64,000 nt of DNA. Origin: Seonamhaeicola sp. GTDB taxonomy: Bacteria > Bacteroidota > Bacteroidia > Flavobacteriales > Flavobacteriaceae. Where the stretch lies: positions 1 to 64,000 of the forward strand of contig NZ_JANQJQ010000043.1 in NCBI RefSeq assembly GCF_028281565.1, written 5' to 3'. A program made the position numbers and the translations under genes. Position 1 is the stretch's first letter; the number at the start of each line of letters is the position of its first letter. The notes under the pieces are model-generated. The model made no database searches and was not told the origin of the DNA. It was given only the letters and a program-made list of their open reading frames with translations. Below are positions 1-64,000 of the stretch, one piece after another.

Positions 1-73
1 AGAATTCTACAACTCCGAAGATGATGAAGAATACTACGGGTACTCTTACCCAAGATGGAACTAACTTTCTCAT
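1..73 (-). CDS. ccoP: cbb3 cytochrome c oxidase subunit CcoP, N-terminal fragment
   Basis: Partial gene running off the left edge of the window. The minus strand reads MRKLVPSWVRVPVVFFII and continues with GVVEF, a short basic start followed by a membrane helix. This matches the start of flavobacterial CcoP, the di-heme c subunit that passes electrons into the CcoNO core. Its ATG overlaps the TGA stop of ccoQ (ATGA), which indicates translational coupling, and the order ccoS-ccoNO-ccoQ-ccoP is the usual one. Only about 24 residues are visible, so the heme-binding CXXCH motifs lie outside the window. The identification rests on gene order plus this N-terminus. Confidence 0.8.
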   Translation of the reverse strand, partial: MRKLVPSWVRVPVVFFIIFGVVEF

Positions 74-255
74 AATGTGTCGTCGTTTTGGTTGTCTAAA
101 GGAATATTACTAACAGTTTTTATGTAGTCTTTTTTTGCGGTAAATACCCACCAAAACAGTACTACAAAAAAGATAAAAAAGATAAGTAACGAGATGATTG
201 GATAAATCTCCACCCCCGTGATACTCTCCATATGATTTTTTACAAATTTTAACAT
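70..255 (-). CDS. ccoQ: cbb3 oxidase small subunit CcoQ
   Basis: A 61-residue single-pass membrane protein with one helix at about residues 17-40 (rich in I, L, F and V, ending FWWVF) and a short polar cytoplasmic tail. Size, topology and place between ccoNO and ccoP identify it as CcoQ (FixQ), which stabilises the interaction of CcoP with the CcoNO core. It starts 18 bases after the ccoNO stop, and its own stop overlaps the ccoP start, so the three are cotranscribed. CcoQ proteins diverge quickly in sequence, so the position in the operon carries much of the weight. Confidence 0.85.
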   Translation of the reverse strand: MLKFVKNHMESITGVEIYPIISLLIFFIFFVVLFWWVFTAKKDYIKTVSNIPLDNQNDDTL

Positions 256-273
256 AGTTTCTGGTTTTGATGA

Positions 274-2466
274 TTATTTCTGCGCGGTTTCAACTTTAAT
301 ATCAGTTCCCAGGCGCTGTAAATAAGCTATTAGCGCTACAATCTCCCTGTTTCTCATTTCTACAAACTCCTCACCATTATCAGAAGCATATTTTTTATCC
401 GCTTCATAGTTTGTGGCAAAGTCCGGGTCTGTTTTTAAGTTCTCTTCTATTTGTGCTCCTTGGTCCAACATACTTTGCTGTGCATTGGCAATGTCATCAT
501 CTGTATAAGGCACCCCTAAAGATACCATGGTACGCATTTTTGCTTCGGTCTGAGATTTATCCAGAGTACTGCTCTTACCGGTTATTAACCACGGGTAGCG
601 CGGCATGATAGAACCGGAGGAAGTACTTTGTGGATCGTACATATGATTAAAGTGCCAGTTGTCATTATATTTGCCACCTATCCTGTGTAAATCAGGACCG
701 GTACGTTTACTTCCCCAAAGGAACGGGTGGTCATAAACAAATTCACCGGCTTTAGAGTACTCGCCGTAGCGCTCAACCTCACTTCTAAATGGTCGGATCA
801 TCTGCGAGTGGCAACTCACACAACCTTCCCGTATGTATATATCCCTACCTTCCAATTCAAGTGGTGTATAGGGTTGCACGCTGGCAATTGTCGGAATATT
901 TGACTTCACCATAATAGTCGGTACGATCTGAATAATACCACCAATTAAAATAGCTACGGTTGCCAATAATGTTAATTGGACGGGTCTTCTTTCTAACCAG
1001 GTATGCCATCCTTCTCCAGCCGTACGTCTTTTGGTAACACGTTCTAAAGCAGGTGCTTCAGCTAATTCATCTTCAACTTTGCTACCATTGGCAATGGTTA
1101 CCCATATATTATAAACTAAAATAAGTAAACCAATCACAAATAAGGTACCTCCAATAGCACGCATCCAGTACATTGGGATAATCTCAGTAACCGTTTCTAA
1201 GAAGTTACCGTAAACCAATGTGCCGTCAGGATTAAACTGTTTCCACATACTTGCTTGCGTGAAACCGGCAACGTACATAGGTAAGGCGTATATAATAATA
1301 CCTAAAGTTCCTAACCAGAAATGCAGGTTAGCCAATGGTATCGAGTGTAGTTTTGTTTTAAATAATCTTGGCACTAAATAATAAATCATACCAAAGGCCA
1401 TAAATCCGTTCCAGGCTAGTGCTCCAACATGTACGTGAGCAATGATCCAGTCGGTAAAGTGTGCAATGGCATTGACGTTTTTAAGTGATAAGGTGGGACC
1501 TTCAAAGGTTGCCATACCATAACCGGTAATGGCTACGACCATGAATTTTAAAACAGGATCTGTTCTAACTTTATCCCAGGCACCGCGTAAGGTTAATAAA
1601 CCGTTGATCATACCACCCCAGGAAGGCATTAATAACATCACAGAGAATGTAACACCCAAGTTTTGAGCCCATTCCGGTAAAGCCGTGTATAATAAGTGGT
1701 GAGGTCCGGCCCATATATATATAAAGATCAATGACCAGAAGTGTACAATAGACAATCTATAGGAGTACACCGGTCTGTTAGCTGCTTTTGGTACAAAGTA
1801 GTACATCAACCCTAAGAATGGTGTTGTCAGGAAGAATGCCACGGCATTATGTCCGTACCACCATTGTACTAAGGCATCTTGAACACCGGCATAAACCGAA
1901 TAACTTTTTAAGGCACTTACCGGTAATTCTAAACTGTTAAAAATATGGAGTACCGCAACGGTAACAAAGGTGGCAATGTAGAACCAAACGGCAACGTATA
2001 AGTGACGTTGTCTACGTTTTAAAATGGTCCAGATCATGTTCACACCAAAAACCACCCAAACCAATGCAATGGCAATGTCTATGGGCCATTCCAGTTCGGC
2101 GTATTCCTTAGAAGTCGTAATACCTAAAGGCAGGGTAATTGCTGCGGCCAGAATTATTATTTGCCACCCCCAGAAGTTTATATTACTTAAGAGGTCACTT
2201 GCCATACGGGTTTTTAGTAAACGCTGCAGGGAGTAATAAACCCCGGCAAACATAGCATTACCCACAAAGGCAAAAATAACAGCATTGGTGTGCAATGGTC
2301 TTATTCTACCAAAACTAAGCCACGAAATACCATCCGTAAGGTTGGGGAATAAAAACATAAATGCCAGTAGTAACCCTACCAGCATACCAACTACCCCAAA
2401 AATTATTGTGGCGTAAATGAACTTTGTAACGATTTTATTATCGTAATGAAATTGTTGCATCTCCAT
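274..2466 (-). CDS. ccoNO: cbb3 cytochrome c oxidase, fused catalytic subunits CcoN-CcoO
   Basis: 730-residue fusion of the heme-copper catalytic subunit (CcoN, about residues 1-480) and the monoheme c subunit (CcoO, about 500-730), a form typical of Bacteroidota. CcoN shows many membrane helices and the conserved His-bearing stretches, for example WYGHNAVAFF and AHVHVGALAWNG, that hold the hemes and CuB. CcoO carries one CXXCH heme-c site (CVSCH, residues 549-553) and RTGPDLHRIGG. The complex reduces oxygen at low concentration and pumps protons. It lies 9 bases after ccoS, within the operon ccoS-ccoNO-ccoQ-ccoP. The FNR-like site upstream of ccoS probably controls the whole operon. Confidence 0.97.
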   Translation of the reverse strand: MEMQQFHYDNKIVTKFIYATIIFGVVGMLVGLLLAFMFLFPNLTDGISWLSFGRIRPLHTNAVIFAFVGNAMFAGVYYSLQRLLKTRMASDLLSNINFWGWQIIILAAAITLPLGITTSKEYAELEWPIDIAIALVWVVFGVNMIWTILKRRQRHLYVAVWFYIATFVTVAVLHIFNSLELPVSALKSYSVYAGVQDALVQWWYGHNAVAFFLTTPFLGLMYYFVPKAANRPVYSYRLSIVHFWSLIFIYIWAGPHHLLYTALPEWAQNLGVTFSVMLLMPSWGGMINGLLTLRGAWDKVRTDPVLKFMVVAITGYGMATFEGPTLSLKNVNAIAHFTDWIIAHVHVGALAWNGFMAFGMIYYLVPRLFKTKLHSIPLANLHFWLGTLGIIIYALPMYVAGFTQASMWKQFNPDGTLVYGNFLETVTEIIPMYWMRAIGGTLFVIGLLILVYNIWVTIANGSKVEDELAEAPALERVTKRRTAGEGWHTWLERRPVQLTLLATVAILIGGIIQIVPTIMVKSNIPTIASVQPYTPLELEGRDIYIREGCVSCHSQMIRPFRSEVERYGEYSKAGEFVYDHPFLWGSKRTGPDLHRIGGKYNDNWHFNHMYDPQSTSSGSIMPRYPWLITGKSSTLDKSQTEAKMRTMVSLGVPYTDDDIANAQQSMLDQGAQIEENLKTDPDFATNYEADKKYASDNGEEFVEMRNREIVALIAYLQRLGTDIKVETAQK

Positions 2467-2475
2467 AATTAGTTG

Positions 2476-2661
2476 TTAATCTTTTTTGGTTAGTATTGAT
2501 TTATCTGATTCTTCTTTTATGATTTCGTCCTCAAAAAGCATCCGTACCGAAGGTGTATAACTATCATCATATTGCCCGCTTTTAACGGCCAAAATGAAAG
2601 CTATAAAGAAACCTACAGCTACAATAATGCTTATAGCTAATAAAATATATATAACACTCAT
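2476..2661 (-). CDS. ccoS: cbb3 oxidase maturation protein CcoS
   Basis: 61-residue protein with one N-terminal membrane helix (residues about 3-26), then SGQYDDSYTPSVRMLFED, in which the Y/F-D-D-x-x-x-P-x-x-R-M-L-x-D signature of the CcoS/FixS family is visible. CcoS is needed for cofactor insertion into the cbb3 core. It is the first gene of the ccoS-ccoNO-ccoQ-ccoP operon and has its own promoter, with an FNR-like palindrome at 2711-2726 and a TACTTTTG -7 element at 2682-2689. Confidence 0.93.
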   Translation of the reverse strand: MSVIYILLAISIIVAVGFFIAFILAVKSGQYDDSYTPSVRMLFEDEIIKEESDKSILTKKD

Positions 2662-2681
2662 ACCTAATTGAAGTTACGGGT

Positions 2682-2726
2682 CAAAAGTACTTTCATATAC
2701 ATTCTTAAAACATGACAATTATCATG
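2682..2726 (-). promoter_or_regulatory. FNR-type promoter of the ccoS-ccoNO-ccoQ-ccoP operon
   Basis: An imperfect palindrome CATGACAATTATCATG (2711-2726) precedes the minus-strand -7 element TACTTTTG (5' end at 2689). The palindrome centre (2718.5) to the element start is 29.5 bases, the same distance as at pflB, ppdK, ccoI and the FNR-like gene. This fits class II activation with the site centred near -41.5. Binding by the regulator encoded at 5433 is inferred. Confidence 0.7.
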
Positions 2727-2746
2727 TTTACTTATTTAATATTTAC

Positions 2747-2785
2747 TTGGGCGTTCCCCTTCTGGTCGGGCTTTCCGCTATATCT
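2747..2785. repeat. GC-rich intergenic repeat, GGGCGTTCCCC...GGTCGGGC type
   Basis: A GC-rich stretch in an AT-rich spacer, containing GGGCGTTCCCCTTC, GGTCGGGC and TTCCGCTATATC. From memory this resembles a short repeat found between genes in many Bacteroidota genomes. Only one copy is present in this window, so repetition is not shown here. It directly adjoins the palindromic element at 2795-2877. Confidence 0.45.
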
Positions 2786-2794
2786 TTTTTGTTT

Positions 2795-2877
2795 GTCATT
2801 GCGAAGGTAATTTCTAATTACCTGTGGCAATCTCTTAAAAGGAAAGAGATTACTTCGTCGTACCTCCTCGTAATGAC
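2795..2877. repeat. GTCATTRCGA palindromic element, intergenic copy
   Basis: About 83 bases with matching ends: it opens GTCATTGCGA and closes TCGTAATGAC. Inner blocks GGCAATCTC and GAGATTACTTCG could fold into a long imperfect hairpin. A second member of the same family is at 35135-35206, inside the purL coding sequence. It sits downstream of ccoI and upstream of the ccoS promoter, where it may also act as a terminator for ccoI. Confidence 0.75.
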
Positions 2878-2949
2878 GGACTTTTGTAATCTCAAAAAAG
2901 GATACCACTGCAATCCCTAACGCAACTATCTGCTAAAACCGTTTTCAGT

Positions 2950-5325
2950 TCATTCCAACTTTCTACCAATACTGTTAGTACAAATAGTTGTAAACACTAC
3001 AATACTAATAGAACTTAAAGGCATTAGAATAGCAGCCACCACCGGTGCTAGTTGCCCGGTAACTGCAAAATAAAGCCCGATAATATTATAGATGAATGAG
3101 AGCGCAAAACTCCATTTTATAATTTTTATCGCCGATTTTGATATTTTTAAATAATTGGTCAGTTCATTGAACTTTGAAGCATCCAAAATGGCATCACAGG
3201 CTGGTGAAAACACATTCACATTTTCAGAAATAGCAATACCAACATTACTTTGCGCCAAAGCTCCGGCGTCATTCAACCCATCTCCGATCATTAACACATT
3301 AGCACCCTCACTTTGATGGTATTCTATGTACTCCAGTTTATCTTCCGGTTTCTGATTGAATAATAACTTGGTTTTAGATGGCAACAACTTGGTTAAGTTC
3401 TCTTTTTCTCCTTCATTGTCACCCGATAAAATGGCCAGATCATAATCTTTTTTGAGTGTATTGAAAAGTTGTGATAAGCCTTTTCTGTAGGCATTGTAAA
3501 ATGTGAACTTGCCTTTATATTGGTTGTTGGTGCTTACATGTACCGTGGTGTTTAAAGTTGCAGTATCAGAAGTATGTCCCACAAAAGGTGCCGACCCAAC
3601 TTTAATGTATTCATCATTGTATTGAGCTTCAATACCTTTACCGGTGTGTTCCCGGTAATCATCAAGTGTGACAATATCATGGCCGTTTAAAAGTTCATAC
3701 AGAGATCTGCTCAACGGATGGTTAGAACCGCGCAATGTACTTTTTAACAGTGTTTCTTCGGAATCAGAAAGTGTTTTACCATCATAGCTAATAGACGACT
3801 CTTTATTGGATGTAATAGTCCCGGTTTTATCAAAAATTATGGTGTTTATTTTAGCCAGTTGCTCAATAACACTGGCATTTTTCAGGTAGAATTTCTTTTT
3901 GCCCAAAATACGCAAAATATTACCGAAAGTAAACGGAGCAGACAGGGCTATGGCACATGGGCAGGCAATGATCAACACAGCGGTAAACACGTTTATGGCT
4001 TTACTGGAGTCATTTAAAAGCCAATAACCTGTTGCTATCAATGCAATAAGTAAAATGGTAATGGTAAAATTTTTACTAATACGGTTGGTAAGCGTGGTAA
4101 AGGAGGATGCTTTATCTTTTTTAAACACATCGTTACTCCAAAGTTGAGTGAGGTAACTCTGCTCCACAGATTTTAAAACATCTACTTCAATATTCCCTTC
4201 AACCTGCTTTCCGCCGGCAAAAAGTTTATCACCGGATTGTTTGGCAACGGTTTTGGATTCCCCGGTAACAAAGCTGTAATCTATTCTGGCATTTCCTTTA
4301 ATTAAAATGCAGTCAACAGGAATAAGTTCTTCATTCCTAATGAGTAATCTATCGCCTTTTTTAATATCGTAAACCTGAATGGATGCTTCTTTGCCTTCAG
4401 AAGTGATTTTGGTGATCCCAATGGGGAAATACGATTTGTAATCGCGTTCAAATGACAAAAATGAATAGGTTTTTTGCTGGAAAAATTTACCAACTAATAA
4501 AAAGAAGATCAAACCAGTTAAGCTGTCAAAGAAACCGGAACCGGTATCGAGCATGATCTCAATACTACTTCTGATGAATAAGACAGCAGCACCTAAAGCA
4601 ATAGGCACGTCAATATTCAAAATTTTAGATTTGAGTCCTTTATATGCCGAAATAAAATAATCTTGCGCTGAATAGAAAACTACAGGTAAACTATAAGCGA
4701 ACATAAGCCATCTAAATAGGTGTTTATATTGTTCCAACCAATATTCGCCCACTTCAAAATATTCCGGAAAGGATAAGAACATGACATTTCCGAAAGCAAA
4801 GCCTGCAACTCCTAATTTGTAAATTAAAGACCGGTCTGTTTTCTTTTTGCCAACACTGTAATCTTCTAAACTTATATAAGGTTCATAACCAATACTGCTT
4901 AGTAAAATAACTAATTCTTTTAAGGTTATTTTTTGGGGATTATAAGTAATTCTAACGGTTTTCTTTCCAAAGTTTACTATGGAGGAACCAACAGCTGCAT
5001 TTAGTTTATTTAGATTTTCTAAAATCCATATACAGGAACTACAATGAACATGCGGAATGTACAGGTTGACTATTTTAGTGTCATCACTATTGAACTCTAA
5101 AAGCTGCTCAACAATTTTATCGTTTTCCAGGAAATTGTATTTCCCGGCAACTTCCTTAGGGGTTGCTCCCGGGGCTTCTTGTAAGTCGTAATAACAAGTC
5201 AGATCGTTTTCAGAAAAAATCTCATAAACGGTTTTACAACCATTACAACAAAACGATTTATTATCATAAATAATCTCGGAAGATGTAGCATCTAACCCAC
5301 AGTGGAAACATGATCTATGCTCCAT
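2950..5325 (-). CDS. ccoI: Copper-translocating P-type ATPase CcoI/FixI
   Basis: 791-residue P1B-type ATPase. It starts with a cysteine-rich metal-binding segment (CFHCG at 6-10, CCNGC at 26-30). An HMA-like domain follows with HCSSC near residues 94-98, then the membrane motif CPCAIAL near 453, the phosphorylation motif DKTGT near 497, and the hinge GDGLND near 679. CcoI exports or delivers copper for assembly of the cbb3 CuB centre, which matches its position next to ccoS. It is transcribed separately from ccoS: 288 bases with repeats lie between them. It is divergent from the FNR-like gene and shares its control region. Confidence 0.95.
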   Translation of the reverse strand: MEHRSCFHCGLDATSSEIIYDNKSFCCNGCKTVYEIFSENDLTCYYDLQEAPGATPKEVAGKYNFLENDKIVEQLLEFNSDDTKIVNLYIPHVHCSSCIWILENLNKLNAAVGSSIVNFGKKTVRITYNPQKITLKELVILLSSIGYEPYISLEDYSVGKKKTDRSLIYKLGVAGFAFGNVMFLSFPEYFEVGEYWLEQYKHLFRWLMFAYSLPVVFYSAQDYFISAYKGLKSKILNIDVPIALGAAVLFIRSSIEIMLDTGSGFFDSLTGLIFFLLVGKFFQQKTYSFLSFERDYKSYFPIGITKITSEGKEASIQVYDIKKGDRLLIRNEELIPVDCILIKGNARIDYSFVTGESKTVAKQSGDKLFAGGKQVEGNIEVDVLKSVEQSYLTQLWSNDVFKKDKASSFTTLTNRISKNFTITILLIALIATGYWLLNDSSKAINVFTAVLIIACPCAIALSAPFTFGNILRILGKKKFYLKNASVIEQLAKINTIIFDKTGTITSNKESSISYDGKTLSDSEETLLKSTLRGSNHPLSRSLYELLNGHDIVTLDDYREHTGKGIEAQYNDEYIKVGSAPFVGHTSDTATLNTTVHVSTNNQYKGKFTFYNAYRKGLSQLFNTLKKDYDLAILSGDNEGEKENLTKLLPSKTKLLFNQKPEDKLEYIEYHQSEGANVLMIGDGLNDAGALAQSNVGIAISENVNVFSPACDAILDASKFNELTNYLKISKSAIKIIKWSFALSFIYNIIGLYFAVTGQLAPVVAAILMPLSSISIVVFTTICTNSIGRKLE

Positions 5326-5345
5326 AATATTTGCTCATTTTTACC

Positions 5346-5395
5346 TATGACAAAAGTCATAAATTGACTAATGTTTAAATATGATATTTGTCATG
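5346..5395. promoter_or_regulatory. Divergent double FNR-site control region between ccoI and the FNR-like gene
   Basis: Two palindromes, TATGACAAAAGTCATA (5346-5361) and TATGATATTTGTCATG (5380-5395), are centred 34 bases apart. The centre of the left site lies 29.5 bases before GATATTTG (5383-5390, plus strand, inside the right site). The centre of the right site lies 29.5 bases before GACTTTTG (5358-5351, minus strand, inside the left site). Each site is therefore placed to activate the promoter pointing away across the other site, toward the regulator gene and ccoI respectively. Confidence 0.65.
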
Positions 5396-5432
5396 TTTTA
5401 TGTATTTTTACACAACTTGAATAATATTAGGT

Positions 5433-6110
5433 ATGGGTAAATGTGAACAGTGTATTATTAAACAGTTCAATTCTCTTAAAGCATTGACTAAAGAGGAATT
5501 AGTGCGAATTTCAGCTTGTAAAACTTCCAGAACGATAAAAAAAGGCGAGGTCATTTTTGAAGAAGGAGACATGTTAAATGGCGTTTATTGTGTTAAAGAT
5601 GGTATTTGTAAACTCACAAAATTGAGTGCGAACGGAAAAGACCAGATTGTAAAAATGGTTGTGAAAGGTGATTTGTTAGGACAACGTTCAATTGTTAGTG
5701 AAGAACGATCCAATCTGCAGGCTACGGCCTTAAATGATATGGAGGTTTGTTTTATACCGAAGAACGAAATTTTAGCCGACCTTCATAAGAATCCTGATTT
5801 TACTTTTGATGTACTTAAGGATATGGCCAGAGACTTAAAGGAAGCCGATGATGTTATTGTGAATATGGCACAAAAGTCTGTGAGACAGCGTTTGGCAGAA
5901 ACTTTAATCTACATTCATGATAGCTTTGGTGTCAATCCTGACGGAACATTGAGTGTATTACTTTCCAGAGAGGACTTTGCCAATATTGTAGGTACAGCTA
6001 CTGAGTCTGCTATTAGGGTGTTGTCGCAGTTTAAAAAAGAAGGATTAATTTCTACTGTTGGAAAACATATAAAGATTAAAGACATAGAGGCGCTTAAGCG
6101 GGTTGAATAA
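5433..6110 (+). CDS. FNR-like Crp-family oxygen-responsive regulator
   Basis: 225 residues with an N-terminal cyclic-nucleotide-type beta-roll (about 20-130), a dimer helix, and a C-terminal winged helix-turn-helix (about 150-220). Cys4 and Cys7 (CEQC) lie at the N-terminus and Cys106 lies 99 residues after Cys7, the same spacing as Cys23 to Cys122 in E. coli FNR; Cys29 is a possible fourth ligand. This suggests an oxygen-labile iron-sulfur cluster, although the third N-terminal cysteine is not at the classical spacing. The recognition helix has TESAIR, keeping the Glu and Arg that read TGA half-sites. It probably controls ccoS, ccoI, itself, pflB and ppdK. Confidence 0.88.
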   Translation: MGKCEQCIIKQFNSLKALTKEELVRISACKTSRTIKKGEVIFEEGDMLNGVYCVKDGICKLTKLSANGKDQIVKMVVKGDLLGQRSIVSEERSNLQATALNDMEVCFIPKNEILADLHKNPDFTFDVLKDMARDLKEADDVIVNMAQKSVRQRLAETLIYIHDSFGVNPDGTLSVLLSREDFANIVGTATESAIRVLSQFKKEGLISTVGKHIKIKDIEALKRVE

Positions 6111-6142
6111 ACCTGGAAAAAGGTCTAAAAAGTCACATTTTT

Positions 6143-6231
6143 GTCAATCTGAACTAGTTTCAGATTCTAAACGTGTGTTGAAAATCAATGCTTTTAGATT
6201 CTGATCCCGATAGCTATCGGGACAGAATGAC
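6143..6231. repeat. GTCAATCTGAAC...GAATGAC palindromic element
   Basis: Opens GTCAATCTGAACTAGTTTC and closes with a perfect hairpin CCCGATAGCTATCGGG (6206-6221) followed by CAGAATGAC. It belongs to the same broad GTCAT...ATGAC class as the elements at 34191 and 41382. It lies between convergent genes (the FNR-like gene and the 6260-9472 gene), where the hairpins could also terminate transcription. Confidence 0.7.
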
Positions 6232-6259
6232 AGATTTTTATACTTTTTAGACCTTTTCT

Positions 6260-9200
6260 TTAATCTAATGTAAAAGTTTTGACCTTTTTAAATGGTGATG
6301 CATTTATATTTTCCATGGCGTTTTTATATGGATTCCATTCACCAATAAAAAATGCATTAGTTTTTTCTAAACCTTCCTTAACAGCTTTTTCTGCATGATC
6401 GATTAATGTTGTTTCCGTATTCGTTAATCCGTTTTGTCTTGATTTGATATAACTATTGGCAATATTAATGCTCCTGGTAACGGTCATTTCCGGATTTCTG
6501 GTGATGCCTTGTCTTTTATCAACTTTACCTAAATACATGTCCAATAACTTATCAATACTTTTAATGATCTCTTTTGAAGCATTGATACGCTCTTTGTATT
6601 TATCTTTATCCAATTTGTTTAACTCAGATTGGTAGGTCTCGGCAATTTGTTTGCTCTCAACCAATTGCTTAACAGCATCTGCAACGGTTTGAGACATTTT
6701 TTCCACATCTTTAAGCGCATTGTAAACGTCATTAATAGCACGTTCAGATTTATTTAAGCGCGGATCAGGTTTAACGGTAATCATTTCTTCCGAAGTCTGA
6801 TCTCCAAAATGTAAGACAATCTTATATGTTCCCGGTTTAACTTTGACGCCGCTGGGTTCTTTAGCGTTTTTGTTAATTGTTCTGGATGCTTTGTTTGAAC
6901 CTTTCTCGTTTAAAAGCCAGATCCATTTTTGGATACCACTTTCTTTAGGCGCTTTTTGTTTTAAAGTCCTGATCAACCGGTCATCGTTATAAATTTTCAT
7001 GGTTAAGGAATCCCATTTCACCTGAGCTTGTTTCAGGTTCTCATCATCTTCCTCTTCTTTCTCTCCTTCCTCATCCTGTTCTTCTTCCGGTTTTTCCTTT
7101 TTATCAATTTTTACATAATAAGATATTTGAACACCCTGTTTTCTGTTGTTACCATTATATAGGGCATCACCTCCAAACCTACTTCCTGTAGGTTGTTGAT
7201 AAGCTGCTAAATAGGCTGTGGGCGGTTCGCATAACTCTAGATTTTGATTGAGAATTTGTTTGTTTTTAGCTATAGCTCTTAGAGGTCTGATATCATCTAA
7301 AACCCAGGCGGCTCTACCAAAAGTTCCAATAATCAGGTCATGTTCTCTGGGATGTATGACTAAATCTTTTACCGATACGGTAGGGAACCCTTCGGTCCAT
7401 TTTGTCCAGGTTTCACCGGCATTTAAAGACAGGTATAAACCGTCATCTGTTCCCAAGAATAATAGATTAGGGTCTTCCAGATCTTCAACTATGGAAAGCG
7501 TAAAACTTTTAACATCATTGCCGTCTACAATCCGTGTCCAGGTTTTTCCATAATCTTTGGTTCTATAGGCGTAAGGTGTATAATTAAAACGTCTGTAGTC
7601 ATTAGCAATTAAGAGAGCTTCTCCTTTATTTTTATTGGAGGCCCTTATTTGAGGAATCCAACTTCCTGCTGGTAAGCCTTTAATGTTATTAGTGACTTCC
7701 GTATAACTTTCGCCACCGTTTCTGGTTATGTGTACACGTCCGTCATCCGTACTAACCCAAAGCAGGCCTTTTTCCAGTGGAGCAGGTTCTATTACCAGAA
7801 TGGTACAATGATTTTCTGCACCGGTAGCATCCATGGTCAGGCCTCCACTTTCGCTTTGCTTTTGTTTTTCTGGATCGTTGGTGGTTAGATCATCTGAAAT
7901 GATGGTCCAGGTAAGCCCTTTATCAGTAGATTTATGAACAAACTGACTCCCAAAATAAATGGTGTTAGAATCAAATGGGTCCATACTGATAGCGGCGTTC
8001 CAATTGAATCTCAGGTTAGTTTTTCCATCCGGATGGGTTGGCTTTACTGTATAGTTATTACCGGTTTCAGAATCATATCTAACCACGGAACCTTGTTGGC
8101 TCATGGACCAGCCAAACCTGGAGTCTTCTTTATCGGGTACTACGTCAAAACCATCACCAAAACTAATTTCCTGCCAGTATGAATTTCTAATACCCTGTTG
8201 TTTCCATACATAAGCGGGCCCTTTCCAGGAGCCGTTATCCTGCATGCCTCCATAAACATTATAGGGAATATCGTTATCTACACTGATGTGATAAAATTGA
8301 GCCAAAGGAAGGTTTCCGATAAATCGCCAGGTTTTGCCACCATCTTTGGTGATGTTCAGGCCACCATCATTACCATCAATCATATAATTACCATTGGTTG
8401 GATGAATCCACCAGGCATGATGGTCCGGGTGTATACCATTATCAACATTATAGGCGGGCATAAGTTGCCTGAAATTTTTGCCACCATCTTCACTTACATT
8501 AACGTATGTGAAAACTGAATACACCCGATTTTCATTTTGAGGGTCCACAAAAATATCGGAATAATAAAACGGACGATTTCCTATATCCTTTTTATCATTA
8601 ATTTTTTTCCATTTAAAACCACCGTCTTCACTTTTATATAAAGCGTTCTTTTTGGCTTCAACCAAAGCGTAAATGATGTCCGGCTTATTAGGAGCAATGG
8701 CAATACCGATACGCCCCAGGTCACCCTTTGGAAAGCCGTCTTCATCCGTTACTTTTTTCCAGGTTTGTCCGCCATCATGAGTTATGTGCAAACCGGAGCC
8801 TTTCCCCCCGGAATTAAAAAACCAGGGGTCTCGCTTATGTTCCCACATGGCGGCAATTAATTTGTTTGGGTTGGTGGGATCCATAACCAAATCGGCAGCG
8901 CCTGTTTTGGTATTTATAAATAAAACGTTATTCCAGGTTTTGCCACCATCGGTAGTTTTATAAATACCGCGTTCCGGATGGGCTCCCCAGGGCGAACCAA
9001 TAGCAGCAACATAAACAGTATTTGGGTTTGTTGGATCTATTACAACCCTGTGGATATGACGTGTTTTTTCTAATCCCATCAGTATCCAGTTTTTTCCGCC
9101 ATCAAGTGATTTGTAAAGACCATAACCACCATTCAGACTGTTTCTTGGATTGCCTTCACCGGTACCCACCCAAATCACGCTTGGATTGGATTGCTGGATA

Positions 9201-9472
9201 GCAACAGCTCCAATGGATGCCGTTACCTCCCGGTCAAAAATGGGTTCCCATTTGATACCTCCGGAAGTAGATTTCCATAAACCGCCTGAAGCCGTTCCGG
9301 CATAAATGATATCGGGGTTTGAGTTTACCACGTCTATGGCTGTAACTCTGCCGGACATACCACCAGGACCTATATTTCGAGGGGTCATATTTTTTAATAA
9401 CTCCATGGAAAGTGTTTGACTAAAGAGCGAAAAAGAAACAAACAGTAAGGCGAAAAAAGGTGTTTTATTCAT
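6260..9472 (-). CDS. Secreted VPS10/BNR-repeat beta-propeller protein
   Basis: 1070 residues with an N-terminal signal peptide (residues 1-18, ending LFSQ). Residues 30-740 contain many BNR/Asp-box repeats of the form S/T-x-DGG-x-x-W (for example SLDGGKNW and TTDGGKTW), which build sortilin-like beta-propellers. A highly acidic Glu/Asp/Lys-rich linker follows at about 790-815. The C-terminal 200 residues are helical. Such proteins are often labelled glycosyl hydrolase or sialidase-like by repeat similarity, but no catalytic set can be assigned here. It is probably periplasmic or surface-exposed. No type IX secretion C-terminal domain is evident. It is a lone gene between repeats and the VWA gene, and its exact function is unknown. 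Confidence 0.85.
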   Translation of the reverse strand: MNKTPFFALLFVSFSLFSQTLSMELLKNMTPRNIGPGGMSGRVTAIDVVNSNPDIIYAGTASGGLWKSTSGGIKWEPIFDREVTASIGAVAIQQSNPSVIWVGTGEGNPRNSLNGGYGLYKSLDGGKNWILMGLEKTRHIHRVVIDPTNPNTVYVAAIGSPWGAHPERGIYKTTDGGKTWNNVLFINTKTGAADLVMDPTNPNKLIAAMWEHKRDPWFFNSGGKGSGLHITHDGGQTWKKVTDEDGFPKGDLGRIGIAIAPNKPDIIYALVEAKKNALYKSEDGGFKWKKINDKKDIGNRPFYYSDIFVDPQNENRVYSVFTYVNVSEDGGKNFRQLMPAYNVDNGIHPDHHAWWIHPTNGNYMIDGNDGGLNITKDGGKTWRFIGNLPLAQFYHISVDNDIPYNVYGGMQDNGSWKGPAYVWKQQGIRNSYWQEISFGDGFDVVPDKEDSRFGWSMSQQGSVVRYDSETGNNYTVKPTHPDGKTNLRFNWNAAISMDPFDSNTIYFGSQFVHKSTDKGLTWTIISDDLTTNDPEKQKQSESGGLTMDATGAENHCTILVIEPAPLEKGLLWVSTDDGRVHITRNGGESYTEVTNNIKGLPAGSWIPQIRASNKNKGEALLIANDYRRFNYTPYAYRTKDYGKTWTRIVDGNDVKSFTLSIVEDLEDPNLLFLGTDDGLYLSLNAGETWTKWTEGFPTVSVKDLVIHPREHDLIIGTFGRAAWVLDDIRPLRAIAKNKQILNQNLELCEPPTAYLAAYQQPTGSRFGGDALYNGNNRKQGVQISYYVKIDKKEKPEEEQDEEGEKEEEDDENLKQAQVKWDSLTMKIYNDDRLIRTLKQKAPKESGIQKWIWLLNEKGSNKASRTINKNAKEPSGVKVKPGTYKIVLHFGDQTSEEMITVKPDPRLNKSERAINDVYNALKDVEKMSQTVADAVKQLVESKQIAETYQSELNKLDKDKYKERINASKEIIKSIDKLLDMYLGKVDKRQGITRNPEMTVTRSINIANSYIKSRQNGLTNTETTLIDHAEKAVKEGLEKTNAFFIGEWNPYKNAMENINASPFKKVKTFTLD

Positions 9473-9577
9473 TTTTGTTAATTTTTTTTCGAAAATAATG
9501 AAAACTTATAACAAGATAATCTAAATAGATGTTAATGTTAAACACTTATGGTATAAAAGTGGTATTTTTATAGGGCT

Positions 9578-10705
9578 ATGAATACTAATAAAACTTTTAG
9601 AAAAGGGTTCGTTTTTAAAACTTATGAAGCACCTCATAAATCACCTTTTGATACACTTTTTGAGATTTTTAAGGAATTAATAACCCACACTTCCGGTGAT
9701 TTTGAGGAAGCCATTAGCTGGTTAAGAGAATTGGATAAGGAATACGAATTAACTACGCCTGATTATACCATTGAAGATTTTATAGAAGATTTAAAAAGGA
9801 AAGGATATTTAAGAGAAGAGATTGACCCGGATGGAAATGGTACACTTGCCATTACCGCAAAAACCGAACGGGCCATTCGTCAACAGGCCTTAGATCAGAT
9901 TTTTGGAAAAATAAAACGTAGCGGGCAGGGTAATCATAAAAGTAAAAGTCCTGGAATAGGTGATGAGCATACCGGGGATTTTAGGAGTTACCAATTCGGG
10001 GATGCTTTGGATAAGGTTTCTATGACCGAAAGCCTGAAAAATGCTCAAATTAATCATGGTATTTCAGATTTTACACTTTCTGAAGACGATTTAGTGGTTG
10101 AAGAAACGTTGCACAAGTCTCAAATGAGTACGGTATTAATGATAGATATCAGCCACAGCATGATTTTGTATGGCGAGGATCGGATTACGCCTGCAAAAAA
10201 AGTAGCAATGGCATTGGCAGAGTTAATTACAACACGTTATCCTAAAGATACTTTAGATATTCTGGTTTTTGGCAATGATGCCTGGCGGATAGACATTAAA
10301 GATCTGCCTTATTTAAAAGTAGGTCCTTATCATACGAACACAGTGGCCGGATTACAATTGGCTATGGATTTGCTGCGACGAAAACGAAACACCAATAAAC
10401 AAATCTTTATGATTACCGATGGTAAACCAAGCTGTTTGCGTTTACCGGATGGGCAGTATTATAAAAACAGCATGGGCTTAGACACACATATAGTTAATAA
10501 ATGTTATATGATGGCGCAACAGGCACGAAAACTACATATTCCCATAACTACTTTTATGATTGCAAGAGACGAATACCTAATGCAGTTTGTTAGGGAGTTT
10601 ACTTATGCAAATCAGGGGAAAGCTTTTTATACTGGCATAAAAGGGCTTGGAGAAATGATCTTTGAAGATTATGAAACTAATAGAAAAAAGAGAATAAAAG
10701 GCTAG
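9578..10705 (+). CDS. VWA-domain protein, partner of a MoxR-type AAA+ ATPase
   Basis: 375 residues. The first 130 form a charged helical region. The von Willebrand A domain spans about 185-370, with an intact MIDAS metal site: DISHS (D-x-S-x-S) and later ITDGKPS. There is no signal peptide or membrane helix, so the protein is probably cytoplasmic. VWA proteins encoded with MoxR-family AAA+ ATPases form chaperone-like pairs that remodel or insert cofactors into client proteins. The partner gene begins at 11592, but 886 bases of repeats and a DUF559 gene now separate them. The client is unknown. Confidence 0.85.
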   Translation: MNTNKTFRKGFVFKTYEAPHKSPFDTLFEIFKELITHTSGDFEEAISWLRELDKEYELTTPDYTIEDFIEDLKRKGYLREEIDPDGNGTLAITAKTERAIRQQALDQIFGKIKRSGQGNHKSKSPGIGDEHTGDFRSYQFGDALDKVSMTESLKNAQINHGISDFTLSEDDLVVEETLHKSQMSTVLMIDISHSMILYGEDRITPAKKVAMALAELITTRYPKDTLDILVFGNDAWRIDIKDLPYLKVGPYHTNTVAGLQLAMDLLRRKRNTNKQIFMITDGKPSCLRLPDGQYYKNSMGLDTHIVNKCYMMAQQARKLHIPITTFMIARDEYLMQFVREFTYANQGKAFYTGIKGLGEMIFEDYETNRKKRIKG

Positions 10706-10713
10706 TAGTTAAA

Positions 10714-10771
10714 GCTCCTCCCTTTTTGAAAGGGAGGTGGATCCCGATGGCAATCGGGATTCGGAGGGTTT
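10714..10771. repeat. Repeat A, copy 1, of the DUF559 unit
   Basis: Contains CTCCTCCCTTTTTGAAAGGG, then ATCCCGATGGCAATCGGGAT and TCGGAGGGTTT. Two nested inverted repeats (CCTCCCTTT/AAAGGGAGG and ATCCCGAT/ATCGGGAT) make a cruciform-like fold. Near-identical copies lie at 10951-11006 and 11480-11537. Confidence 0.85.
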
Positions 10772-10776
10772 ATGAA

Positions 10777-10833
10777 ATAGTATTTGAAAACTTGGCATTG
10801 GTATTTATGGAAATAAAGGGTAGTTTTAAATAA
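10777..10833 (+). pseudogene. Remnant of a DUF559 gene: last 18 codons only
   Basis: Reads IVFENLALVFMEIKGSFK then a stop, matching the C-terminus MIFENLASVFMEIRDNFK of the intact gene at 11014-11373. It begins almost immediately after repeat A copy 1 and runs directly into repeat B copy 1, as the intact gene does. About 300 bases of coding sequence have therefore been lost by internal deletion while both ends stayed in place. Confidence 0.88.
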
Positions 10834-10901
10834 AACTCCTCTTTCTTCCGATTTTAGAAGAAAATCGGAATTCATTCTTCTCTTAGATTTAAGAGGAGAG
10901 C
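10831..10901. repeat. Repeat B, copy 1, downstream of the DUF559 remnant
   Basis: Starts at the stop codon of the remnant: TAAAACTCCTCTTTCTTCCG, then an inner inverted repeat CCGATTTT...AAAATCGG, then ATTCATTCTTCTCTTAG...AAGAGGAGAGC. The ends CTCCTCTT and AAGAGGAG are complementary. A second copy is at 11371-11440. Confidence 0.85.
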
Positions 10902-10950
10902 AAAAAAAGGGGTGAGTCGTTAAAAGAGGTAAAATTGTAATAACACCAGT

Positions 10951-11006
10951 TCCTCCCTTTTTAAAAGGGAGGTGGATCCCGATGATAATCGGGATTCGGA
11001 GGGTTT
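10951..11006. repeat. Repeat A, copy 2, immediately upstream of the intact DUF559 gene
   Basis: Same architecture as copy 1: TCCTCCCTTTTTAAAAGGGA, then GATCCCGATGATAATCGGGA and TTCGGAGGGTTT. It ends 7 bases before the ATG of the DUF559 gene, so it occupies the whole leader of that gene and may influence its expression. Confidence 0.85.
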
Positions 11007-11013
11007 AAAATAA

Positions 11014-11373
11014 ATGAAGAAAAAGATACACACATTAAAACATTTAAAAGAAAAACGAGCTGACTTAAGAAAGACCCTAACTCCTGCAGAGGCTTTTTTA
11101 TGGAAACATTTAAAAGCCAGACAGTTTGAGGGAAGAAGATTTAATAGACAGCATAGTATTAAGAATTATATTGTTGATTTTTATTGTGCAAAAGAAAAAT
11201 TAATAATAGAACTGGACGGAGAGGGGCATACTAATACCTTGGCAGAGGAAAGGGACAGGGAAAGGACAAGAGTTTTAGAAGAGCTCGGATATACAGTGAT
11301 TAGATTTGAAAATAAAATGATATTTGAAAATTTAGCATCGGTGTTTATGGAAATAAGGGATAATTTTAAATAA
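11014..11373 (+). CDS. DUF559 endonuclease-like protein (Vsr/restriction fold)
   Basis: 119 residues matching the DUF559 family, a PD-(D/E)XK-like fold related to very-short-patch-repair endonucleases. Family motifs are visible: LTPAEAFLWKHLK, the F-R-R-Q-H stretch (here FNRQHSI), IVDFYC with the conserved Asp, IIELDGEGH with the E-x-D pair, then RTRVLEELGYTVIRFEN. The biochemical function of the family is not established. It is enclosed by repeat A (upstream) and repeat B (starting at its own stop codon), and a deleted sibling unit lies directly upstream. It interrupts the VWA/AAA+ pair and is unlikely to belong to that system. Confidence 0.88.
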   Translation: MKKKIHTLKHLKEKRADLRKTLTPAEAFLWKHLKARQFEGRRFNRQHSIKNYIVDFYCAKEKLIIELDGEGHTNTLAEERDRERTRVLEELGYTVIRFENKMIFENLASVFMEIRDNFK

Positions 11374-11440
11374 AACTCCTCTTTCTTCCGATTTTAATGA
11401 AAATCGAAATTCATTCTCCTCTTAAATTTAAGAGGAGAGC
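11371..11440. repeat. Repeat B, copy 2, overlapping the stop codon of the DUF559 gene
   Basis: TAAAACTCCTCTTTCTTCCG, then ATTTTAATGAAAATCG and TTCATTCTCCTCTTAAATTT, closing AAGAGGAGAGC. It begins exactly at the TAA stop, as copy 1 does at the remnant. Complementary ends (CTCCTCTT/AAGAGGAG) suggest a hairpin that may end transcription. Confidence 0.85.
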
Positions 11441-11479
11441 CAAAGAGTAATCAAAAGGCTTAAACTTGAAATAGTTTCG

Positions 11480-11537
11480 GCTCCTCCCTTATTTTTAAGG
11501 GAGGTGGATTCCGATAGTGATCGGAATTCGGAGGGTT
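11480..11537. repeat. Repeat A, copy 3, downstream of the DUF559 unit
   Basis: GCTCCTCCCTTATTTTTAAGG, then GATTCCGATAGTGATCGGAATT and CGGAGGGTT. It is more diverged than copies 1 and 2, but changes in the inner stem are compensated (ATTCCGAT paired with ATCGGAAT), suggesting that the fold is maintained. It lies 55 bases before the AAA+ gene start. Confidence 0.82.
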
Positions 11538-11591
11538 GAAAAATAAAGAAGATACAGCAGAAAAATCAAGCTTTTAAAAAGGGAGCGACAT

Positions 11592-13052
11592 ATGAAACAC
11601 ATCAAAACACTAGGAGCATTAAAAAAAGAGGGATATCAATCAAAGTCAATCAAAGACGAATTACGGGATAACCTTATTGAAAAAATAAAAAATAAAGAAA
11701 CCGCTTTTGAAGGTGTTCACGGTTATGAAAATACCGTAATACCCGAGTTAGAGCGCGCTATTTTGTCACGGCACAATATTAACTTACTTGGATTACGGGG
11801 GCAGGCAAAAACACGCCTGGCACGCTTGATGTTGAATTTACTGGATGAATATATCCCTTTTGTAGGGGGCTCTGAAGTGAATGATGACCCTTTTAACCCA
11901 ATATCCAGATATGCCATTGAATTAATTAAAGAAAAAGGAGATGATACCCCGATTTCCTGGCTACATAGAAGCGAACGTTTTGCGGAAAAACTAGCTACTC
12001 CTGATGTTACGGTAGCCGATATTATTGGAGATGTGGACCCTATTAAAGCAGCAAATTTAAAATTAAGTTATGCTGATGACCGCGTGATTCATTACGGTAT
12101 GATCCCGAGAGCAAACCGATGTATCTTTGTGATCAACGAATTACCCGATCTACAGGCCAGAATTCAGGTAGCCTTATTTAATATTCTGCAGGAAGGTGAC
12201 ATTCAAATAAGAGGGTTTAAAGTCAGGTTACCTTTGGATATTCAATTTTTATTTACAGCAAACCCCGAAGATTATACCAACCGGGGTAGTATAGTCACCC
12301 CATTAAAAGATAGAATTGGGTCACAAATATTAACGCATTACCCGGAGGATATAGAAACAGCACGTTTAATTACAGCGCAGGAAGCCAATTTAGTGGAAAG
12401 TCAGAAAGCCCATGTTATGGTTCCCGATTTGGCCAAGGACCTGTTAGAGCAAATCGTATTTGAAGCTCGAGAAAGTGACTATATAGATATCAAGAGTGGC
12501 GTCAGTGTGAGATTGAGTATAACAGCTTTTGAAAATTTATTGAGTACGGCAGAACGCAGAGCCTTATTGGCAGGAGATGAAAATACCATATTGCGGTTGA
12601 GTGATTTTGTTGGTGTGATTCCTTCCATTACGGGAAAAGTAGAATTGGTATATGAAGGCGAGCAGGAGGGTGCAGCTGTAATTGCTTATAATTTAATTGG
12701 TGAAGCGGTAAAAAGTTTGTTTTCGGAGTACTTTCCAAAAATTGAAAAACTGAAAAAGCAGGACGAAGAAACACCATATGATGATATTATATCGTGGTTT
12801 TTTAATCAAAAAGAGGGGTTTGAATTGCTGGATGATTTAAGGGATAAAGAATACCAGGGGCTCCTGGAAAATATTACACCTCTCGATGATCTGCTGGGGA
12901 AATATCAACCTAATTTAAAAAGAGAGGACAGCTTTTTTGTTAAAGAATTTGTGCTTTGGGCCCTGGCAGAATACAAGCAGTTGAGTAAACATAGATTTTC
13001 AAAAGGTATGAAGTTTAAAGATCCGTATGGGAGTTTTATTAGCAGGATTTAA
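11592..13052 (+). CDS. MoxR/magnesium-chelatase-type AAA+ ATPase
   Basis: 486 residues with an AAA+ domain at about 40-270 and a helical C-terminal half. The P-loop is G67-L-R-G-Q-A-K73-T74, with Ala where the third Gly is usual. The Walker B segment is CIFVINE (N182-E183) instead of hhhhDE. A sensor-1-like FTANPEDYTNRG follows. These atypical residues occur in a conserved subgroup of chelatase-like ATPases, so the protein is probably active, but that needs testing. It pairs with the VWA protein at 9578-10705. Its stop codon abuts the stop codon of the convergent gene at 13053 with no spacer. Confidence 0.85.
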   Translation: MKHIKTLGALKKEGYQSKSIKDELRDNLIEKIKNKETAFEGVHGYENTVIPELERAILSRHNINLLGLRGQAKTRLARLMLNLLDEYIPFVGGSEVNDDPFNPISRYAIELIKEKGDDTPISWLHRSERFAEKLATPDVTVADIIGDVDPIKAANLKLSYADDRVIHYGMIPRANRCIFVINELPDLQARIQVALFNILQEGDIQIRGFKVRLPLDIQFLFTANPEDYTNRGSIVTPLKDRIGSQILTHYPEDIETARLITAQEANLVESQKAHVMVPDLAKDLLEQIVFEARESDYIDIKSGVSVRLSITAFENLLSTAERRALLAGDENTILRLSDFVGVIPSITGKVELVYEGEQEGAAVIAYNLIGEAVKSLFSEYFPKIEKLKKQDEETPYDDIISWFFNQKEGFELLDDLRDKEYQGLLENITPLDDLLGKYQPNLKREDSFFVKEFVLWALAEYKQLSKHRFSKGMKFKDPYGSFISRI

Positions 13053-13628
13053 CTAATAGTTGCCTCTGCTTTTAACATTGGCTTTGCAAAGCCTGATAAT
13101 TTCTGAAATTCGTTTTTGTTTGGTTTCTTGCCGTTTGGCACTATACACCCAGGATAGATACCCTTTTCTGTAGCCTTTTGAAAAGTTTTTATAGTTTTCA
13201 AAGGCTTCAGGATTTTTGTCAAAAGCTTCCTGTAAGGCTTCCGGTATGATCTCATTTTCAATGGCATCAGCAGCTGTCCAACTACCATTCTGTTTTGCAA
13301 TTTCAATAGATCTATAACCGGACTCATGAATTAACCCTGTTTGTTCAAGTTCTTGTATATAACGTTTATTAAGGGCACTCCAATTGCTTTTCGGGTTTCT
13401 TTTGCAGAAATATTGCCGGCGCTTACCATTACCTAAGCTTTTTACAGTGGAATCTATCCAGCCAAAACAAAGTGCCACTTTAACGGCTTCTTCCCATCGC
13501 ATGGTGGGAATATTCACTTCGAGCTTGTAAAAGATGAGGTAGATAGCATCATGTTTATCATGATTTTTTAAAAGCCAGTCATACCAATCGGTATCGCGTT
13601 CAAAATAAAGTTCCGGTAAATCTTTCAC
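13053..13628 (-). CDS. YdeI/OmpD-associated family protein
   Basis: 191-residue soluble protein of the YdeI family. Typical segments are YLIFYK, RWEEAVKVALCFGWIDSTVK, RRQYFCKRNPKSNWSALNKRYI, and the C-terminal KGYRKGYLSWVYSAKRQETKQKRISEII stretch. Members are annotated as OmpD-associated or bacteriocin-protection proteins, but their biochemical role is not settled. It starts with GTG at 13628, directly upstream of the MKDLPELYF-like N-terminus. It lies 4 bases after the M1 peptidase stop and could be cotranscribed with it. Confidence 0.8.
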   Translation of the reverse strand: MKDLPELYFERDTDWYDWLLKNHDKHDAIYLIFYKLEVNIPTMRWEEAVKVALCFGWIDSTVKSLGNGKRRQYFCKRNPKSNWSALNKRYIQELEQTGLIHESGYRSIEIAKQNGSWTAADAIENEIIPEALQEAFDKNPEAFENYKNFSKGYRKGYLSWVYSAKRQETKQKRISEIIRLCKANVKSRGNY

Positions 13629-13632
13629 ACGT

Positions 13633-15273
13633 TTAAAGTTTTTTAGATTCTACATAAAAATCAGGGTCAACTTCAAAAGATTCAATTGGGTTTTCAATAG
13701 CAAGTGTATGCCATTTTGCTTTAGGATATAACCACTGTTCTTTATCATTGACCTTAATCTGAACAGGCATATCAAATTTTTCAATAATGTTGGTCCAGCG
13801 GTATTTTAGGTTTTTACCATCAATTTGGTATTCCAGAGTTGGAATTTTAGTTGTTCTTAAATACTGGTTGAAAAATTCGGTTAAGTCATAACCTGTTTGT
13901 TCGCTTATATAATCTTCTATTTGCCGGGTAGTTACTGTTTGGTGATAAAACGTTGTATTCAACCCAATTAATATTTTACGCCATTTTTCATCGTCTTCAA
14001 TGAGCTGTCTTAATGTGTGTAACATATTAGCACCTTTATAGTACATGTCTCCGGAGCCTTCATGATTAACGTCGTAATGCCCAATAATAGGGCGGTCATT
14101 TCTAATAGCTCTTCGGGTTCCGATAACATATTCAGCTGAAGCTTGTTTACCGTAGTAATAATCTAAAAACAGATTTTCAGAGTAGGCCGTAAAGCTTTCA
14201 TGTATCCACATATCGGCAATGTCTTTATTGGTGATGTTGTTGGCAAACCACTCATGACCGGCTTCGTGAATGATAATGAAATCGAATTTTAAACCCCAGC
14301 CCGTTCCTGATAGATCATTTCCCAAATAGCCTTTTTTATACTGGTTACCATAGGTCACAGAACTTTGGTGTTCCATTCCCAGGTAAGGCACTTCTACCAG
14401 TTTAAAACTATCGGCATAAAACGGATATTGGCCAAACCAGTGCTCAAAAGCTTTCATCATTTTAGGGGCATCTTTAAAATGTTCTTTAGCTTTTTCAAGG
14501 TTATCTCTTAAAACATAATAGTCCATATCAAGAGGTCCCGCCATGCCATCATAGACTTCGGAGAAATTCACATAATCTCCTATATTGATATTGACGCCAT
14601 AGTTATTAATGGGATTTTTAACTATCCAGCGGTAAGTTTTAGTATCTCCATATTGTTCAACACTTCTCAATCTTCCGTTAGAAACATTCGTTAGGTCTTT
14701 TGGGACGTTTACACTAATGAGCATGCTATCAACTTCATCGGACATATGATCTTTACAGGGCCACCAAACACTGGCGCCCAAACCCTGACATGACGATGCC
14801 ACAAAATGGTTGCCGTTATCATCTTTATCCCAGGATATACCACCATCCCATGGTGCTCTAACGGCTTCTCTGGGGTTACCTTCATAGTATACATCTAATG
14901 CATTGACGGTTCCCACATCCTGAGGTTTATTCAATGTTATAAAATGAGCATTGCCATCGTGTTCAATTGCTAATGCTTCGCCATTTTGAATAGCTTTAGT
15001 CAGTTTTAAAGGTGGTTGCAAGTCTATCTGTATAACCGAATGATGCTTTAAAACTTTATACTGAATCGTATTTTTGCCGGAAATGAATTTTTTATCCGGA
15101 TCAACTTTAATATCCAAATGATAATAGGTTAAATCCCACCAGGCACGCTCCGGAGTAACGGAACCTCTTAAAGTGTCTTGTCTTGTGAAATTTTCCTTTT
15201 CGGATAGTAATTGAGCATTGGTAAAACCAAATGACAATAGCGCTAAGAGGAAGGAAAGTAAAAAAGTCTTCAT
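13633..15273 (-). CDS. Secreted M1-family aminopeptidase-like metallopeptidase
   Basis: 546 residues with a signal peptide (1-20, ending TNAQ). An N-terminal M1 beta-sandwich is followed by the catalytic domain with the zinc site HEAGH-x18-E (near residue 338; WIHESF supplies the Glu) and a downstream MYYKGANML that holds the catalytic Tyr. The usual GxMEN substrate motif appears as LGMEHQSS, with His in place of Asn. It lacks the large C-terminal helical domain of PepN, so it belongs to the short M1 group common in Bacteroidota. It probably trims peptides in the periplasm or outside the cell, together with the adjacent M28 peptidase. Confidence 0.92.
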   Translation of the reverse strand: MKTFLLSFLLALLSFGFTNAQLLSEKENFTRQDTLRGSVTPERAWWDLTYYHLDIKVDPDKKFISGKNTIQYKVLKHHSVIQIDLQPPLKLTKAIQNGEALAIEHDGNAHFITLNKPQDVGTVNALDVYYEGNPREAVRAPWDGGISWDKDDNGNHFVASSCQGLGASVWWPCKDHMSDEVDSMLISVNVPKDLTNVSNGRLRSVEQYGDTKTYRWIVKNPINNYGVNINIGDYVNFSEVYDGMAGPLDMDYYVLRDNLEKAKEHFKDAPKMMKAFEHWFGQYPFYADSFKLVEVPYLGMEHQSSVTYGNQYKKGYLGNDLSGTGWGLKFDFIIIHEAGHEWFANNITNKDIADMWIHESFTAYSENLFLDYYYGKQASAEYVIGTRRAIRNDRPIIGHYDVNHEGSGDMYYKGANMLHTLRQLIEDDEKWRKILIGLNTTFYHQTVTTRQIEDYISEQTGYDLTEFFNQYLRTTKIPTLEYQIDGKNLKYRWTNIIEKFDMPVQIKVNDKEQWLYPKAKWHTLAIENPIESFEVDPDFYVESKKL

Positions 15274-15335
15274 ACAATGAATTTTCTCAAAATTACCTAA
15301 AAGCCAAAAGTTTTTAGTTAATATTTACTTAATGT

Positions 15336-16670
15336 TTAATCCCTGAAAACAGCATTGGGAAAGGCTACCACACTTTCATATCCGTTTTCTCCAACCGATG
15401 CAATACCGAAAAAATAATTGTCAATAACAATGCCATCTAAAGTATATTCTGAAACGTTACCAACATATTTGCTATGGTCCCAGGTGGGAGAGGTGGTGTC
15501 TCTCCAGTAGATTTTATAACCAGTAGCACCGTCAACCTTGTCCCATTTAAATTTGGCCGATGGTTGCACAATACCTCCAATGGCAACTTTATCCGGCGCC
15601 GGAGGCGCAGAGGCTAAACTTGCTAAATTGATGGCATTGACAGCGGTTAGTTTTTTAGCATAGTCAAAATTGACATGTTCAATAACGTCCCCGTATTTAA
15701 TCCCGTTTTCTTCACGGATATCCTGGTGTTGCTGGTTGTAATTCTCATGAGCCTCCATAATTCGCACGCCGGCATATCCCAAGTCATTAAACGGGCGATG
15801 GTGCCCGCCACGGCCAAACCTGTCTAATCGGTATACCATCATAGGATTCATTTCAGGCATATAGGTTCGTGTGGTTTTATGAATGTAACGTGCTAACTGA
15901 CGCGAAATACCATCCACTTCACCGCCAAAGAAGCGGCGCATTTTTCGTTGGCGCTCCGTTTCAGTAGGAGGCACCGGTTCAGAGAAAATCCTAAAGGTCC
16001 GGTTGTCAATCACACCATCGACGCCTTTAATATTTCCAATCATATCATTGTTCAAAACCCCAATAATATCCCAGTTATTTTCTTTGGCGTAATTGGCTAA
16101 GCCGGCACCACCGAATAAGCCTTGTTCTTCACCTGATAAACCAACGTAAACAATACTGCTTTCAAATTTGTAATTCGTTAAAACACGGGCTGCCTCCATT
16201 GTCCCTGCCATACCCGAGGCGTTATCGTTAGCACCCGGAGCATCTATGGTGAAATCCATTGTATTACTGGCCCTGGAATCAATATCACCACTCATAATGA
16301 CATACCTGTTAGGATATTTAGTACCACGCTGGACAGCCACAACATTTACTACCCAGGCGTCATGAGGGACTCTGTCATTACCTTCTTTGGTAACAAAATC
16401 TTTTTGATAAAAAACGTCCAAACAATTATTGCAGTTTTTTGATATGGTTTCAAACTCTTGTTTTATCCAGCGCCTTGCGGCACCAATGCCCCTGGTTTCG
16501 GATATGGTGTCGCTAAAAGTGTTTCTAGTACCAAAATCAGCCAAAGTTTGAATGTCTTTTTCAATGCTTTGGGCCGAAACGGCATCAATGATTTCATAAA
16601 GTTGAGTGTTTGATTGACCATAAAATGAAATCGTAGTGGTCATAACAACGATTAGAAAATAATATTTCAT
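15336..16670 (-). CDS. Secreted M28-family zinc peptidase with C-terminal FnIII-like domain
   Basis: 444 residues: signal peptide (1-18), M28 catalytic domain (about 35-335), then a fibronectin III-like domain (about 350-440, with YKIYWRDT). Zinc-site segments visible are MSGDIDSR, DAPGANDNASG, GLSGEEQGLFG, GVLNNDMIGN, and a late GGHHRPFND. In classical M28 enzymes the first ligand is His (GHYDS); here it is Asp (GDIDS), while the remaining ligands look present. It is probably an aminopeptidase acting outside the cytoplasm. Its start codon abuts the stop of the upstream DUF6265 gene, so the two are cotranscribed. Confidence 0.9.
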   Translation of the reverse strand: MKYYFLIVVMTTTISFYGQSNTQLYEIIDAVSAQSIEKDIQTLADFGTRNTFSDTISETRGIGAARRWIKQEFETISKNCNNCLDVFYQKDFVTKEGNDRVPHDAWVVNVVAVQRGTKYPNRYVIMSGDIDSRASNTMDFTIDAPGANDNASGMAGTMEAARVLTNYKFESSIVYVGLSGEEQGLFGGAGLANYAKENNWDIIGVLNNDMIGNIKGVDGVIDNRTFRIFSEPVPPTETERQRKMRRFFGGEVDGISRQLARYIHKTTRTYMPEMNPMMVYRLDRFGRGGHHRPFNDLGYAGVRIMEAHENYNQQHQDIREENGIKYGDVIEHVNFDYAKKLTAVNAINLASLASAPPAPDKVAIGGIVQPSAKFKWDKVDGATGYKIYWRDTTSPTWDHSKYVGNVSEYTLDGIVIDNYFFGIASVGENGYESVVAFPNAVFRD

Positions 16671-17153
16671 CTATTTGGTATAATTAAATTTTATAGTATT
16701 TACTGTCCCGTCCTTTTCATGCATGTCAACAAATACGTTCATTTCATTATCATTTACCTTTTCAAAGGTCATACCTTCAAAAACGACTTTGTTTTTAGTG
16801 ATATACTTTAACGGAAAATCGACGGTTTCATCTTTGGTTTCCCAACCTTTTAGGTCGTTGTGGAAGTGTTTCAATTGAAGTATTAACGTATTTTCAAGTT
16901 GTCTGATGATCTCAATTTCATAGAAAGAGACGTTGTTATTATGTATTAATTTGAAAGTTGCCATCATGGACCCGCCAGAAGGTTCACTCCAGTTTTCTTC
17001 AGTAATGCCTCCAAAAGCCTCCCCCTTCCAGTTACCGGAAATCCAGGCAATATTTTCTAATTTTGGTTCTAATGTTTTTTCGGTTTGTGCTTTACAGGGC
17101 AGGCCGTAAAAAAAAGTAACTGCTGTTATTGCAATCGCAAGAAAATGTTTCAT
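16671..17153 (-). CDS. Secreted DUF6265-family protein
   Basis: 160 residues with a signal peptide (1-22, ending CKAQ). The mature part begins with LENIAWISGNWKGE and contains EENWSEPSGGSMMATFK, the conserved W-x-x-G-x-W-x-G and E-x-W-s-x-P-x-G-x-M pattern of DUF6265, a small lipocalin-like beta-barrel domain. The function is unknown, and binding of a small hydrophobic ligand is only a structural guess. It is the first gene of a unit with the M28 peptidase (no gap) and possibly the M1 and YdeI genes downstream. Confidence 0.78.
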   Translation of the reverse strand: MKHFLAIAITAVTFFYGLPCKAQTEKTLEPKLENIAWISGNWKGEAFGGITEENWSEPSGGSMMATFKLIHNNNVSFYEIEIIRQLENTLILQLKHFHNDLKGWETKDETVDFPLKYITKNKVVFEGMTFEKVNDNEMNVFVDMHEKDGTVNTIKFNYTK

Positions 17154-17340
17154 AATACTATATTTTAAGGTTATATATTATTATGACGTTTGATATGCTC
17201 AAGACGCGGACACATTTAAAATCTTAATTTTTAATATGTTGAGTTTATACTTTAAAAACTAAAGATAATGAAACCGACATGATTAAAATAATTATTAACA
17301 TACAAGGAAACAATTATTTTAATCATCCAGGGTTACATGC

Positions 17341-17368
17341 CTGTACTGAGCTTAGCCGAAGTATGACC
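17341..17368. repeat. Palindromic repeat fragment (GTCATACTTCGGCTAAGCTCAG type)
   Basis: On the minus strand it reads GTCATACTTCGGCTAAGCTC followed by AGTACAGG. From memory this resembles an interspersed element frequent in Flavobacteriaceae. Only half of the usual GTCAT...ATGAC pair is recognisable here. Confidence 0.5.
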
Positions 17369-17400
17369 GATAAAACAATAAAATAAGCACATGAAACAAT

Positions 17401-17434
17401 AAAAACGTTTCAAGAAGTAAAATGAAACGTTTTT
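17401..17434. terminator. Bidirectional terminator after the fatty-acid oxidation operon
   Basis: Perfect 11-base stem AAAAACGTTTC/GAAACGTTTTT with a 12-base loop, flanked by A-rich and T-rich sequence. It is 28 bases beyond the stop of the acyl-CoA dehydrogenase gene. Confidence 0.75.
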
Positions 17435-17461
17435 AGATTTGAATTAGTCACCTACTTTATA

Positions 17462-19267
17462 TTAAAAACAATATTTGTTTTCTTTAGTTACTTTATTGGC
17501 AATGATATTTCTCAACTCAATAATATTAGGCATATTCACGTATTTAATATAACGTTTTAAGCCCATAAGCATCATACGCTGTTCATCTCCACTAGAGAAG
17601 GAGATTATAGAATGCTTTCCAGCTGTTTCAATGACATCAATAGCATGGAATAAGTTTAATTTAGCCATAGCTATTTGCTCCTTAGCTTTATCTTCCCCCT
17701 CTTTATTAGCCATTTTTTCTGCCCTTAGAATAGCCGATTCTGCTAAATATATTTGAATTAAAATATCGGAGGCCGCTAACATGAGTTGTTGCTGTTCTTC
17801 AATTTTTTCACCGTATTTCTCCAATGCCGCACCGGCAACCATTAAGAATAATTTTTTAAGATTTTTAATAATGCTTTTTTCTTCTGAAAATAGTTCTGAG
17901 AAGTCCGGTGTATCAAACGATGGTATTCCCATCAATTCATCTTTTACAGCCATAGCCGGTGTTAATACATCCACATGGCCTTTCATGGCTTTTTTAATAA
18001 GCATGCCAATGCTTAGCATCCTGTTAATCTCATTGGTGCCTTCGTAAATTCTGGAAATACGGGCGTCTCTCCAGGCGGATTCCATGGGCGTTTCTTCAGA
18101 GAATCCCATACCACCTAAGATTTGAATGCCTTCATCGGTGCATCTTTGTACAAATTCTGAAATAGCTACTTTAAGAATAGAACATTCAATAGCGTACTCT
18201 TCAACCCCTTTTAATTCGGCTTCCTGATGCGAGTCTTTTCCATTTTGACGCCTGAGTTCTATTCGGTCCTGAATATTTTTTGCAGCCCTATAGCACCCGG
18301 CTTCCCCAACCCAACAGTTGGTAGCCATTTCAGCTATTTTTTGCCTTATAGCCCCAAAGCTGGAAATGGGTGTTTTAAACTGAATACGTTCGTTAGCGTA
18401 TTTAATGGATTCTGAAATCGTTCTACGTTGGGCATCTATACATGCCACAGCCAATTTTATTCTCCCTACATTAAGTGCATTCATAGCTATTTTAAAGCCA
18501 TTACCCCGAACAGACAGCATATTTTCTACCGGAACAACAGTATCGTTAAAGAACACCTGACGTGTGGAAGAAGCCCGAATTCCTAATTTATGTTCTTCTT
18601 CACCCATGGTGATACCATTCGGGTTTTCAGGATCGTATTCAACAATAAATCCGGTGATGTATTTGTCGTCTTCAATTCTGGCAAATACAATCATCAGGCT
18701 ACAGAAGCCGGCATTGGAGATCCACATTTTCTGACCGGTAATTTTATACGATTTACCGTCTTCTGATAGTACTGCCTTTGTTTTTCCTGAATTGGCATCA
18801 CTACCTGCACTGGGTTCGGTTAAACAATAAGAACCAAACCATTCTCCGCTGGCTAATTTTGGAACATATTTTTGTTTTTGTTCTTCCGTGCCGTATAAAG
18901 TAATCGGCATGGTTCCAATACCTGTATGCGCACCAAAAGCGGTACTAAAAGAACCTGTAGCTCCGGAAATATAATCACATACCAACATGGTGTCAACAAA
19001 CCCCATGCCCATACCTCCGTATTCCACGGGGACAGCAATACTTAAGAACCCAAGTTCGCCGGCTTTACGCATGCAGGACTCGGTTAAGTCATAATCTTTC
19101 TTTTCAAATTGTGCTTTTTTGGCCCAAATCTCTCTGTCAACAAATTCGGTAACAGCTTCTTTCATCATAAGCTGGTCTTCATTGAAGTCTTCGGGTGTAA
19201 AGATATCTTCGCAATTCGTTTCTTTTACAAGAAATTGTCCGCCTCTTAATATGTTTTTTTCTTCCAT
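17462..19267 (-). CDS. Acyl-CoA dehydrogenase family protein (VLCAD/ACAD9-like)
   Basis: About 601 residues from the start MEEKNILRGGQFL. A longer frame reaches 19330 but its added residues are not family-like and overlap the next gene. The FAD-dependent dehydrogenase core (about 25-420) includes CLTEPSAGSDANS, the GITMGEEEHKLGIRASST segment, and RIYEGTNEINR with the probable catalytic Glu. The extra helical C-terminal domain of about 170 residues is typical of the very-long-chain class. It catalyses the first step of beta-oxidation. Last gene of the operon with the MarR regulator, FadJ-like protein and thiolase. A four-helix-bundle gene is lodged just upstream. Confidence 0.93.
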   Translation of the reverse strand: MEEKNILRGGQFLVKETNCEDIFTPEDFNEDQLMMKEAVTEFVDREIWAKKAQFEKKDYDLTESCMRKAGELGFLSIAVPVEYGGMGMGFVDTMLVCDYISGATGSFSTAFGAHTGIGTMPITLYGTEEQKQKYVPKLASGEWFGSYCLTEPSAGSDANSGKTKAVLSEDGKSYKITGQKMWISNAGFCSLMIVFARIEDDKYITGFIVEYDPENPNGITMGEEEHKLGIRASSTRQVFFNDTVVPVENMLSVRGNGFKIAMNALNVGRIKLAVACIDAQRRTISESIKYANERIQFKTPISSFGAIRQKIAEMATNCWVGEAGCYRAAKNIQDRIELRRQNGKDSHQEAELKGVEEYAIECSILKVAISEFVQRCTDEGIQILGGMGFSEETPMESAWRDARISRIYEGTNEINRMLSIGMLIKKAMKGHVDVLTPAMAVKDELMGIPSFDTPDFSELFSEEKSIIKNLKKLFLMVAGAALEKYGEKIEEQQQLMLAASDILIQIYLAESAILRAEKMANKEGEDKAKEQIAMAKLNLFHAIDVIETAGKHSIISFSSGDEQRMMLMGLKRYIKYVNMPNIIELRNIIANKVTKENKYCF

Positions 19268-19283
19268 AGCTTTTTCTTTATTT

Positions 19284-19313
19284 GAATAGAGAAAATAGAG
19301 AATAGAAAAAAGA
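19284..19313. repeat. Purine-rich repeat on the downstream side of the four-helix-bundle gene
   Basis: Reads GAATAGAGAAAATAGAGAATAG then AAAAAAGA. The reverse complement of 19695-19720 reads GAATATAGAGAAAAGAGAAA then AG, so the two form an imperfect inverted repeat on either side of the gene at 19323-19685. Low complexity makes some similarity expected, but the order of blocks is shared. Confidence 0.5.
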
Positions 19314-19322
19314 TATGGGTTT

Positions 19323-19685
19323 CTAACCACTTAAGCCATTTTGAAAACCCATGGTCATTCGTTGAAATTCTTCTATTTTTTCTTCAAGTTTTTTTAAAGT
19401 ATCGTTATTTATATAATTTCTGTGTTTTGCAACCAATAATTGCGTGCCTAACTCAAAAGATGAACCTAATGAAATATCTAAAAAATGACTGAAAGATTTG
19501 TCTGTTCTGGAGGAACCTTCCGCAATGTTGCTTAGCATTGATACAGAACAATTGCTTATTTGAGAGCTTAAATCAAAACGTTCATGCCTGGGGAAATCTA
19601 CTAGTAAGTCAGAAACATCATTTGCAATTTCTAACCCCAATTGCCATATTTTAAGATTTTTATAGTTATGCCTCTTTTTAGTCAT
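19323..19685 (-). CDS. Four-helix-bundle protein (23S rRNA intervening-sequence protein family)
   Basis: 120 residues of the four-helix-bundle family first seen in intervening sequences of 23S rRNA. Typical segments are NLKIWQLGLEIANDVSDL, FDLSSQISNCSVSMLSNIAEGSSR and FSHFLDISLGSSFELGTQL. Family structures are pentameric helical bundles; the role is unknown. It sits between the thiolase and acyl-CoA dehydrogenase genes, where a beta-oxidation operon would not need it. It is flanked by purine-rich sequences in inverse orientation (19284-19313 and 19695-19720). It may be a small inserted cassette. Confidence 0.88.
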   Translation of the reverse strand: MTKKRHNYKNLKIWQLGLEIANDVSDLLVDFPRHERFDLSSQISNCSVSMLSNIAEGSSRTDKSFSHFLDISLGSSFELGTQLLVAKHRNYINNDTLKKLEEKIEEFQRMTMGFQNGLSG

Positions 19686-19694
19686 TATGTAAGT

Positions 19695-19720
19695 CTTTTC
19701 TCTTTTCTCTATATTCTTTT
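19695..19720. repeat. Pyrimidine-rich repeat on the upstream side of the four-helix-bundle gene
   Basis: Reads CTTTTCTCTTTTCTCTATAT then TCTTTT, approximately the reverse complement of 19284-19313 with small gaps. Together they bracket the four-helix-bundle gene. Confidence 0.5.
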
Positions 19721-19722
19721 AT

Positions 19723-20913
19723 CTATGAAATAAATTCAAAAATTCCGCATGCCCCTTGACCGGTTCCAACACACATGGTCACGGCACCGTATTTTCCTGT
19801 CATATCGCGTTTTCGCATTTCATCAAATAGTTGTACTGAAAGTTTTGTTCCTGTGCAACCTAAAGGATGTCCTAAAGCAATGGCACCACCATTTACATTA
19901 ATAATATCCGGGTTTAAGTTCAACTCTCTAATGACGGCTAAGGATTGAGACGCAAAGGCTTCGTTTAATTCAATAAGTTCCAAATCGTCTTGTTTTAATC
20001 CGGCCAGTTTCAGAGCTTTTGGAATAGCTTTTACCGGGCCAATCCCCATGATTCGAGGTTCAACACCGGCAGCAGCGTAATTTACTAATCTGGCAATGGG
20101 CTCCAGGTTTAGTTCCTTTACCATGCCTTCACTCATTACCAAAACAAAAGCAGCACCGTCACTCATTTGCGATGAATTACCGGCCGTTACACTGCCGCCC
20201 TGAGCAAATACCGGACGCAATTTGGCAAGCGCTTCTAAACTAGTTCCTTTTCTTGGACCTTCATCTTTTGTTACCGTATAGGTTTTAGTAGCTTTCTTTC
20301 CGTTGGTATCAATATAGGTTTGATTTACTTCAATAGGAACTATTTGATCCTGGAAGCGGTCTTCTGCCTGGGCCTTTAAGGCTTTCATGTGTGAGTTGTA
20401 TGCAAACGCATCCTGATCTTCCCGGGATACATTGAATTGATTTGCAACAGCTTCGGCTGTATTTCCCATGCCCCAGTAATAATCTTCGTGACCGGCATTT
20501 ACAATGTCATAGTTTAACTCAGGTTTAAAACCGGTCATAGGAACCGCACTCATGCTTTCTGCACCTCCCGCAATAATACATTCTGCCATTCCCGATTGAA
20601 TTTTGGCTACTGCAATGGCAATAGTTTCAACTCCGGAAGAACAAAACCTGTTTACCGTTACACCGGGAACATCAACACTATTTAACCCCATTAAAGAAAT
20701 TAAACGCGCCATATTCAGGCCTTGTGACCCCTCTGGCATGGCGTTACCAACAATCACATCATCAATCCTGGTTTTATCTAATTGAGGAAGTTCTTTCATC
20801 ATATGCTGTATGGTCTCGGCAGCCAACTCATCCGTTCGTTTAAAACGGAATAAGCCTTTTGGTGCTTTACCGACAGCGGTTCTATATGCTTTGACTATAT
20901 ATGCGGTTTTCAT
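19723..20913 (-). CDS. Acetyl-CoA C-acyltransferase (thiolase, FadA-like)
   Basis: 396 residues, full thiolase length. The nucleophilic Cys91 lies in NRFCSSGVETIA, the catalytic His in NGGAIALGHPLGCTG, and the second Cys in CVGTGQGACGIFEF. It cleaves 3-ketoacyl-CoA in the last step of beta-oxidation. It follows the FadJ-like gene after 136 bases that contain repeat sequences, and precedes the four-helix-bundle gene. Substrate chain length cannot be told from sequence, but the operon context favours degradation over the biosynthetic acetoacetyl-CoA role. Confidence 0.94.
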   Translation of the reverse strand: MKTAYIVKAYRTAVGKAPKGLFRFKRTDELAAETIQHMMKELPQLDKTRIDDVIVGNAMPEGSQGLNMARLISLMGLNSVDVPGVTVNRFCSSGVETIAIAVAKIQSGMAECIIAGGAESMSAVPMTGFKPELNYDIVNAGHEDYYWGMGNTAEAVANQFNVSREDQDAFAYNSHMKALKAQAEDRFQDQIVPIEVNQTYIDTNGKKATKTYTVTKDEGPRKGTSLEALAKLRPVFAQGGSVTAGNSSQMSDGAAFVLVMSEGMVKELNLEPIARLVNYAAAGVEPRIMGIGPVKAIPKALKLAGLKQDDLELIELNEAFASQSLAVIRELNLNPDIINVNGGAIALGHPLGCTGTKLSVQLFDEMRKRDMTGKYGAVTMCVGTGQGACGIFEFIS

Positions 20914-20914
20914 A

Positions 20915-21045
20915 AGCCTCTCCCCAGCCCTCTCCTAAGGAAAGGGAGTTTTAAGGGATATATTTTTAATTATTATACATTTTTAATTTAAATTATAAAA
21001 CGCCACCTTTAGCTTCCTCCCCTTTTGGGAAGGCTAGGAGGGGCT
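20915..21045. repeat. Repeat-containing spacer between thiolase and FadJ-like genes
   Basis: Two GC-richer inverted blocks, CTCTCCCCAGCCCTCTCC with AAGGAAAGGGAG (20915-20949) and TTCCTCCCCTTTTGGGAAGG with AGGAGGGGC (21010-21043), are separated by AT-rich sequence. They resemble repeat A of the DUF559 unit in composition (CCTCC...GGAGG) but not base for base. Folding could attenuate transcription inside the operon. Confidence 0.55.
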
Positions 21046-21049
21046 TTTC

Positions 21050-23458
21050 TTAATTCCTAAGTGGTTTTCCTGTTTTTAACATGTGCTGAATGCGCTCTAA
21101 AGTTTTACGTTCCGTGCACAAGCTTAAGAAAGCTTCTCGTTCAAGGTCTAACAAATATTGTTCACTTACTAAGGTGGGTTCGGATAGATCACCGCCTGCC
21201 ATCACATATGCCAGTTTGTTAGCAATTTTCTGGTCATGTTCACTTATATAATTTGAAGCTTCCATGGCATCGGTTCCTACTAAAAACATACCTAACGCCT
21301 GTTTACCAAGAACTTTTACATCTTTACGTCTGATGGGTTGGGTATAACCGGCATCAGCCATGATTCTGGCATGGGCTTTAGCTGTGGCAATTTGTCGGTC
21401 TTTATTAACAACAACGATATCTTTCCCCTTTTGAAGCAGCCCCATATCAAACGCTTCATAAGCCGATGTAGCTACTTTTGCCATACCAATAGTCAGGAAG
21501 TATTCCTGGAGAATATTCAGTTCCACATCCCCCTTTCTAAAAGTATCAGAAGCTCTAAGGGCCATTTCTTTGGAACCGGCGCCACCGGGAATGACGCCTA
21601 CCCCAAATTCAACTAAACCTATATAAGTTTCGGCCGCAGCCACAACTTTATCGGCATGCAATGAGAGTTCACATGCCCCGCCTAATGATAATCCATGAGG
21701 CGCAGAAATAGTTGGGATGGATGAATAACGCATACGCATCATAGTATCCTGAAAATACTTGATTGCTCCGTTAAGTTCATCGTATTCCTGTTCTACCGCC
21801 ATCATGAAGATCATACCAATATTGGCACCAACTGAGAAATTAGCGCCCTGATTGCCAATAATTAATCCCTCGAAATCCTTTTCGGCCAAATCTATGGCTT
21901 TATTTAATCCGGCTAAAACGTCACCACCAATAGTGTTCATTTTAGACTGGAATTCGCAGTTTATAATACCGTCTCCTAGATCTTCAATAACAACGCCGGA
22001 ATTTTTAAATACTTCGTTGCTTTTTCTAATATTATCCAGAATAATAAAAGCATCTTGTCCCGGTTTTTTAGTTTGGGATTTAGTTGGAATGTCATAATAA
22101 TAAGTAGCTCCATTTTCAACGGTATAGAACGACGAACTACCTGAAGCCAACATATCATTTACCCAGGAAGCCGGTTCCAGGCCTTCGGCCTTCATAATTT
22201 CTATCCCTTTTTCAACCCCGATGGCATCCCAGATTTGAAACGGACCGTGTTCCCATCCAAAACCGGCTTTCATAGCATCGTCAATCTTAAAAAGCTCATC
22301 GGATATTTCAGGAATTCTGTTTGAAACATAAGCAAACATAGCGGCAAAGTTTTTTCTGTAAAATGCGCCGGCTTTATCTTTTCCCGAAACTAATATTTTG
22401 AATCTGTCAATGACTTTTTCAACAGGTTTTGTGAGTTCTAAAGTGGCAAATTTTGCTTTCTTTTTACTACGGTATTCTAAAGTGTCCAGGTCTAAGGATA
22501 GGATGTCACTTTTACCATTATCACCTTTAACTTTTTTGTAGAAACCTTGCCCTGTTTTACTACCTAACCACTTATTTTCCATCATGGTGTCAACAAAATC
22601 CGGTAGTTTAAATAACTCATGTGCCTCATCATCAGGACAATTCTCATGAATACCATTAGCTACATGAACCAGGGTGTCTAAACCAACCACATCCACTGTT
22701 CTAAAAGTGGCTGATTTTGGTCGTCCTATAACCGGACCGGTAAGTTTATCCACTTCTTCAATAGTTAGTCCTAGTTCTTTTACCTGATGGAATAAAGACT
22801 GAATACCAAAAATCCCAATACGGTTGCCTATAAAGGCGGGGGTATCTTTGGCTACTACTGAAGTTTTTCCCAGGTATTGCTCACCATAATTATTAAGGAA
22901 ATCCAAAACGTCCTGAGAGGTTTTTGGACCTGGAATAATTTCAAATAGTTTTAAGTATCTGGCGGGATTAAAGAAATGTGTGCCGCAGAAATGTTCTTGA
23001 AAATCGTCACTTCTGTCTTCACTCATGAACTTAATAGGAATTCCTGAGGTATTAGATGTAATAAGCGTTCCGGGAGTTCTATGCTTATCCAGGTTTTCAA
23101 AAACCTGTTTTTTAATATCTAAGCGTTCAACGACCACTTCAATAATCCAATCAACATCTTTTACCATGGAAATATCATCTTCTAAGTTACCGGTAATGAT
23201 CCTACCGGCAAATTTTTGATGGTAAATAGGTGAGGGCTTAGACTTTAAAGCCTTTTTTAGGGCATCATTTACCAAACGGTTTCTAACGACTTTATCTTCT
23301 AAAGTTAGCCCCTTAGCTTTTTCAATGTCATTTAACTCTCTGGGAACAATGTCTAATAATAAGACCTCTACACCAATGTTGGCAAAATGACAAGCAATGC
23401 CGCTTCCCATAATTCCAGATCCGATAACTGCAATTTTTTTTATAATCCGTTTACCCAT
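21050..23458 (-). CDS. 3-hydroxyacyl-CoA dehydrogenase / enoyl-CoA hydratase (FadJ-like)
   Basis: 802 residues with the dehydrogenase first and the hydratase last. The NAD-binding Rossmann motif is GSGIMGSGIACHFA (near residue 13). The dehydrogenase runs to about 480 and includes FFNPARYLKLFEIIPG. The crotonase domain (about 500-700) contains GLSLGGACELSLHAD and GLVEFGVGVIPG, which supply the two catalytic Glu residues. It performs hydration and NAD-dependent oxidation in beta-oxidation. Domain order is the reverse of E. coli FadB/FadJ. It lies 21 bases after the MarR gene and is probably cotranscribed with it. Confidence 0.94.
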   Translation of the reverse strand: MGKRIIKKIAVIGSGIMGSGIACHFANIGVEVLLLDIVPRELNDIEKAKGLTLEDKVVRNRLVNDALKKALKSKPSPIYHQKFAGRIITGNLEDDISMVKDVDWIIEVVVERLDIKKQVFENLDKHRTPGTLITSNTSGIPIKFMSEDRSDDFQEHFCGTHFFNPARYLKLFEIIPGPKTSQDVLDFLNNYGEQYLGKTSVVAKDTPAFIGNRIGIFGIQSLFHQVKELGLTIEEVDKLTGPVIGRPKSATFRTVDVVGLDTLVHVANGIHENCPDDEAHELFKLPDFVDTMMENKWLGSKTGQGFYKKVKGDNGKSDILSLDLDTLEYRSKKKAKFATLELTKPVEKVIDRFKILVSGKDKAGAFYRKNFAAMFAYVSNRIPEISDELFKIDDAMKAGFGWEHGPFQIWDAIGVEKGIEIMKAEGLEPASWVNDMLASGSSSFYTVENGATYYYDIPTKSQTKKPGQDAFIILDNIRKSNEVFKNSGVVIEDLGDGIINCEFQSKMNTIGGDVLAGLNKAIDLAEKDFEGLIIGNQGANFSVGANIGMIFMMAVEQEYDELNGAIKYFQDTMMRMRYSSIPTISAPHGLSLGGACELSLHADKVVAAAETYIGLVEFGVGVIPGGAGSKEMALRASDTFRKGDVELNILQEYFLTIGMAKVATSAYEAFDMGLLQKGKDIVVVNKDRQIATAKAHARIMADAGYTQPIRRKDVKVLGKQALGMFLVGTDAMEASNYISEHDQKIANKLAYVMAGGDLSEPTLVSEQYLLDLEREAFLSLCTERKTLERIQHMLKTGKPLRN

Positions 23459-23479
23459 TACTGTTAAAACTAATTATTT

Positions 23480-23917
23480 TTATTGTAAATTTTTTTTTTT
23501 GGAAACCATGTCTACAATGAGTTCGGCAACTTCGTAAAAATGGTCCATTTTTTCTTCCGAAATATTGTTTCTGATAGTTTCATTAAAGGTGAGGACTTTT
23601 TCTCTTGAAAGGGCTCTTTTTTCCTGACCGAATTCCGTTAAATGAATTAATACACCTCTGCCATCTTTAGGATTAGGTTGTCTTTCTATCAATCCTCTTT
23701 TTTCCATAGTTTTTAATATTCTTGATAAACTTGTTGCTTCCATACCCATTTTCGGGCCCAGGGCCGTTGATGGCGTGCCTTTTTCCGGGTCAATACTTAA
23801 CAAGGTAAACCCCGTTGCCATGGTGCTCTCAAATTTAGCGGCCTCTTCATTGTACATTTTTTGAACCGTAAGCCAGGTGGTTCTTAGTACATAATCAATA
23901 GTTTTGTCCTTCATCAT
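23480..23917 (-). CDS. MarR-family regulator of the fatty-acid oxidation operon
   Basis: 145 residues with a winged helix domain: TALGPKMGMEATSLSRILKTMEKRGLIERQ as the DNA-reading helices and NPKDGRGVLIHLTEFG as the wing with its conserved D-x-R. The N- and C-terminal helices form the dimer interface. First gene of the operon with FadJ-like, thiolase and acyl-CoA dehydrogenase. A perfect 18-base palindrome lies 31 bases upstream, so autoregulation and repression of the operon, relieved by acyl-CoA, is a reasonable inference. The start may be either of two adjacent ATG codons. Confidence 0.88.
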   Translation of the reverse strand: MMKDKTIDYVLRTTWLTVQKMYNEEAAKFESTMATGFTLLSIDPEKGTPSTALGPKMGMEATSLSRILKTMEKRGLIERQPNPKDGRGVLIHLTEFGQEKRALSREKVLTFNETIRNNISEEKMDHFYEVAELIVDMVSKKKNLQ

Positions 23918-23947
23918 TAGTAGTTAATATCCAAATATAAAAAAATT

Positions 23948-23965
23948 TATTATGCATGCATAATA
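23948..23965. promoter_or_regulatory. Palindromic operator upstream of the MarR gene
   Basis: Perfect 18-base palindrome TATTATGCATGCATAATA, 31 bases before the MarR start. Size, symmetry and position fit a MarR-dimer operator controlling the fatty-acid oxidation operon. Confidence 0.7.
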
Positions 23966-23996
23966 TAGTAAGGAAAATATAATTTCGTTGTAAAAA

Positions 23997-24030
23997 AAAT
24001 AACACCTTACAGCACTGTAAGGTGTTATTT
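23997..24030. terminator. Strong bidirectional terminator after the membrane-protein gene
   Basis: Perfect 16-base stem AAATAACACCTTACAG/CTGTAAGGTGTTATTT flanked by A and T runs. It lies 25 bases beyond the stop of the gene at 24055 and insulates the MarR promoter. Confidence 0.85.
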
Positions 24031-24054
24031 TTTTATATATAATATATGTGTGAT

Positions 24055-24447
24055 TTATCCCATTTTACCATTGATCAAACCAACAACTGCACCTACAACA
24101 GTAGCCAATACAATAGATATTCCAACATCCAGTGCTGCTAATTGAAAAGTAGTTTCCGGGGTCATGGCTATTCTAAAAAAGTTAGTTATTAACCCCATGA
24201 ATATCCCGATAACAATACCCGCTTTTGCACCGGTGGCTAAAGTAGAGATTTGGGCCCATTGATTATATATATAGGATATAAATAGGCCAAAAGTTAAACA
24301 TCCCAACAAAATAAATATCATGGTTTGAGAACTTTCTTCCGGTTGAGGAAAGGAATCTTTAAATACTATTCCGTAAAATAACCATCCTAAAAGGTAATCT
24401 ACAATTCCGCCAGCAATACCGGCAACTAAGAAATTTTTTGTTTTCAT
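24055..24447 (-). CDS. Small four-helix membrane protein of unknown function
   Basis: 130 residues with four predicted membrane segments: about 7-28, 43-64, 74-95 and 105-127. The last is glycine-rich (VVGAVVGLINGKMG). No soluble domain or catalytic motif is recognised. It stands alone: a strong terminator follows it and 140 bases separate it from the acyl-CoA synthetase. The N-terminal KNFLVAGIAGGIVDYLLGWLFYG resembles small uncharacterised Bacteroidota membrane proteins. Confidence 0.7.
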   Translation of the reverse strand: MKTKNFLVAGIAGGIVDYLLGWLFYGIVFKDSFPQPEESSQTMIFILLGCLTFGLFISYIYNQWAQISTLATGAKAGIVIGIFMGLITNFFRIAMTPETTFQLAALDVGISIVLATVVGAVVGLINGKMG

Positions 24448-24587
24448 TTTTTAATATGTTTATTAGTTAGATGGCACTAAAAATACATAAAAAATGATAA
24501 ATCGTTAAATATGTGTTTGTATTTTTATTAAAATCACAAAATATATTAGATTCGGTTAAGAATTAAATAATTTGAAGATTTTCCGGG

Positions 24588-26357
24588 CTAATTACTGTAG
24601 ATCTTCTCTATCAGGCCTTTGTATTTTTCTTTGATGGCTCTGCGTTTCATTTTCATAGTAGGGGTGAGGTGGCCATCATCAATAGTCCAAACATCCGGAG
24701 TGATTTCAAACCTTTTAATTTGTTCCCATTTTCCAAAATTGGTGTTAGCTTCATCAATTTCTTCCTGAATACGTTCTATTAATATGGGGTTAGAAATAGT
24801 ATCCTCTTTAGAAGTAAAAGTAATATCATGTCTTCTTGCCCATTCTTCAACAAATTCATAATTAATCTGAATTAGAGCAGCAGGCATTTTCTGACCTTCA
24901 CCAATGACCATGATCTGTTCTATAAAGCGGGATTGTTTGAATTGATTTTCTAACAGTGCAGGCACTACATATTTACCTCCTGAGGTTTTAAACATGTCTT
25001 TTTTCCGGTCTGTAATTTTCAAGAAATTGTCATCACATAATTCTCCAATATCACCGGTGTGAAAATAATCTCCGGTCATAACCTGAGAAGTTCTTTCAGG
25101 GTCCTTATAGTAGCCCATCATCACATTCGGGCCCTTTACCAATATTTCGCCATCATCAGCAATTTTAACATCAACATTGTCAATTATCCTGCCAACCGTT
25201 CCTATTTTAATACCCATATTAAACGGGCAATTTACTGATATAACAGGAGAGGTTTCTGTAAGTCCATAGCCTTCTAAAATGGGCATTTCTGCTGCAGAAA
25301 ATATTCTGATCAACCTGGGTTGTAAAGCGGCACTTCCAGACACCAAAGTATTAAGATTCCCACCTAGACCTTCTTTCCATTTGCTAAAAATCAACTTTCT
25401 GGCAACTTTCAGTTTATATTCATACCACCGTCCGTTTTTACCATAAGGCTCGTACTTTAAGCCCAAATTAACGGCCCAAAAGAACAACATTTTTTTAATG
25501 CCCTTCAGGTCCGTGCCTTTAGCAATAATTTTATCATAAACTTTTTCGTAAAGCCTTGGAACAGCTGTCATTATAGAAGGTTTGACTTCTTTTAAATTGT
25601 CACTTATGGTTTCAATACTTTCAGCAAAATAGATCTCAATGCCACAATATTGATAGAGGTAAAGAATCATACGTTCAAACACGTGACAAACCGGTAAAAA
25701 ACTTAAAGCCGAAGATTTGCCATGCTCCATAGGAACACGGGATGAACTATCAATAACATTAGAAACCAGGTTATTATGAGACAGCATAACCCCTTTTGGT
25801 GTTCCGGTAGTTCCCGAAGTGTAAATAAGGGTCGCTAAATCTTCCGGTTTTACAGTATTCTTTCGTTCTTCAACCTCTTTTTGATTTGCAAGATCTTCAC
25901 CTAAATCTAAAACGTCTTTCCAGTTTTTTTCACCTTCAATCTCGTTAAACGTATAAACTTCTTTGAGTTTAGTATTCCCTTTTATTTGATTTAGTTTTTC
26001 TAAAATAGTATCGTCTGAAACAAAACAGTAAGTCGCTTCAGAATGATTTAAAACATATTCGTATTCTTCTTTGGAAATAGTTGGGTATATAGGTACATTT
26101 TGTGCACCAATTTGTAGCACGCCTATATCCAAAACATTCCATTCTGTTCTATTGGTTGTGGATATTACCGCGATTTTATCGTTGGCCTTAACACCTAAAC
26201 GCAATAGACCCCTACTAACTTGATTAGCCTGATCGATGTACTCCCGGGAAGAAATACTAACCCATTTACCATTATATTTTGAAGTAAATGCTTTGTCTAA
26301 GTTAAACTTCTCAAGTTGGTATTGCGGAAAATCAAAAATTCTGGTAATCTCTTTCAT
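24588..26357 (-). CDS. Long-chain acyl-CoA synthetase (AMP-binding)
   Basis: About 589 residues from the start MKEITRIFDFPQYQ. A longer frame to 26414 adds 19 residues without family character. The P-loop-like A3 motif is LIYTSGTTGTPKGVMLSHNN. Others are GYGLTETSPVIS (A5), HTGDIGE (A7) and ITDRKKDMFKTSGGKYV (A8), with a late KMKRRAIKEKYK carrying the A10 lysine. It activates free fatty acids with ATP and CoA at the membrane, feeding the beta-oxidation operon at 17462-23917. It is transcribed separately. Confidence 0.93.
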   Translation of the reverse strand: MKEITRIFDFPQYQLEKFNLDKAFTSKYNGKWVSISSREYIDQANQVSRGLLRLGVKANDKIAVISTTNRTEWNVLDIGVLQIGAQNVPIYPTISKEEYEYVLNHSEATYCFVSDDTILEKLNQIKGNTKLKEVYTFNEIEGEKNWKDVLDLGEDLANQKEVEERKNTVKPEDLATLIYTSGTTGTPKGVMLSHNNLVSNVIDSSSRVPMEHGKSSALSFLPVCHVFERMILYLYQYCGIEIYFAESIETISDNLKEVKPSIMTAVPRLYEKVYDKIIAKGTDLKGIKKMLFFWAVNLGLKYEPYGKNGRWYEYKLKVARKLIFSKWKEGLGGNLNTLVSGSAALQPRLIRIFSAAEMPILEGYGLTETSPVISVNCPFNMGIKIGTVGRIIDNVDVKIADDGEILVKGPNVMMGYYKDPERTSQVMTGDYFHTGDIGELCDDNFLKITDRKKDMFKTSGGKYVVPALLENQFKQSRFIEQIMVIGEGQKMPAALIQINYEFVEEWARRHDITFTSKEDTISNPILIERIQEEIDEANTNFGKWEQIKRFEITPDVWTIDDGHLTPTMKMKRRAIKEKYKGLIEKIYSN

Positions 26358-26673
26358 GCGTTCTAAATGTGATGCAACCAAAATATGAAAATAAATAGGA
26401 TTTTCAAATTGCATTCAAAGGATGAAATAATAATTACAGATTATAATAACCTGAAAGACCAGGCCATTTTGTTTTTAATATTAATTAGTCATATTCTTTA
26501 ATAATTATTCCGGATTTTTGTTTTTTCTTTGAATTTGTCAGCTTATTTTTTTGAATTTTTATGAAAACTGCAATTTTAAGTAATAAAAACTGCTAAAAAT
26601 TATAAAAAAGTTAATCCACTTTAAGTATTTATAGATCTTAGTCTTAAAACTTTCAAAAATTCGTTAAAATTAA

Positions 26674-26695
26674 ACGAAAACTCAAACGTTTTCGT
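26674..26695. promoter_or_regulatory. Inverted repeat upstream of the pflB promoter
   Basis: ACGAAAAC, then TCAAAC, then GTTTTCGT: perfect 8-base arms around a 6-base spacer, centred 58 bases upstream of the FNR-type site. It could be the operator of a second regulator acting on pflB. The binding protein is unknown. Confidence 0.4.
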
Positions 26696-26734
26696 AAACT
26701 GTTTTAATCGTAAAACCCTGTTATATCAAGGTTT

Positions 26735-26779
26735 TATGACAAAAGTCAGTTTAATATTTGGGGTGGTAGCGTAACTTTG
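26735..26779 (+). promoter_or_regulatory. FNR-type promoter of the pflB operon
   Basis: Palindrome TATGACAAAAGTCAGT (26735-26750) and -7 element TAACTTTG (26772-26779). The centre-to-element distance is 29.5 bases, identical to the ccoS, ccoI, FNR-like and ppdK promoters. The TGACAAAAGTCA core is the same as in the left site of the ccoI/FNR-like region. Confidence 0.75.
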
Positions 26780-26815
26780 GTATAACAAATCAGAATACAA
26801 TAAAATTATATAAAA

Positions 26816-29041
26816 ATGGAAGTAAAAGCGTTTAAAAATGGTGTTTGGAATGACACGATTGATGTTAGAAATTTCGTCGTTAATAATGTAACACCTTATT
26901 ACGGAAGCGAAGAGTTTTTAGTAGGACCAAGTGAGCGTACTAAAAAACTTTGGGATGTTTGTTTGGAAGCATCAAAAGAAGAACGTCAAAACAATGGCGT
27001 TCGTTCTGTAGACACGGAAACCATTTCCGGTATCAGTAACTTTGGGGCAGGATATATAGATAAGGAGAATGAAGTTATTGTTGGTTTACAGACCGATGAA
27101 TTACTTAAGCGTGCCATGAAGCCTTTTGGTGGATTCAAAGTGGTGCAAAAAGCTTTGGAAGAGCATGGGTTAGTTGCCAGCGACACGGTTTCAGAATTAT
27201 TCACCAAGTATGTGAAATCTCATAACGACGGCGTATTTTCTGCTTATAATGAGGAAATCAGAAGATTCCGTTCTTTAGGACTTTTAACGGGTTTACCTGA
27301 TAACTATGCCCGTGGTAGAATTATTGGAGATTACCGTCGCGTTGCTTTATATGGTATTGATAAGTTAATTGAAGCTAAAAAAGCAGACCATAATGCCATT
27401 ACCGGGCCAATGACGGATGCTGTAATTCGTTTACGCGAGGAAGTGACTGACCAGATTAAGGCTTTAAAGGACATGATAGAAATGGGTAAAGCCTATGGCC
27501 TTGATCTATCCCGTCCTGCAGAAAATGCCCAGGAGGCCGTACAATGGACTTATATGGGATATTTAGCAGCCGTAAAAGAACAAGACGGTGCTGCCATGTC
27601 TTTAGGTAATGTATCTTCTTTCTTAGATATTTATATCGAGAAAGATTTAGAAAAAGGATTAATTACCGAAATTGAAGCTCAGGAATATATAGACCAGTTC
27701 GTAATGAAATTACGTATGGTACGTCACTTAAGAATGGGAGCTTACGATGAGATTTTTGCCGGTGACCCAACCTGGGTAACCGAAGCCATCGGAGGTATGT
27801 TTGCAGACGGAAGAACCAAGGTTACCAAAACATCATTCCGTTTCTTAAATACATTATATAACTTAGGGCCATCACCAGAACCAAATATTACAATTCTTTG
27901 GTCTAACAACTTACCTAAGAACTTTAAAAATTACTGTTCTAAAGTAGCGATTGATACCTCTTCAATTCAGTTTGAAAATGATGATATGATGCGTGAAATG
28001 AGAGGTTCTGATGACTACGGCATTGCTTGTTGCGTATCTTACCAGGCCTTAGGTAAACAAATTCAATTCTTTGGAGCACGTACTAACTTAGCTAAAACAT
28101 TGTTATTAGCAATTAATGGTGGACGTTGCGAGAATACCGGAACTCAGATGGTTGAAGGTATTGAACCAATGGCCGGTGATTACTTAGACTTTGATAAAGT
28201 AATGGCTAACTTTAAAATAGCTATGAAAGAAGTGGCACGTGTGTATAACGATTCTATGAATATTATTCACTACATGCACGACAAATATTACTACGAAAAA
28301 GCCCAAATGGCATTAATTGATACCAATCCTGAAATTAACATTGCTTACGGTGTGGCAGGTTTATCAATTGTAGCAGATTCATTGTCGGCTATCAAGTATG
28401 CTAAAGTGAAACCAATAAGAAATGAAGACGGTTTAACTATTGATTTTGAAATTGAAGGTGACTTCCCTAAATATGGAAATGATGATGACCGAGTAGATAT
28501 TTTTGCTCATGATGCGGTTGCAGATTTCAATAACGAATTAAAGGCCTTACCGGTTTATAAAAATGCAGAACCAACCATGTCTGTATTAACAATCACCTCT
28601 AACGTGGTTTACGGTAAGAAAACCGGAGCCACACCTGATGGTAGAGCCAAAGGCGTTCCATTTGCACCGGGTGCTAACCCAATGCACGGACGTGACACTC
28701 ACGGAGCCATTGCATCATTAAACTCAGTTGCTAAGATTGATTATTGCGATTCTCAGGACGGTATTTCTAACACCTTCTCAATTGTTCCTAAATCATTAGG
28801 AGCTACGGAAGAAGATAGAATATTAAACTTGTCAACGACGCTCGATGGTTATTTCTCAAGAAATGCACAGCATTTGAATGTAAATGTTTTAAACAAGGAA
28901 ACATTGCTGGATGCTATGGAACATCCTGAAGAATACCCACAGTTAACCATCAGGGTTTCAGGATATGCTGTAAACTTTATCAGATTGACAAAAGAACAGC
29001 AATTAGAAGTGATTACCAGATCATTCCATGATTCAATGTAA
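26816..29041 (+). CDS. pflB: Formate C-acetyltransferase (pyruvate formate-lyase)
   Basis: 741 residues, the standard length for the glycyl-radical enzyme. The adjacent catalytic cysteines are C405-C406 in GIACCVSYQ, and the radical glycine is G716 in RVSGYAVNF near the C-terminus. It converts pyruvate and CoA into acetyl-CoA and formate without oxygen, and oxygen cleaves the activated enzyme. It forms a block with pflA (activator) and an OFA-family transporter that probably moves formate. Its FNR-type promoter indicates anaerobic induction. A hairpin after the stop may lower expression of pflA relative to pflB. Confidence 0.97.
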
Positions 29042-29059
29042 TTATAAATTAGTCAAGTA

Positions 29060-29094
29060 AGAACTTCCGAAAACCCAAAATTTTCGGAAGTTCT
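29060..29094. terminator. Hairpin between pflB and pflA (attenuator or partial terminator)
   Basis: Perfect 14-base stem AGAACTTCCGAAAA/TTTTCGGAAGTTCT with a 7-base loop, followed by AATTTA. It lies 18 bases after the pflB stop, where a partial terminator would set a high PflB to PflA ratio. The lack of a T run makes mRNA processing or stability an alternative. Confidence 0.7.
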
Positions 29095-29112
29095 AATTTA
29101 AACGAAAGCCTT

Positions 29113-29862
29113 ATCAAAACTTCAGATTATACATTAAGAGTCCATTCAATAGAATCGTTTGGTACGCATGACGGGCCCGGAATTCGTATGGTCGTATTTT
29201 TACAAGGTTGTAAACTAAAGTGTTTGTATTGCCATAACCCTGATACCATCGATACACATGGAGGAGAAGAGCATCCTATTGAAAGCTTGGTTAAAAGAGC
29301 CATCAATATGAAATCTTATTTTGGGGAGTTTGGTGGCGTTACGGTATCCGGTGGAGAACCGTTACTTCAGTCTAAAGAATTAATCCATTTTTTTCAAAGG
29401 CTGAAGGAAGAAGGCATTCATACCAATATTGATACTAATGGCAGATTGTTAAATCATTTTATTGAAGAGTTATTAGATAAGTATACCGATTTAGTAATGC
29501 TTGATATCAAACATATGCGTGAAGACGGATACCAAATGATAACCGGTCAGAAAAATAAAGAAACCACATTCAATTTTGCCAAACACAGAGAAGCTTCAGG
29601 AAAGCCCATGTGGCTACGTTATGTGCTTATTCCGGGAATAACAAACAAACCCGAGTTACTTCACGAGATGGGGAACTACTTTAAGGATTATAAGACTATT
29701 GAAAAAATTGAAATTCAACCTTACCACATGCTTGGTGTCCATAAATGGGAAAAATTAGGTTGGGAATATAAATTAAAAGATGCTCGCGAAAACACAGAAG
29801 AAGAAATCAATGACGCTGTTAAAATTTTAGAGCAATATTTCAAAGAAGTAAAAATAAATTAG
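29113..29862 (+). CDS. pflA: Pyruvate formate-lyase activating enzyme (radical SAM)
   Basis: The radical SAM cluster motif CKLKCLYC is followed by TVSGGEPLLQ, and YHMLGVHKWEKLG near the end is typical of PflA. It makes the glycyl radical on PflB using SAM. The conserved N-terminal segment LRVHSIESFGTHDGPGIR is encoded in frame from 29134, ahead of the first in-frame ATG at 29188. Between the in-frame stop at 29050 and 29188 there is no ATG, GTG or TTG. The start given here is a rare ATC at 29113 (249 residues, near the usual length) and is a guess; ATT at 29080 is another option. Starting at 29188 would delete a conserved segment. Confidence 0.88.
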   Translation: MKTSDYTLRVHSIESFGTHDGPGIRMVVFLQGCKLKCLYCHNPDTIDTHGGEEHPIESLVKRAINMKSYFGEFGGVTVSGGEPLLQSKELIHFFQRLKEEGIHTNIDTNGRLLNHFIEELLDKYTDLVMLDIKHMREDGYQMITGQKNKETTFNFAKHREASGKPMWLRYVLIPGITNKPELLHEMGNYFKDYKTIEKIEIQPYHMLGVHKWEKLGWEYKLKDARENTEEEINDAVKILEQYFKEVKIN

Positions 29863-29891
29863 TTGATGTTATCAACAACAAAAGAAGAATC

Positions 29892-31148
29892 ATGAAAACA
29901 CAAAAGTTAAAGAATCGTTGGTTAATAGCAGCATCGGCAGTGGGGATACATATTTCCATTGGGTCGGTTTATGCCTATTCGGTTATGACCAATCCGGTAA
30001 AAGATATTTTCGACGTAGATGGAAGCGTCATTAAATGGGCCTTTAAAATTGCCATATTATTATTAGGATTATCCGCGGCTTTTTTAGGACGCTGGGTTGA
30101 AAAAGTAGGCCCTAGAATTAGCGGTACTACTGCGGGCTTATTTTACGGATTTGGTATTTTAGGTTCCGGGCTTGCAGTACAATTAGAATCGCTTTGGATG
30201 TTCTATCTGTGCTACGGTGTTATTGGTGGTATTGGACTAGGTTTAGGGTACATTACACCGGTAAGCACCTTAGTAAAATGGTTCCCGGACAGACGTGGCT
30301 TGGCAACAGGTATGGCCATTATGGGCTTTGGTTTTGCCGCTCTGATTTTTGGTCCGGTAATGCAATCATTGTTTGATGCTGTGGGAGTATCGAATGCCTT
30401 CTATATTCTGGGAGCTATTTATATGATTTTAATCTTAGCTTCAGCAAGATATATTGAAAGACCACCCGAAGGGTATATGCCTGATGGTTTCAAACCCGGA
30501 GAAGGAAAAACTATTAAAGCAGATATTTCCAATATCACGGCTAATGAAGCCTTAAAGACATCACGTTTTTACTATATCTGGATTATGATGTTTGTAAACA
30601 TCGCCTGTGGTATCGCCGTGATTTCGGCTGCCAGTCCAATGATGCAGGAGAAGTTAAATTATTCTCCAATGGAGGCAGCAGCGGTAGTTGGTTTAATAGG
30701 TGTGTTTAATGGCATAGGTAGAATCATGTGGTCTAGTTTATCAGACTATCTGGGACGGGCAAATACGTATATTATATTTTTCGCTTTCCAGATCATGGCC
30801 TTCTGGTTCTTACCTCAGATATCCATGGAATTGGCATTCCTAGTAGTATTATTTACTGTAATTACTATGTACGGTGGTGGTTTTGCAACTTTACCAGCTT
30901 TCTTAGGTGACTTATTCGGAACGAAACAGTTAGGTGCTATTCATGGTATGGTTTTAACGGCCTGGGCATTAGCCGGTGTAGTGGGACCAACCATTTACGA
31001 TGTGGTTAAAAATGCCACCGGATCATTAGATGCTACTTTGGCAGTATTTGCAGGATTATTTGTAGTAGCATTTGTGGTATCGCTATTAATGAAACGAACG
31101 GTCACAATGGCCTACAGAAAAATAAATAAAGGTTTAAAATTTGCTTAA
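29892..31148 (+). CDS. MFS transporter of the oxalate/formate antiporter (OFA) family
   Basis: 418 residues with about 12 membrane helices. OFA features are the N-terminal AVGIHISIGSVYAYSVMTNP, GGIGLGLGYITPVSTLVKWFPDRRGLATG after helix 4, and the equivalent loop SSLSDYLGRANTYIIFF. It follows pflA by 29 bases and ends at the terminator at 31189, so it belongs to the pfl unit. Context suggests export or exchange of formate made by PflB, in place of a FocA channel. Pyruvate or another monocarboxylate cannot be excluded. Confidence 0.85.
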   Translation: MKTQKLKNRWLIAASAVGIHISIGSVYAYSVMTNPVKDIFDVDGSVIKWAFKIAILLLGLSAAFLGRWVEKVGPRISGTTAGLFYGFGILGSGLAVQLESLWMFYLCYGVIGGIGLGLGYITPVSTLVKWFPDRRGLATGMAIMGFGFAALIFGPVMQSLFDAVGVSNAFYILGAIYMILILASARYIERPPEGYMPDGFKPGEGKTIKADISNITANEALKTSRFYYIWIMMFVNIACGIAVISAASPMMQEKLNYSPMEAAAVVGLIGVFNGIGRIMWSSLSDYLGRANTYIIFFAFQIMAFWFLPQISMELAFLVVLFTVITMYGGGFATLPAFLGDLFGTKQLGAIHGMVLTAWALAGVVGPTIYDVVKNATGSLDATLAVFAGLFVVAFVVSLLMKRTVTMAYRKINKGLKFA

Positions 31149-31188
31149 AACCAAATTTTAGCAACTTCCATTTTTTCTTTTTTTATTG

Positions 31189-31228
31189 AAAAACCCCGAG
31201 GCAGATCATTGTTGCTTCGGGGTTTTTT
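31189..31228 (+). terminator. Rho-independent terminator of the pflB-pflA-OFA unit
   Basis: Stem AAAAACCCCGA...TCGGGGTTTTTT with an inner GCA/TGC pair and a T run. It lies 40 bases after the transporter stop. Confidence 0.9.
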
Positions 31229-31275
31229 GCTATCACATAAAAATTTCTGAAAAACTCTTGATTTTAAAGGGATTA

Positions 31276-31320
31276 TATGATTTATATCATGAAAATGTCT
31301 TCCATTTAGACGTACTTTTA
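31276..31320 (+). promoter_or_regulatory. FNR-type promoter of ppdK
   Basis: Palindrome TATGATTTATATCATG (31276-31291) and -7 element TACTTTTA (31313-31320), with a centre-to-element distance of 29.5 bases as in the other FNR-type promoters. The half-sites are TGAT/ATCA instead of TGAC/GTCA. The leader to the ATG is about 40 bases. Confidence 0.65.
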
Positions 31321-31360
31321 TATGGAATTTTTAAAAAAAATGTAATCAAAAATAAATATT

Positions 31361-34090
31361 ATGGAATTACTAGAAAATGTGAAAACACGGGTCTATAAAT
31401 TTGGTAATAAAGAGGCCGATGGGAATCGCGAAATGAAAAATCTCTTAGGAGGTAAAGGTGCCAATTTAGCTGAAATGAGCTCAATTGGAATTCCGGTTCC
31501 ACCTGGATTTACAATTACTACTGAAGTTTGTACGGAATACAATGAATTAGGTGAAGAAGCCGCCATGGACTTTATTAGAGATGAGGTGGAGGCCGCAATA
31601 GCTAATATAGAGGACATTATGGGAACCAAGTTTGGAGATAAAGAAAATCCATTACTTATTTCTGTGCGTTCCGGAGCCAGGGTTTCTATGCCAGGTATGA
31701 TGGATACCGTATTAAACTTAGGTCTTAATGATGATGCCGTATTAGGAATTGCAAAACAAACGAATAATGAGCGTTTTGCCTGGGATTCATACAGACGCTT
31801 TATCCAAATGTATGGTGGTGTGGTTTTAGGAATGAAACCGGAATCCAAAGAAGATATTGATCCGTTTGAAGAAATCATGGAAGCTCTCAAAAATAAGAGA
31901 GAAATTGAATTAGATACAGAATTCACCATTCAGGATTTAAAGGACCTTGTATATGACTTTAAAGAAGCTGTAAAAAAACGTACGGGTCATGATTTTCCAA
32001 CAGATCCATGGGAGCAGTTAACAGGGGCCATTATAGCCGTATTTAACAGTTGGAACGGTGATAGAGCAGTATATTATAGAAATATGAATGGTTATCCATC
32101 AGAGTGGGGAACAGCGGTTAATGTTCAGGCTATGGTGTATGGTAATATGGGACTGGATTCAGGAACCGGTGTTTGTTTTACAAGAGATGCTGCAACCGGA
32201 GAGAATATCTTTAATGGAGAGTACTTAATTGATGCACAGGGAGAAGATGTGGTTGCCGGTGTAAGAACGCCTCAGCAAATCACAAAAATAGGGTCCCAAC
32301 GTTGGGCAGAATTAGCTCAGGTAGAAGAAGAAGACAGAATTAAAAACTACCCTTCTTTAGAAGAGTTAATGCCTGAAATATATCAGGAGTTAAACGAATA
32401 TCAGGATATTCTTGAAAAGCATTATCGCGATATGCAGGATATGGAGTTCACCATTCAGCAAGGTAAACTTTGGATACTTCAAACACGTAATGGTAAACGT
32501 ACCGGTGCGGCCATGGTTAAGATTGCTATGGATGCCTGTAAAGAAGGTTTAATTACTGAAGAAGAAGCACTACTGCAAATAGAACCTAACAAATTAGACG
32601 AATTGTTGCACCCTGTTTTTGATCCGAAAGCATTAGAAAGTGCTCAGGCAATAGCGCAAGGGCTTCCTGCATCTCCCGGAGCAGCTACCGGTAAAATAGT
32701 TTTCTTCGCAGATGAAGCAGATAAATACAAGAGTAGTATTTTAGTTAGAATTGAAACGTCTCCCGAAGATCTGGAAGGTATGAACATTGCCAAAGGTATA
32801 TTAACCGCTCGTGGTGGTATGACATCTCACGCGGCTGTTGTAGCACGTGGTATGGGTAAATGTTGTGTGTCTGGTGCAGGGGCATTAAAAATTGACTACA
32901 AGTCACGTACCTTAACAGTTGACGGTCATGAATATCATGAAGGAGACTGGATTTCTTTAAACGGTTCTACAGGTAATATTTTTGAAGGTAAAGTGCCTAC
33001 AATTGAACCGGAATTAGGTGGTGAGTTTGCTGAAATAATGGATTTGGCAGAGAAATTCACCAAGATGCAGGTTAGAACCAATGCAGACACGCCAAAAGAT
33101 GCCAAAGTAGCACGTAATTTTGGAGCTCAAGGTATTGGATTAACACGTACAGAGCATATGTTCTTTGAAGTAGACAGAATTAAAGCTATGCGTGAAATGA
33201 TTCTTGCCGGTACTGTAAAAGGTAGAAAAGAAGCTTTAAAAGAGTTATTGCCCATGCAGCGTTCAGATTTTGAAGGCATTTTTGAAGCCATGGAAGGACT
33301 TCCTGTTACGGTAAGGTTGTTAGACCCGCCTTTGCATGAATTTGTACCACATCAGTTAGAAACTCAAAGAAATTTAGCCGAAGATATGCATATTACGTTG
33401 CAGGAGGTTAAAAATAAGGTAGCTGAACTTGAGGAGTTTAACCCCATGTTAGGACACAGAGGTTGTAGGTTAGGAATTACTTATCCCGAAATAACTGAAA
33501 TGCAAGCAAGAGCCATTATAGAGGCAGCATTAAACCTTAAGGAAAGAGGCATTGAAGCTAAACCTGAGATCATGATTCCTTTAATTGGTACTATAGCCGA
33601 ATTTGAAAGTCAGGAGGCTGTCATTAGGGCTACTGCCGATAAAGTGTTTGAAGAAAGAAATGATACCGTTGAGTATTTGGTAGGAACTATGATTGAAATT
33701 CCTCGTGCTGCTTTAACGGCAGATTTAATCGCTGAAAAAGCTGATTTCTTCTCATTTGGAACCAATGATTTAACGCAAATGGCATTTGGATATTCCCGAG
33801 ATGATGCTGGTAAATTCTTACCGGTATACATTGAAAAAGGCATATTAAAAGTTGATCCTTTTGAAGTTTTAGATCAGGAAGGTGTTGGACAATTAGTAGA
33901 AATGGGAACTGCCAAAGGGCGTTCAACTAAAAAAGATCTGAAAGTAGGTATATGTGGTGAACACGGTGGTGAACCAAACTCTGTTGAGTTCTGCTATAAT
34001 GCAGGGATGAACTACGTAAGTTGTTCTCCATTTAGAGTTCCTATCGCCAGAGTTGCTGCAGCACAAGCTGCTATTAAAGCAACCAGATAG
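31361..34090 (+). CDS. ppdK: Pyruvate, phosphate dikinase
   Basis: 909 residues, the usual length. The N-terminal ATP-grasp domain contains GGKGANLAEM and SVRSGARVSMPGMMDTVLNLG. The central phosphohistidine domain carries H490 in GGMTSHAAVVARGMGKCC. The C-terminal PEP-binding barrel includes GLTRTEHMFF, FGTNDLTQ and GICGEHGGEP with the catalytic Cys. It interconverts pyruvate, ATP and Pi with PEP, AMP and PPi. Placement after the pfl block with an FNR-type promoter suggests a role in PPi-linked glycolysis or PEP/pyruvate balance at low oxygen. It is a monocistronic unit ending at the terminator at 34119. Confidence 0.97.
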   Translation: MELLENVKTRVYKFGNKEADGNREMKNLLGGKGANLAEMSSIGIPVPPGFTITTEVCTEYNELGEEAAMDFIRDEVEAAIANIEDIMGTKFGDKENPLLISVRSGARVSMPGMMDTVLNLGLNDDAVLGIAKQTNNERFAWDSYRRFIQMYGGVVLGMKPESKEDIDPFEEIMEALKNKREIELDTEFTIQDLKDLVYDFKEAVKKRTGHDFPTDPWEQLTGAIIAVFNSWNGDRAVYYRNMNGYPSEWGTAVNVQAMVYGNMGLDSGTGVCFTRDAATGENIFNGEYLIDAQGEDVVAGVRTPQQITKIGSQRWAELAQVEEEDRIKNYPSLEELMPEIYQELNEYQDILEKHYRDMQDMEFTIQQGKLWILQTRNGKRTGAAMVKIAMDACKEGLITEEEALLQIEPNKLDELLHPVFDPKALESAQAIAQGLPASPGAATGKIVFFADEADKYKSSILVRIETSPEDLEGMNIAKGILTARGGMTSHAAVVARGMGKCCVSGAGALKIDYKSRTLTVDGHEYHEGDWISLNGSTGNIFEGKVPTIEPELGGEFAEIMDLAEKFTKMQVRTNADTPKDAKVARNFGAQGIGLTRTEHMFFEVDRIKAMREMILAGTVKGRKEALKELLPMQRSDFEGIFEAMEGLPVTVRLLDPPLHEFVPHQLETQRNLAEDMHITLQEVKNKVAELEEFNPMLGHRGCRLGITYPEITEMQARAIIEAALNLKERGIEAKPEIMIPLIGTIAEFESQEAVIRATADKVFEERNDTVEYLVGTMIEIPRAALTADLIAEKADFFSFGTNDLTQMAFGYSRDDAGKFLPVYIEKGILKVDPFEVLDQEGVGQLVEMGTAKGRSTKKDLKVGICGEHGGEPNSVEFCYNAGMNYVSCSPFRVPIARVAAAQAAIKATR

Positions 34091-34118
34091 TGTTTTCCGT
34101 TTTTCTTTTTTTGATTGG

Positions 34119-34153
34119 AAACCCTCAAGGTATATGTGACCTTTGAGGGTTTT
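34119..34153 (+). terminator. Rho-independent terminator of ppdK
   Basis: Stem AAACCCTCAAGGT/ACCTTTGAGGGTTT with one bulged base, followed by a T-rich run. It lies 28 bases after the ppdK stop. Confidence 0.85.
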
Positions 34154-34190
34154 CTTTTTAGTACATCTTGTCTTGCTAGACCCGATCTCT

Positions 34191-34277
34191 GTCATGCTGA
34201 ATTTATTTCAGCATCTCATTTCAAGATTTAGGATTTGCAATGAACAATTATAGATTCCGAAACGAATTTGGAATGAC
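34191..34277. repeat. GTCATGCTGAA...GGAATGAC palindromic element, first of a tandem pair
   Basis: Opens GTCATGCTGAATTTATTTCA then GCATCTC, and closes GATTCCGAAACGAATTTGGA then ATGAC, each half a small hairpin. A second element starts 14 bases later with the same opening block. Confidence 0.75.
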
Positions 34278-34291
34278 AGCTCAAATTTTGT

Positions 34292-34369
34292 GTCATGCTG
34301 AACTTGTTTCAGCATCTCAATTATGCATTGTATAAGTGCCTCAGGACCCTGAAAAGAGTTCAGGGTGAC
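34292..34369. repeat. GTCATGCTGAAC...GGGTGAC palindromic element, second of a tandem pair
   Basis: Opens GTCATGCTGAACTTGTTTCA then GCATCTCA, and closes CAGGACCCTGAAAAGAGTTC then AGGGTGAC. It lies just after the purL stop, and with the preceding element fills the space between ppdK and purL. Confidence 0.75.
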
Positions 34370-34378
34370 AAGAATTGA

Positions 34379-37300
34379 TTAATGTTTTTCAACCCACTTT
34401 CTGGCATTTACAAAAGCTTCCAACCAGGGAGAAACCTGGTCTTTGCGTCCATCAGGATAATGAGCCCAATTCCATTGGAACGTAGAGCGCTCAATGTGTG
34501 GCATAGTTACCAAATGACGACCTGTTTTATCACTCATCATGGCCGTGTTAAAGTCAGAGCCGTTAGGATTATGTGGATACCCTTCGTAACCGTATTTCGC
34601 AACAATATTGTATCGGTCTTCATCATATGGTAAACTGAACTTCCCTTCACCATGAGAGATCCAAACCCCTAAAGTACTTCCCGCCAATGACGATAACATC
34701 ACGGAATTATTCTCCTGAATTTTAACCGACGTAAAAGCACTTTCGTGTTTATGCGAATCATTATGATGCATTTTACCATGGATCTCATGGTCCGGATTGA
34801 TGAGGTCTAATTCCATCCAAAGCTGACAACCATTACAGATTCCCACAGAAAGCGTGTCCTCTCTGGCAAAGAAATCCTTAATGACTTGTTTTGCTTTTTC
34901 GTTGTATTTAATGGCGCCTGCCCAACCTTTAGCCGACCCCAAAACGTCCGAGTTACTAAAGCCACCTACAGCGCCTAAGAACTGAATGTCTTCTAAAGTT
35001 TCACGACCGGAAATTAAGTCGGTCATATGAACATCCTTCACATCAAAACCGGCTAAATACATGGCGTTAGCCATTTCACGTTCCGAGTTACTGCCTTTTT
35101 CACGAAGTATGGCAGCTTTAGGCCTTGGTTTTTTGTCATTACGAGGAGCTTGCGACGCGGTAATCTCATTATTTGTTACAGATTGCTTCGTTTCACTCGC
35201 AATGACGTCTACTAGTTTTCCGGTGAAATGTTCAGGGAACGCATATTGTAAAGGTTGATCTTTATAATTATTATATCGCTCTTCAGCCAAACCATTCGCG
35301 GTTTGTTTTTGATCTAACAAGTAGGATGTTTTATACCACACGTCTCTTAAACGGGAAACGGTCATGGTAAATACATCTGTGTTATTGATCACACTAAGCG
35401 TGTCACTTTCAGTTACTTTCCCAATATTGTGATATGCAATACCTGCATTGCTCAATACGGTTTCAATGGAATGGTCTCTGGATTGAATAACAATACCTGC
35501 ATTTTCAGCAAATAATAGTTTAAAAGACTCCTTTTCATTTAAACCGGACAGGTCTAATTCAGCCCCTAAATTATTATCAGCAAAACACAGCTCTAAAAGG
35601 GTTGTGATTAATCCACCGGATGCCACATCATGACCGGCAACAATTTGCTCGTTTCTGATTAAATCCTGAATGGTATTGAAAACCGTTTTCACATAGGCGG
35701 CACTTTTAACACTTGGGGTGTCATTACCTATTTTGTTAACCACCTGGGAGAAGGAACTTCCACCTAATTTAAAGTCGTCTTGTGAGATATTGATATAGTA
35801 GATATCGCCGCCATTTTTCTTAAGAACAGGCTCCACAATTTTATTGATATCATTACAGTTAGCGGCTGCCGAAATAATAACCGTACCCGGAGAAATGACA
35901 TCTCCGTCAGGATATTTTTGCTTCATGGATAGCGAGTCTTTCCCTGTTGGAACGTTGATACCTAAATCAATAGAAAACTTAGAAACCGCTTCCACGGCTT
36001 CATATAATCGGGCATCTTCGCCCTCATTTTTACAAGGCCACATCCAGTTGGCGGATAATGAAATATTTTTCAAACCATCTTTTAAAGGTGCCCAAATAAT
36101 ATTAGTCAGGGCCTCAGTGATCGAGTTTCTGCTTCCCGCAGCCGGATCAATTAATGCAGATACCGGTGAGTGCCCAATCGAAGTAGCAATACCTTCGGAA
36201 CTTTTATAATCCAACGCCATAACACCAACGTTATTTAACGGTATTTGTAACGGACCAACACATTGTTGTTTGGCTACTTTACCCCCTACACAACGATCCA
36301 CTTTATTAGTTAACCAATCCTTACAGGCGACAGCTTCTAATTGTAACACCTGGTCTAAATAAGTGTAAAAATCGTCTGAATTATAACTCACTTCAGCATA
36401 ATGTCTTTCAACCGTAGTATCGGTCATGATAGTTTTTGGCGAGCTTCCGAACATATCTTCCATGGCTAGATCCATGGGTTTGTTGCCTTTGGTTTTAGAT
36501 TGGAATGTAAATCTGTCATCACCTGTAACATCACCAACGGTGTACATTGGCGAACGCTCTCTGTCGGCAATTTTATTTAGTGTTTCAATATACTCTTCTG
36601 AAATGACCAATCCCATACGTTCCTGGGATTCGTTACCAATAATTTCTTTGTCGGATAGGGTAGGGTCACCAACAGGTAAGGCATCCAGATCTATGTTTCC
36701 GCCGGTGTCTTCAACTAATTCAGACAAACAGTTTAGGTGTCCACCGGCACCGTGATCATGGATGGACACAATGAAATTTTCTTCGCTTTCCACCATACCG
36801 CGAACCGCATTGGCTGCACGTTTTTGCATTTCCGGGTTAGAACGTTGTACCGCATTTAACTCAATGCCGGAAGCAAATTCCCCTGTGTCTGCACTTGATA
36901 CGGCTGCACCGCCCATACCAATACGGTAGTTTTCACCGCCAAGAATGACTATTTTATCCCCGGTTTTAGGCGTGTCTTTTAAAGCCTGATCTTTTTTTCC
37001 ATAGCCAATACCACCGGCAAGCATAATGACTTTGTCAAAACCAAGTTTTCTAGCATCCTCTTTATGTTCAAAAGTTAAAACCGAACCACAGATAAGCGGT
37101 TGCCCGAACTTATTACCAAAGTCTGACGCGCCGTTAGAGGCTTTTATTAAAATATCCATGGGTGTTTGGTATAACCATTTGCGTGCTTCAAAAGCCTGTT
37201 CCCAGGGACGGTTTTCTTCTAATCTTGAATATGAGGTCATATAAACAGCGGTTCCCGCCAAAGGAATAGACCCTTTGCCACCGGCTAACCTATCTCTAAT

Positions 37301-38104
37301 TTCCCCTCCGGAGCCGGTGGCGGCCCCATTAAAAGGCTCTACCGTGGTAGGGAAGTTATGTGTTTCTGCTTTCAGTGAAATTACCGACTCAAAATCCTCG
37401 GTTGTGTAGTAATCCGGAATATCCGCTCGTTTGGGAGCAAACTGCTCCACTTTAGGCCCTTCAATAAAAGCCACATTATCCTTATAAGCTGAAACAATAT
37501 CGTTTGGGTTTTGCTTTGACGTTTCTTTGATCAACTTGAACAAAGAGGTTGGTTTTTCTTCACCATCGATCACAAAGGTTCCGTTGAAAATTTTATGACG
37601 ACAGTGTTCACTGTTCACCTGTGAAAAACCAAACACTTCAGAATCAGTTAACGGTCTGCCAATTTTCTTAGAGACACCTTCCAAATACACTACTTCTTCA
37701 TCACTTAAAGACAGGCCTTCCTGCACGTTGTAGGCGGCAATATCTTCAATGTCTAAAATAGGATCCGGTTCAATATCAATAGTAAATGATTCCTGGTTCA
37801 ATCCGTTAAATTTCTCAGAGATCATGGGGTCATAATCCTTAAAATCTTCGGAAACCGCCTGAAACTCCTCAATTCTCATTATGCCTGTAATTCCCATGTT
37901 TTGGGTGATTTCCACGGCATTAGTGCTCCAGGGTGTGATCATAGCGGCACGTGGGCCAACAAAAAAAGCATCTAGTGATGCTTGTTCTATTTTAGGCTGG
38001 TTGCCGAATAACCAGGTTAATTTTGAGATGGTTTCAGTTGATAATTCTTTTGTTGTTTGAACAGCAAAAACCTTGCTGCTTGTGTTTCCAAAGAAATGAA
38101 TCAT
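34379..38104 (-). CDS. purL: Phosphoribosylformylglycinamidine synthase with an in-frame repeat insertion
   Basis: 1241-residue large-type FGAM synthase, a step in purine synthesis. The AIRS-like synthetase halves are followed by a C-terminal glutamine amidotransferase domain (about 990-1241) with the nucleophilic Cys in GICNGCQLW and the HGEGKF segment. Recognisable core motifs include NSEHCRHKIFNG and AETHNFPTTVEPFNGAATGSGGEIRD. Residues 967-990 (VIASETKQS...ASQAPRND) are encoded entirely by a 72-base genomic palindromic repeat, inserted without a frameshift in the linker just before the amidotransferase domain. A TATTTTTG -7 element lies at 38144-38137. It is a single-gene unit. Confidence 0.96.
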   Translation of the reverse strand: MIHFFGNTSSKVFAVQTTKELSTETISKLTWLFGNQPKIEQASLDAFFVGPRAAMITPWSTNAVEITQNMGITGIMRIEEFQAVSEDFKDYDPMISEKFNGLNQESFTIDIEPDPILDIEDIAAYNVQEGLSLSDEEVVYLEGVSKKIGRPLTDSEVFGFSQVNSEHCRHKIFNGTFVIDGEEKPTSLFKLIKETSKQNPNDIVSAYKDNVAFIEGPKVEQFAPKRADIPDYYTTEDFESVISLKAETHNFPTTVEPFNGAATGSGGEIRDRLAGGKGSIPLAGTAVYMTSYSRLEENRPWEQAFEARKWLYQTPMDILIKASNGASDFGNKFGQPLICGSVLTFEHKEDARKLGFDKVIMLAGGIGYGKKDQALKDTPKTGDKIVILGGENYRIGMGGAAVSSADTGEFASGIELNAVQRSNPEMQKRAANAVRGMVESEENFIVSIHDHGAGGHLNCLSELVEDTGGNIDLDALPVGDPTLSDKEIIGNESQERMGLVISEEYIETLNKIADRERSPMYTVGDVTGDDRFTFQSKTKGNKPMDLAMEDMFGSSPKTIMTDTTVERHYAEVSYNSDDFYTYLDQVLQLEAVACKDWLTNKVDRCVGGKVAKQQCVGPLQIPLNNVGVMALDYKSSEGIATSIGHSPVSALIDPAAGSRNSITEALTNIIWAPLKDGLKNISLSANWMWPCKNEGEDARLYEAVEAVSKFSIDLGINVPTGKDSLSMKQKYPDGDVISPGTVIISAAANCNDINKIVEPVLKKNGGDIYYINISQDDFKLGGSSFSQVVNKIGNDTPSVKSAAYVKTVFNTIQDLIRNEQIVAGHDVASGGLITTLLELCFADNNLGAELDLSGLNEKESFKLLFAENAGIVIQSRDHSIETVLSNAGIAYHNIGKVTESDTLSVINNTDVFTMTVSRLRDVWYKTSYLLDQKQTANGLAEERYNNYKDQPLQYAFPEHFTGKLVDVIASETKQSVTNNEITASQAPRNDKKPRPKAAILREKGSNSEREMANAMYLAGFDVKDVHMTDLISGRETLEDIQFLGAVGGFSNSDVLGSAKGWAGAIKYNEKAKQVIKDFFAREDTLSVGICNGCQLWMELDLINPDHEIHGKMHHNDSHKHESAFTSVKIQENNSVMLSSLAGSTLGVWISHGEGKFSLPYDEDRYNIVAKYGYEGYPHNPNGSDFNTAMMSDKTGRHLVTMPHIERSTFQWNWAHYPDGRKDQVSPWLEAFVNARKWVEKH
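35135..35206. repeat. GTCATTRCGA palindromic element inside the purL coding sequence
   Basis: 72 bases (24 codons) opening GTCATTACGAGGAGC and closing CACTCGCAATGAC, with inner GTAATCTC and GATTGCTTCG. The same end sequences and inner blocks occur in the intergenic copy at 2795-2877. Its length is a multiple of three and it reads through without stops in the purL frame. Confidence 0.88.
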
Positions 38105-38316
38105 TATGTGCTATTTATAAGAATAATTTGAAAATGCAAAAATACACTTTTTTTAACGATTCATTTAAGGTTTTTTAAGGAAAGGATGGGTTGATGTTAA
38201 CAGGGTTTTTAACAGGTGAGTATGAAAGTAAATATCGATATTATTGGAATATTTGTTTTACGGTCTGGCTAAATGCCGTAGGGGCCTATAACCCCTATGT
38301 GCACTTAACATTTTTT

Positions 38317-39054
38317 TTACCAAGGGCATTCTCCTGTCTCTGGATAAAACTCCTCACTAAAGAATTTTCCAGTTGGTCCATCGTTGCTGATAAGAGCATA
38401 TTTCGTGATTCTTTTTGCTGCATCTTCAACCGTTCCTGTTCCTCTGTGATGATTGAAGTCAGTTTTAGTAAAACCAGGGTCAACCATATTTACTTTAATT
38501 AGGGTTTCTCGTAATTCATAAGCTAGGACAACTGAATACATGTTTAAAGCTGATTTTGAAGATTGATATACGGCTCCCTTAAAGTGATAATATTTGTTTG
38601 ATTCATCAGTCGCTAGAGTAAGTGAACCTTGACTTGAACTTACATTCACTATTCGTGGTTCAGAAGATTTTTTTAATAATTTTATAAAAGCCTGTGTGAC
38701 TCTAATTACACCATAAACATTTGTGTCATAAACCTTATTAAATACATCTACGTTTGATTCGAGCGCCGATTGAGGCATTCCTCCACTTATTCCGGCGTTG
38801 TTAATCAAAACATCCAAAATTTCCGAATGTTTTTCTATTTCTTCCCGTGCAGTGTCGATTGAGTTCTGGTTGCATACATCAATTTGTATGGCTTGAACAT
38901 TCTCATATCCTTCCTTTTTGAGGTTATTAGCTGCTTCTAATCCATTTTCTAAATTTCTACTTCCCAAGTAAACGAAAAACCCTTCTTTTAAAAGCAGTCT
39001 TGTTGCCTCAAAGCCAATGCTTTTATTGGCTCCTGTTATTAATGCTGTTTTCAT
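38317..39054 (-). CDS. SDR-family NAD(P)-dependent oxidoreductase
   Basis: 245-residue classical short-chain dehydrogenase. The cofactor motif is TGANKSIGFE near the N-terminus, then NNAG (within LINNAGIS), the catalytic Ser in VNVSSSQG, and the Y-x-x-x-K motif as YQSSK. The end VDPGFTKTDFNHHRGTGTVEDAA resembles carbonyl-reductase-like SDRs that act on quinones or aldehydes. The substrate is unknown. It lies 90 bases downstream of a Crp-family regulator gene, and its own promoter carries the palindrome shared with that gene, so it is probably the regulator's target. Confidence 0.88.
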   Translation of the reverse strand: MKTALITGANKSIGFEATRLLLKEGFFVYLGSRNLENGLEAANNLKKEGYENVQAIQIDVCNQNSIDTAREEIEKHSEILDVLINNAGISGGMPQSALESNVDVFNKVYDTNVYGVIRVTQAFIKLLKKSSEPRIVNVSSSQGSLTLATDESNKYYHFKGAVYQSSKSALNMYSVVLAYELRETLIKVNMVDPGFTKTDFNHHRGTGTVEDAAKRITKYALISNDGPTGKFFSEEFYPETGECPW

Positions 39055-39091
39055 TTCTATATGTTTTATATTGATAAATAAATTAACAATA

Positions 39092-39136
39092 CAAAGATCA
39101 TATCTAGAAAAATGAAATCATTTGTCATTTGACAAA
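39092..39136 (-). promoter_or_regulatory. Promoter of the SDR gene with a Crp-family operator
   Basis: Palindrome TTTGTCATTTGACAAA (39121-39136) and minus-strand -7 element GATCTTTG (5' end 39099). The palindrome centre lies 29.5 bases before the element, the same class II geometry as the FNR-type promoters but with a different palindrome (GTCA-N2-TGAC). A near-copy lies upstream of the neighbouring regulator gene. Confidence 0.65.
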
Positions 39137-39144
39137 AAGCAATT

Positions 39145-39714
39145 TTAGTTAATATTCCTTCGGATCCGGCTTAATGATGATTGTGTAATTCCCAGATATG
39201 AAGCTAAATAGGAAAGAGGAACACGATTAGCTATTTTGGGGAATTTTTCCAAAAAAATGAGATATCTGGTAGTAGCATCTTGGTCTACCAACGGACTTCT
39301 TCTTTCTAATTTTTCAGTTAGAGCTTTCTGAACAATCTTATTTACAATAGCATCCCAAACAAGGATGGTTTTAGATAAATCTTCCCAATCTTTTTTAGAA
39401 AAGACCAGGAGTTTGCAATCTGTCACGGCCTGTACATAATCAGAAGCCGCTATTTTGGCTTCAAAATGTTGGTAGTCCACTATCAAATGGTTTTCATCAA
39501 CAAAGTATTTGGTTATTTCTTCTCCTTTATTGTTATAATAACAAACTCGTAGTACGCCTTCTAAGATAAAACCAATTCGTCTTGGTATTTTTCCAGCTTC
39601 CGAAAAGTATTCCCCCTTATAAAGTTCTAACTTGGTTACTTTCTTTTTAAGTAGGTCGATTTGTTGATGGTTTAAGCTACCAAATTGTAATATGTATTCT
39701 ATAAGTTTTTCCAT
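39145..39714 (-). CDS. Crp/Fnr-family transcriptional regulator
   Basis: 189 residues. The cyclic-nucleotide-type beta-roll (about 20-115) includes YFSEAGKIPRRIGFILEGVLRV. The C-terminal winged helix (about 145-189) has VPLSYLASYLGITQSSLSRIRR as its helix-turn-helix. It lacks the N-terminal cysteines of the other Crp-family protein at 5433, so it is unlikely to hold an iron-sulfur cluster. The ligand is unknown. A palindrome at 39748-39763, close to one before the SDR gene, suggests that it controls itself and that gene. Regulator plus SDR pairs of this type are common in Bacteroidota. Confidence 0.88.
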   Translation of the reverse strand: MEKLIEYILQFGSLNHQQIDLLKKKVTKLELYKGEYFSEAGKIPRRIGFILEGVLRVCYYNNKGEEITKYFVDENHLIVDYQHFEAKIAASDYVQAVTDCKLLVFSKKDWEDLSKTILVWDAIVNKIVQKALTEKLERRSPLVDQDATTRYLIFLEKFPKIANRVPLSYLASYLGITQSSLSRIRRNIN

Positions 39715-39747
39715 AGATGCAATTTAATCGAAATTGTCTTTTCAGGA

Positions 39748-39763
39748 TTTGTCATTTGGCAAA
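39748..39763 (-). promoter_or_regulatory. Candidate operator upstream of the Crp-family regulator gene
   Basis: TTTGTCATTTGGCAAA, differing in one base from the palindrome in front of the SDR gene. No convincing -7 element lies 29.5 bases downstream, so if it acts here it may be by repression. The start codon is 34 bases away. Confidence 0.55.
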
Positions 39764-39874
39764 AAACTTTGCAGCGTTTTTTTTGTCCATAACTTAAAGA
39801 CATGCATCCTATTGATAACCTATATCAGGCGTTAAAAATAGGCGTTCGAAAATTTCTAAAAAATCAAAGCTTTT

Positions 39875-39944
39875 GTCATTCCGTATTTGATGCGGAATCC
39901 ACAAACAAAAAAACAAAATGGATTCCTGCCTTCGCAGGAATGAC
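39875..39944. repeat. GTCATTCCG...GGAATGAC palindromic element
   Basis: Opens GTCATTCCGTATTTGATGCG then GAATCC, and closes GGATTCCTGCCTTCGCAGGA then ATGAC, giving two hairpins and matching ends. It lies between the Crp-family gene and the end of the fructosamine-kinase-like gene. Read as protein it gives the familiar WIPAFAGMTE repeat translation, which is not a gene. Confidence 0.8.
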
Positions 39945-39951
39945 AGAAATG

Positions 39952-40809
39952 TTAAAAGAACTTTTGAATAATATTATTTACAGAACCATAATAACTCCTG
40001 CCAAACAGGTTTAAATGCACTAACAAATAATACAATTGATAAATTTCAATTCTTTGATTTGTATTGGTGTCTGGAGGTAAAATATCAAAGTAAGCGTCGT
40101 AAAAGTGGTTTGAAAATCCGCCAAACAATTTGGTCATGGCTATATCCACTTCCCTGTGTCCGTAATAAACTGCCGGATCAATGAGATAGGGTATGCCATC
40201 CGAAGAAATGAGATAATTGCCACCCCATAGATCGCCATGGAGTAATGATGGTTTTACGTTTTGAAATAATGGTTGTAAAACTGCTTTCATTATTGAAGTA
40301 GAAGGCACTTCTTTTGAGTTCAAAAGGCCTTTGGTTTTAGCTAAATTGAGTTGAGGCAATAGGCGTTCTTCAATATAAAAATCAGTCCAATTATCGTGTG
40401 TGGTATTGCTTTGTGGTAAACTCCCAATGTAATTATCCTTATCCAAACCAAAATTTTCAGAAGTGCATTGATGTAAAGCAGCCAATTGTGCTCCTAAAAT
40501 TTCAAAATTTTTAGTAGAAGCCGATTTAGATTCCACAAATTCCATTAACAGAAATGCTGAATTTTCAAAGCTGTCAAAAGCTAAAACTTTTGGCGTCTTT
40601 ATGGTATTGGTTTTAGCGATCAATTCCAACCCGTAAGCTTCGGTTTGAAACATATTTAGCTTATTAGCACTGTTCAGCTTTAAAAAATAAGCCTTATTTG
40701 TTGTGCTAATACGATAGGCCTGAGAGATATCGCCACCACTTACTGGTGATACTTCTGAAATAGTTTCATTTAAGAGGCTGGAGAGGTGCGGTTTTAAGCC
40801 ATGAACCAT
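39952..40809 (-). CDS. Fructosamine kinase family protein
   Basis: 285 residues of the fructosamine/ketosamine-3-kinase family, related to aminoglycoside phosphotransferases. Visible segments are VSGGDISQAYRI (nucleotide loop), YFLKLN (ATP Lys), QTEAYGLELI, LLMEFVES (hinge), and the catalytic loop LLHGDLWGGNYLI with LIDPAVYYGHREVDIAMTKLFGGF. It would phosphorylate ketosamines formed by glycation of proteins, allowing deglycation. It lies 10 bases after the DHFR-like gene and may be cotranscribed with it. Confidence 0.9.
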   Translation of the reverse strand: MVHGLKPHLSSLLNETISEVSPVSGGDISQAYRISTTNKAYFLKLNSANKLNMFQTEAYGLELIAKTNTIKTPKVLAFDSFENSAFLLMEFVESKSASTKNFEILGAQLAALHQCTSENFGLDKDNYIGSLPQSNTTHDNWTDFYIEERLLPQLNLAKTKGLLNSKEVPSTSIMKAVLQPLFQNVKPSLLHGDLWGGNYLISSDGIPYLIDPAVYYGHREVDIAMTKLFGGFSNHFYDAYFDILPPDTNTNQRIEIYQLYYLLVHLNLFGRSYYGSVNNIIQKFF

Positions 40810-40819
40810 AATTTAAAAC

Positions 40820-41359
40820 TTATCTTTTTCGTTTATAATGACTCTGGACAATCTGGTTATAGAATAGGTCTGTTTTAACATGCTCAAACTCCAAAGATTT
40901 TGGTAAGACATCAAACAACGGGATACCATCACCTAAAACAATAGGAATGGTGGTTAGTCGCAATTCATCAATTAAATCCTGTCTTAAAAAGTTTTGAACC
41001 ACCTTTCCGCCATCAATATATAAGTTGTGATACCCTTTGTTGTGAATAATGTCTAAAACCTCTTTTTCATCGCCTTTGATCAGGGTAACCTTGCCTGTAA
41101 GATTTTCAGGAATGCCTTTCAACGAATTACTCAGAACAAAAACATGTTTTTTATAAGGCCACTCCATATCAAAACCTAAAACGGTTTCAAAAGTGTTCTT
41201 CCCCATGACAAGGGCATCAACTTCATCCATAAGATCATAATAGCCCATATCCAGTTGATCCGGATTTGGTATCATATCCAACCATTCCAGTTCACCATTT
41301 TTTCCGGCAATGTAGTTGTCTATACTTTTACCCAGGAATACTATATTCTTTCGTTGCAT
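40820..41359 (-). CDS. Dihydrofolate reductase-like (RibD C-terminal domain) protein
   Basis: 179 residues with the DHFR/RibD-C fold. Starts KNIVFLGKSIDNYIAGKNGELEWL, then DALVMGKNTFETVLGF, LYIDGGKVVQNFLRQDLIDELRLTTIPIVLGDG, and a short tail. Such stand-alone domains are predicted NADPH-dependent reductases of pteridine- or pyrimidine-like substrates; the true substrate is not known. It lies upstream of the fructosamine-kinase-like gene by 10 bases. A half palindromic repeat (41382-41406) separates it from the methyltransferase gene. Confidence 0.87.
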   Translation of the reverse strand: MQRKNIVFLGKSIDNYIAGKNGELEWLDMIPNPDQLDMGYYDLMDEVDALVMGKNTFETVLGFDMEWPYKKHVFVLSNSLKGIPENLTGKVTLIKGDEKEVLDIIHNKGYHNLYIDGGKVVQNFLRQDLIDELRLTTIPIVLGDGIPLFDVLPKSLEFEHVKTDLFYNQIVQSHYKRKR

Positions 41360-41381
41360 GAAACCAAGATAAGGAAGATAC

Positions 41382-41406
41382 GATTCTGAAACAAGTTCAG
41401 AATGAC
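41382..41406. repeat. Half palindromic element (GATTCTGAAACAAGTTCAGAATGAC)
   Basis: A single hairpin GATTCTGAA...TTCAGAATGAC, equal to one half of the paired elements at 6143 and 34191. It fills the gap between the RsmB-like gene and the DHFR-like gene. Confidence 0.65.
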
Positions 41407-41411
41407 GCAGT

Positions 41412-42626
41412 TTAGGTTTTGCGCTCTAATAAAGCCATATAAAATCCATCGAATCCCGATTCATGAGCCAGCACTTTTTTCTCTTTTATAAATTCAAAGT
41501 TTGTCCCGGCATCAGATTTTAAGAAAGCACTCACCTGGTTTTGATTTTCAGATGGTAATACCGAACAGGTCGCATAAACCAGTTTGCCTCCGGGTTTTAC
41601 CATTTTAGAATATTGCTGCAAAACATCTTGTTGTACACCTTTGATCCTGTCTAAAAACTCAGGTTCCAATTTCCATTTGGCATCCGGATTTCGTCTTAAA
41701 ACACCTAACCCGGAACAAGGGGCATCAATTAAAACACGATCTGCTTTATTGTGTAATTTTTTAATAGGTTTGGTAGAATCAATAACTTTTAGATCTATGT
41801 TATGGACACCGTTACGCCTGGCCCTGATCTTTAATTTTTTGAGTTTACTCTCGTAAATATCCATGGCCACAATTTGCCCTTTATTTTGCATTAAGGAAGC
41901 GAGATGAAGTGTTTTGCCACCAGCACCGGCACAGGTATCCACCACTTTCATACCCGGTTTTACATCGAGCAATTCGGCAACTAACTGTGACGAAGCATCC
42001 TGAACTTCAAAAAGTCCGTTCTTAAAAGCATCGGTTACAAACACATTGGCGCGTGCTTTTAGTTTTAATGCCGAAGGGTAGCCTTTAATGAATTCGGTTT
42101 CAATGTTTTGATCAAATAACAGGTTTTGTAATTTATCTTTTGATGTTTTAAGGGTGTTCACTCTTAAAATGACATCAGCTTGTTGGTTTTGAGCTGCCAT
42201 TTCTTTGGACCATTTATCTTCGCCTAATTCTTCTACGCCTATGGTGTCAATCCAGTCCGGGATGGATTCTCTGAACACCCTGATTTTTGAGAGTTCATCA
42301 AAACGGCCTTTGATTTTTCTGCTTGGGGTACCTTCAAAATATTTCCAGTCTGGTAATCTAATACCTTTTAAAGTTGCCCAGACTGCAAATAACCGCCATA
42401 AATTATCACGATTAAAAGGTTCTTTCACTTCGGCAATTTCGGCATATAAACGTTTCCAACGCACTATGTCATAGGTAGTTTCAGCAACAAAAGCCCGGTC
42501 TCTGCTTCCCCAGCGTTTATCTCTTTTTAAAAGTTGTTGAATGACTTTGTCGGCATAGTGTGCTTCATTAAAAATAGAAGTCAATCCGTCAATAACCGCA
42601 AAGCATAAATTTCTGTGTAATCGCAT
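41412..42626 (-). CDS. RsmB/NOP-family RNA (cytosine-5) methyltransferase
   Basis: About 404 residues from MRLHRNLCFAVIDG. An upstream in-frame start at 42647 lies within the -7 element TACCTTTG (42652-42645), so the shorter start is preferred. An N-terminal NusB-like helical part (to about 150) precedes the SAM-dependent domain, with VVDTCAGAGGKTLHLAS (SAM loop), the DAPCSGLGVLRRNPDAKWK motif and KLVYATCSVLPSENQNQV holding the catalytic Cys. It probably makes m5C in 16S rRNA, as RsmB does at C967; the exact site is inferred from family. Confidence 0.9.
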   Translation of the reverse strand: MRLHRNLCFAVIDGLTSIFNEAHYADKVIQQLLKRDKRWGSRDRAFVAETTYDIVRWKRLYAEIAEVKEPFNRDNLWRLFAVWATLKGIRLPDWKYFEGTPSRKIKGRFDELSKIRVFRESIPDWIDTIGVEELGEDKWSKEMAAQNQQADVILRVNTLKTSKDKLQNLLFDQNIETEFIKGYPSALKLKARANVFVTDAFKNGLFEVQDASSQLVAELLDVKPGMKVVDTCAGAGGKTLHLASLMQNKGQIVAMDIYESKLKKLKIRARRNGVHNIDLKVIDSTKPIKKLHNKADRVLIDAPCSGLGVLRRNPDAKWKLEPEFLDRIKGVQQDVLQQYSKMVKPGGKLVYATCSVLPSENQNQVSAFLKSDAGTNFEFIKEKKVLAHESGFDGFYMALLERKT

Positions 42627-42644
42627 TTTTACTAAATCTGCGTG

Positions 42645-42652
42645 CAAAGGTA
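42645..42652 (-). promoter_or_regulatory. -7 element of the RsmB-like gene
   Basis: Minus-strand TACCTTTG, a full match to TAnnTTTG. It overlaps the longer candidate start codon at 42647, which would then lie upstream of the transcript start, and so supports ATG at 42626. Confidence 0.6.
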
Positions 42653-42700
42653 AGGTTAATTAGTATATTAATTTTAACTATTTTAGAAGCATAAACCCGC

Positions 42701-43282
42701 TTGTTGGAAGAAGAAAAATTTATACAGGAATTAAAGGAAGGCAAAAGGATTGCCTATAGTCATTTGATAGACCGTTTTGAACAAAAAGTTTTTACTACCT
42801 GTATATCTTTTGTGCCTAATAAAGAAGATGCCGAGGACATTGCCCAGGAAGTTTTTTTGGAAGTATTCAACTCCATTAACAAGTTTAAGGGCAACTCAAA
42901 ACTATCTACCTGGATCTACAGAATTACTACCAACAAATGCCTTGAGTTTATTAGAAAAAAGAATGCTAAAAAACGCTTTGCTTTTTTGCAATCTATTTTT
43001 GGTAACGAGATACCGGTTGACAAAGCCAGGTATTTCACAGAAATGAACCATCCGGGAATTATATTGGAGCACAAAGAAAAAAGTGAGGTTCTTTTTAAAG
43101 CAATCAATCAACTGTCTGATCACCAACGCGTGGTGTTCACACTAAGCAAAATTGACGGCATGAGTAACAAAGAAATTAGTGAAATAATTAATAAAAGTGT
43201 GTCTTCGGTAGAATCGCTAATGTTTAGAGCGAAGAAGAATTTACAAACACTTTTAGAAAACTTTTATAAAAATGACAATTAA
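42701..43282 (+). CDS. ECF-type RNA polymerase sigma factor, module 1
   Basis: 193 residues. Region 2 (about 10-85) has DRFEQKVFTTCISFVPNKEDAEDIAQEVFLEVF and STWIYRITTNKCLEFIRK. Region 4 (about 135-190) has LSDHQRVVFTLSKIDGMSNKEISEIINKSVSSVESLMFRAKKNL. It lacks region 3, as ECF factors do. The start is one of two consecutive TTG codons (42701 or 42704); no ATG fits. It is followed by a one-helix membrane protein (probable anti-sigma) and a periplasmic sensor-like protein, an arrangement repeated at 47822-49371. A candidate promoter of its own class begins immediately after its stop codon. Confidence 0.92.
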   Translation: MLEEEKFIQELKEGKRIAYSHLIDRFEQKVFTTCISFVPNKEDAEDIAQEVFLEVFNSINKFKGNSKLSTWIYRITTNKCLEFIRKKNAKKRFAFLQSIFGNEIPVDKARYFTEMNHPGIILEHKEKSEVLFKAINQLSDHQRVVFTLSKIDGMSNKEISEIINKSVSSVESLMFRAKKNLQTLLENFYKNDN

Positions 43283-43309
43283 CGCAAGTTTTTAAAAAAT
43301 ATTGCATCT
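43283..43309 (+). promoter_or_regulatory. Candidate ECF promoter between sigma factor and membrane protein, module 1
   Basis: CGCAAG, 15 bases, GCATCT. The same layout recurs at 44377-44403 (CACAAG, 15 bases, GCATCT), and the similarity extends through the A/T-rich spacer and the following AAAG..AT.TAACA. The motif begins directly after the sigma-gene stop codon. Confidence 0.55.
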
Positions 43310-43322
43310 AAAGACATGTAAC

Positions 43323-43631
43323 ATGAAAAAAACTAATGACATACAAGAAAAAGTTGATGGTACGCTGAGTGCATTTGACGCTATTGGTGAAGTAAAAGTA
43401 TCACCGTTTTTTAAAGACAAAGCCATGCAGCGTTTGTTTGAAGAAAAGGAAGAGGCTATGGCCTGGTCATGGTTTACACCTAAACTACAACTGGCAATCT
43501 TAGTTTGTTTTGTAGTTTTAAATGTACTGGCATTTGTTAGGTTGGACTCAACCGAATACGATACTAATATCAGTGAGTTTGCCGATTCTTACGGATTGTT
43601 TTCTGATTCTGAAACGTCAATATTTAATTAA
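43323..43631 (+). CDS. Single-pass membrane protein, probable anti-sigma partner, module 1
   Basis: About 102 residues from MKKTNDIQEKVD; a TTG further upstream is less likely because it overlaps the promoter-like motif. A cytoplasmic N-terminal part (1-48) contains the short motif VSPFFKDKAMQRLFEEKE, one membrane helix spans about 50-70, and an acidic periplasmic tail follows. Size, topology and position after an ECF sigma gene suggest that it holds the sigma factor at the membrane. No zinc-finger anti-sigma motif is present. The role is inferred from context. Confidence 0.7.
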   Translation: MKKTNDIQEKVDGTLSAFDAIGEVKVSPFFKDKAMQRLFEEKEEAMAWSWFTPKLQLAILVCFVVLNVLAFVRLDSTEYDTNISEFADSYGLFSDSETSIFN

Positions 43632-43637
43632 TTACAG

Positions 43638-44138
43638 ATGAAGAAAAATTTACTATTATACGTTTTGTTAGTTTTTTTGATAGCTGTAAATGGCTTTTTT
43701 CTATTCAATCATTTGGGAGGTCAGTCTAAAGGGAAAGAAATTAGAAGAGGTCCAAAGGGTCCTGGGAATTTTATAGCCAAAGAATTGCACTTTTCTGATG
43801 ATCAGATGGCAAAGTTTGACGAATTAAGTAGAGTACATCATAAAAATATGAGAGCGACTTTAGAAGCTACTAAAAAATTAAAAGATGAGGTTTTTAAGCT
43901 TGTTACTAATGAAAATGTACCGGATGAAGCTATAGATTCTTTAATGAATTTAATTGCAGAACAAGAGAAAGCACGTGAAAAACTAACGTTTTATCATTTA
44001 CGTGACATTCAGGGTATATGTGATGAAAAACAGAAAAGAAGATTTAAAAAGATCTTAAGTGATGCGTTGCATAAAGCTGCAAAAGGCCCAAGGCCGGATA
44101 GGAAAAGGCCTGATCATCCACCACCGCCAATGCATTGA
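43638..44138 (+). CDS. Periplasmic sensor-like protein of the CpxP/ZraP/CnrX type, module 1
   Basis: 166 residues: one N-terminal membrane helix or signal anchor (5-24), then a mostly helical periplasmic part with LHFSDDQMAKFDELSRVHHKNMRA and DIQGICDEKQKRRFKKIL, the two LTxxQ-like helices typical of CpxP/ZraP/CnrX proteins (here FSDDQ and CDEKQKRRF). The C-terminal tail is rich in Pro, Arg and His (KRPDHPPPPMH), which could bind metal. It begins 6 bases after the anti-sigma-like gene. By analogy with CnrX it may pass an envelope or metal signal to the membrane protein and sigma factor. Confidence 0.8.
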   Translation: MKKNLLLYVLLVFLIAVNGFFLFNHLGGQSKGKEIRRGPKGPGNFIAKELHFSDDQMAKFDELSRVHHKNMRATLEATKKLKDEVFKLVTNENVPDEAIDSLMNLIAEQEKAREKLTFYHLRDIQGICDEKQKRRFKKILSDALHKAAKGPRPDRKRPDHPPPPMH

Positions 44139-44166
44139 TTTTATTTGGATTTAATCGAAAAGAATT

Positions 44167-44190
44167 CCTCGACGCTTTGCGTCGGGGTTT
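44167..44190 (+). terminator. Terminator-like hairpin after ECF module 1
   Basis: CCTCGACGC/GCGTCGGGG with a 3-base loop, followed by TTT. It lies 28 bases after the sensor gene stop. Confidence 0.6.
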
Positions 44191-44201
44191 CCGCTGAAAT
44201 T

Positions 44202-44226
44202 GTCATTCCCGTGAAGACGGGAATCT
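44202..44226. repeat. Half palindromic element (GTCATTCCCGTGAAGACGGGAAT)
   Basis: A short hairpin TTCCCGT/ACGGGAA with the GTCATTCC opening shared with the element at 39875. No matching closing half is visible nearby. Confidence 0.6.
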
Positions 44227-44263
44227 AAATAAAAATTTCGGTTTTTGACCTTTAGGTCAAAAT

Positions 44264-44312
44264 GAAACGAGCGAAATACCCCTATGGCTCTGCCTCCGGG
44301 ATAGTTCGTTTC
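44264..44312. repeat. Inverted-repeat structure GAAACGA...TCGTTTC
   Basis: Seven-base complementary ends enclose GCGAAATACCCC...GGGATAGT, giving a branched hairpin. With the neighbouring elements it makes the spacer 44139-44429 a dense cluster of secondary structures without any gene. Confidence 0.5.
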
Positions 44313-44328
44313 AAGAAATTTTTTATTG

Positions 44329-44359
44329 GACTCTCAGAATTATGGGAGTCTTTTTTTTT
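44329..44359 (+). terminator. Rho-independent terminator upstream of the small membrane ORF
   Basis: GACTCTCA/TGGGAGTC with a 6-base loop, followed by nine T residues. It separates ECF module 1 from the following small gene. Confidence 0.8.
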
Positions 44360-44376
44360 GAAAAAATGGATTCCGG

Positions 44377-44403
44377 CACAAGATTTTTAAAATTATGGCA
44401 TCT
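44377..44403 (+). promoter_or_regulatory. Candidate ECF promoter upstream of a 31-codon membrane ORF
   Basis: CACAAG, 15 bases, GCATCT, matching 43283-43309 in both blocks and spacing. The following AAAGGAATATAACA matches AAAGACATGTAACA at the other copy in 11 of 14 bases. It lies 26 bases before the ATG at 44430. Confidence 0.55.
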
Positions 44404-44429
44404 AAAGGAATATAACACAAATCGAAACG

Positions 44430-44525
44430 ATGAAGATTAACAAAAAAGCTTTGGCAATTTGCATTGGAGTTGTAGTAGTAATTTTATTGATTTTAAACAT
44501 TATACTTATAAATACCATCTGCTAA
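44430..44525 (+). CDS. 31-residue small membrane protein
   Basis: Reads MKINKKALAICIGVVVVILL then ILNIILINTIC and a stop: three lysines followed by one hydrophobic helix. It starts with ATG and has a terminator before it and a candidate ECF promoter 26 bases upstream. That makes it more than a chance frame, although it is short and no homolog is recognised. It may be a small protein under control of the sigma factor at 42701. Confidence 0.5.
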   Translation: MKINKKALAICIGVVVVILLILNIILINTIC

Positions 44526-44620
44526 TTTAAACTTCTATTATACCCTTTAGCTTTTAAGTTAACTTTTATGTAAAAAGCGCCTGACCATAAAAGTATTATG
44601 AATTTAAAAAAAGAAAAATT

Positions 44621-45403
44621 ATGAAAAAGGTAAAACAATTATTAATTCTACCGTTATTGGCAGCCATTATCTTTATTGCATGTTCCAGTGGAGATGATTC
44701 TGATGTTACTCAAGATGATGATAATAATACACAGCAACCTGCTGAGACCGATTATGATATAAGCGGCATACTTTCAAAGTTTTCCGGAACCGGATTATCT
44801 TATGAAGTAAACGGGAATACGGTGACGTTCACAACTGATGATCTGCCAAACCATACAAGTCCGTATTGGCCAACAACAAATGCCTTGTATGAGGCTTATA
44901 ATGGTACAAACCCTAACTGGAATATTAATCCAAATAGGATTTCGGCACAAAATATTGTGTTTACCATAACCTTAAACCCACAGGAGGCCACTAATAAACA
45001 AGCTACAGGCCTGGGGCCTATTGGTATAGCAAGAAACGGGGTGGTGTTTTTCAATCAGTATGCAGGCCCTGATCAACCGCTAACCAATGAGATCAATTCT
45101 TTTGACCAATGGTTAGGGCATCCGCAAAGAACGGGACAGTACCATTATCATATTGAACCTACATTTTTAACCCAGGAATTTGGAGAAGATGCATTTTTAG
45201 GGTTATTGGCTGATGGGTTTCCTGTGTATGGTCCGGTTGAGGACGGAGAAATTATTACTAATGCTGATTTGGATGATTATCACGGGCATACTCATAGCAA
45301 TGAAGATTTCCCTGATGGTATTTATCATTATCACATTACCAGTGAAGACCCTTACTTAAATGGGAACGGGTATTTTGGAACACCCGGAAACATCTCGCAA
45401 TAG
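44621..45403 (+). CDS. YHYH-domain surface lipoprotein
   Basis: 260 residues. The lipoprotein signal ends IACSSGDDSD; the Ser-Gly-Asp-Asp after the cysteine resembles the export tag of surface lipoproteins in this phylum. The YHYH domain spans about 85-255, with GQYHYHIEP and GIYHYHITSEDPY at its ends and the inner ADGFPVYGPVEDG and DDYHGHTH. Histidine-rich YHYH proteins are suspected metal-binding or redox proteins, but no activity is established. The next gene starts at the base after its stop, and an SCO protein follows. This suggests a copper-linked lipoprotein cassette. Confidence 0.87.
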   Translation: MKKVKQLLILPLLAAIIFIACSSGDDSDVTQDDDNNTQQPAETDYDISGILSKFSGTGLSYEVNGNTVTFTTDDLPNHTSPYWPTTNALYEAYNGTNPNWNINPNRISAQNIVFTITLNPQEATNKQATGLGPIGIARNGVVFFNQYAGPDQPLTNEINSFDQWLGHPQRTGQYHYHIEPTFLTQEFGEDAFLGLLADGFPVYGPVEDGEIITNADLDDYHGHTHSNEDFPDGIYHYHITSEDPYLNGNGYFGTPGNISQ

Positions 45404-45970
45404 TTGAAATTTTCAGTGTTACATATCATTTGTATTTCTTTAATGCTTATTGCTTGTGATAAGCAGGAGCCGCTTGTGTTGGATGTTTCAAATGAAAATT
45501 TAAGCCTGAATAATGGCGTTTTAGAGTTTAATGACAAACCGTTTACAGGGACCTTAGTGAGCCATTTTTCTAATGGTGTGTTGCAAAGCGAAATGTTCTA
45601 TGCTGATGGTAAGAAGGAAGGCAGTGAAAAACAATGGTTTGAAGATGGGGTGTTGGCTGTTGAGCGTTATTATACTAAAGGCATGAAGATTGGAATTCAT
45701 AAAGCCTGGTGGGACAATGGGCAACTTAAGTTTCAGTACCATTTTAATGATAAGGGAGCATTTCATGGCAATGTAAAAGAATGGGACAGAACAGGGCTGT
45801 TGTTTCGGGATTTTAACTATGAGAATGGTAAAGAATCAGGTAGCCAACGATTGTGGAAACAAGATGGTAGTATAAAGTCCAATTATGAAGTGATAAACGG
45901 AGAACGTTTTGGTTTAATAGGGTTAAAGAAATGCTACACCGTAACCGCTAATAAGGATGAAATTAAATGA
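45404..45970 (+). CDS. YwqK/MORN-repeat lipoprotein
   Basis: 188 residues. It starts with TTG immediately after the stop of the YHYH gene, and the N-terminus is a lipoprotein signal (LMLIACDKQEP). The mature part is a chain of MORN-type repeats, for example G-x-x-x-x-F-x-N-G-x-L-x-x-E-x-x-Y-x-D-G-K-x-E-G and QWFEDGVLAVERYYTKGMKIG. Databases call related proteins YwqK-family antitoxin components, but nothing here suggests a toxin partner. It is sandwiched in one transcript between the YHYH and SCO lipoproteins. Function unknown. Confidence 0.82.
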   Translation: MKFSVLHIICISLMLIACDKQEPLVLDVSNENLSLNNGVLEFNDKPFTGTLVSHFSNGVLQSEMFYADGKKEGSEKQWFEDGVLAVERYYTKGMKIGIHKAWWDNGQLKFQYHFNDKGAFHGNVKEWDRTGLLFRDFNYENGKESGSQRLWKQDGSIKSNYEVINGERFGLIGLKKCYTVTANKDEIK

Positions 45971-45982
45971 CAGTTCATCGTG

Positions 45983-46019
45983 ATCCTGTCCCGATAGCTA
46001 TCGGGATCGTTTCAGGATC
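45983..46019. repeat. Palindromic repeat between the YwqK-like and SCO genes
   Basis: Contains the perfect hairpin CCCGATAGCTATCGGG, identical to that at 6206-6221, nested within GATCCTGT...TTTCAGGATC. It lies in the 68-base gap before the SCO start codon and remains open in the SCO reading frame. Confidence 0.75.
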
Positions 46020-46038
46020 CCATAACAAAAGTACAAAG

Positions 46039-46668
46039 ATGAAATACATCACATTAATACTATCATTTTTAGTCTTATGCTCTTGTAAAAAAGAGATTAA
46101 AGAACCTGAAAGGGTTTCTAAATTACCTTATTTTAATTCGGCTGATTTTACACCGGATTGGGATCGGGGGACCCATAAAATTCCGGAGTTTGCTTTTACG
46201 AATCAAAACGGAGAAACGGTGACTAATCAAACTTTTGAGGGCAAAATTTATATAGCTGATTTCTTTTTTACAAGCTGCCCGGGAATCTGTCCAAAACTAA
46301 CAAAAAACATGGGTAAAATACAGGAAACTTATAAAAATGATGATGGTGTTATGTTGTTGTCGCACACCGTAATGCCGTGGCGGGATTCTGTGCCATTATT
46401 AAAAGAATACGCCGAAAGAAATCATGTGGATGCGAACAAGTGGCATTTGGTGACCGGAGATAAAGATAAGCTATATACTATGGCCAGAAGCGGTTATTTC
46501 GCCGATGAAGATTTTGTGAAAACCCAGGACGAAAGTGATTTTATCCACACCGAAAATTTTATTTTGGTGGATAAAAAAGGACATATTCGCGGGGTTTATA
46601 ACGGTACGTTGCCGATCGATGTAGAACGGCTCTACAGGCATATAGATATTTTGAAGGGTGAAAGTTAG
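46039..46668 (+). CDS. SCO1/SenC-family copper chaperone lipoprotein
   Basis: 209 residues from MKYITLILSFLVLCSC, a lipoprotein signal. The frame is open back to an ATG at 45967 that overlaps the previous stop, but those 24 residues are encoded by a palindromic repeat and would sit before the signal peptide. Thioredoxin-like fold with the copper-binding C-x-x-x-C (SCPGICPK) and the distal His (DFIHTENFILVD). SCO proteins help assemble the CuA site of cytochrome oxidase or act as thiol reductases. Anchored outside the cytoplasm, it is the third gene of the YHYH-YwqK-SCO unit. Confidence 0.92.
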   Translation: MKYITLILSFLVLCSCKKEIKEPERVSKLPYFNSADFTPDWDRGTHKIPEFAFTNQNGETVTNQTFEGKIYIADFFFTSCPGICPKLTKNMGKIQETYKNDDGVMLLSHTVMPWRDSVPLLKEYAERNHVDANKWHLVTGDKDKLYTMARSGYFADEDFVKTQDESDFIHTENFILVDKKGHIRGVYNGTLPIDVERLYRHIDILKGES

Positions 46669-46697
46669 ATTGGTTGGTTAAATCTAGTTTTTTTTTT

Positions 46698-46728
46698 GAA
46701 AGCTCCGTAATTAGTTTATGGAGCTTTC
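46698..46728 (+). terminator. Terminator after the SCO gene
   Basis: GAAAGCTCC/GGAGCTTTC stem with a 13-base loop, followed by CTATTTTT. It is 30 bases after the SCO stop. Confidence 0.75.
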
Positions 46729-46752
46729 CTATTTTTATGGAAATTACATGTT

Positions 46753-47790
46753 ATGAAGAAATTATTTTTGTTTATAGTTGTTGCCGTATTATGTTTTTCT
46801 TGTAAAAGAGAAGAGGTATTTATTCCCAGAAATATTGTCGACGTTGAAATTGAAACGGTTTTCAAAGATTCTTTACTAAGCCTAAGGGCCATTGAGATAA
46901 TGAATAAGGAAGCATTATTTATTGCTGGAAATAATTCGTTTTGGGGTGTATATGCCCCTTATAAGGATACAATTTTTGTTGATAATGATTTTGGAGAACA
47001 TAAAAAACTTCATTTTAGAGCGGCGGCAAGAACTAATGAAGGTTCGTTTGCTTTGAGTATAGAAAGTCCAGCACGTTTATTTGCTGACCACAAATTAGTT
47101 TACCAGGAAAACCACCCGAAAGCCTTTTATGATTCCATGGATTTTTGGAATGATAAGGAAGGTATTGCTATAGGGGATCCAACCGGTGATTGTATGAGTA
47201 TAATTATCACACGAGATGGCGGAGCCACCTGGACAAAACTATCCTGTGATGATCTACCAAAAGCCAAAACCGGTGAAGGGGCATTCGCAGCCAGTGATAC
47301 CAATATTGCTATTGTGGACGATCATGCCTGGGTAGCCACAGGAGGCAAGGCCAGTAGGGTTTTATATTCTCCGGATAAAGGAAACACCTGGGAAATGTTT
47401 GAAACGCCTATTGTTCAGGGAGCAGAGACTACAGGCATATTTTCAATTGATTTTTATGATGAACTAAACGGTTTTGCCATTGGAGGCGATTATACCAGGC
47501 CGGATGATAATGTGGCTAATAAAATTAGAACCACAGATGGCGGTAAAACCTGGCAATTGGTAGCTGAAAATAAAAATCCGGGATTCAGAAGTTGTGTGCA
47601 ATATATGCCTGGTAGAAAAGGGCAGGAGTTGGTAGCTATTGGTTTTAAGGGTATTGATTATAGTAATGATGCCGGAGCATCCTGGAAACATTTAAGCGAT
47701 GAAGGTTTTTATACTATTAGGTTCTTGAATGATTCTGTGGCCTATGCTGCCGGAGCCGGAAGAATTTCGAAATTGATATTTAGCGAATAA
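46753..47790 (+). CDS. YCF48-like beta-propeller lipoprotein
   Basis: 345 residues. The lipoprotein signal ends LCFSCKREE. The mature part is a propeller of BNR/YCF48-type repeats with TRDGGATW, SPDKGNTWEMF, TTDGGKTWQLV and SNDAGASWKHL at roughly 50-residue spacing. Related proteins in plants and cyanobacteria assist photosystem assembly, while in Bacteroidota they are uncharacterised and often called oxidoreductases without evidence. It lies after the terminator of the SCO gene, so it has its own transcript, and ends facing the convergent ECF module 2. Confidence 0.85.
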   Translation: MKKLFLFIVVAVLCFSCKREEVFIPRNIVDVEIETVFKDSLLSLRAIEIMNKEALFIAGNNSFWGVYAPYKDTIFVDNDFGEHKKLHFRAAARTNEGSFALSIESPARLFADHKLVYQENHPKAFYDSMDFWNDKEGIAIGDPTGDCMSIIITRDGGATWTKLSCDDLPKAKTGEGAFAASDTNIAIVDDHAWVATGGKASRVLYSPDKGNTWEMFETPIVQGAETTGIFSIDFYDELNGFAIGGDYTRPDDNVANKIRTTDGGKTWQLVAENKNPGFRSCVQYMPGRKGQELVAIGFKGIDYSNDAGASWKHLSDEGFYTIRFLNDSVAYAAGAGRISKLIFSE

Positions 47791-47794
47791 AAAA

Positions 47795-47812
47795 GAGAAG
47801 CTTTTGCTTCTC
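47795..47812. terminator. Shared terminator between convergent genes
   Basis: GAGAAGC-TTTT-GCTTCTC, preceded by a run of A. It lies between the YCF48-like gene and the sensor gene of ECF module 2. Confidence 0.8.
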
Positions 47813-47821
47813 CTTAATGTT

Positions 47822-48280
47822 TTATGGTTTGTTTCCTTGTTTTCCGCCACCTTTGCGGTTTTTCCATTGGTTAAACATTTTTCTTTTAAAATCGTCCTCG
47901 GCAATTTTCAACTTGATTATTTTTTTAGCAGGTAGAATAGCTCTAACCTTAGCCGCAAACTCCATTCTGTTTTTGTTTAATCTGGATTCAATATTATTTA
48001 ATTTTTTTAATAGTTCAACGGCTCTTTCTTCTGAAAGCGTATCGAGATTGTCTTTAATTTCCTTTCGGATATTTCGCATTTCGTGAAACCGGAGCCTGCC
48101 GTTGGTTTTGTCAAATTCATTATAAAGCGGCCAGAACTTTTGGGCTTCTGCTTTAGTTAGATCCAATTTTTCTGTAATGAATGACACTTTAAGCGCCTCT
48201 ATCTTGTCTCTGTCATGTTGTTGCGCAGAGAGATTTAATGAAAATAAAACTATTATAATGGGGAGTAAATATGTTTTCAT
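47822..48280 (-). CDS. Periplasmic sensor-like protein, module 2
   Basis: 152 residues with a signal peptide (1-19, ending LSAQ). The rest is helical: KLDLTKAEAQKFWPLYNEF (an LTxxE/Q-like motif), MRNIRKEIKDNLDTLSEERAVELLKKL, then a basic Gly/Lys-rich tail. Flavobacterial homologs are annotated as sensors of ECF-type sigma factors, and the fold resembles CpxP/Spy. It is the third gene of the sigma / anti-sigma / sensor unit, 14 bases after the anti-sigma-like gene. It corresponds to the protein at 43638 in module 1, though sequence identity between the two looks low. Confidence 0.8.
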   Translation of the reverse strand: MKTYLLPIIIVLFSLNLSAQQHDRDKIEALKVSFITEKLDLTKAEAQKFWPLYNEFDKTNGRLRFHEMRNIRKEIKDNLDTLSEERAVELLKKLNNIESRLNKNRMEFAAKVRAILPAKKIIKLKIAEDDFKRKMFNQWKNRKGGGKQGNKP

Positions 48281-48294
48281 TTTACAAGGTTTTT

Positions 48295-48789
48295 TTAATA
48301 TAAATCTTCAACGTCTAAATTATCAAAGATGTAATCTTCAACAACGTCTTCATCAATAGTGAACTCAACAAAATTTTCTTCAATTAAATCTTCCTCATTT
48401 AACAAAGAAGCAATTTCATAAGAATCAATGTTTTCGTTTAAAATATAGTTTTCAACAGTTTCGTTATCTAAGTCGTCAAAAGAAGGTTTGCTTTCAAAAA
48501 ATAACAAGCCAAATAACAACAACACCGCTGCCGCAATACCCGAGGCATAAACCATAGTTTTTCTACTAAACAGCCTTATGACTTTGGTTTCTCTTTCTTC
48601 AGAAACTTTATTTAGAATGGTATCTTCCAGGGCATCAAAATAAGTATCCGGTGTTTTAAAACCAGACGTACTGTTTGTAAGCTCCTTAAGTTTTAACTCA
48701 CTCATAATATGATCTTCCAGTGAGTCAAAATAGCCTTTAGGAACTTTAAAACCGCTTTCTTTTATATGATCTAATTTATTCTTGTTCAT
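48295..48789 (-). CDS. Single-pass membrane protein, probable anti-sigma partner, module 2
   Basis: 164 residues. The cytoplasmic N-terminal part holds a duplicated motif: GFKVPKGYFDSLEDHIMSEL and GFKTPDTYFDALEDTILNKV, about 34 residues apart. One membrane helix follows at about 87-107, then a very acidic periplasmic tail (many Glu and Asp, ending DVEDLY). The short F-x-x-P-x-x-Y-F motif recurs in membrane proteins coded after ECF sigma genes in Bacteroidota, so an anti-sigma role is inferred. It lies between the sigma gene and the sensor gene. Confidence 0.75.
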   Translation of the reverse strand: MNKNKLDHIKESGFKVPKGYFDSLEDHIMSELKLKELTNSTSGFKTPDTYFDALEDTILNKVSEERETKVIRLFSRKTMVYASGIAAAVLLLFGLLFFESKPSFDDLDNETVENYILNENIDSYEIASLLNEEDLIEENFVEFTIDEDVVEDYIFDNLDVEDLY

Positions 48790-48797
48790 CTTATCTA

Positions 48798-48824
48798 TAA
48801 GACTAATGTTTTTTTTAAAGGTTT
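48798..48824 (-). promoter_or_regulatory. Candidate ECF promoter between sigma factor and anti-sigma gene, module 2
   Basis: Minus strand AAACCT, 15 bases, GTCTTA, beginning within the sigma-gene stop codon. Position and spacing match the element in module 1 (43283-43309), while the sequence blocks differ. A similar pair (AAACTT, 16 bases, GTCTAA) lies upstream of the sigma gene. Confidence 0.5.
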
Positions 48825-49371
48825 AATCCTGAGTCAAATAGGCTTCAATTTTTTTAACAGCAATATGATACGACGCTTTTAAAGCACCTTCACTGGTTTC
48901 CAGTATCTCGGATATTTCTTTATACTTCAAGTCCTGAAAATACTTCATATTAAATACCAATTGTTGCTTTTCCGGTAAGGTCGCAATAGCATTCTGTAAT
49001 TTTAACTGAATGGTATCCCCTTCAAAATACGTGTCAGATGTTAAATTATTAATGGCCAATTGTTGAGCTTCCTCACTGGTGATTTGTAATCGTTTAGCAT
49101 TTTTATTTATGAATGTAATGGATTCATTGGTGGCTATGCGATACATCCAGGAATACAACTTGCTATCACCTTTAAAGTTATTAATATTTTTAAAAATTTT
49201 AATAAAGGTGTTTTGTAATACATCGTCGGTATCATCATGTGACTTGACTATATTCCGAATATGCCAGTAAAGTCGTTCTTTGTAAAGCGTTATTAATGCT
49301 CTAAAAGCCTGTTCTTTATGGGTGTCAGATTTTAGTTGTTGTAATAAGTCTTCTTCGTTTGTCACAAACAA
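48823..49371 (-). CDS. ECF-type RNA polymerase sigma factor, module 2
   Basis: About 182 residues. Region 2 contains LYWHIRNIVKSHDDTDDVLQNTFIKIFKNI and LYSWMYRIATNESITFINK; region 4 contains LPEKQQLVFNMKYFQDLKYKEISEILETSEGALKASYHIAVKKIEAYL. The start is TTG at 49371 or GTG at 49365; there is no ATG. It heads a three-gene unit with a one-helix anti-sigma-like protein and a periplasmic sensor, the same layout as module 1 at 42701. Promoter-like AAACYT/GTCTWA blocks lie both upstream of it and after its stop, suggesting autoregulation. Confidence 0.92.
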   Translation of the reverse strand: MFVTNEEDLLQQLKSDTHKEQAFRALITLYKERLYWHIRNIVKSHDDTDDVLQNTFIKIFKNINNFKGDSKLYSWMYRIATNESITFINKNAKRLQITSEEAQQLAINNLTSDTYFEGDTIQLKLQNAIATLPEKQQLVFNMKYFQDLKYKEISEILETSEGALKASYHIAVKKIEAYLTQD

Positions 49372-49381
49372 AATTTAGTCG

Positions 49382-49409
49382 TTAGACTAAATAAATATAG
49401 TAAAAGTTT
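49382..49409 (-). promoter_or_regulatory. Candidate autoregulated ECF promoter upstream of the module 2 sigma gene
   Basis: Minus strand AAACTT, 16 bases, GTCTAA, ending 11 bases before the TTG and 17 before the GTG start. The GTCTAA lies in a small inverted repeat TTTAGTC-GTTA-GACTAAA (49374-49391). Confidence 0.45.
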
Positions 49410-49603
49410 AACCGTGAAAATTTTAATTTTTTATTGAAATTTTAAATGTTTGATTATGTGAGGTTTATAATTCAAAACATCGATGAAATGCATTTTAAAA
49501 CGACAAAATACATTTTTTTCTTGGTGAATATTCTTATTTGTTTTATGTTTGTATCAGAAACCTACTTATGTTGTTAGTCGTCCCCAAGTCTAGCAATGAA
49601 CAA

Positions 49604-49639
49604 AAAAAAGGATAGTAGCCCAAATCTCTATCCTTTTTT
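49604..49639 (-). terminator. Terminator of the phosphomutase-ABC exporter unit
   Basis: AAAAAAGGATAG/CTATCCTTTTTT with a 12-base loop, 23 bases beyond the stop of the ABC exporter gene. It can work in both directions. The rest of the 290-base spacer 49372-49661 shows no gene. Confidence 0.88.
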
Positions 49640-49661
49640 ACTTTTTATAGGGGTTTAAAAC

Positions 49662-51503
49662 TTAATCCAGGCTTTGCATGTCTACAAGTTTTTTGTAGGT
49701 GCCTTTTTTAGCAATTAACTCATTATGTTTGCCCTGTTCAACAATTTTACCTTTTTTCAGTACTATAATTTCATCGGCATTTTGAATGGTGGAAAGGCGG
49801 TGCGCAATAACGATGGAGGTTCTATTTTTCATCATGTTTTCAAGAGCTACTTGAACAACACGTTCACTTTCTGTATCCAGAGCAGAAGTAGCTTCATCCA
49901 GTAGCATAATTGGAGGGTCTTTAATAATGGCCCTTGCAATACTTAAACGTTGTTTTTGTCCTCCGGAAAGTTTGCCTCCCGAATCACCAATATTTGTATT
50001 AATAGCATTACCGCCCTCCAAGTCTTTAACAAACTCCCAGGCATTGGCTATTTTTAAAGCTTCAATGATGTCTTCATCCGTAGCATCTACTTTTCCTAAA
50101 AGCAGGTTCTCTTTAATACTTTCATTAAAAAGAATCGCGTCCTGAGTTACAATTCCCAGGAGACTCCTTAAAGAACCGGTAGATAAATCCCGGATATCTA
50201 TACCATCAATTAAAATTTGTCCTTTATTGACATCATAAAAACGCGTGATTAGGTTAGCTATGGTTGATTTCCCACCACCGGATTGACCAACCAAAGCAAC
50301 TGTTTTTCCTTTTGGAATAGTTAACGAAAAGTCCTTTAAAACATAGTCGTCCTTATATTTAAACCAAACGTTTTTGAATTCAATTTCAGAGTTGAACCCA
50401 TCTTTTTCAATGGCATTTTCTTTGTCCATTAATGGGTTTTCAGTGTCCATTATTTCCTGAATCCTTTCGGCTGCGGCACCTCCTTTTTTAACATTAACCA
50501 AGCCTCTTGAGATGGCTTTTGCGGGTGTTAAAATATTATAAGCCAAACCAATGTAAACAATGAATTTACTACCGTCCAGAAACAACTTGGAATCCCCGCC
50601 AATGATTAGGTTACCACCATACCATAAAATGATAGAGATCATACAAATACCTAAAAATTCACTGGTTGGTGAGGCCAAATTTTGCCTGTTCAATAGCTTA
50701 TTGGAAAAAATATAGTAGCGACTGGTCGATTCTTGAAATTGGCTATCAAACTTTGCTTCGGCATTAAACCCTTTTATAATTCTAAGGCCCGTAAGCGTCT
50801 CTTCTAAAGTAGATAAAAACAATCCTTGTTCTTTTTGAACCCTGTCTGATTTTCGCTTTAAACTTTTTCCAATTTTAGAAATTATAAAGCCCATTATTGG
50901 TATAAACACAAAGACAAATAACGTTAGTTTTGTACTTATAATAAGCATAGCTGCCAAAGTGAATAGAATTGTTAAAGGTTCTCTAACAATGAGCTCTAAT
51001 ACGGGGAGCATGGAGTACTGCAGGTCATTGACATCGCCTGTTACTCTGGCAATGATATCACCTTTTCTTTTTTCGGAAAAGAAAGATAAAGGTAAATCCA
51101 GAACTTTTTTATAAACGGCATTTCGGATGTCTCTAATGACCCCATTTCTTAAAAAAACCATGAAATAGTTAGCTAAATAGCCGGAGATGTTTTTAAGAAA
51201 AAAAGTTATAACAATTAAAATGATGACAAATATTAAGGCTTTAGATTTATCGCCACCTGTAAACTCATTCATATAAAAAGCCAAAGAGTCTTCAGCAAAA
51301 TGTCCAATTTCAAATAGTCCGTTATAAACAGGTTTAGTTGTGGGTATGACTTTTTCTTTTTCAAAAATCACATCCAACATAGGCATAAGTGCCACGAAAG
51401 AAAGGGTACCAAATAACGCAAAGAACACATTAGAAATAATGTGTCCTATAGCAAAACGTTTATAAGGGGTGGCGTACCTTAATATTTTAAAAAATTGATC
51501 CAT
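49662..51503 (-). CDS. MsbA-like ABC exporter (fused membrane and ATPase domains)
   Basis: 613-residue half-transporter. Six membrane helices (about 1-330) precede the nucleotide-binding domain with Walker A GQSGGGKST, the Q-loop region GIVTQDAILF, signature LSGGQKQRLSIA, Walker B IMLLDEATSALD and switch IVIAHRLSTI. It functions as a dimer, probably flipping lipid A or another lipid, or exporting a hydrophobic compound. Its start overlaps the stop of the phosphomutase gene by one base (TAATG), so the two are translationally coupled. Confidence 0.92.
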   Translation of the reverse strand: MDQFFKILRYATPYKRFAIGHIISNVFFALFGTLSFVALMPMLDVIFEKEKVIPTTKPVYNGLFEIGHFAEDSLAFYMNEFTGGDKSKALIFVIILIVITFFLKNISGYLANYFMVFLRNGVIRDIRNAVYKKVLDLPLSFFSEKRKGDIIARVTGDVNDLQYSMLPVLELIVREPLTILFTLAAMLIISTKLTLFVFVFIPIMGFIISKIGKSLKRKSDRVQKEQGLFLSTLEETLTGLRIIKGFNAEAKFDSQFQESTSRYYIFSNKLLNRQNLASPTSEFLGICMISIILWYGGNLIIGGDSKLFLDGSKFIVYIGLAYNILTPAKAISRGLVNVKKGGAAAERIQEIMDTENPLMDKENAIEKDGFNSEIEFKNVWFKYKDDYVLKDFSLTIPKGKTVALVGQSGGGKSTIANLITRFYDVNKGQILIDGIDIRDLSTGSLRSLLGIVTQDAILFNESIKENLLLGKVDATDEDIIEALKIANAWEFVKDLEGGNAINTNIGDSGGKLSGGQKQRLSIARAIIKDPPIMLLDEATSALDTESERVVQVALENMMKNRTSIVIAHRLSTIQNADEIIVLKKGKIVEQGKHNELIAKKGTYKKLVDMQSLD

Positions 51504-53233
51504 TAAATGAGTTTCATGTCTTTCAATATGGTGTCAATTTTAGTGTCCAATTCCTGTTCCGTAGTTTTAAATGCTGCCAAATTGTCCAGAGTTGTGTTGG
51601 CACTCACATAGAATTTTATTTTTGGTTCCGTGCCGCTGGGTCTAAGGGCTACCTGGCTGCCATCCTCTGTATAATAAATCAATACGTTAGATTTTGGAAT
51701 GTCTATCGGGCTTTCTTCACCGGTAACCATATTTTTAGAAACCGATAACTGATAATCTTCAACCTTTATAACTTTAGCACCATTAACTTCTGTTAAAGGA
51801 TTTTCCCTGGCATCTACCATCATTTGTTTGATGGCTTCAGCCCCTTCAATACCTTTTTTGGTCAGTGATACTAATTTTTCCTTATAGTAACCATGCTCTA
51901 CATAAAGTTTAATAAGCTCTTCATAGACTGAACTTCCACTGGCTTTGGCCTGAGCAGCAATTTCAATGGCTAAAAGGGTAGAAGTAACGGCATCTTTATC
52001 GCGTACAAAATCACCAACCATATAACCGAAACTTTCTTCACCACCTCCAATAAAGTCTAACTCAGGATGATCGTAAATTAGTTTAGCGATCCATTTAAAT
52101 CCGGTCAGCACAATTTTACTTTCAACACCATAGGCATTCGCCATTTTAGTAAGCATGGGTGTAGAAACTATAGTGGATGCGATAAATTCTTTTCCTTGAA
52201 TTTTCCCCTCGGATTTCCATAGTTTTAAAAGGAAATCGGTCATCATGACCATGGTTTGATTTCCGTTTAAAAGTACCAGTTCATTATTCAAATTTCTAAC
52301 GGCAACACCAAGCCTGTCACAATCAGGGTCGGTACCAATTACAATATCGGCATTCACTTCATCAGCCAATTCCAGGGCCATTTTTAAAGCCGCCGGTTCT
52401 TCAGGGTTTGGCGATTCTACCGTTGGAAAATCGCCATCAGGAACTTCCTGTTCTTTTACAATATGAACATTTTTATAACCGGCACGTTTTAAAGTTTCAG
52501 GAACTGCCGTAATTGAGGTTCCGTGAAGCGAGGTAAATACAATGGTCACATTATCCTTTGCTTCCTGGCTTAATCCTAAACTTCCGTTTTGGACCGATGC
52601 TTCCATAAAAGTATTATCAATATCAGTACTTATATAGTTAATAAGGGCTTCATTGGCTTCAAATTTAATATCAGCATAATCCAAAGCGTTAATGGTGTCA
52701 ATAACAGCGCCGTCATGCGGAGGTACCAATTGCCCGCCATCTTGCCAATATACTTTGTAGCCGTTATATTCCGGTGGATTGTGAGATGCCGTTAAAACGA
52801 TTCCACAGTGACAATTTAAATGTCTTACCGCAAACGACAATTCCGGAGTGGGACGTAAATCCTCGAACAAATACACTTCAATACCATTGGCTGAAAACAC
52901 ATCGGCTACCACTTTTGCCAAAGTCTTACTATTGTGTCTGCAGTCATAGGCAATGACCGTTTTGATGTTTTCACCGGGGAAAGATGCTTTTAAATAATTA
53001 CTTAAACCCTGGGTGCTTTTACCTAAGGTGTATTTATTTATTCTGTTGGTCCCCACACCCATGATACCACGCATACCGCCGGTACCAAATTCCAAATCTT
53101 TATAAAAACTTTCTTGAATGTCTTCAGGATCATTAGCAATACTATCTTTAATAAATTGCTGTGTTTCTTCATCAAAAGTTGGCGTTAGCCAGGTATTTAT
53201 TCTGTCTAAAATTTTTGGTTCAATGTAAATCAT
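51503..53233 (-). CDS. Phosphohexomutase (phosphoglucomutase/phosphomannomutase family)
   Basis: 576 residues. The catalytic phosphoserine lies in [15 protein letters not shown], metal-binding loop [10 protein letters not shown], sugar-binding loop GGEESFGYM and phosphate-binding loop [13 protein letters not shown]. The long form with four domains matches PgcA-like alpha-phosphoglucomutases. It interconverts hexose 1- and 6-phosphates for glycogen, nucleotide-sugar and envelope synthesis. A -7 element TACTTTTG lies at 53264-53257, 24 bases before the start. The coupled ABC exporter downstream suggests an envelope link. Confidence 0.93.
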
Positions 53234-53346
53234 AGCGTGGTTAAATAATTACAGTACAAAAGTAATCAAATGATTAAAAACTAAGTTTAAAAAGTTACTA
53301 TTTTGAAGTATTTGTTACGAAAACGAAATAGCTGTTTTCTTATTTT

Positions 53347-54294
53347 CTATAAATTCAAATTATCTTTAATAGTATACCGTTTTTTGCCTTGTTTGGTGCG
53401 TAAAACAATTTCACCCAAAAATCCGGCAACAAAAAACTGTGTACCAATAATCATAGTAGTAAGTGCAATGTAAAATTGTGGTCGCTGTGTAATAAGTCTG
53501 CCACCGGGATTTAAGTACAACTTATCAATCCCTAAATAAAGTGAAAAGCCAAAACCAATTATAAACATAATGACTCCTAAAGCACCGAATAAATGCATGG
53601 GACGTTTACCAAAACGAGAAATGAACCAAATGGTTATAAGGTCTAAAAAACCATGTAAAAAGCGGTTCATCCCAAATTTGGTGACACCGTATTTTCTGGC
53701 TTGATGCTGAACAACCTTTTCACCAATTTTTGCAAATCCGGCGTTCTTTGAAAGAACAGGAATATAACGATGCATTTCACCGTTGACATCAATGTTTTTT
53801 ACAACTTCACTTTTGTAAGCTTTTAAACCGCAGTTGAAATCATGTAATTTAACACCAGAGGTTCTTCTTGCAGCCCAATTGAATAATTTAGAAGGCAGGT
53901 TTTTAGAAATTACGGAGTCATAGCGTTTCTTTTTCCAACCGGAAACCAGATCGAAACCGTCATTTACAATCATGTCGTAAAGCGCCGGTATTTCTTCAGG
54001 ACTATCCTGTAAATCGGCATCCATAGTAATAACCACATCGCCACTTGTTTTTTCAAATCCGGCGTGTAATGCCTGCGATTTTCCAAAGTTTTTCAGAAAC
54101 CGAATGCCTTTTACATGGTCATTTTTGGCGGACAGGTCAGTTATAACATGCCATGAATCATCTGTACTACCGTCATCAATAAAAATGATTTCATAAGAAA
54201 AATGATTGGATTGCATAACACCTGCAATCCAATCATGTAATTCTTTTAAAGAGTCTTGTTCGTTAAGTAGTGGTATAACTACAGATATGTTCAT
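53347..54294 (-). CDS. Family 2 glycosyltransferase with two C-terminal membrane helices
   Basis: 315 residues. The GT-A domain (1-225) has VVIPLLNEQDSLKEL, IDDGSTDDSW, and DADLQDSPEEI holding the metal-binding D-x-D-like residues, followed by two membrane helices at about 230-255 and 268-295. This is the DPM1/GtrB/ArnC-like class that transfers a sugar from a nucleotide donor to polyprenyl phosphate at the inner membrane. Donor and product are unknown. The DUF4199 gene lies 41 bases upstream and is probably cotranscribed. Confidence 0.92.
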   Translation of the reverse strand: MNISVVIPLLNEQDSLKELHDWIAGVMQSNHFSYEIIFIDDGSTDDSWHVITDLSAKNDHVKGIRFLKNFGKSQALHAGFEKTSGDVVITMDADLQDSPEEIPALYDMIVNDGFDLVSGWKKKRYDSVISKNLPSKLFNWAARRTSGVKLHDFNCGLKAYKSEVVKNIDVNGEMHRYIPVLSKNAGFAKIGEKVVQHQARKYGVTKFGMNRFLHGFLDLITIWFISRFGKRPMHLFGALGVIMFIIGFGFSLYLGIDKLYLNPGGRLITQRPQFYIALTTMIIGTQFFVAGFLGEIVLRTKQGKKRYTIKDNLNL

Positions 54295-54335
54295 TTAAGG
54301 ATTTTCAAAATTTGATAATTTCAAAAATAATGAAT

Positions 54336-54869
54336 TTATTCTGTCTCCGGTTTACTTTTTTTCATAATTAAAGCTACGATTAAACCAATTATGGTGAAAA
54401 ATACCAAGCTTTGAGCTATCTGCAATAATTGCGTTTTCAAAGAAAAAATGTTTTGGTTTTCCATAGCTTCAACCTGTTCGGCTATCTTCTCAGGAGGGGC
54501 ACCAAATCTTTCCATCATCAGTATGGTCTTTTCTGTTGCTATTTCTTTCAATGTATTTGCCGCTTCAGGGTCAATAACATTGAACAAAATAATGCTTACA
54601 ACAGAGCTGATCACAATCCCCAAAGCAACTGTTATAAAATAAGATGTAAACGCTTGTTTGAAAGTCATATAACCACCTAAAATCCCTTTGGATTTGGCAG
54701 TGGAAACTACCCCAAAGATGACAATTGCTACGGGAAGAATCAATAAATTGACCCAAAAGTTAACTAATAATTCTAAATTTAAAGCATAGCCTATAACGGT
54801 CCACAGTGTTAGGGCAGCTCCTAAATACAACCCATACTCTTTGGCAGAAGATTTAAAAGATTTTTCCAT
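54336..54869 (-). CDS. DUF4199-family membrane protein
   Basis: 177 residues with about four membrane segments: 13-30, 36-53, 73-98 and 145-167. The start (EYGLYLGAALTLWTVIGYALN) and the GYMTFKQAFTSYF stretch after helix 2 are typical of DUF4199, a Bacteroidota family of unknown function often encoded next to a DPM1-like glycosyltransferase, as here. A loop of about 40 residues (100-140) lies between helices 3 and 4. A -7 element TATCTTTG is present at 54913-54906. Confidence 0.85.
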   Translation of the reverse strand: MEKSFKSSAKEYGLYLGAALTLWTVIGYALNLELLVNFWVNLLILPVAIVIFGVVSTAKSKGILGGYMTFKQAFTSYFITVALGIVISSVVSIILFNVIDPEAANTLKEIATEKTILMMERFGAPPEKIAEQVEAMENQNIFSLKTQLLQIAQSLVFFTIIGLIVALIMKKSKPETE

Positions 54870-54958
54870 AATATTTGTTTATTTGTTAGTTGACTGGTTA
54901 GTATCCAAAGATACCAAATAGTTACACAAAAAGTTAAAATAAAAAATGCTAAAAAGTA

Positions 54959-54988
54959 TTGTGGATTTGTAAAAAATACTTAAATTTG
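54959..54988 (+). promoter_or_regulatory. Housekeeping promoter of rpmE2
   Basis: TTG (54959-54961), 19 bases, TAAATTTG (54981-54988), matching the TTTG/N19/TAnnTTTG layout of the main Bacteroidota sigma factor. The leader to the ATG is about 35 bases. Confidence 0.65.
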
Positions 54989-55026
54989 CACCTCGAAAAA
55001 TTAAAGATTATTTAAAGCGTAAAGCG

Positions 55027-55278
55027 ATGAAAAAAGGTATACACCCAGAAAATTACAGATTAGTAGCATTTAAAGATATGTCTAATGATGATGTATTTTT
55101 AACTAAATCTACTGCAGAGACTAATGAAACTATTGAGGTTGATGGTGTTGAGTATCCGCTTGTAAAAATGGAGATTTCAAGAACATCGCACCCTTACTAT
55201 ACCGGTAAATCTAAATTAGTAGATACTGCCGGACGTATTGATAAGTTCAAAACTAAATACGCTAAGTTTAAAAAGTAA
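55027..55278 (+). CDS. rpmE2: 50S ribosomal protein L31, type B
   Basis: 83 residues, starting [19 protein letters not shown], with [28 protein letters not shown] at the end. It lacks the zinc-binding cysteines of type A L31 and has the extra loop of type B, which identifies the zinc-free form. As part of the large ribosomal subunit it forms an intersubunit bridge. It is a single-gene unit with a clear promoter and a terminator at 55306-55330. No other ribosomal genes are nearby, which is normal for L31. Confidence 0.97.
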
Positions 55279-55305
55279 GCTTAACGTTATTATAATACAT
55301 GTGAA

Positions 55306-55330
55306 GCCTTTCTATACCGGAAAGGCTTTT
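55306..55330 (+). terminator. Terminator of rpmE2
   Basis: AAGCCTTTC/GAAAGGCTT with a 7-base loop, then a T run. It lies 28 bases after the stop. Confidence 0.88.
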
Positions 55331-55392
55331 TTATTTTATGCTTTTAAGCTACTTTTGATATCGCAACCATGGTTTAAAGTTGAAAAGTGGTA

Positions 55393-55424
55393 AACTTTTA
55401 ACTTTTTACTTTTAACTTTTAGCT
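55393..55424. repeat. Tandem AACTTTT heptamer array before the GlmU-family gene
   Basis: Four imperfect copies of A-A-C-T-T-T-T(-T) in a row, ending 4 bases before the ATG at 55429. The array occupies the leader of the gene, where copy-number change would alter spacing to the start codon. Confidence 0.65.
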
Positions 55425-55428
55425 ACTT

Positions 55429-56604
55429 ATGAATTATATCCTGTTTGACGGACCCTCTCGAAATAATTTATTGCCATTTACTTATACAAGACCGGTAGCT
55501 GATATCAGAATAGGTATTTTAACCATTCGTGAAAAATGGGAAACCTATCTGGATACTACCACAACAACGGTAACCGAAGATTATTTATCGGACAAGTTTC
55601 CCATGGTGGAAATGGATGAGAATATTATGATAAATGCGTCTTATTTACCTAATTTAGAGTTGGTGGAAATGATAAAAAGCCTTCAGGAAAGCCAGGCCAT
55701 TTTTAAGGGTGAAGATGTCATAGCGTTCTATTCAAAAGAAGGTCAGGAAGATATTGATTTTGATTCTTACGAGGCTCTTGAGTTTGATGATAGCTGCATT
55801 AAGATTGAGTATACCTGGGATATTTTTTCTAAGAACGGTGTGGCCATTCAAGAGGATTTTGACCTAATTACAAAAAATAGAAAATCGCATTCTATTCCTG
55901 AAACTACGGTAGCATTTCATTCGGAAAATATCTTTATCGAAGAAGGCGCCAAATTACCATTATGTTCCTTAAATGCAGAAAAAGGCCCTATTTATATAGG
56001 GAAGAACACTGAAATTATGGAGGGATCCATGATTCGGGGGCCATTCGCCCTATGCGAGAATGCCATTGTAAAAATGGCGGCTAAAATTTACGGACCAACA
56101 ACTATAGGCCCGTACAGCAAAATTGGAGGTGAAGTTGACAATGTTGTTATTTTCGGATATTCAAGTAAAGGACATGATGGCTTTTTGGGGAATTCTGTTT
56201 TAGGCGAATGGTGTAATTTGGGCGCAGATACCAACACCTCTAACTTAAAAAATAATTATGCTGAGGTAAGGCTGTGGGATTATCAATCAGAAGGCTTCGC
56301 CAAAACCGGGTTACAGTTTTGTGGTTTAATGATGGGAGACCATAGTAAAGCGGGTATCAATACCATGTTTAATACGGGGACTGTGGTAGGTGTTAGTGCT
56401 AATGTTTTTGGCAGTGGTTTTCCCAGAAATTTTGTGCCTAGTTTCAGCTGGGGTGGCAGTGCCGGTTTTACAACTTATTTGACTAAAAAAGTGTTTGAAG
56501 TAGCCAAAGTGGTGATGGCCAGGCGTAAAGAAGAATTCACAGATCAGGATAAACAAATTTTAGAGCACATTTTTGAAGAAACTAAAAAATACCGACGTGA
56601 GTAA
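55429..56604 (+). CDS. GlmU-family putative sugar nucleotidyltransferase
   Basis: 391 residues. It starts LFDGPSRNNLLPFTYTRPVADIRIGILTIREKWE, the signature of the Bacteroidota GlmU family. The N-terminal half (to about 160) resembles a degenerate nucleotidyltransferase domain. From about 180 a left-handed beta-helix of hexapeptide repeats follows (for example GPIYIGKNTEIMEGSMIRGPFAL and MAAKIYGPTTIGPY), as in acetyltransferases. It may supply UDP-GlcNAc-type precursors, but the canonical GlmU catalytic loop is not evident, so activity is uncertain. It lies 150 bases downstream of rpmE2. Confidence 0.85.
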   Translation: MNYILFDGPSRNNLLPFTYTRPVADIRIGILTIREKWETYLDTTTTTVTEDYLSDKFPMVEMDENIMINASYLPNLELVEMIKSLQESQAIFKGEDVIAFYSKEGQEDIDFDSYEALEFDDSCIKIEYTWDIFSKNGVAIQEDFDLITKNRKSHSIPETTVAFHSENIFIEEGAKLPLCSLNAEKGPIYIGKNTEIMEGSMIRGPFALCENAIVKMAAKIYGPTTIGPYSKIGGEVDNVVIFGYSSKGHDGFLGNSVLGEWCNLGADTNTSNLKNNYAEVRLWDYQSEGFAKTGLQFCGLMMGDHSKAGINTMFNTGTVVGVSANVFGSGFPRNFVPSFSWGGSAGFTTYLTKKVFEVAKVVMARRKEEFTDQDKQILEHIFEETKKYRRE

Positions 56605-56638
56605 AAATTAGTAACTTTAGTTCCAACAAAACTAAGTT

Positions 56639-57553
56639 ATGAAGCATTTTTGCTGTTTACTTATATTTTTATCTACCTTTCTTACAGTTTCGCAAACGGA
56701 TGCCTATAAAGTAGTTAATGTTGAATTAAACTCAGAACACCCCCATTTTGGACTGATGCCTATAGGTGAAAATAAAATACTTTTCACGTCATACTTATTA
56801 GATAAAAAAGAACGCCCCAAAAAAAAACAAGGCGTACCGGTTTTAACCGTTTTTCAAGCGGCTATTTCAAGTGAGGGACATATAACTAATGAGGTTCCGG
56901 TTCAAATCGATCCAAAACAAAATATTGTGAATATTACCAGTGCTACTATATCTCCCAACGGAAAAAACCTCTTTATAACCACCAGATACTCCTATAAAAA
57001 TAAGCCCCAGGGTAATTTCAATATGGATAATTTTCATATAGAAATTGGAGAATACAAAGCAGGTGTTGGTTGGACCAATTTTAAAGTGCTTCCGTTTTGC
57101 AAACTAAAATATTCTTATGCGCATCCGGCATTAAGTAAAGATGGAAAGATCCTTTACTTTACTGCGAATGTTAGAGGCGGAAGGGAAACTACCAGAGGCG
57201 GTTCGGATATTTTTAAGGTGGATGTTTTAGGGAACAACACTTATGGTGAACCCAAAAATTTAGGAAGCAAAGTAAACTCTTACAGTAGGGAAATGTTTCC
57301 TGTCATTGCCAATGATAATACCTTGTATTTCGCATCAAACAGGCCCGGTGGTTTTGGTGGCTATGATGTTTATAAAAGTGTTATGGATGAACATGGTGTA
57401 TTTACAAAAGCTGAAAAATTACCCAAACCCTTAAATAGTAATAAAGATGATTTTTCATTGATCACAAATGATAATGGTGCATCCGGGTATTTGTCGTCTA
57501 AAAGATTAAAAGGAAAAGGCGATGATGATATTTACTATTTCAAAAAGAAGTAA
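56639..57553 (+). CDS. Secreted PD40/WD40-like beta-propeller protein
   Basis: 304 residues with a signal peptide (1-19, ending TVSQ). PD40-type repeats contribute beta-propeller blades: ATISPNGKNLFITT, AHPALSKDGKILYFTANVRGG, FPVIANDNTLYFASNRPGGFGGYDVYKS, and a final DDFSLITNDNGASGYLSSKRLKGKGDDDIYYF. Similar blades occur in OmpA-linked propeller proteins of Bacteroidota, but this one lacks an OmpA domain. It is probably periplasmic or envelope-bound; no enzymatic function is expected. It lies 34 bases after the GlmU-family gene. Confidence 0.83.
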   Translation: MKHFCCLLIFLSTFLTVSQTDAYKVVNVELNSEHPHFGLMPIGENKILFTSYLLDKKERPKKKQGVPVLTVFQAAISSEGHITNEVPVQIDPKQNIVNITSATISPNGKNLFITTRYSYKNKPQGNFNMDNFHIEIGEYKAGVGWTNFKVLPFCKLKYSYAHPALSKDGKILYFTANVRGGRETTRGGSDIFKVDVLGNNTYGEPKNLGSKVNSYSREMFPVIANDNTLYFASNRPGGFGGYDVYKSVMDEHGVFTKAEKLPKPLNSNKDDFSLITNDNGASGYLSSKRLKGKGDDDIYYFKKK

Positions 57554-57558
57554 AACTT

Positions 57559-57894
57559 ATGTTAGGAATTATATTAATCATTTTTATCGGAAAATATTTT
57601 TATGAACTTGCTCAGGATTATTACAAACACAGGTGGTTATATGCTATATTAGGAATTGTTGTGTACTATGCAGGAACTGGTGTTGGAGGAGTTGTTTTAG
57701 GGGTTATGAATGAATTGTTTGGTCTGAATATCAATTGGGACAATACGTTATTGATGACCTTTATTGCTTTACCTTTTGGTATTGGGGCATCAGGTTTATT
57801 CTATTTCCTCTTGAGAAGAAATTGGAAAAAAGCAAAAATAGAGATCAAAGACGAAATTCAGGATATTGGCAGGAATCCCGAGGAAAATATTTAG
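57559..57894 (+). CDS. Small membrane protein of unknown function
   Basis: 111 residues with three hydrophobic segments: about 1-11, 26-48 and 60-85, the middle one glycine-rich (YAGTGVGGVVLGVMNELF). A polar, charged C-terminal tail (KKAKIEIKDEIQDIGRNPEENI) follows. It begins 5 bases after the PD40 gene and is probably cotranscribed with it. It converges on the acetyltransferase gene with only 3 bases between stop codons. No family was recognised. Confidence 0.68.
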   Translation: MLGIILIIFIGKYFYELAQDYYKHRWLYAILGIVVYYAGTGVGGVVLGVMNELFGLNINWDNTLLMTFIALPFGIGASGLFYFLLRRNWKKAKIEIKDEIQDIGRNPEENI

Positions 57895-57897
57895 TGT

Positions 57898-58440
57898 TTA
57901 TTCAGGAAGCCAATCCGTTTTTTTAATTCTAAAGATGTTTACTTCATTTCCATTGTAGATCGTACGTTTTTCTAAAGACATCCCGTTTTTTAATGCTACA
58001 TTTTCAGAAGGTTTATTGGTCAGGCTGATTATAGAGATTATAGAATCTGTCAAATGATTTGAAAACGCATAGTCCCTGCATTTTTTAGCAGCTTCGGTAG
58101 CATACCCTTTATTCCAGAATTCAGGAAGCAATGAATAACCAATTTCAATTTCCCGGATTTGGTCAACAGTTTGAACCAACAGGCCACAGTGTCCGATTAA
58201 ATTTTCGGAATCTTTTTCAATAAGGGCGTTCATGCCTCCAAGGTTATTGTTATACCGATAAAATTGTTTGTCGTACCATTTTTGGCATTCAATTTCCGGG
58301 GCTTCTAATGCAGCTTCCCAATATTTTGAGGTCTCCGGGTTTTCGTGAAACTTTAGCCAGGCATCAAAATCAGACCATTGTACTTTCCTGAATCTAAGCC
58401 TTTTAGTTTCTTCGTTTTCAAGTAATAACCTATTCTTCAA
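57898..58440 (-). CDS. GNAT-family N-acetyltransferase (RimJ/RimL-like)
   Basis: 180 residues. Starts LLLENEETKRLRFRKVQWSDFDAWLKF, with the acetyl-CoA site IEIGYSLLPEFWNKGYATEAAKKCRDYAF and a later NKPSENVALKNGM. This is the RimJ/RimL-type acetyltransferase fold; the acceptor could be a protein N-terminus or a small amine. It starts with TTG at 58440, and its first 11 bases overlap the end of the peptide-binding protein gene, so translation is probably coupled to that gene. Confidence 0.88.
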   Translation of the reverse strand: MKNRLLLENEETKRLRFRKVQWSDFDAWLKFHENPETSKYWEAALEAPEIECQKWYDKQFYRYNNNLGGMNALIEKDSENLIGHCGLLVQTVDQIREIEIGYSLLPEFWNKGYATEAAKKCRDYAFSNHLTDSIISIISLTNKPSENVALKNGMSLEKRTIYNGNEVNIFRIKKTDWLPE

Positions 58441-60067
58441 TGTGATGTTCCTGTTTTTTTACGCGTCTGAAATCCAGCAAATTAATGGGGTTAATGCCTA
58501 AACCTGTTACATTTTTTCTGGTAAAACGTATTACTTCATCATAGTAAAGCGGTACCATGATAGCATGATCCATTGCTAAAGAATCTATAGCCGTATATAA
58601 ATGTTTGCGTTCCTCAATATCAGTAATGGTAAAGGCTTTGTTGTATAAACTGTCAACCATATCATTTTTAAAATGAAAATAGTTAGAGCCATTAGGTGCA
58701 AAATTCCTACTGTAGAAAATAGATAAGTAGTTCTCAGCGTCCAGATAATCAGCAATCCAGGAGCTTCTGAACATATCAACTTTACCATTAGAACGGGCAC
58801 TTCTTAACGAGGCTTCGGGCATCACATCAACATTAATGGTTAAACCTGCTTTTTCAAGTTCACGCTGAATAAATTCGCAAAAACTCAAATAATTACTTGT
58901 TGTAACCAAAGTAATTTCCGGATTCGTGATGTTACTTTCTTTTTTAAATTGTTCTACCAGTTGTTTGGCTTTTTCGGGTTGATAGGTAAAACCGCTGGAC
59001 TCATTATAACCGGCAAGCCCAATTGGGATAAACCCACCGTTAGCAGGATTACCAACGCCATTATTTAAATAAAGCATCATCTTTTTGCGGTCGAAACCAT
59101 AATTAATGGCTTTTCTGATGAGTTTGGATTGGATCTCAGGTGTTTCGGAGTCTAAATAAAATCCAAGGTATTCAGTGTTTAGATAAGGGCCGCGAATCAT
59201 ATTTACTGTTTCAGCGTACTTGTCTCGTAAAGTTCCGGCACTGGTTAAAAGTTCATCTTTATACGAAGCATCCAAGCCTGAAACAAAATCGATATTGCCC
59301 TGGGCAAACTGTAAAAATTCACTTTGCTTATCCGGTAAAAAGGTAAGCGCAACAGCTTCCAGATAGGGTAACCTGTTTCCTTCCGAATCTTTTTCAAAAT
59401 AATGTTCGTTTTTTCTAAGAACCAGTTTAATATTTTCTTCCCAGCGCTTAAATTTAAATGGGCCGGTTCCAATAGGATTTGATCTGAAATCAATACCATA
59501 ATGTTCCACTATTTCTTTTGGAACCACCGAGCAGTATTTCATGGTTAGTAAGCCTATAAAAGCCGGAAAGGGTTGCCTTAATTCTATTTGAAAAATGGTG
59601 TCGTTTATGGCTTTAAAGTCATCTACTTTATTTAAAACCCAACTTCCGGGAGCAGCTACTTTTTTATCTCTTAATCGGTTTAAACTGTATTCGAAATCTT
59701 TAGCAACAACAACTCTTGTAGAATCTGTCCCGAATAAATGGTGCTTGTGAAAATAAACGTCACTGCGTAAATTGAAAGTATAGGTGATGGCATCCTCGGA
59801 AATAGTCCACGATTTTGCTATACACGGCTTAATATTTAAAGCACTGTCTAATTGCACCAGGCCATTAAAAAGCTGGTTGTTAATGGAATTATCCTGTAGC
59901 GTTCTTGAAAAAGCCGGATCCAGGGTGTTTATATTGGCGTATTCATTATAACGAAAAACCAAATGGTCTTTGTTGGAACCGGAATGGTCCTCGCAGGAAA
60001 AAAGTAAAATTACAATACAACTAATTGATAGGTAGTTTGTTATTTGATTCGCTATAGGTTTTATCAT
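58430..60067 (-). CDS. Family 5 extracellular solute-binding lipoprotein (oligopeptide type)
   Basis: 545 residues. The lipoprotein signal ends ILLFSCEDHSG. The mature protein is a family 5 periplasmic binding protein (DppA/OppA/NikA class) with LDPAFSRTLQDNSINNQLFNGLVQLD near the N-terminus and NPIGTGPFKFKRWEENIKLVL in the middle. Members bind peptides, nickel complexes or other ligands. No cognate ABC permease or ATPase gene is in this window, so its transporter partner is unknown or it works alone. It shares a transcript with the acetyltransferase downstream. Confidence 0.9.
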   Translation of the reverse strand: MIKPIANQITNYLSISCIVILLFSCEDHSGSNKDHLVFRYNEYANINTLDPAFSRTLQDNSINNQLFNGLVQLDSALNIKPCIAKSWTISEDAITYTFNLRSDVYFHKHHLFGTDSTRVVVAKDFEYSLNRLRDKKVAAPGSWVLNKVDDFKAINDTIFQIELRQPFPAFIGLLTMKYCSVVPKEIVEHYGIDFRSNPIGTGPFKFKRWEENIKLVLRKNEHYFEKDSEGNRLPYLEAVALTFLPDKQSEFLQFAQGNIDFVSGLDASYKDELLTSAGTLRDKYAETVNMIRGPYLNTEYLGFYLDSETPEIQSKLIRKAINYGFDRKKMMLYLNNGVGNPANGGFIPIGLAGYNESSGFTYQPEKAKQLVEQFKKESNITNPEITLVTTSNYLSFCEFIQRELEKAGLTINVDVMPEASLRSARSNGKVDMFRSSWIADYLDAENYLSIFYSRNFAPNGSNYFHFKNDMVDSLYNKAFTITDIEERKHLYTAIDSLAMDHAIMVPLYYDEVIRFTRKNVTGLGINPINLLDFRRVKKQEHHIEE

Positions 60068-60082
60068 GTAACTTATTAGTTG

Positions 60083-60090
60083 TAAATTTG
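60083..60090 (+). promoter_or_regulatory. -7 element upstream of mtaB
   Basis: TAAATTTG, a full TAnnTTTG match, 113 bases before the mtaB start. The palindromic element at 60101-60157 lies in the intervening leader. The -33 box is weak. Confidence 0.45.
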
Positions 60091-60100
60091 CACGCTAATT

Positions 60101-60157
60101 GTCATTTTGAGAGAAACGAAGGCTCTCTTTTGATATTGCAACGGTGCTCAATATGAC
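60101..60157. repeat. GTCATTTTGAG...CTCAATATGAC palindromic element
   Basis: Opens GTCATTTTGAGAGAAACGAAG and closes GCAACGGTGCTCAATATGAC, with inner GAGAG and CTCTC blocks. It is another member of the GTCAT...ATGAC class, placed in the leader of mtaB between the -7 element and the start codon, so it would be transcribed with it. Confidence 0.7.
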
Positions 60158-60202
60158 AAATATAAACAGTTTTCCATCTCTAATGATGACACAAAACTAA
60201 TA

Positions 60203-61525
60203 ATGAGAAAAAAAGTCGCATTTTATACATTAGGCTGTAAGCTTAATTTTTCAGAAACCTCTACCATTGCAAGAAGCTTTGTAAACGAAGGCTTTGACCG
60301 TGTAGATTTTTCTGAAAAAGCAGATATTTATGTGATTAATACCTGCTCCGTTACGGAGAATGCCGATAAGCGTTTTAAAACCATTGTAAAGCAAGCTCAA
60401 AAAGCAAATGATAAAGCATTTATTGCCGCTGTTGGCTGTTATGCACAATTGAAGCCACAGCAATTGGCTGAGGTTGACGGAGTGGATTTGGTTCTTGGAG
60501 CTACCGAAAAATTTAAGATAACCGATTACTTAAATGATCTTACAAAAAACGATTTCGGTGAAGTGCATTCTTGTGAGATTGAGGACGCTGATTTTTATGT
60601 CGGGTCTTATTCTATAGGCGACAGAACCAGGGCTTTTTTAAAAGTTCAGGATGGTTGTGATTATAAATGTACATATTGTACCATTCCTTTAGCACGAGGT
60701 ATTTCGAGAAGTGATACTATGGAGAATGTGCTTAAAAATGCCCGGGAGATTTCTGCTCAAAACATAAAGGAAATTGTGTTGACAGGAGTCAATATTGGGG
60801 ATTATGGAAAAGGCGAATTTGGTAATAAAAAACACGAACATACCTTCTTAGATTTAGTGACCGAATTGGATCAGGTTGAAGGTATTGAGCGCTTACGTAT
60901 TTCGTCTATTGAGCCTAATTTATTAAAGAACGAAACCATTGATTTGGTATCGCAATCCAGAGCATTTGTACCGCATTTTCATGTGCCTTTGCAAAGTGGG
61001 AGTAACGAGATTTTGAAAAAAATGAAACGGCGTTACATGAAAGAGTTGTATGTAGACAGGGTTTCTAAAATAAAGGAAGTGATGCCCCATGCCTGTATTG
61101 GAGTAGATGTTATCGTTGGCTTTCCGGGTGAAACCGATGCGCATTTTCTGGAGACCTACAACTTTTTAAATGAATTGGACATTTCGTACTTACATGTGTT
61201 TACTTATTCTGAGCGCGATAATACCGAAGCAGCAGCCATGGAGGTTGTCGTTCCTAATAATATAAGAAGCAAACGTAGTAAAATGTTGCGTGGATTATCG
61301 GTTAAAAAACGTCGGGCATTTTATGAAAGCCAGTTGGGAAGTGCCAGAACCGTTTTATTTGAAAGCGAAAATAAGGACGGTTATATTCATGGGTTTACAG
61401 AGAATTATGTCAAAGTAAAGGCACCATGGAATCCGGAATTGGTGAATACACTACATCCAGTAGAGCTTACCAAAATTGATGATGACGGATTGGTTAGATT
61501 TGATTTTGCTGAAATATTAGCTTAA
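60203..61525 (+). CDS. mtaB: tRNA t6A37 methylthiotransferase MtaB
   Basis: 440 residues in the three-domain methylthiotransferase layout. The N-terminal cluster domain contains TLGCKLNFSET, NTCSVTENAD and AVGCYAQ (three Cys). The radical SAM domain carries C152, C156 and C159 in DGCDYKCTYCTIPLARG. A C-terminal TRAM domain begins near 370. It adds a methylthio group to t6A at position 37 of tRNAs reading ANN codons. NTCSVTENAD and GCDYKCTYCTIPLARG fit MtaB better than MiaB or RimO. Single-gene unit. Confidence 0.93.
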   Translation: MRKKVAFYTLGCKLNFSETSTIARSFVNEGFDRVDFSEKADIYVINTCSVTENADKRFKTIVKQAQKANDKAFIAAVGCYAQLKPQQLAEVDGVDLVLGATEKFKITDYLNDLTKNDFGEVHSCEIEDADFYVGSYSIGDRTRAFLKVQDGCDYKCTYCTIPLARGISRSDTMENVLKNAREISAQNIKEIVLTGVNIGDYGKGEFGNKKHEHTFLDLVTELDQVEGIERLRISSIEPNLLKNETIDLVSQSRAFVPHFHVPLQSGSNEILKKMKRRYMKELYVDRVSKIKEVMPHACIGVDVIVGFPGETDAHFLETYNFLNELDISYLHVFTYSERDNTEAAAMEVVVPNNIRSKRSKMLRGLSVKKRRAFYESQLGSARTVLFESENKDGYIHGFTENYVKVKAPWNPELVNTLHPVELTKIDDDGLVRFDFAEILA

Positions 61526-61621
61526 ATTCTTACTAGACTGATTTTCTTACACTTGGTCGATTTAATTGCTCGAAAGTTTATCATGATATTATATTTGGAG
61601 TTGCATGTTAAGCCCCTAATC

Positions 61622-62140
61622 ATGAAACATTTATTAAGAACTTCATTTGTTTTTCTTCTTATAATTTTAGTATCATCTTGTTCTAAGGATGATATAACAC
61701 CACCTGTTGAAGGGCTTTGGGTTTTAACGGAATACAAGGTTAAAGGCGAAGGAATTGATGTTAATAAGGATGGGATTATTAGCCAAAATATGTATGATGA
61801 ACTTAATTGTACTGCCACTTCAAAGCATACAATGCATTTTGAAGATGGTTATATTGGATATTTTGTAGCATCTCCATCCAGTGTGAAAATTGCACTGGTT
61901 GAAGGAACTACCAATGAGTATATTTACGACGTCTGGTGTGATCCTGACAATGGAACCATAGGAACAACGTTGCATTATTCTCAAAAAGGAGATATCATTA
62001 TAATAGATGGAAATTCCAGCAGAAACTATACTATTAATGATGATAAGCTAATTGGAGCGGCTACCATTAATATCTATGATGAAAGCTTTACCAATATAAT
62101 TGATACTAAAGCGTTGCGTGTAGTTTATACTAAAGTGTAA
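61622..62140 (+). CDS. Small surface lipoprotein (lipocalin-like)
   Basis: 172 residues from MKHLLRTSFVFLLII. A longer frame back to 61553 starts with TTG and lacks signal character. The lipoprotein signal ends VSSCSKDDIT; the Lys-Asp-Asp after the cysteine matches the surface-export tag of Bacteroidota lipoproteins. The mature part begins PPVEGLWVLTEYKVKG, then a calcium-loop-like DVNKDGIISQN (DxNxDG), and ends with beta-strands as in lipocalin-like DUF domains. Function unknown. A single gene between mtaB and a convergent small acetyltransferase gene. Confidence 0.75.
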   Translation: MKHLLRTSFVFLLIILVSSCSKDDITPPVEGLWVLTEYKVKGEGIDVNKDGIISQNMYDELNCTATSKHTMHFEDGYIGYFVASPSSVKIALVEGTTNEYIYDVWCDPDNGTIGTTLHYSQKGDIIIIDGNSSRNYTINDDKLIGAATINIYDESFTNIIDTKALRVVYTKV

Positions 62141-62159
62141 TTATTATTTGGAAAGAAAC

Positions 62160-62456
62160 TTATATTCTTACCCCAACAGGTAACATACGTTTATATTTTC
62201 TGTTGCTTCTTACAAATTTGGCTATTTCAGGGCTGGTTGGAACCACGCTTAGGTTGCGTCCTTCAATTTGTTCAAAAACGGCTGCAATAAACTCTTTTCT
62301 AAAGTCTTCGCTTTTAATTTCCTCAGGAATAATAAGCTTTGTTAAAAAGATCTTGCGCTCTTGTAGTGAGTATTCAATTTTTGCTAAATGATTATCAACT
62401 TTAATTTCAAATTGGCGTAAAAAATCATTATCTATTAGTTCAGCTACATCAACCAT
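62160..62456 (-). CDS. Small GNAT-like (YjdJ/PF14542-type) acetyltransferase
   Basis: 98 residues. FLRQFEIKVDNHLAKIEYSL is followed by IFLTKLIIPEEIKSEDFRKEFIAAVFEQIEGRNLSVVPTSPEIAKFVRSNRKYKRML, which matches the minimal GCN5-like fold of PF14542: a beta-strand, an acetyl-CoA loop, a helix, then VVP-x-x-P-x-x-x-x-F-x-x-x-x-x-Y. The usual acetyl-CoA glycine loop is not clear here (EEIKSEDF), so activity is uncertain. A -7 element TAATTTTG lies at 62532-62525. It is divergent from the hydrolase gene at 62578. Confidence 0.72.
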   Translation of the reverse strand: MVDVAELIDNDFLRQFEIKVDNHLAKIEYSLQERKIFLTKLIIPEEIKSEDFRKEFIAAVFEQIEGRNLSVVPTSPEIAKFVRSNRKYKRMLPVGVRI

Positions 62457-62577
62457 TTGTATAAATTTTTTAATTTAAGCGGAGAATTAAAATAAGCAAA
62501 CGATGCTTGTTTCGATTTGCGATGCAAAATTACTAAAAAAAAACCTTAATGTAAAGAAAAAGTTAAGTTAATACCCT

Positions 62578-63243
62578 ATGAGTCAAGAACTAATCCATGT
62601 GTATTTAATGCCGGGAATGGCTGCCAGCCCATTAATTTTTGAAAATATAAAACTTCCGGAAGACAGATTTAAACTTCATTATTTAGAATGGATGGTTCCT
62701 TTGGAAGATGAATCGTTAACCGACTATGCATTAAGAATGACGGACCATATAAAATATGATAACATCGTTTTATTGGGCGTGTCATTTGGTGGTGTGTTGG
62801 TTCAGGAAATGAGTAAACATCTTAATGTTAGAAAGTTAATTATTGTTTCCAGTGTAAAATCTAAAAATGAAATACCAAAGCATATGCAATTGGCCGGATC
62901 TACAGGTATCTATAAACTGCTACCAACACAATTGGCAAGTAAGGTGGATTTACTGGAAAAATATGCTTTTGGAAAAAACTTTACTAAACGGCTGAAGCTT
63001 TATAAACGATACCTGTCTGTTAACGATAATCGTTATTTGAGTTGGGCTATAAAGCAAATGGTTAACTGGGATCAAAAAGAGCCACCTGAAGGCATTGTTC
63101 ATATTCATGGCGATAATGATGCTGTTTTTCCAATTAAAAGTATTCATGGCTGTATGACCATATCAAAAGGGTCTCATATCATGATTATCAATAAATACAA
63201 GTGGTTTAATGAGCATTTAACCGATATTATTCTTGAAAATTAG
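62578..63243 (+). CDS. Alpha/beta hydrolase
   Basis: 221 residues. The nucleophile elbow is GVSFG (in VLLGVSFGGVLVQEMSKH), the acid Asp lies in IHGDNDAVFP, and the final His in SKGSHIMII, a complete triad. It begins VYLMPGMAASPLIFENI, with the oxyanion-hole region near PGMAA. It is short, with a small cap, resembling carboxylesterase or BioH-like enzymes; the substrate is unknown. Cytoplasmic. It precedes the lytic transglycosylase gene by 32 bases, so cotranscription is likely. Confidence 0.85.
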   Translation: MSQELIHVYLMPGMAASPLIFENIKLPEDRFKLHYLEWMVPLEDESLTDYALRMTDHIKYDNIVLLGVSFGGVLVQEMSKHLNVRKLIIVSSVKSKNEIPKHMQLAGSTGIYKLLPTQLASKVDLLEKYAFGKNFTKRLKLYKRYLSVNDNRYLSWAIKQMVNWDQKEPPEGIVHIHGDNDAVFPIKSIHGCMTISKGSHIMIINKYKWFNEHLTDIILEN

Positions 63244-63275
63244 TCCGTTTTTATTAATTTTAGGCAAAACTTTTA

Positions 63276-64000
63276 ATGATGAAGATAGTAGAACGCCTTT
63301 TAGCGTGCGTTGGATTGTTAAGTTTGTGTATTGTATTTATTTATGCCCTCCAAGACGCACCTACGGATGAAAATTTTGAAAAGAAATTAATAAACGATTA
63401 TAACGTTTATGCACTGCAAGTTCCCGATGATCTAGAATTTGCAGGAGAATCATTGCCTTTAAGCAACCCTGATATTTTAGAACGTATGGACAGAGAGCTG
63501 TTGGTAAATACCTATTGGCAGTCTAACGGTTTGCTGATGTTCAAGCGTTCTAAAAAATATTTCCCTATTATAGAACCTATTTTAGCTAAACATGGCATTC
63601 CGGATGATTTTAAATACCTGGCAGTTATTGAAAGCGGGTTAACAAACGCCGTGTCGCCTGCAGGAGCCCGGGGTGTATGGCAAATCATGAAAGCTACTGG
63701 CAGGGAAAATGGATTAGAGGTGAATACAAATGTTGACGAACGTTACCATTTAGAAAAAGCTACCGAGGTGGCTTGTAAATATTTGTTAGAAGCCAGAGAG
63801 AGTTTAGGATCCTGGACTTTAGCAGCTGCTGCATATAATGCCGGCAAGTCCGGAATTTCCCGCAGGTTAAAAGAACAAAATGTCTCTGATTATTACGATT
63901 TACTTTTAGGTGAAGAAACCGGACGTTATGTATTTAGAATTGTAGCGTTAAAGGAAATATTGTCTAATCCAGACAAATACGGATTCAATTTTAGAGATAA
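63276..64000 (+). CDS. Lytic transglycosylase (SLT/GH23), partial at the window edge
   Basis: 241 codons are visible before the sequence ends; the frame is still open. The start is one of two adjacent ATG codons (63276 or 63279), followed by a hydrophobic segment (residues 8-24) acting as signal anchor. The SLT domain (about 110-220) carries the catalytic Glu in YLAVIESGL, then SPAGARGVWQIMKATGRENGL and TLAAAAYNAGKSGI. It cleaves peptidoglycan to 1,6-anhydro muropeptides in the periplasm. MltD-like proteins have C-terminal LysM repeats, which would lie beyond the window. Confidence 0.92.
   Translation, partial: MMKIVERLLACVGLLSLCIVFIYALQDAPTDENFEKKLINDYNVYALQVPDDLEFAGESLPLSNPDILERMDRELLVNTYWQSNGLLMFKRSKKYFPIIEPILAKHGIPDDFKYLAVIESGLTNAVSPAGARGVWQIMKATGRENGLEVNTNVDERYHLEKATEVACKYLLEARESLGSWTLAAAAYNAGKSGISRRLKEQNVSDYYDLLLGEETGRYVFRIVALKEILSNPDKYGFNFRD

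Follow-up and report, generated by a model that had tools for sequence, protein, structure and literature searches.

Short palindromes of unknown origin are found in many bacterial genomes. The locus described here raises the question whether a small gene and the hairpin-forming repeats on either side of it belong together as one unit, and how such a unit would spread. The gene is a member of a family that Pfam labels as a protein of unknown function (DUF559). The repeats, denoted A and B, lie with it in a window of 64,000 nucleotides from the genome of a marine Seonamhaeicola (5.27 Mb, 48 contigs), the window being the whole stretch of DNA that was analysed. The A-DUF559-B block resembles a self-spreading element, of a kind that has received little study.

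Layout of the locus

The block is intergenic and lies between two host-side neighbours, a gene for a VWA-domain protein upstream (9578..10705; PF13519, 2e-8) and an AAA+ gene (11592..13052; Pfam search). All features are on the plus strand. Repeat comparison confirms the order A1 - gene remnant - B1 - A2 - intact DUF559 - B2 - A3, together with the coordinates, as read in an earlier note on this DNA. In repeat A1 (10713..10772) an outer hairpin (CCTCCC..GGGAGG) is joined by a GTGG linker to an inner hairpin; a third arm, CGGAGGGTT, follows, which repeats one side of the outer hairpin. Its copies A2 (10948..11007) and A3 (11480..11539) are 93% and 73% identical to it in ungapped comparison. Repeat B1 (10828..10905) consists of a third arm, an inner hairpin, an outer hairpin, and the tip GGAGAGC; read in reverse, B follows the plan of A (by eye). 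The ends of the element share one plan and lie in inverted orientation: the outer hairpin is conserved, the inner hairpin varies freely but stays paired, and a third arm accompanies them.

The intact DUF559 gene (11014..11373) encodes 119 amino acids and belongs to the family PF04480 (E = 7e-35; 119.6 bits at a cut-off of 20.6). Repeat B2 (11368..11445) begins on its stop codon, as had been noticed before: B2 runs from 11368 and the open reading frame ends at 11373. The first unit was said to have lost about 300 coding bases, and indeed the remnant (10773..10831) keeps the final ~60 bases of the gene while ~305 are gone. The remnant is identified by a direct repeat (D2, 10772-10856 versus 11312-11396) with 88% identity, and over the end of the gene together with B, which falls into two stretches, the units are 88% and 87% identical. 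The spacer between B2 and A3 (11446..11479) bears a weak likeness to the 3' end of the VWA gene (45 of 1000 shuffles are as good); that of the spacer between B1 and A2 (10906..10947) is not significant (446 of 1000).

Folded as single-stranded DNA, the repeats have z-scores against shuffles of -4.6 (A1), -5.6 (A2), -6.0 (A3), -3.2 (B1), and -3.7 (B2), and for each of these three A and two B copies 0 or 1 of 200 shuffles folds as well. The inner stem of A3 differs from ATCCCGAT/ATCGGGAT to ATTCCGAT/ATCGGAAT, a compensated change that the earlier note had remarked on and that proves to be both real and general. The inner stem averages 6.9 pairs over 53 distinct inner segments (from 91 distinct A-like copies), whereas 2640 hybrids made from halves that do not belong together average 2.8. 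The inner stem of A varies, yet its pairing is kept, well beyond A3 alone, whereas the outer hairpin and the third arm are conserved in the A family. A test for the third arm in general is weak, with a match of at least 6 bases in 30% of 191 flanks versus 13% in shuffles. A known structured RNA was rejected (best Rfam E-value 0.36).

The DUF559 protein

The AlphaFold2 model of the DUF559 protein (pLDDT 91.5) has a predicted Vsr/EDxHD-like nuclease fold. A Foldseek search against the PDB retrieves the endonuclease-like protein 3hrl (1.2e-7), which also matches DUF559 by sequence (1.2e-18), as well as the catalytic domain of the endonuclease I-Bth0305I (3r3p; E = 2.6e-4 and 3.0e-4, TM 0.63-0.76) and, weakly, Vsr (1vsr; E = 0.04-0.05). 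Based on the model, the product is likely a DNA-cutting enzyme, an endonuclease of the Vsr/EDxHD type. In an alignment of 47 sequences E26 is invariant, D68 nearly so, and D55, H72, and D81 are each found in at least 90%; E26, D55, H72, and D81 may correspond to the E-D-x-H-D motif.

Among six DUF559 genes located at the VWA site, 13 of the 15 pairs have a dN/dS of 0.03-0.15 (two pairs are not computable; dS is mostly above 1), and as judged from these ratios the gene is under purifying selection. On the tree, a branch of zero length separates the DUF559 of Seonamhaeicola aphaedonensis from that of another genome of the same genus (G005).

Two other identities were considered and rejected: a defence gene, where the best PADLOC match (E = 2.7e-4) covers short stretches of longer models, and a phage gene, where 2 of 50,697 phage records matched with 38% identity. 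Plasmid records matching DUF559 number 39 of 72,556, all below 60% identity.

Hairpins around DUF559 genes in general

The earlier note had proposed that the gene and two hairpins form a recurrent unit, and this is borne out beyond the window. Among DUF559 genes with complete 150-base flanks, drawn from named loci and, for the other genomes, from stand-alone genes, 77 of 121 have a hairpin score of at least 12 on both sides, versus 2 of 86 other open frames from the same loci; at a score of at least 14 the numbers are 37 of 121 and 2 of 86. These rows are not independent, as they include near-duplicates (for example G001/L161, G005/L167) and many orthologues, and 44 of the 121 genes stay below the two-sided score of 12.

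The arrangement of the hairpins differs between lineages. In Muricauda, Allomuricauda, and Flagellimonas (L166, L168-L171, L173, L176-L178, L180) the gene occupies apparently one other site and forms a clade (98/97); there the hairpin tips face the gene, opposite to the window (by eye). The gene is thus on the third-arm side in the window and on the tip side in the Muricauda group and in the RecG and LeuS insertions described below, so that the part that counts as the end of the element differs between lineages. Outside Bacteroidota, strong hairpins flank DUF559 on both sides in one Acidobacteriota locus (L230) and upstream only in another (L227), and a copy in Calditrichota (L233) is without flanking hairpins. 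Of two plasmid copies, the cyanobacterial one (L343) has hairpins on both sides (by eye) and the one from Sphingomonas (L345) has them only downstream. The copy in Pseudanabaena sits within a long gene.

A joint search with the flanks of 18 DUF559 genes from 14 genomes, in which the best 21 candidates per genome were scored, yielded flank copies at other places of the genome in G000, G056, G044, G039, G001, and G033 among the matches listed, with one or two of them in G033 and G001; in the other genomes the copies are mostly local clusters. The nine control stretches of this search include a dispersed repeat (G050) and stretches that contain or match hairpins (G033, G001 at L126, and G056), and therefore no rate is derived from it.

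We also note that the genome of the window has 15 GIY-YIG matches (L328-L342). At least four stand-alone genes of ~100 residues (L331, L333, L335, L338) are bracketed by other short palindromes in inverted orientation, and further ones are partly so (both by eye). Seen by eye and without a control, this is a possible second pairing of a small nuclease with palindromes. At L329 and L340 short GIY-YIG frames adjoin tRNA-like duplicated stretches (by eye).

Dispersed copies of A and B

Repeats A and B are dispersed over the genome of the window. We find at least 21 matches of A (3 in the window) and at least 18 of B (2 in the window) at E <= 1e-4, with hairpin matches to their own reverse strand omitted. 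These are lower bounds, as the starts of two more A copies lie beside B at L042 and L044. The genome has four DUF559 genes, one with A and B and three flanked by different hairpins. Solitary A-B pairs, as anticipated in the earlier note, do exist: nine pairs without the gene are located at other places of the genome. When these are aligned, similarity drops sharply outside GCTCC.. and ..GAGGAGAGC. Their B has its own inner stem, and hence they constitute a sub-family. At none of the nine is there a target-site duplication, the longest direct repeat near the junctions being 0-3 bases, as in shuffles. With both ends and without the gene, the nine pairs resemble MITEs, that is, non-autonomous copies with both ends of their parent, but differ from them in lacking a target-site duplication.

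Several copies of A occur without B (for example L006, L014, L017, and L018). Five copies of B that are 94% identical to B2 are found on four contigs (C8, C10, C23, C45) that end at or near them; where the contig continues (C8, C23 twice, and the starts at L042 and L044), B is followed by A after ~46 bases. The copies at L010, L011, and L037-L044, with B followed by A after ~46 bases, have the upstream stretch in common and the contigs end there; they possibly belong to a larger repeat, present in several copies, at which the assembly broke.

At four of seven dispersed sites (C46j, C29h, C24d, C26e) both flanks adjoin each other in relatives without the A-B unit; at the other three (C4c, C24g, C4m) one flank only is found in relatives. 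The ends of the dispersed units could not be fixed to the base from this comparison, because the intergenic surroundings are too diverged in the relatives.

Across 98 genomes, with at most the best 8 candidates per genome scored, the A-B unit is matched in five, the genome of the window included. In G001, which carries a close relative of the element, all three matches lie at its DUF559 block and no dispersed copies were found in this search. G037 and G051 retain remains of A-B at the same site between VWA and AAA+, and G043 has a single match of 33 bases. Repeats A and B without relation to DUF559, which the earlier note had named as evidence against a link, are thus nearly absent within this search; the exception is G051, whose B remnant at the VWA-AAA+ site is without a DUF559 match.

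The VWA-AAA+ site

The AAA+ gene is present in 45 of the 98 genomes, and in 29 of the 30 loci read the VWA gene is located upstream. Three of these 29 (the window, G001, and G037) have DUF559 in between, and in six the site is empty, with the VWA and AAA+ matches 11-12 bases apart. Of the 80 loci kept from a database search with the DUF559 protein, seven lie at the same site: four from Flavivirga, one from Tamlana, one from Hyunsoonleella aquatilis, and one from an uncultured record, with the same DUF559 as G001. Nine of ten VWA-site proteins form one clade (100/90), with G037 elsewhere, and 21% of bootstrap trees have a single arrival at the site.

In Flavivirga jejuensis three tandem units without the gene precede the gene (by eye), and the VWA 3' end is copied in each of four tested spacers, where 0 of 500 shuffles reach the likeness in every case. 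The local array therefore looks like a tandem duplication that included some of the flank. Such duplication of block and flank is shown for Flavivirga and weakly indicated in the window. Because the deleted tandem units of Flavivirga jejuensis carry these VWA-derived stretches, the first unit of the window is better read as a tandem copy made on the spot that suffered an internal deletion than as the separately moved MITE of the earlier note. Simple tandem duplication, the alternative given there, would suit the first unit, but the dispersed copies of A and B and the gene-less pairs go beyond it.

In two other genomes, G025 (L066) and G042 (L077), different hairpin-like stretches without the gene are seen by eye at the VWA-AAA+ junction. 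The junction may be a hot spot.

In-frame insertions into core genes

At nine of the loci read, DUF559 is found in frame inside a conserved gene: in RecG (G002, G003, G012), in LeuS (G056, G042, G029), and in MetH (G053, G064, G021). In G016 it is located at the end of HisD. Pfam confirms one member each for RecG (L112), a class I synthetase (L095), and histidinol dehydrogenase (L097), and detects pterin- and B12-binding domains in L105; the names LeuS and MetH, as well as the remaining members, are presumed from likeness by eye.

For RecG and LeuS, filled and empty sites with precise ends, as sought in the earlier note, are at hand, which is not the case for the dispersed A-B units. The RecG loop comprises 15-16 residues in five genomes of the genus, that of the window included, and 160-164 residues in G002, G003, and G012, where a hairpin marks either end of the insert (30 loci compared, 5 of them dropped for not matching the pattern). 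The LeuS loop has 15 residues in 19 of 30 loci, and 148 (G056) and 168 (G042) where it is filled by hairpin-DUF559-hairpin. In G008 it is 143 residues long and holds a degraded DUF559, in which by eye neither hairpins nor counterparts of D68 and H72 are seen. At the same loop, the genome of the window, G035, and G001 (L319, L305, L326) have short in-frame inserts that resemble other dispersed repeats (by eye).

The in-frame domains form one clade on the DUF559 tree (99/92). Within it the RecG-borne copies are a firm group (100/99) and the MetH-borne ones a weak group (50/77), and those in LeuS do not form one group (2 changes, 37 of 500 shuffles as low). Overall, proteins with the same site label tend to cluster on the tree, and none of 200 shuffles of the labels gives as low a value.

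Comparison with known systems

REP elements with TnpAREP are genes flanked by palindromes, according to PMC8266576. The block shares with REP/BIME and TnpAREP (RAYT, REPtron) a small gene bordered by palindromes that are dispersed over the genome, and inverted pairs of palindromes dispersed without the gene; the parallel drawn in the earlier note is therefore apt as an analogy. It differs in that the enclosed gene is DUF559, with a predicted Vsr/EDxHD-like fold, rather than an HUH Y1 transposase, in that each end consists of two hairpins and a third arm, and in that no conserved tetranucleotide of the mostly GTAG type was seen by eye before the hairpins of the nine aligned A-B pairs.

The EDxHD enzymes are a family of homing endonucleases, as described in PMC3943268. 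The block has in common with I-Bth0305I the catalytic fold and the way in which a given site in conserved genes is filled in some genomes and not in others. It differs in its own hairpin ends, its gene-less copies, and a protein of 119 residues that is catalytic domain throughout, and no intron or intein was seen.

Rickettsia palindromic elements are palindromes in frame within genes, as described in PMC3733652. Relatives of the window genome likewise have palindromic DNA inside the intact frames of protein genes (RecG and LeuS), which does not apply to the window copy; here the insert also bears a nuclease domain, and the hosts are Flavobacteriales.

The proteins 3hrl and Vsr share the fold, Vsr weakly so. 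We know of no association of either with palindromes. A link between DUF559 and palindromes was absent from the titles and abstract openings of the literature searched, whose coverage leaves out most subscription papers.

How the element may spread

The mobility of the A-DUF559-B block is well supported. In our judgement the block is probably a small palindromic mobile element that encodes a nuclease and functions in the manner of a REPtron, with an EDxHD/Vsr-type nuclease in place of the HUH transposase, and that spreads by break and copy. We infer that the nuclease acts on the hairpins. Most likely it would recognise either the hairpins at the ends or the site of insertion and break the DNA at that place; host repair or replication would then copy the element or its ends, probably the route by which the element spreads. 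Full copies would arise in this way, as would A-B copies that lack the gene and tandem arrays at one place. An old insertion at the VWA-AAA+ site of the window would have been duplicated in tandem, and the first copy would then have lost its ~305 bases. A nuclease break followed by copying during repair would account for tandem units that bear flank, for the missing target duplication, and for the recurrence of the element at one site. This recurrence, like the purifying selection, is also compatible with a mostly vertical descent with losses, which may hold for most of the same-site cases.

Classical homing overlaps with this explanation. The nuclease would cut a single conserved target, such as the junction of VWA and AAA+ or the loop in RecG, repair would copy the block in, and the hairpins would be accessories such as terminators or insulators. 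The same site being filled across several genera and empty in near relatives, the tendency of DUF559 proteins to group by site, and the fold match to I-Bth0305I all point in this direction. So does the near-equidistance of the RecG inserts, with dN of 0.12-0.13 in all three pairs while the N-terminal part of the host protein has 0.07-0.13, a hint of exchange as far as these distances can tell; dating this transfer was attempted and gave no date, because synonymous sites are saturated. Homing leaves unexplained the nine gene-less A-B copies at unrelated sites as well as the covarying inner stem, and we regard it as rather unlikely.

Somewhat less likely still, the nuclease gene is merely carried along by REP-like hairpins that are spread by another agent or by replication slippage, the window being a plain tandem duplication. 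The tandem-looking local arrays, with the VWA 3' ends in the four spacers of Flavivirga jejuensis, the missing target duplication, and the solitary copies of A would agree with this, and so would three weak Y1-like matches in the genome of the window. However, of the 98 genomes 38 have a PF04480 match, which is strong (E <= 1e-20) in 31, and a Y1 transposase match is absent from 8 of these 31 (13 of 38 overall), so that a Y1 transposase (RAYT) is rejected as a general requirement. A passenger gene is also at odds with lineage-specific hairpins that bracket DUF559 far more often than control genes, with the presence of the whole block in RecG and LeuS, and with purifying selection on the gene.

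End-directed transposition as in REPtrons or IS200/IS605, in which the nuclease would process both folded ends and move the element itself, overlaps with the favoured explanation and draws on the inverted ends of one plan, the sharp-ended gene-less copies, and the conserved outer hairpin and third arm next to a variable, paired inner stem in A, but is improbable, as the outer side of the ends differs among lineages and Vsr-type nucleases act on DNA by hydrolysis, with no strand-joining activity known to us.

Implications

The favoured explanation, a nuclease-encoding element that breaks and copies, may extend to a wider class. Tentatively, and with more doubt than for the block itself, small nucleases of unrelated folds (DUF559/EDxHD, and GIY-YIG in the same genome) may each have become mobile elements with hairpin ends that seed dispersed palindromes and enter core genes in frame. 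Such a class would run parallel to RAYT/REP and to inteins, and could have given rise to many of the intergenic palindromes that lack an explanation so far, in Bacteroidota and elsewhere. The in-frame insertions in RecG, LeuS, and MetH provide natural pairs of filled and empty sites, through which the mechanism is open to direct tests. Should DUF559 prove to drive its own hairpins, REP-like repeats would have a further maker that is not of the HUH type, and the function of DUF559 and the origin of the palindromes would be two puzzles with one answer.
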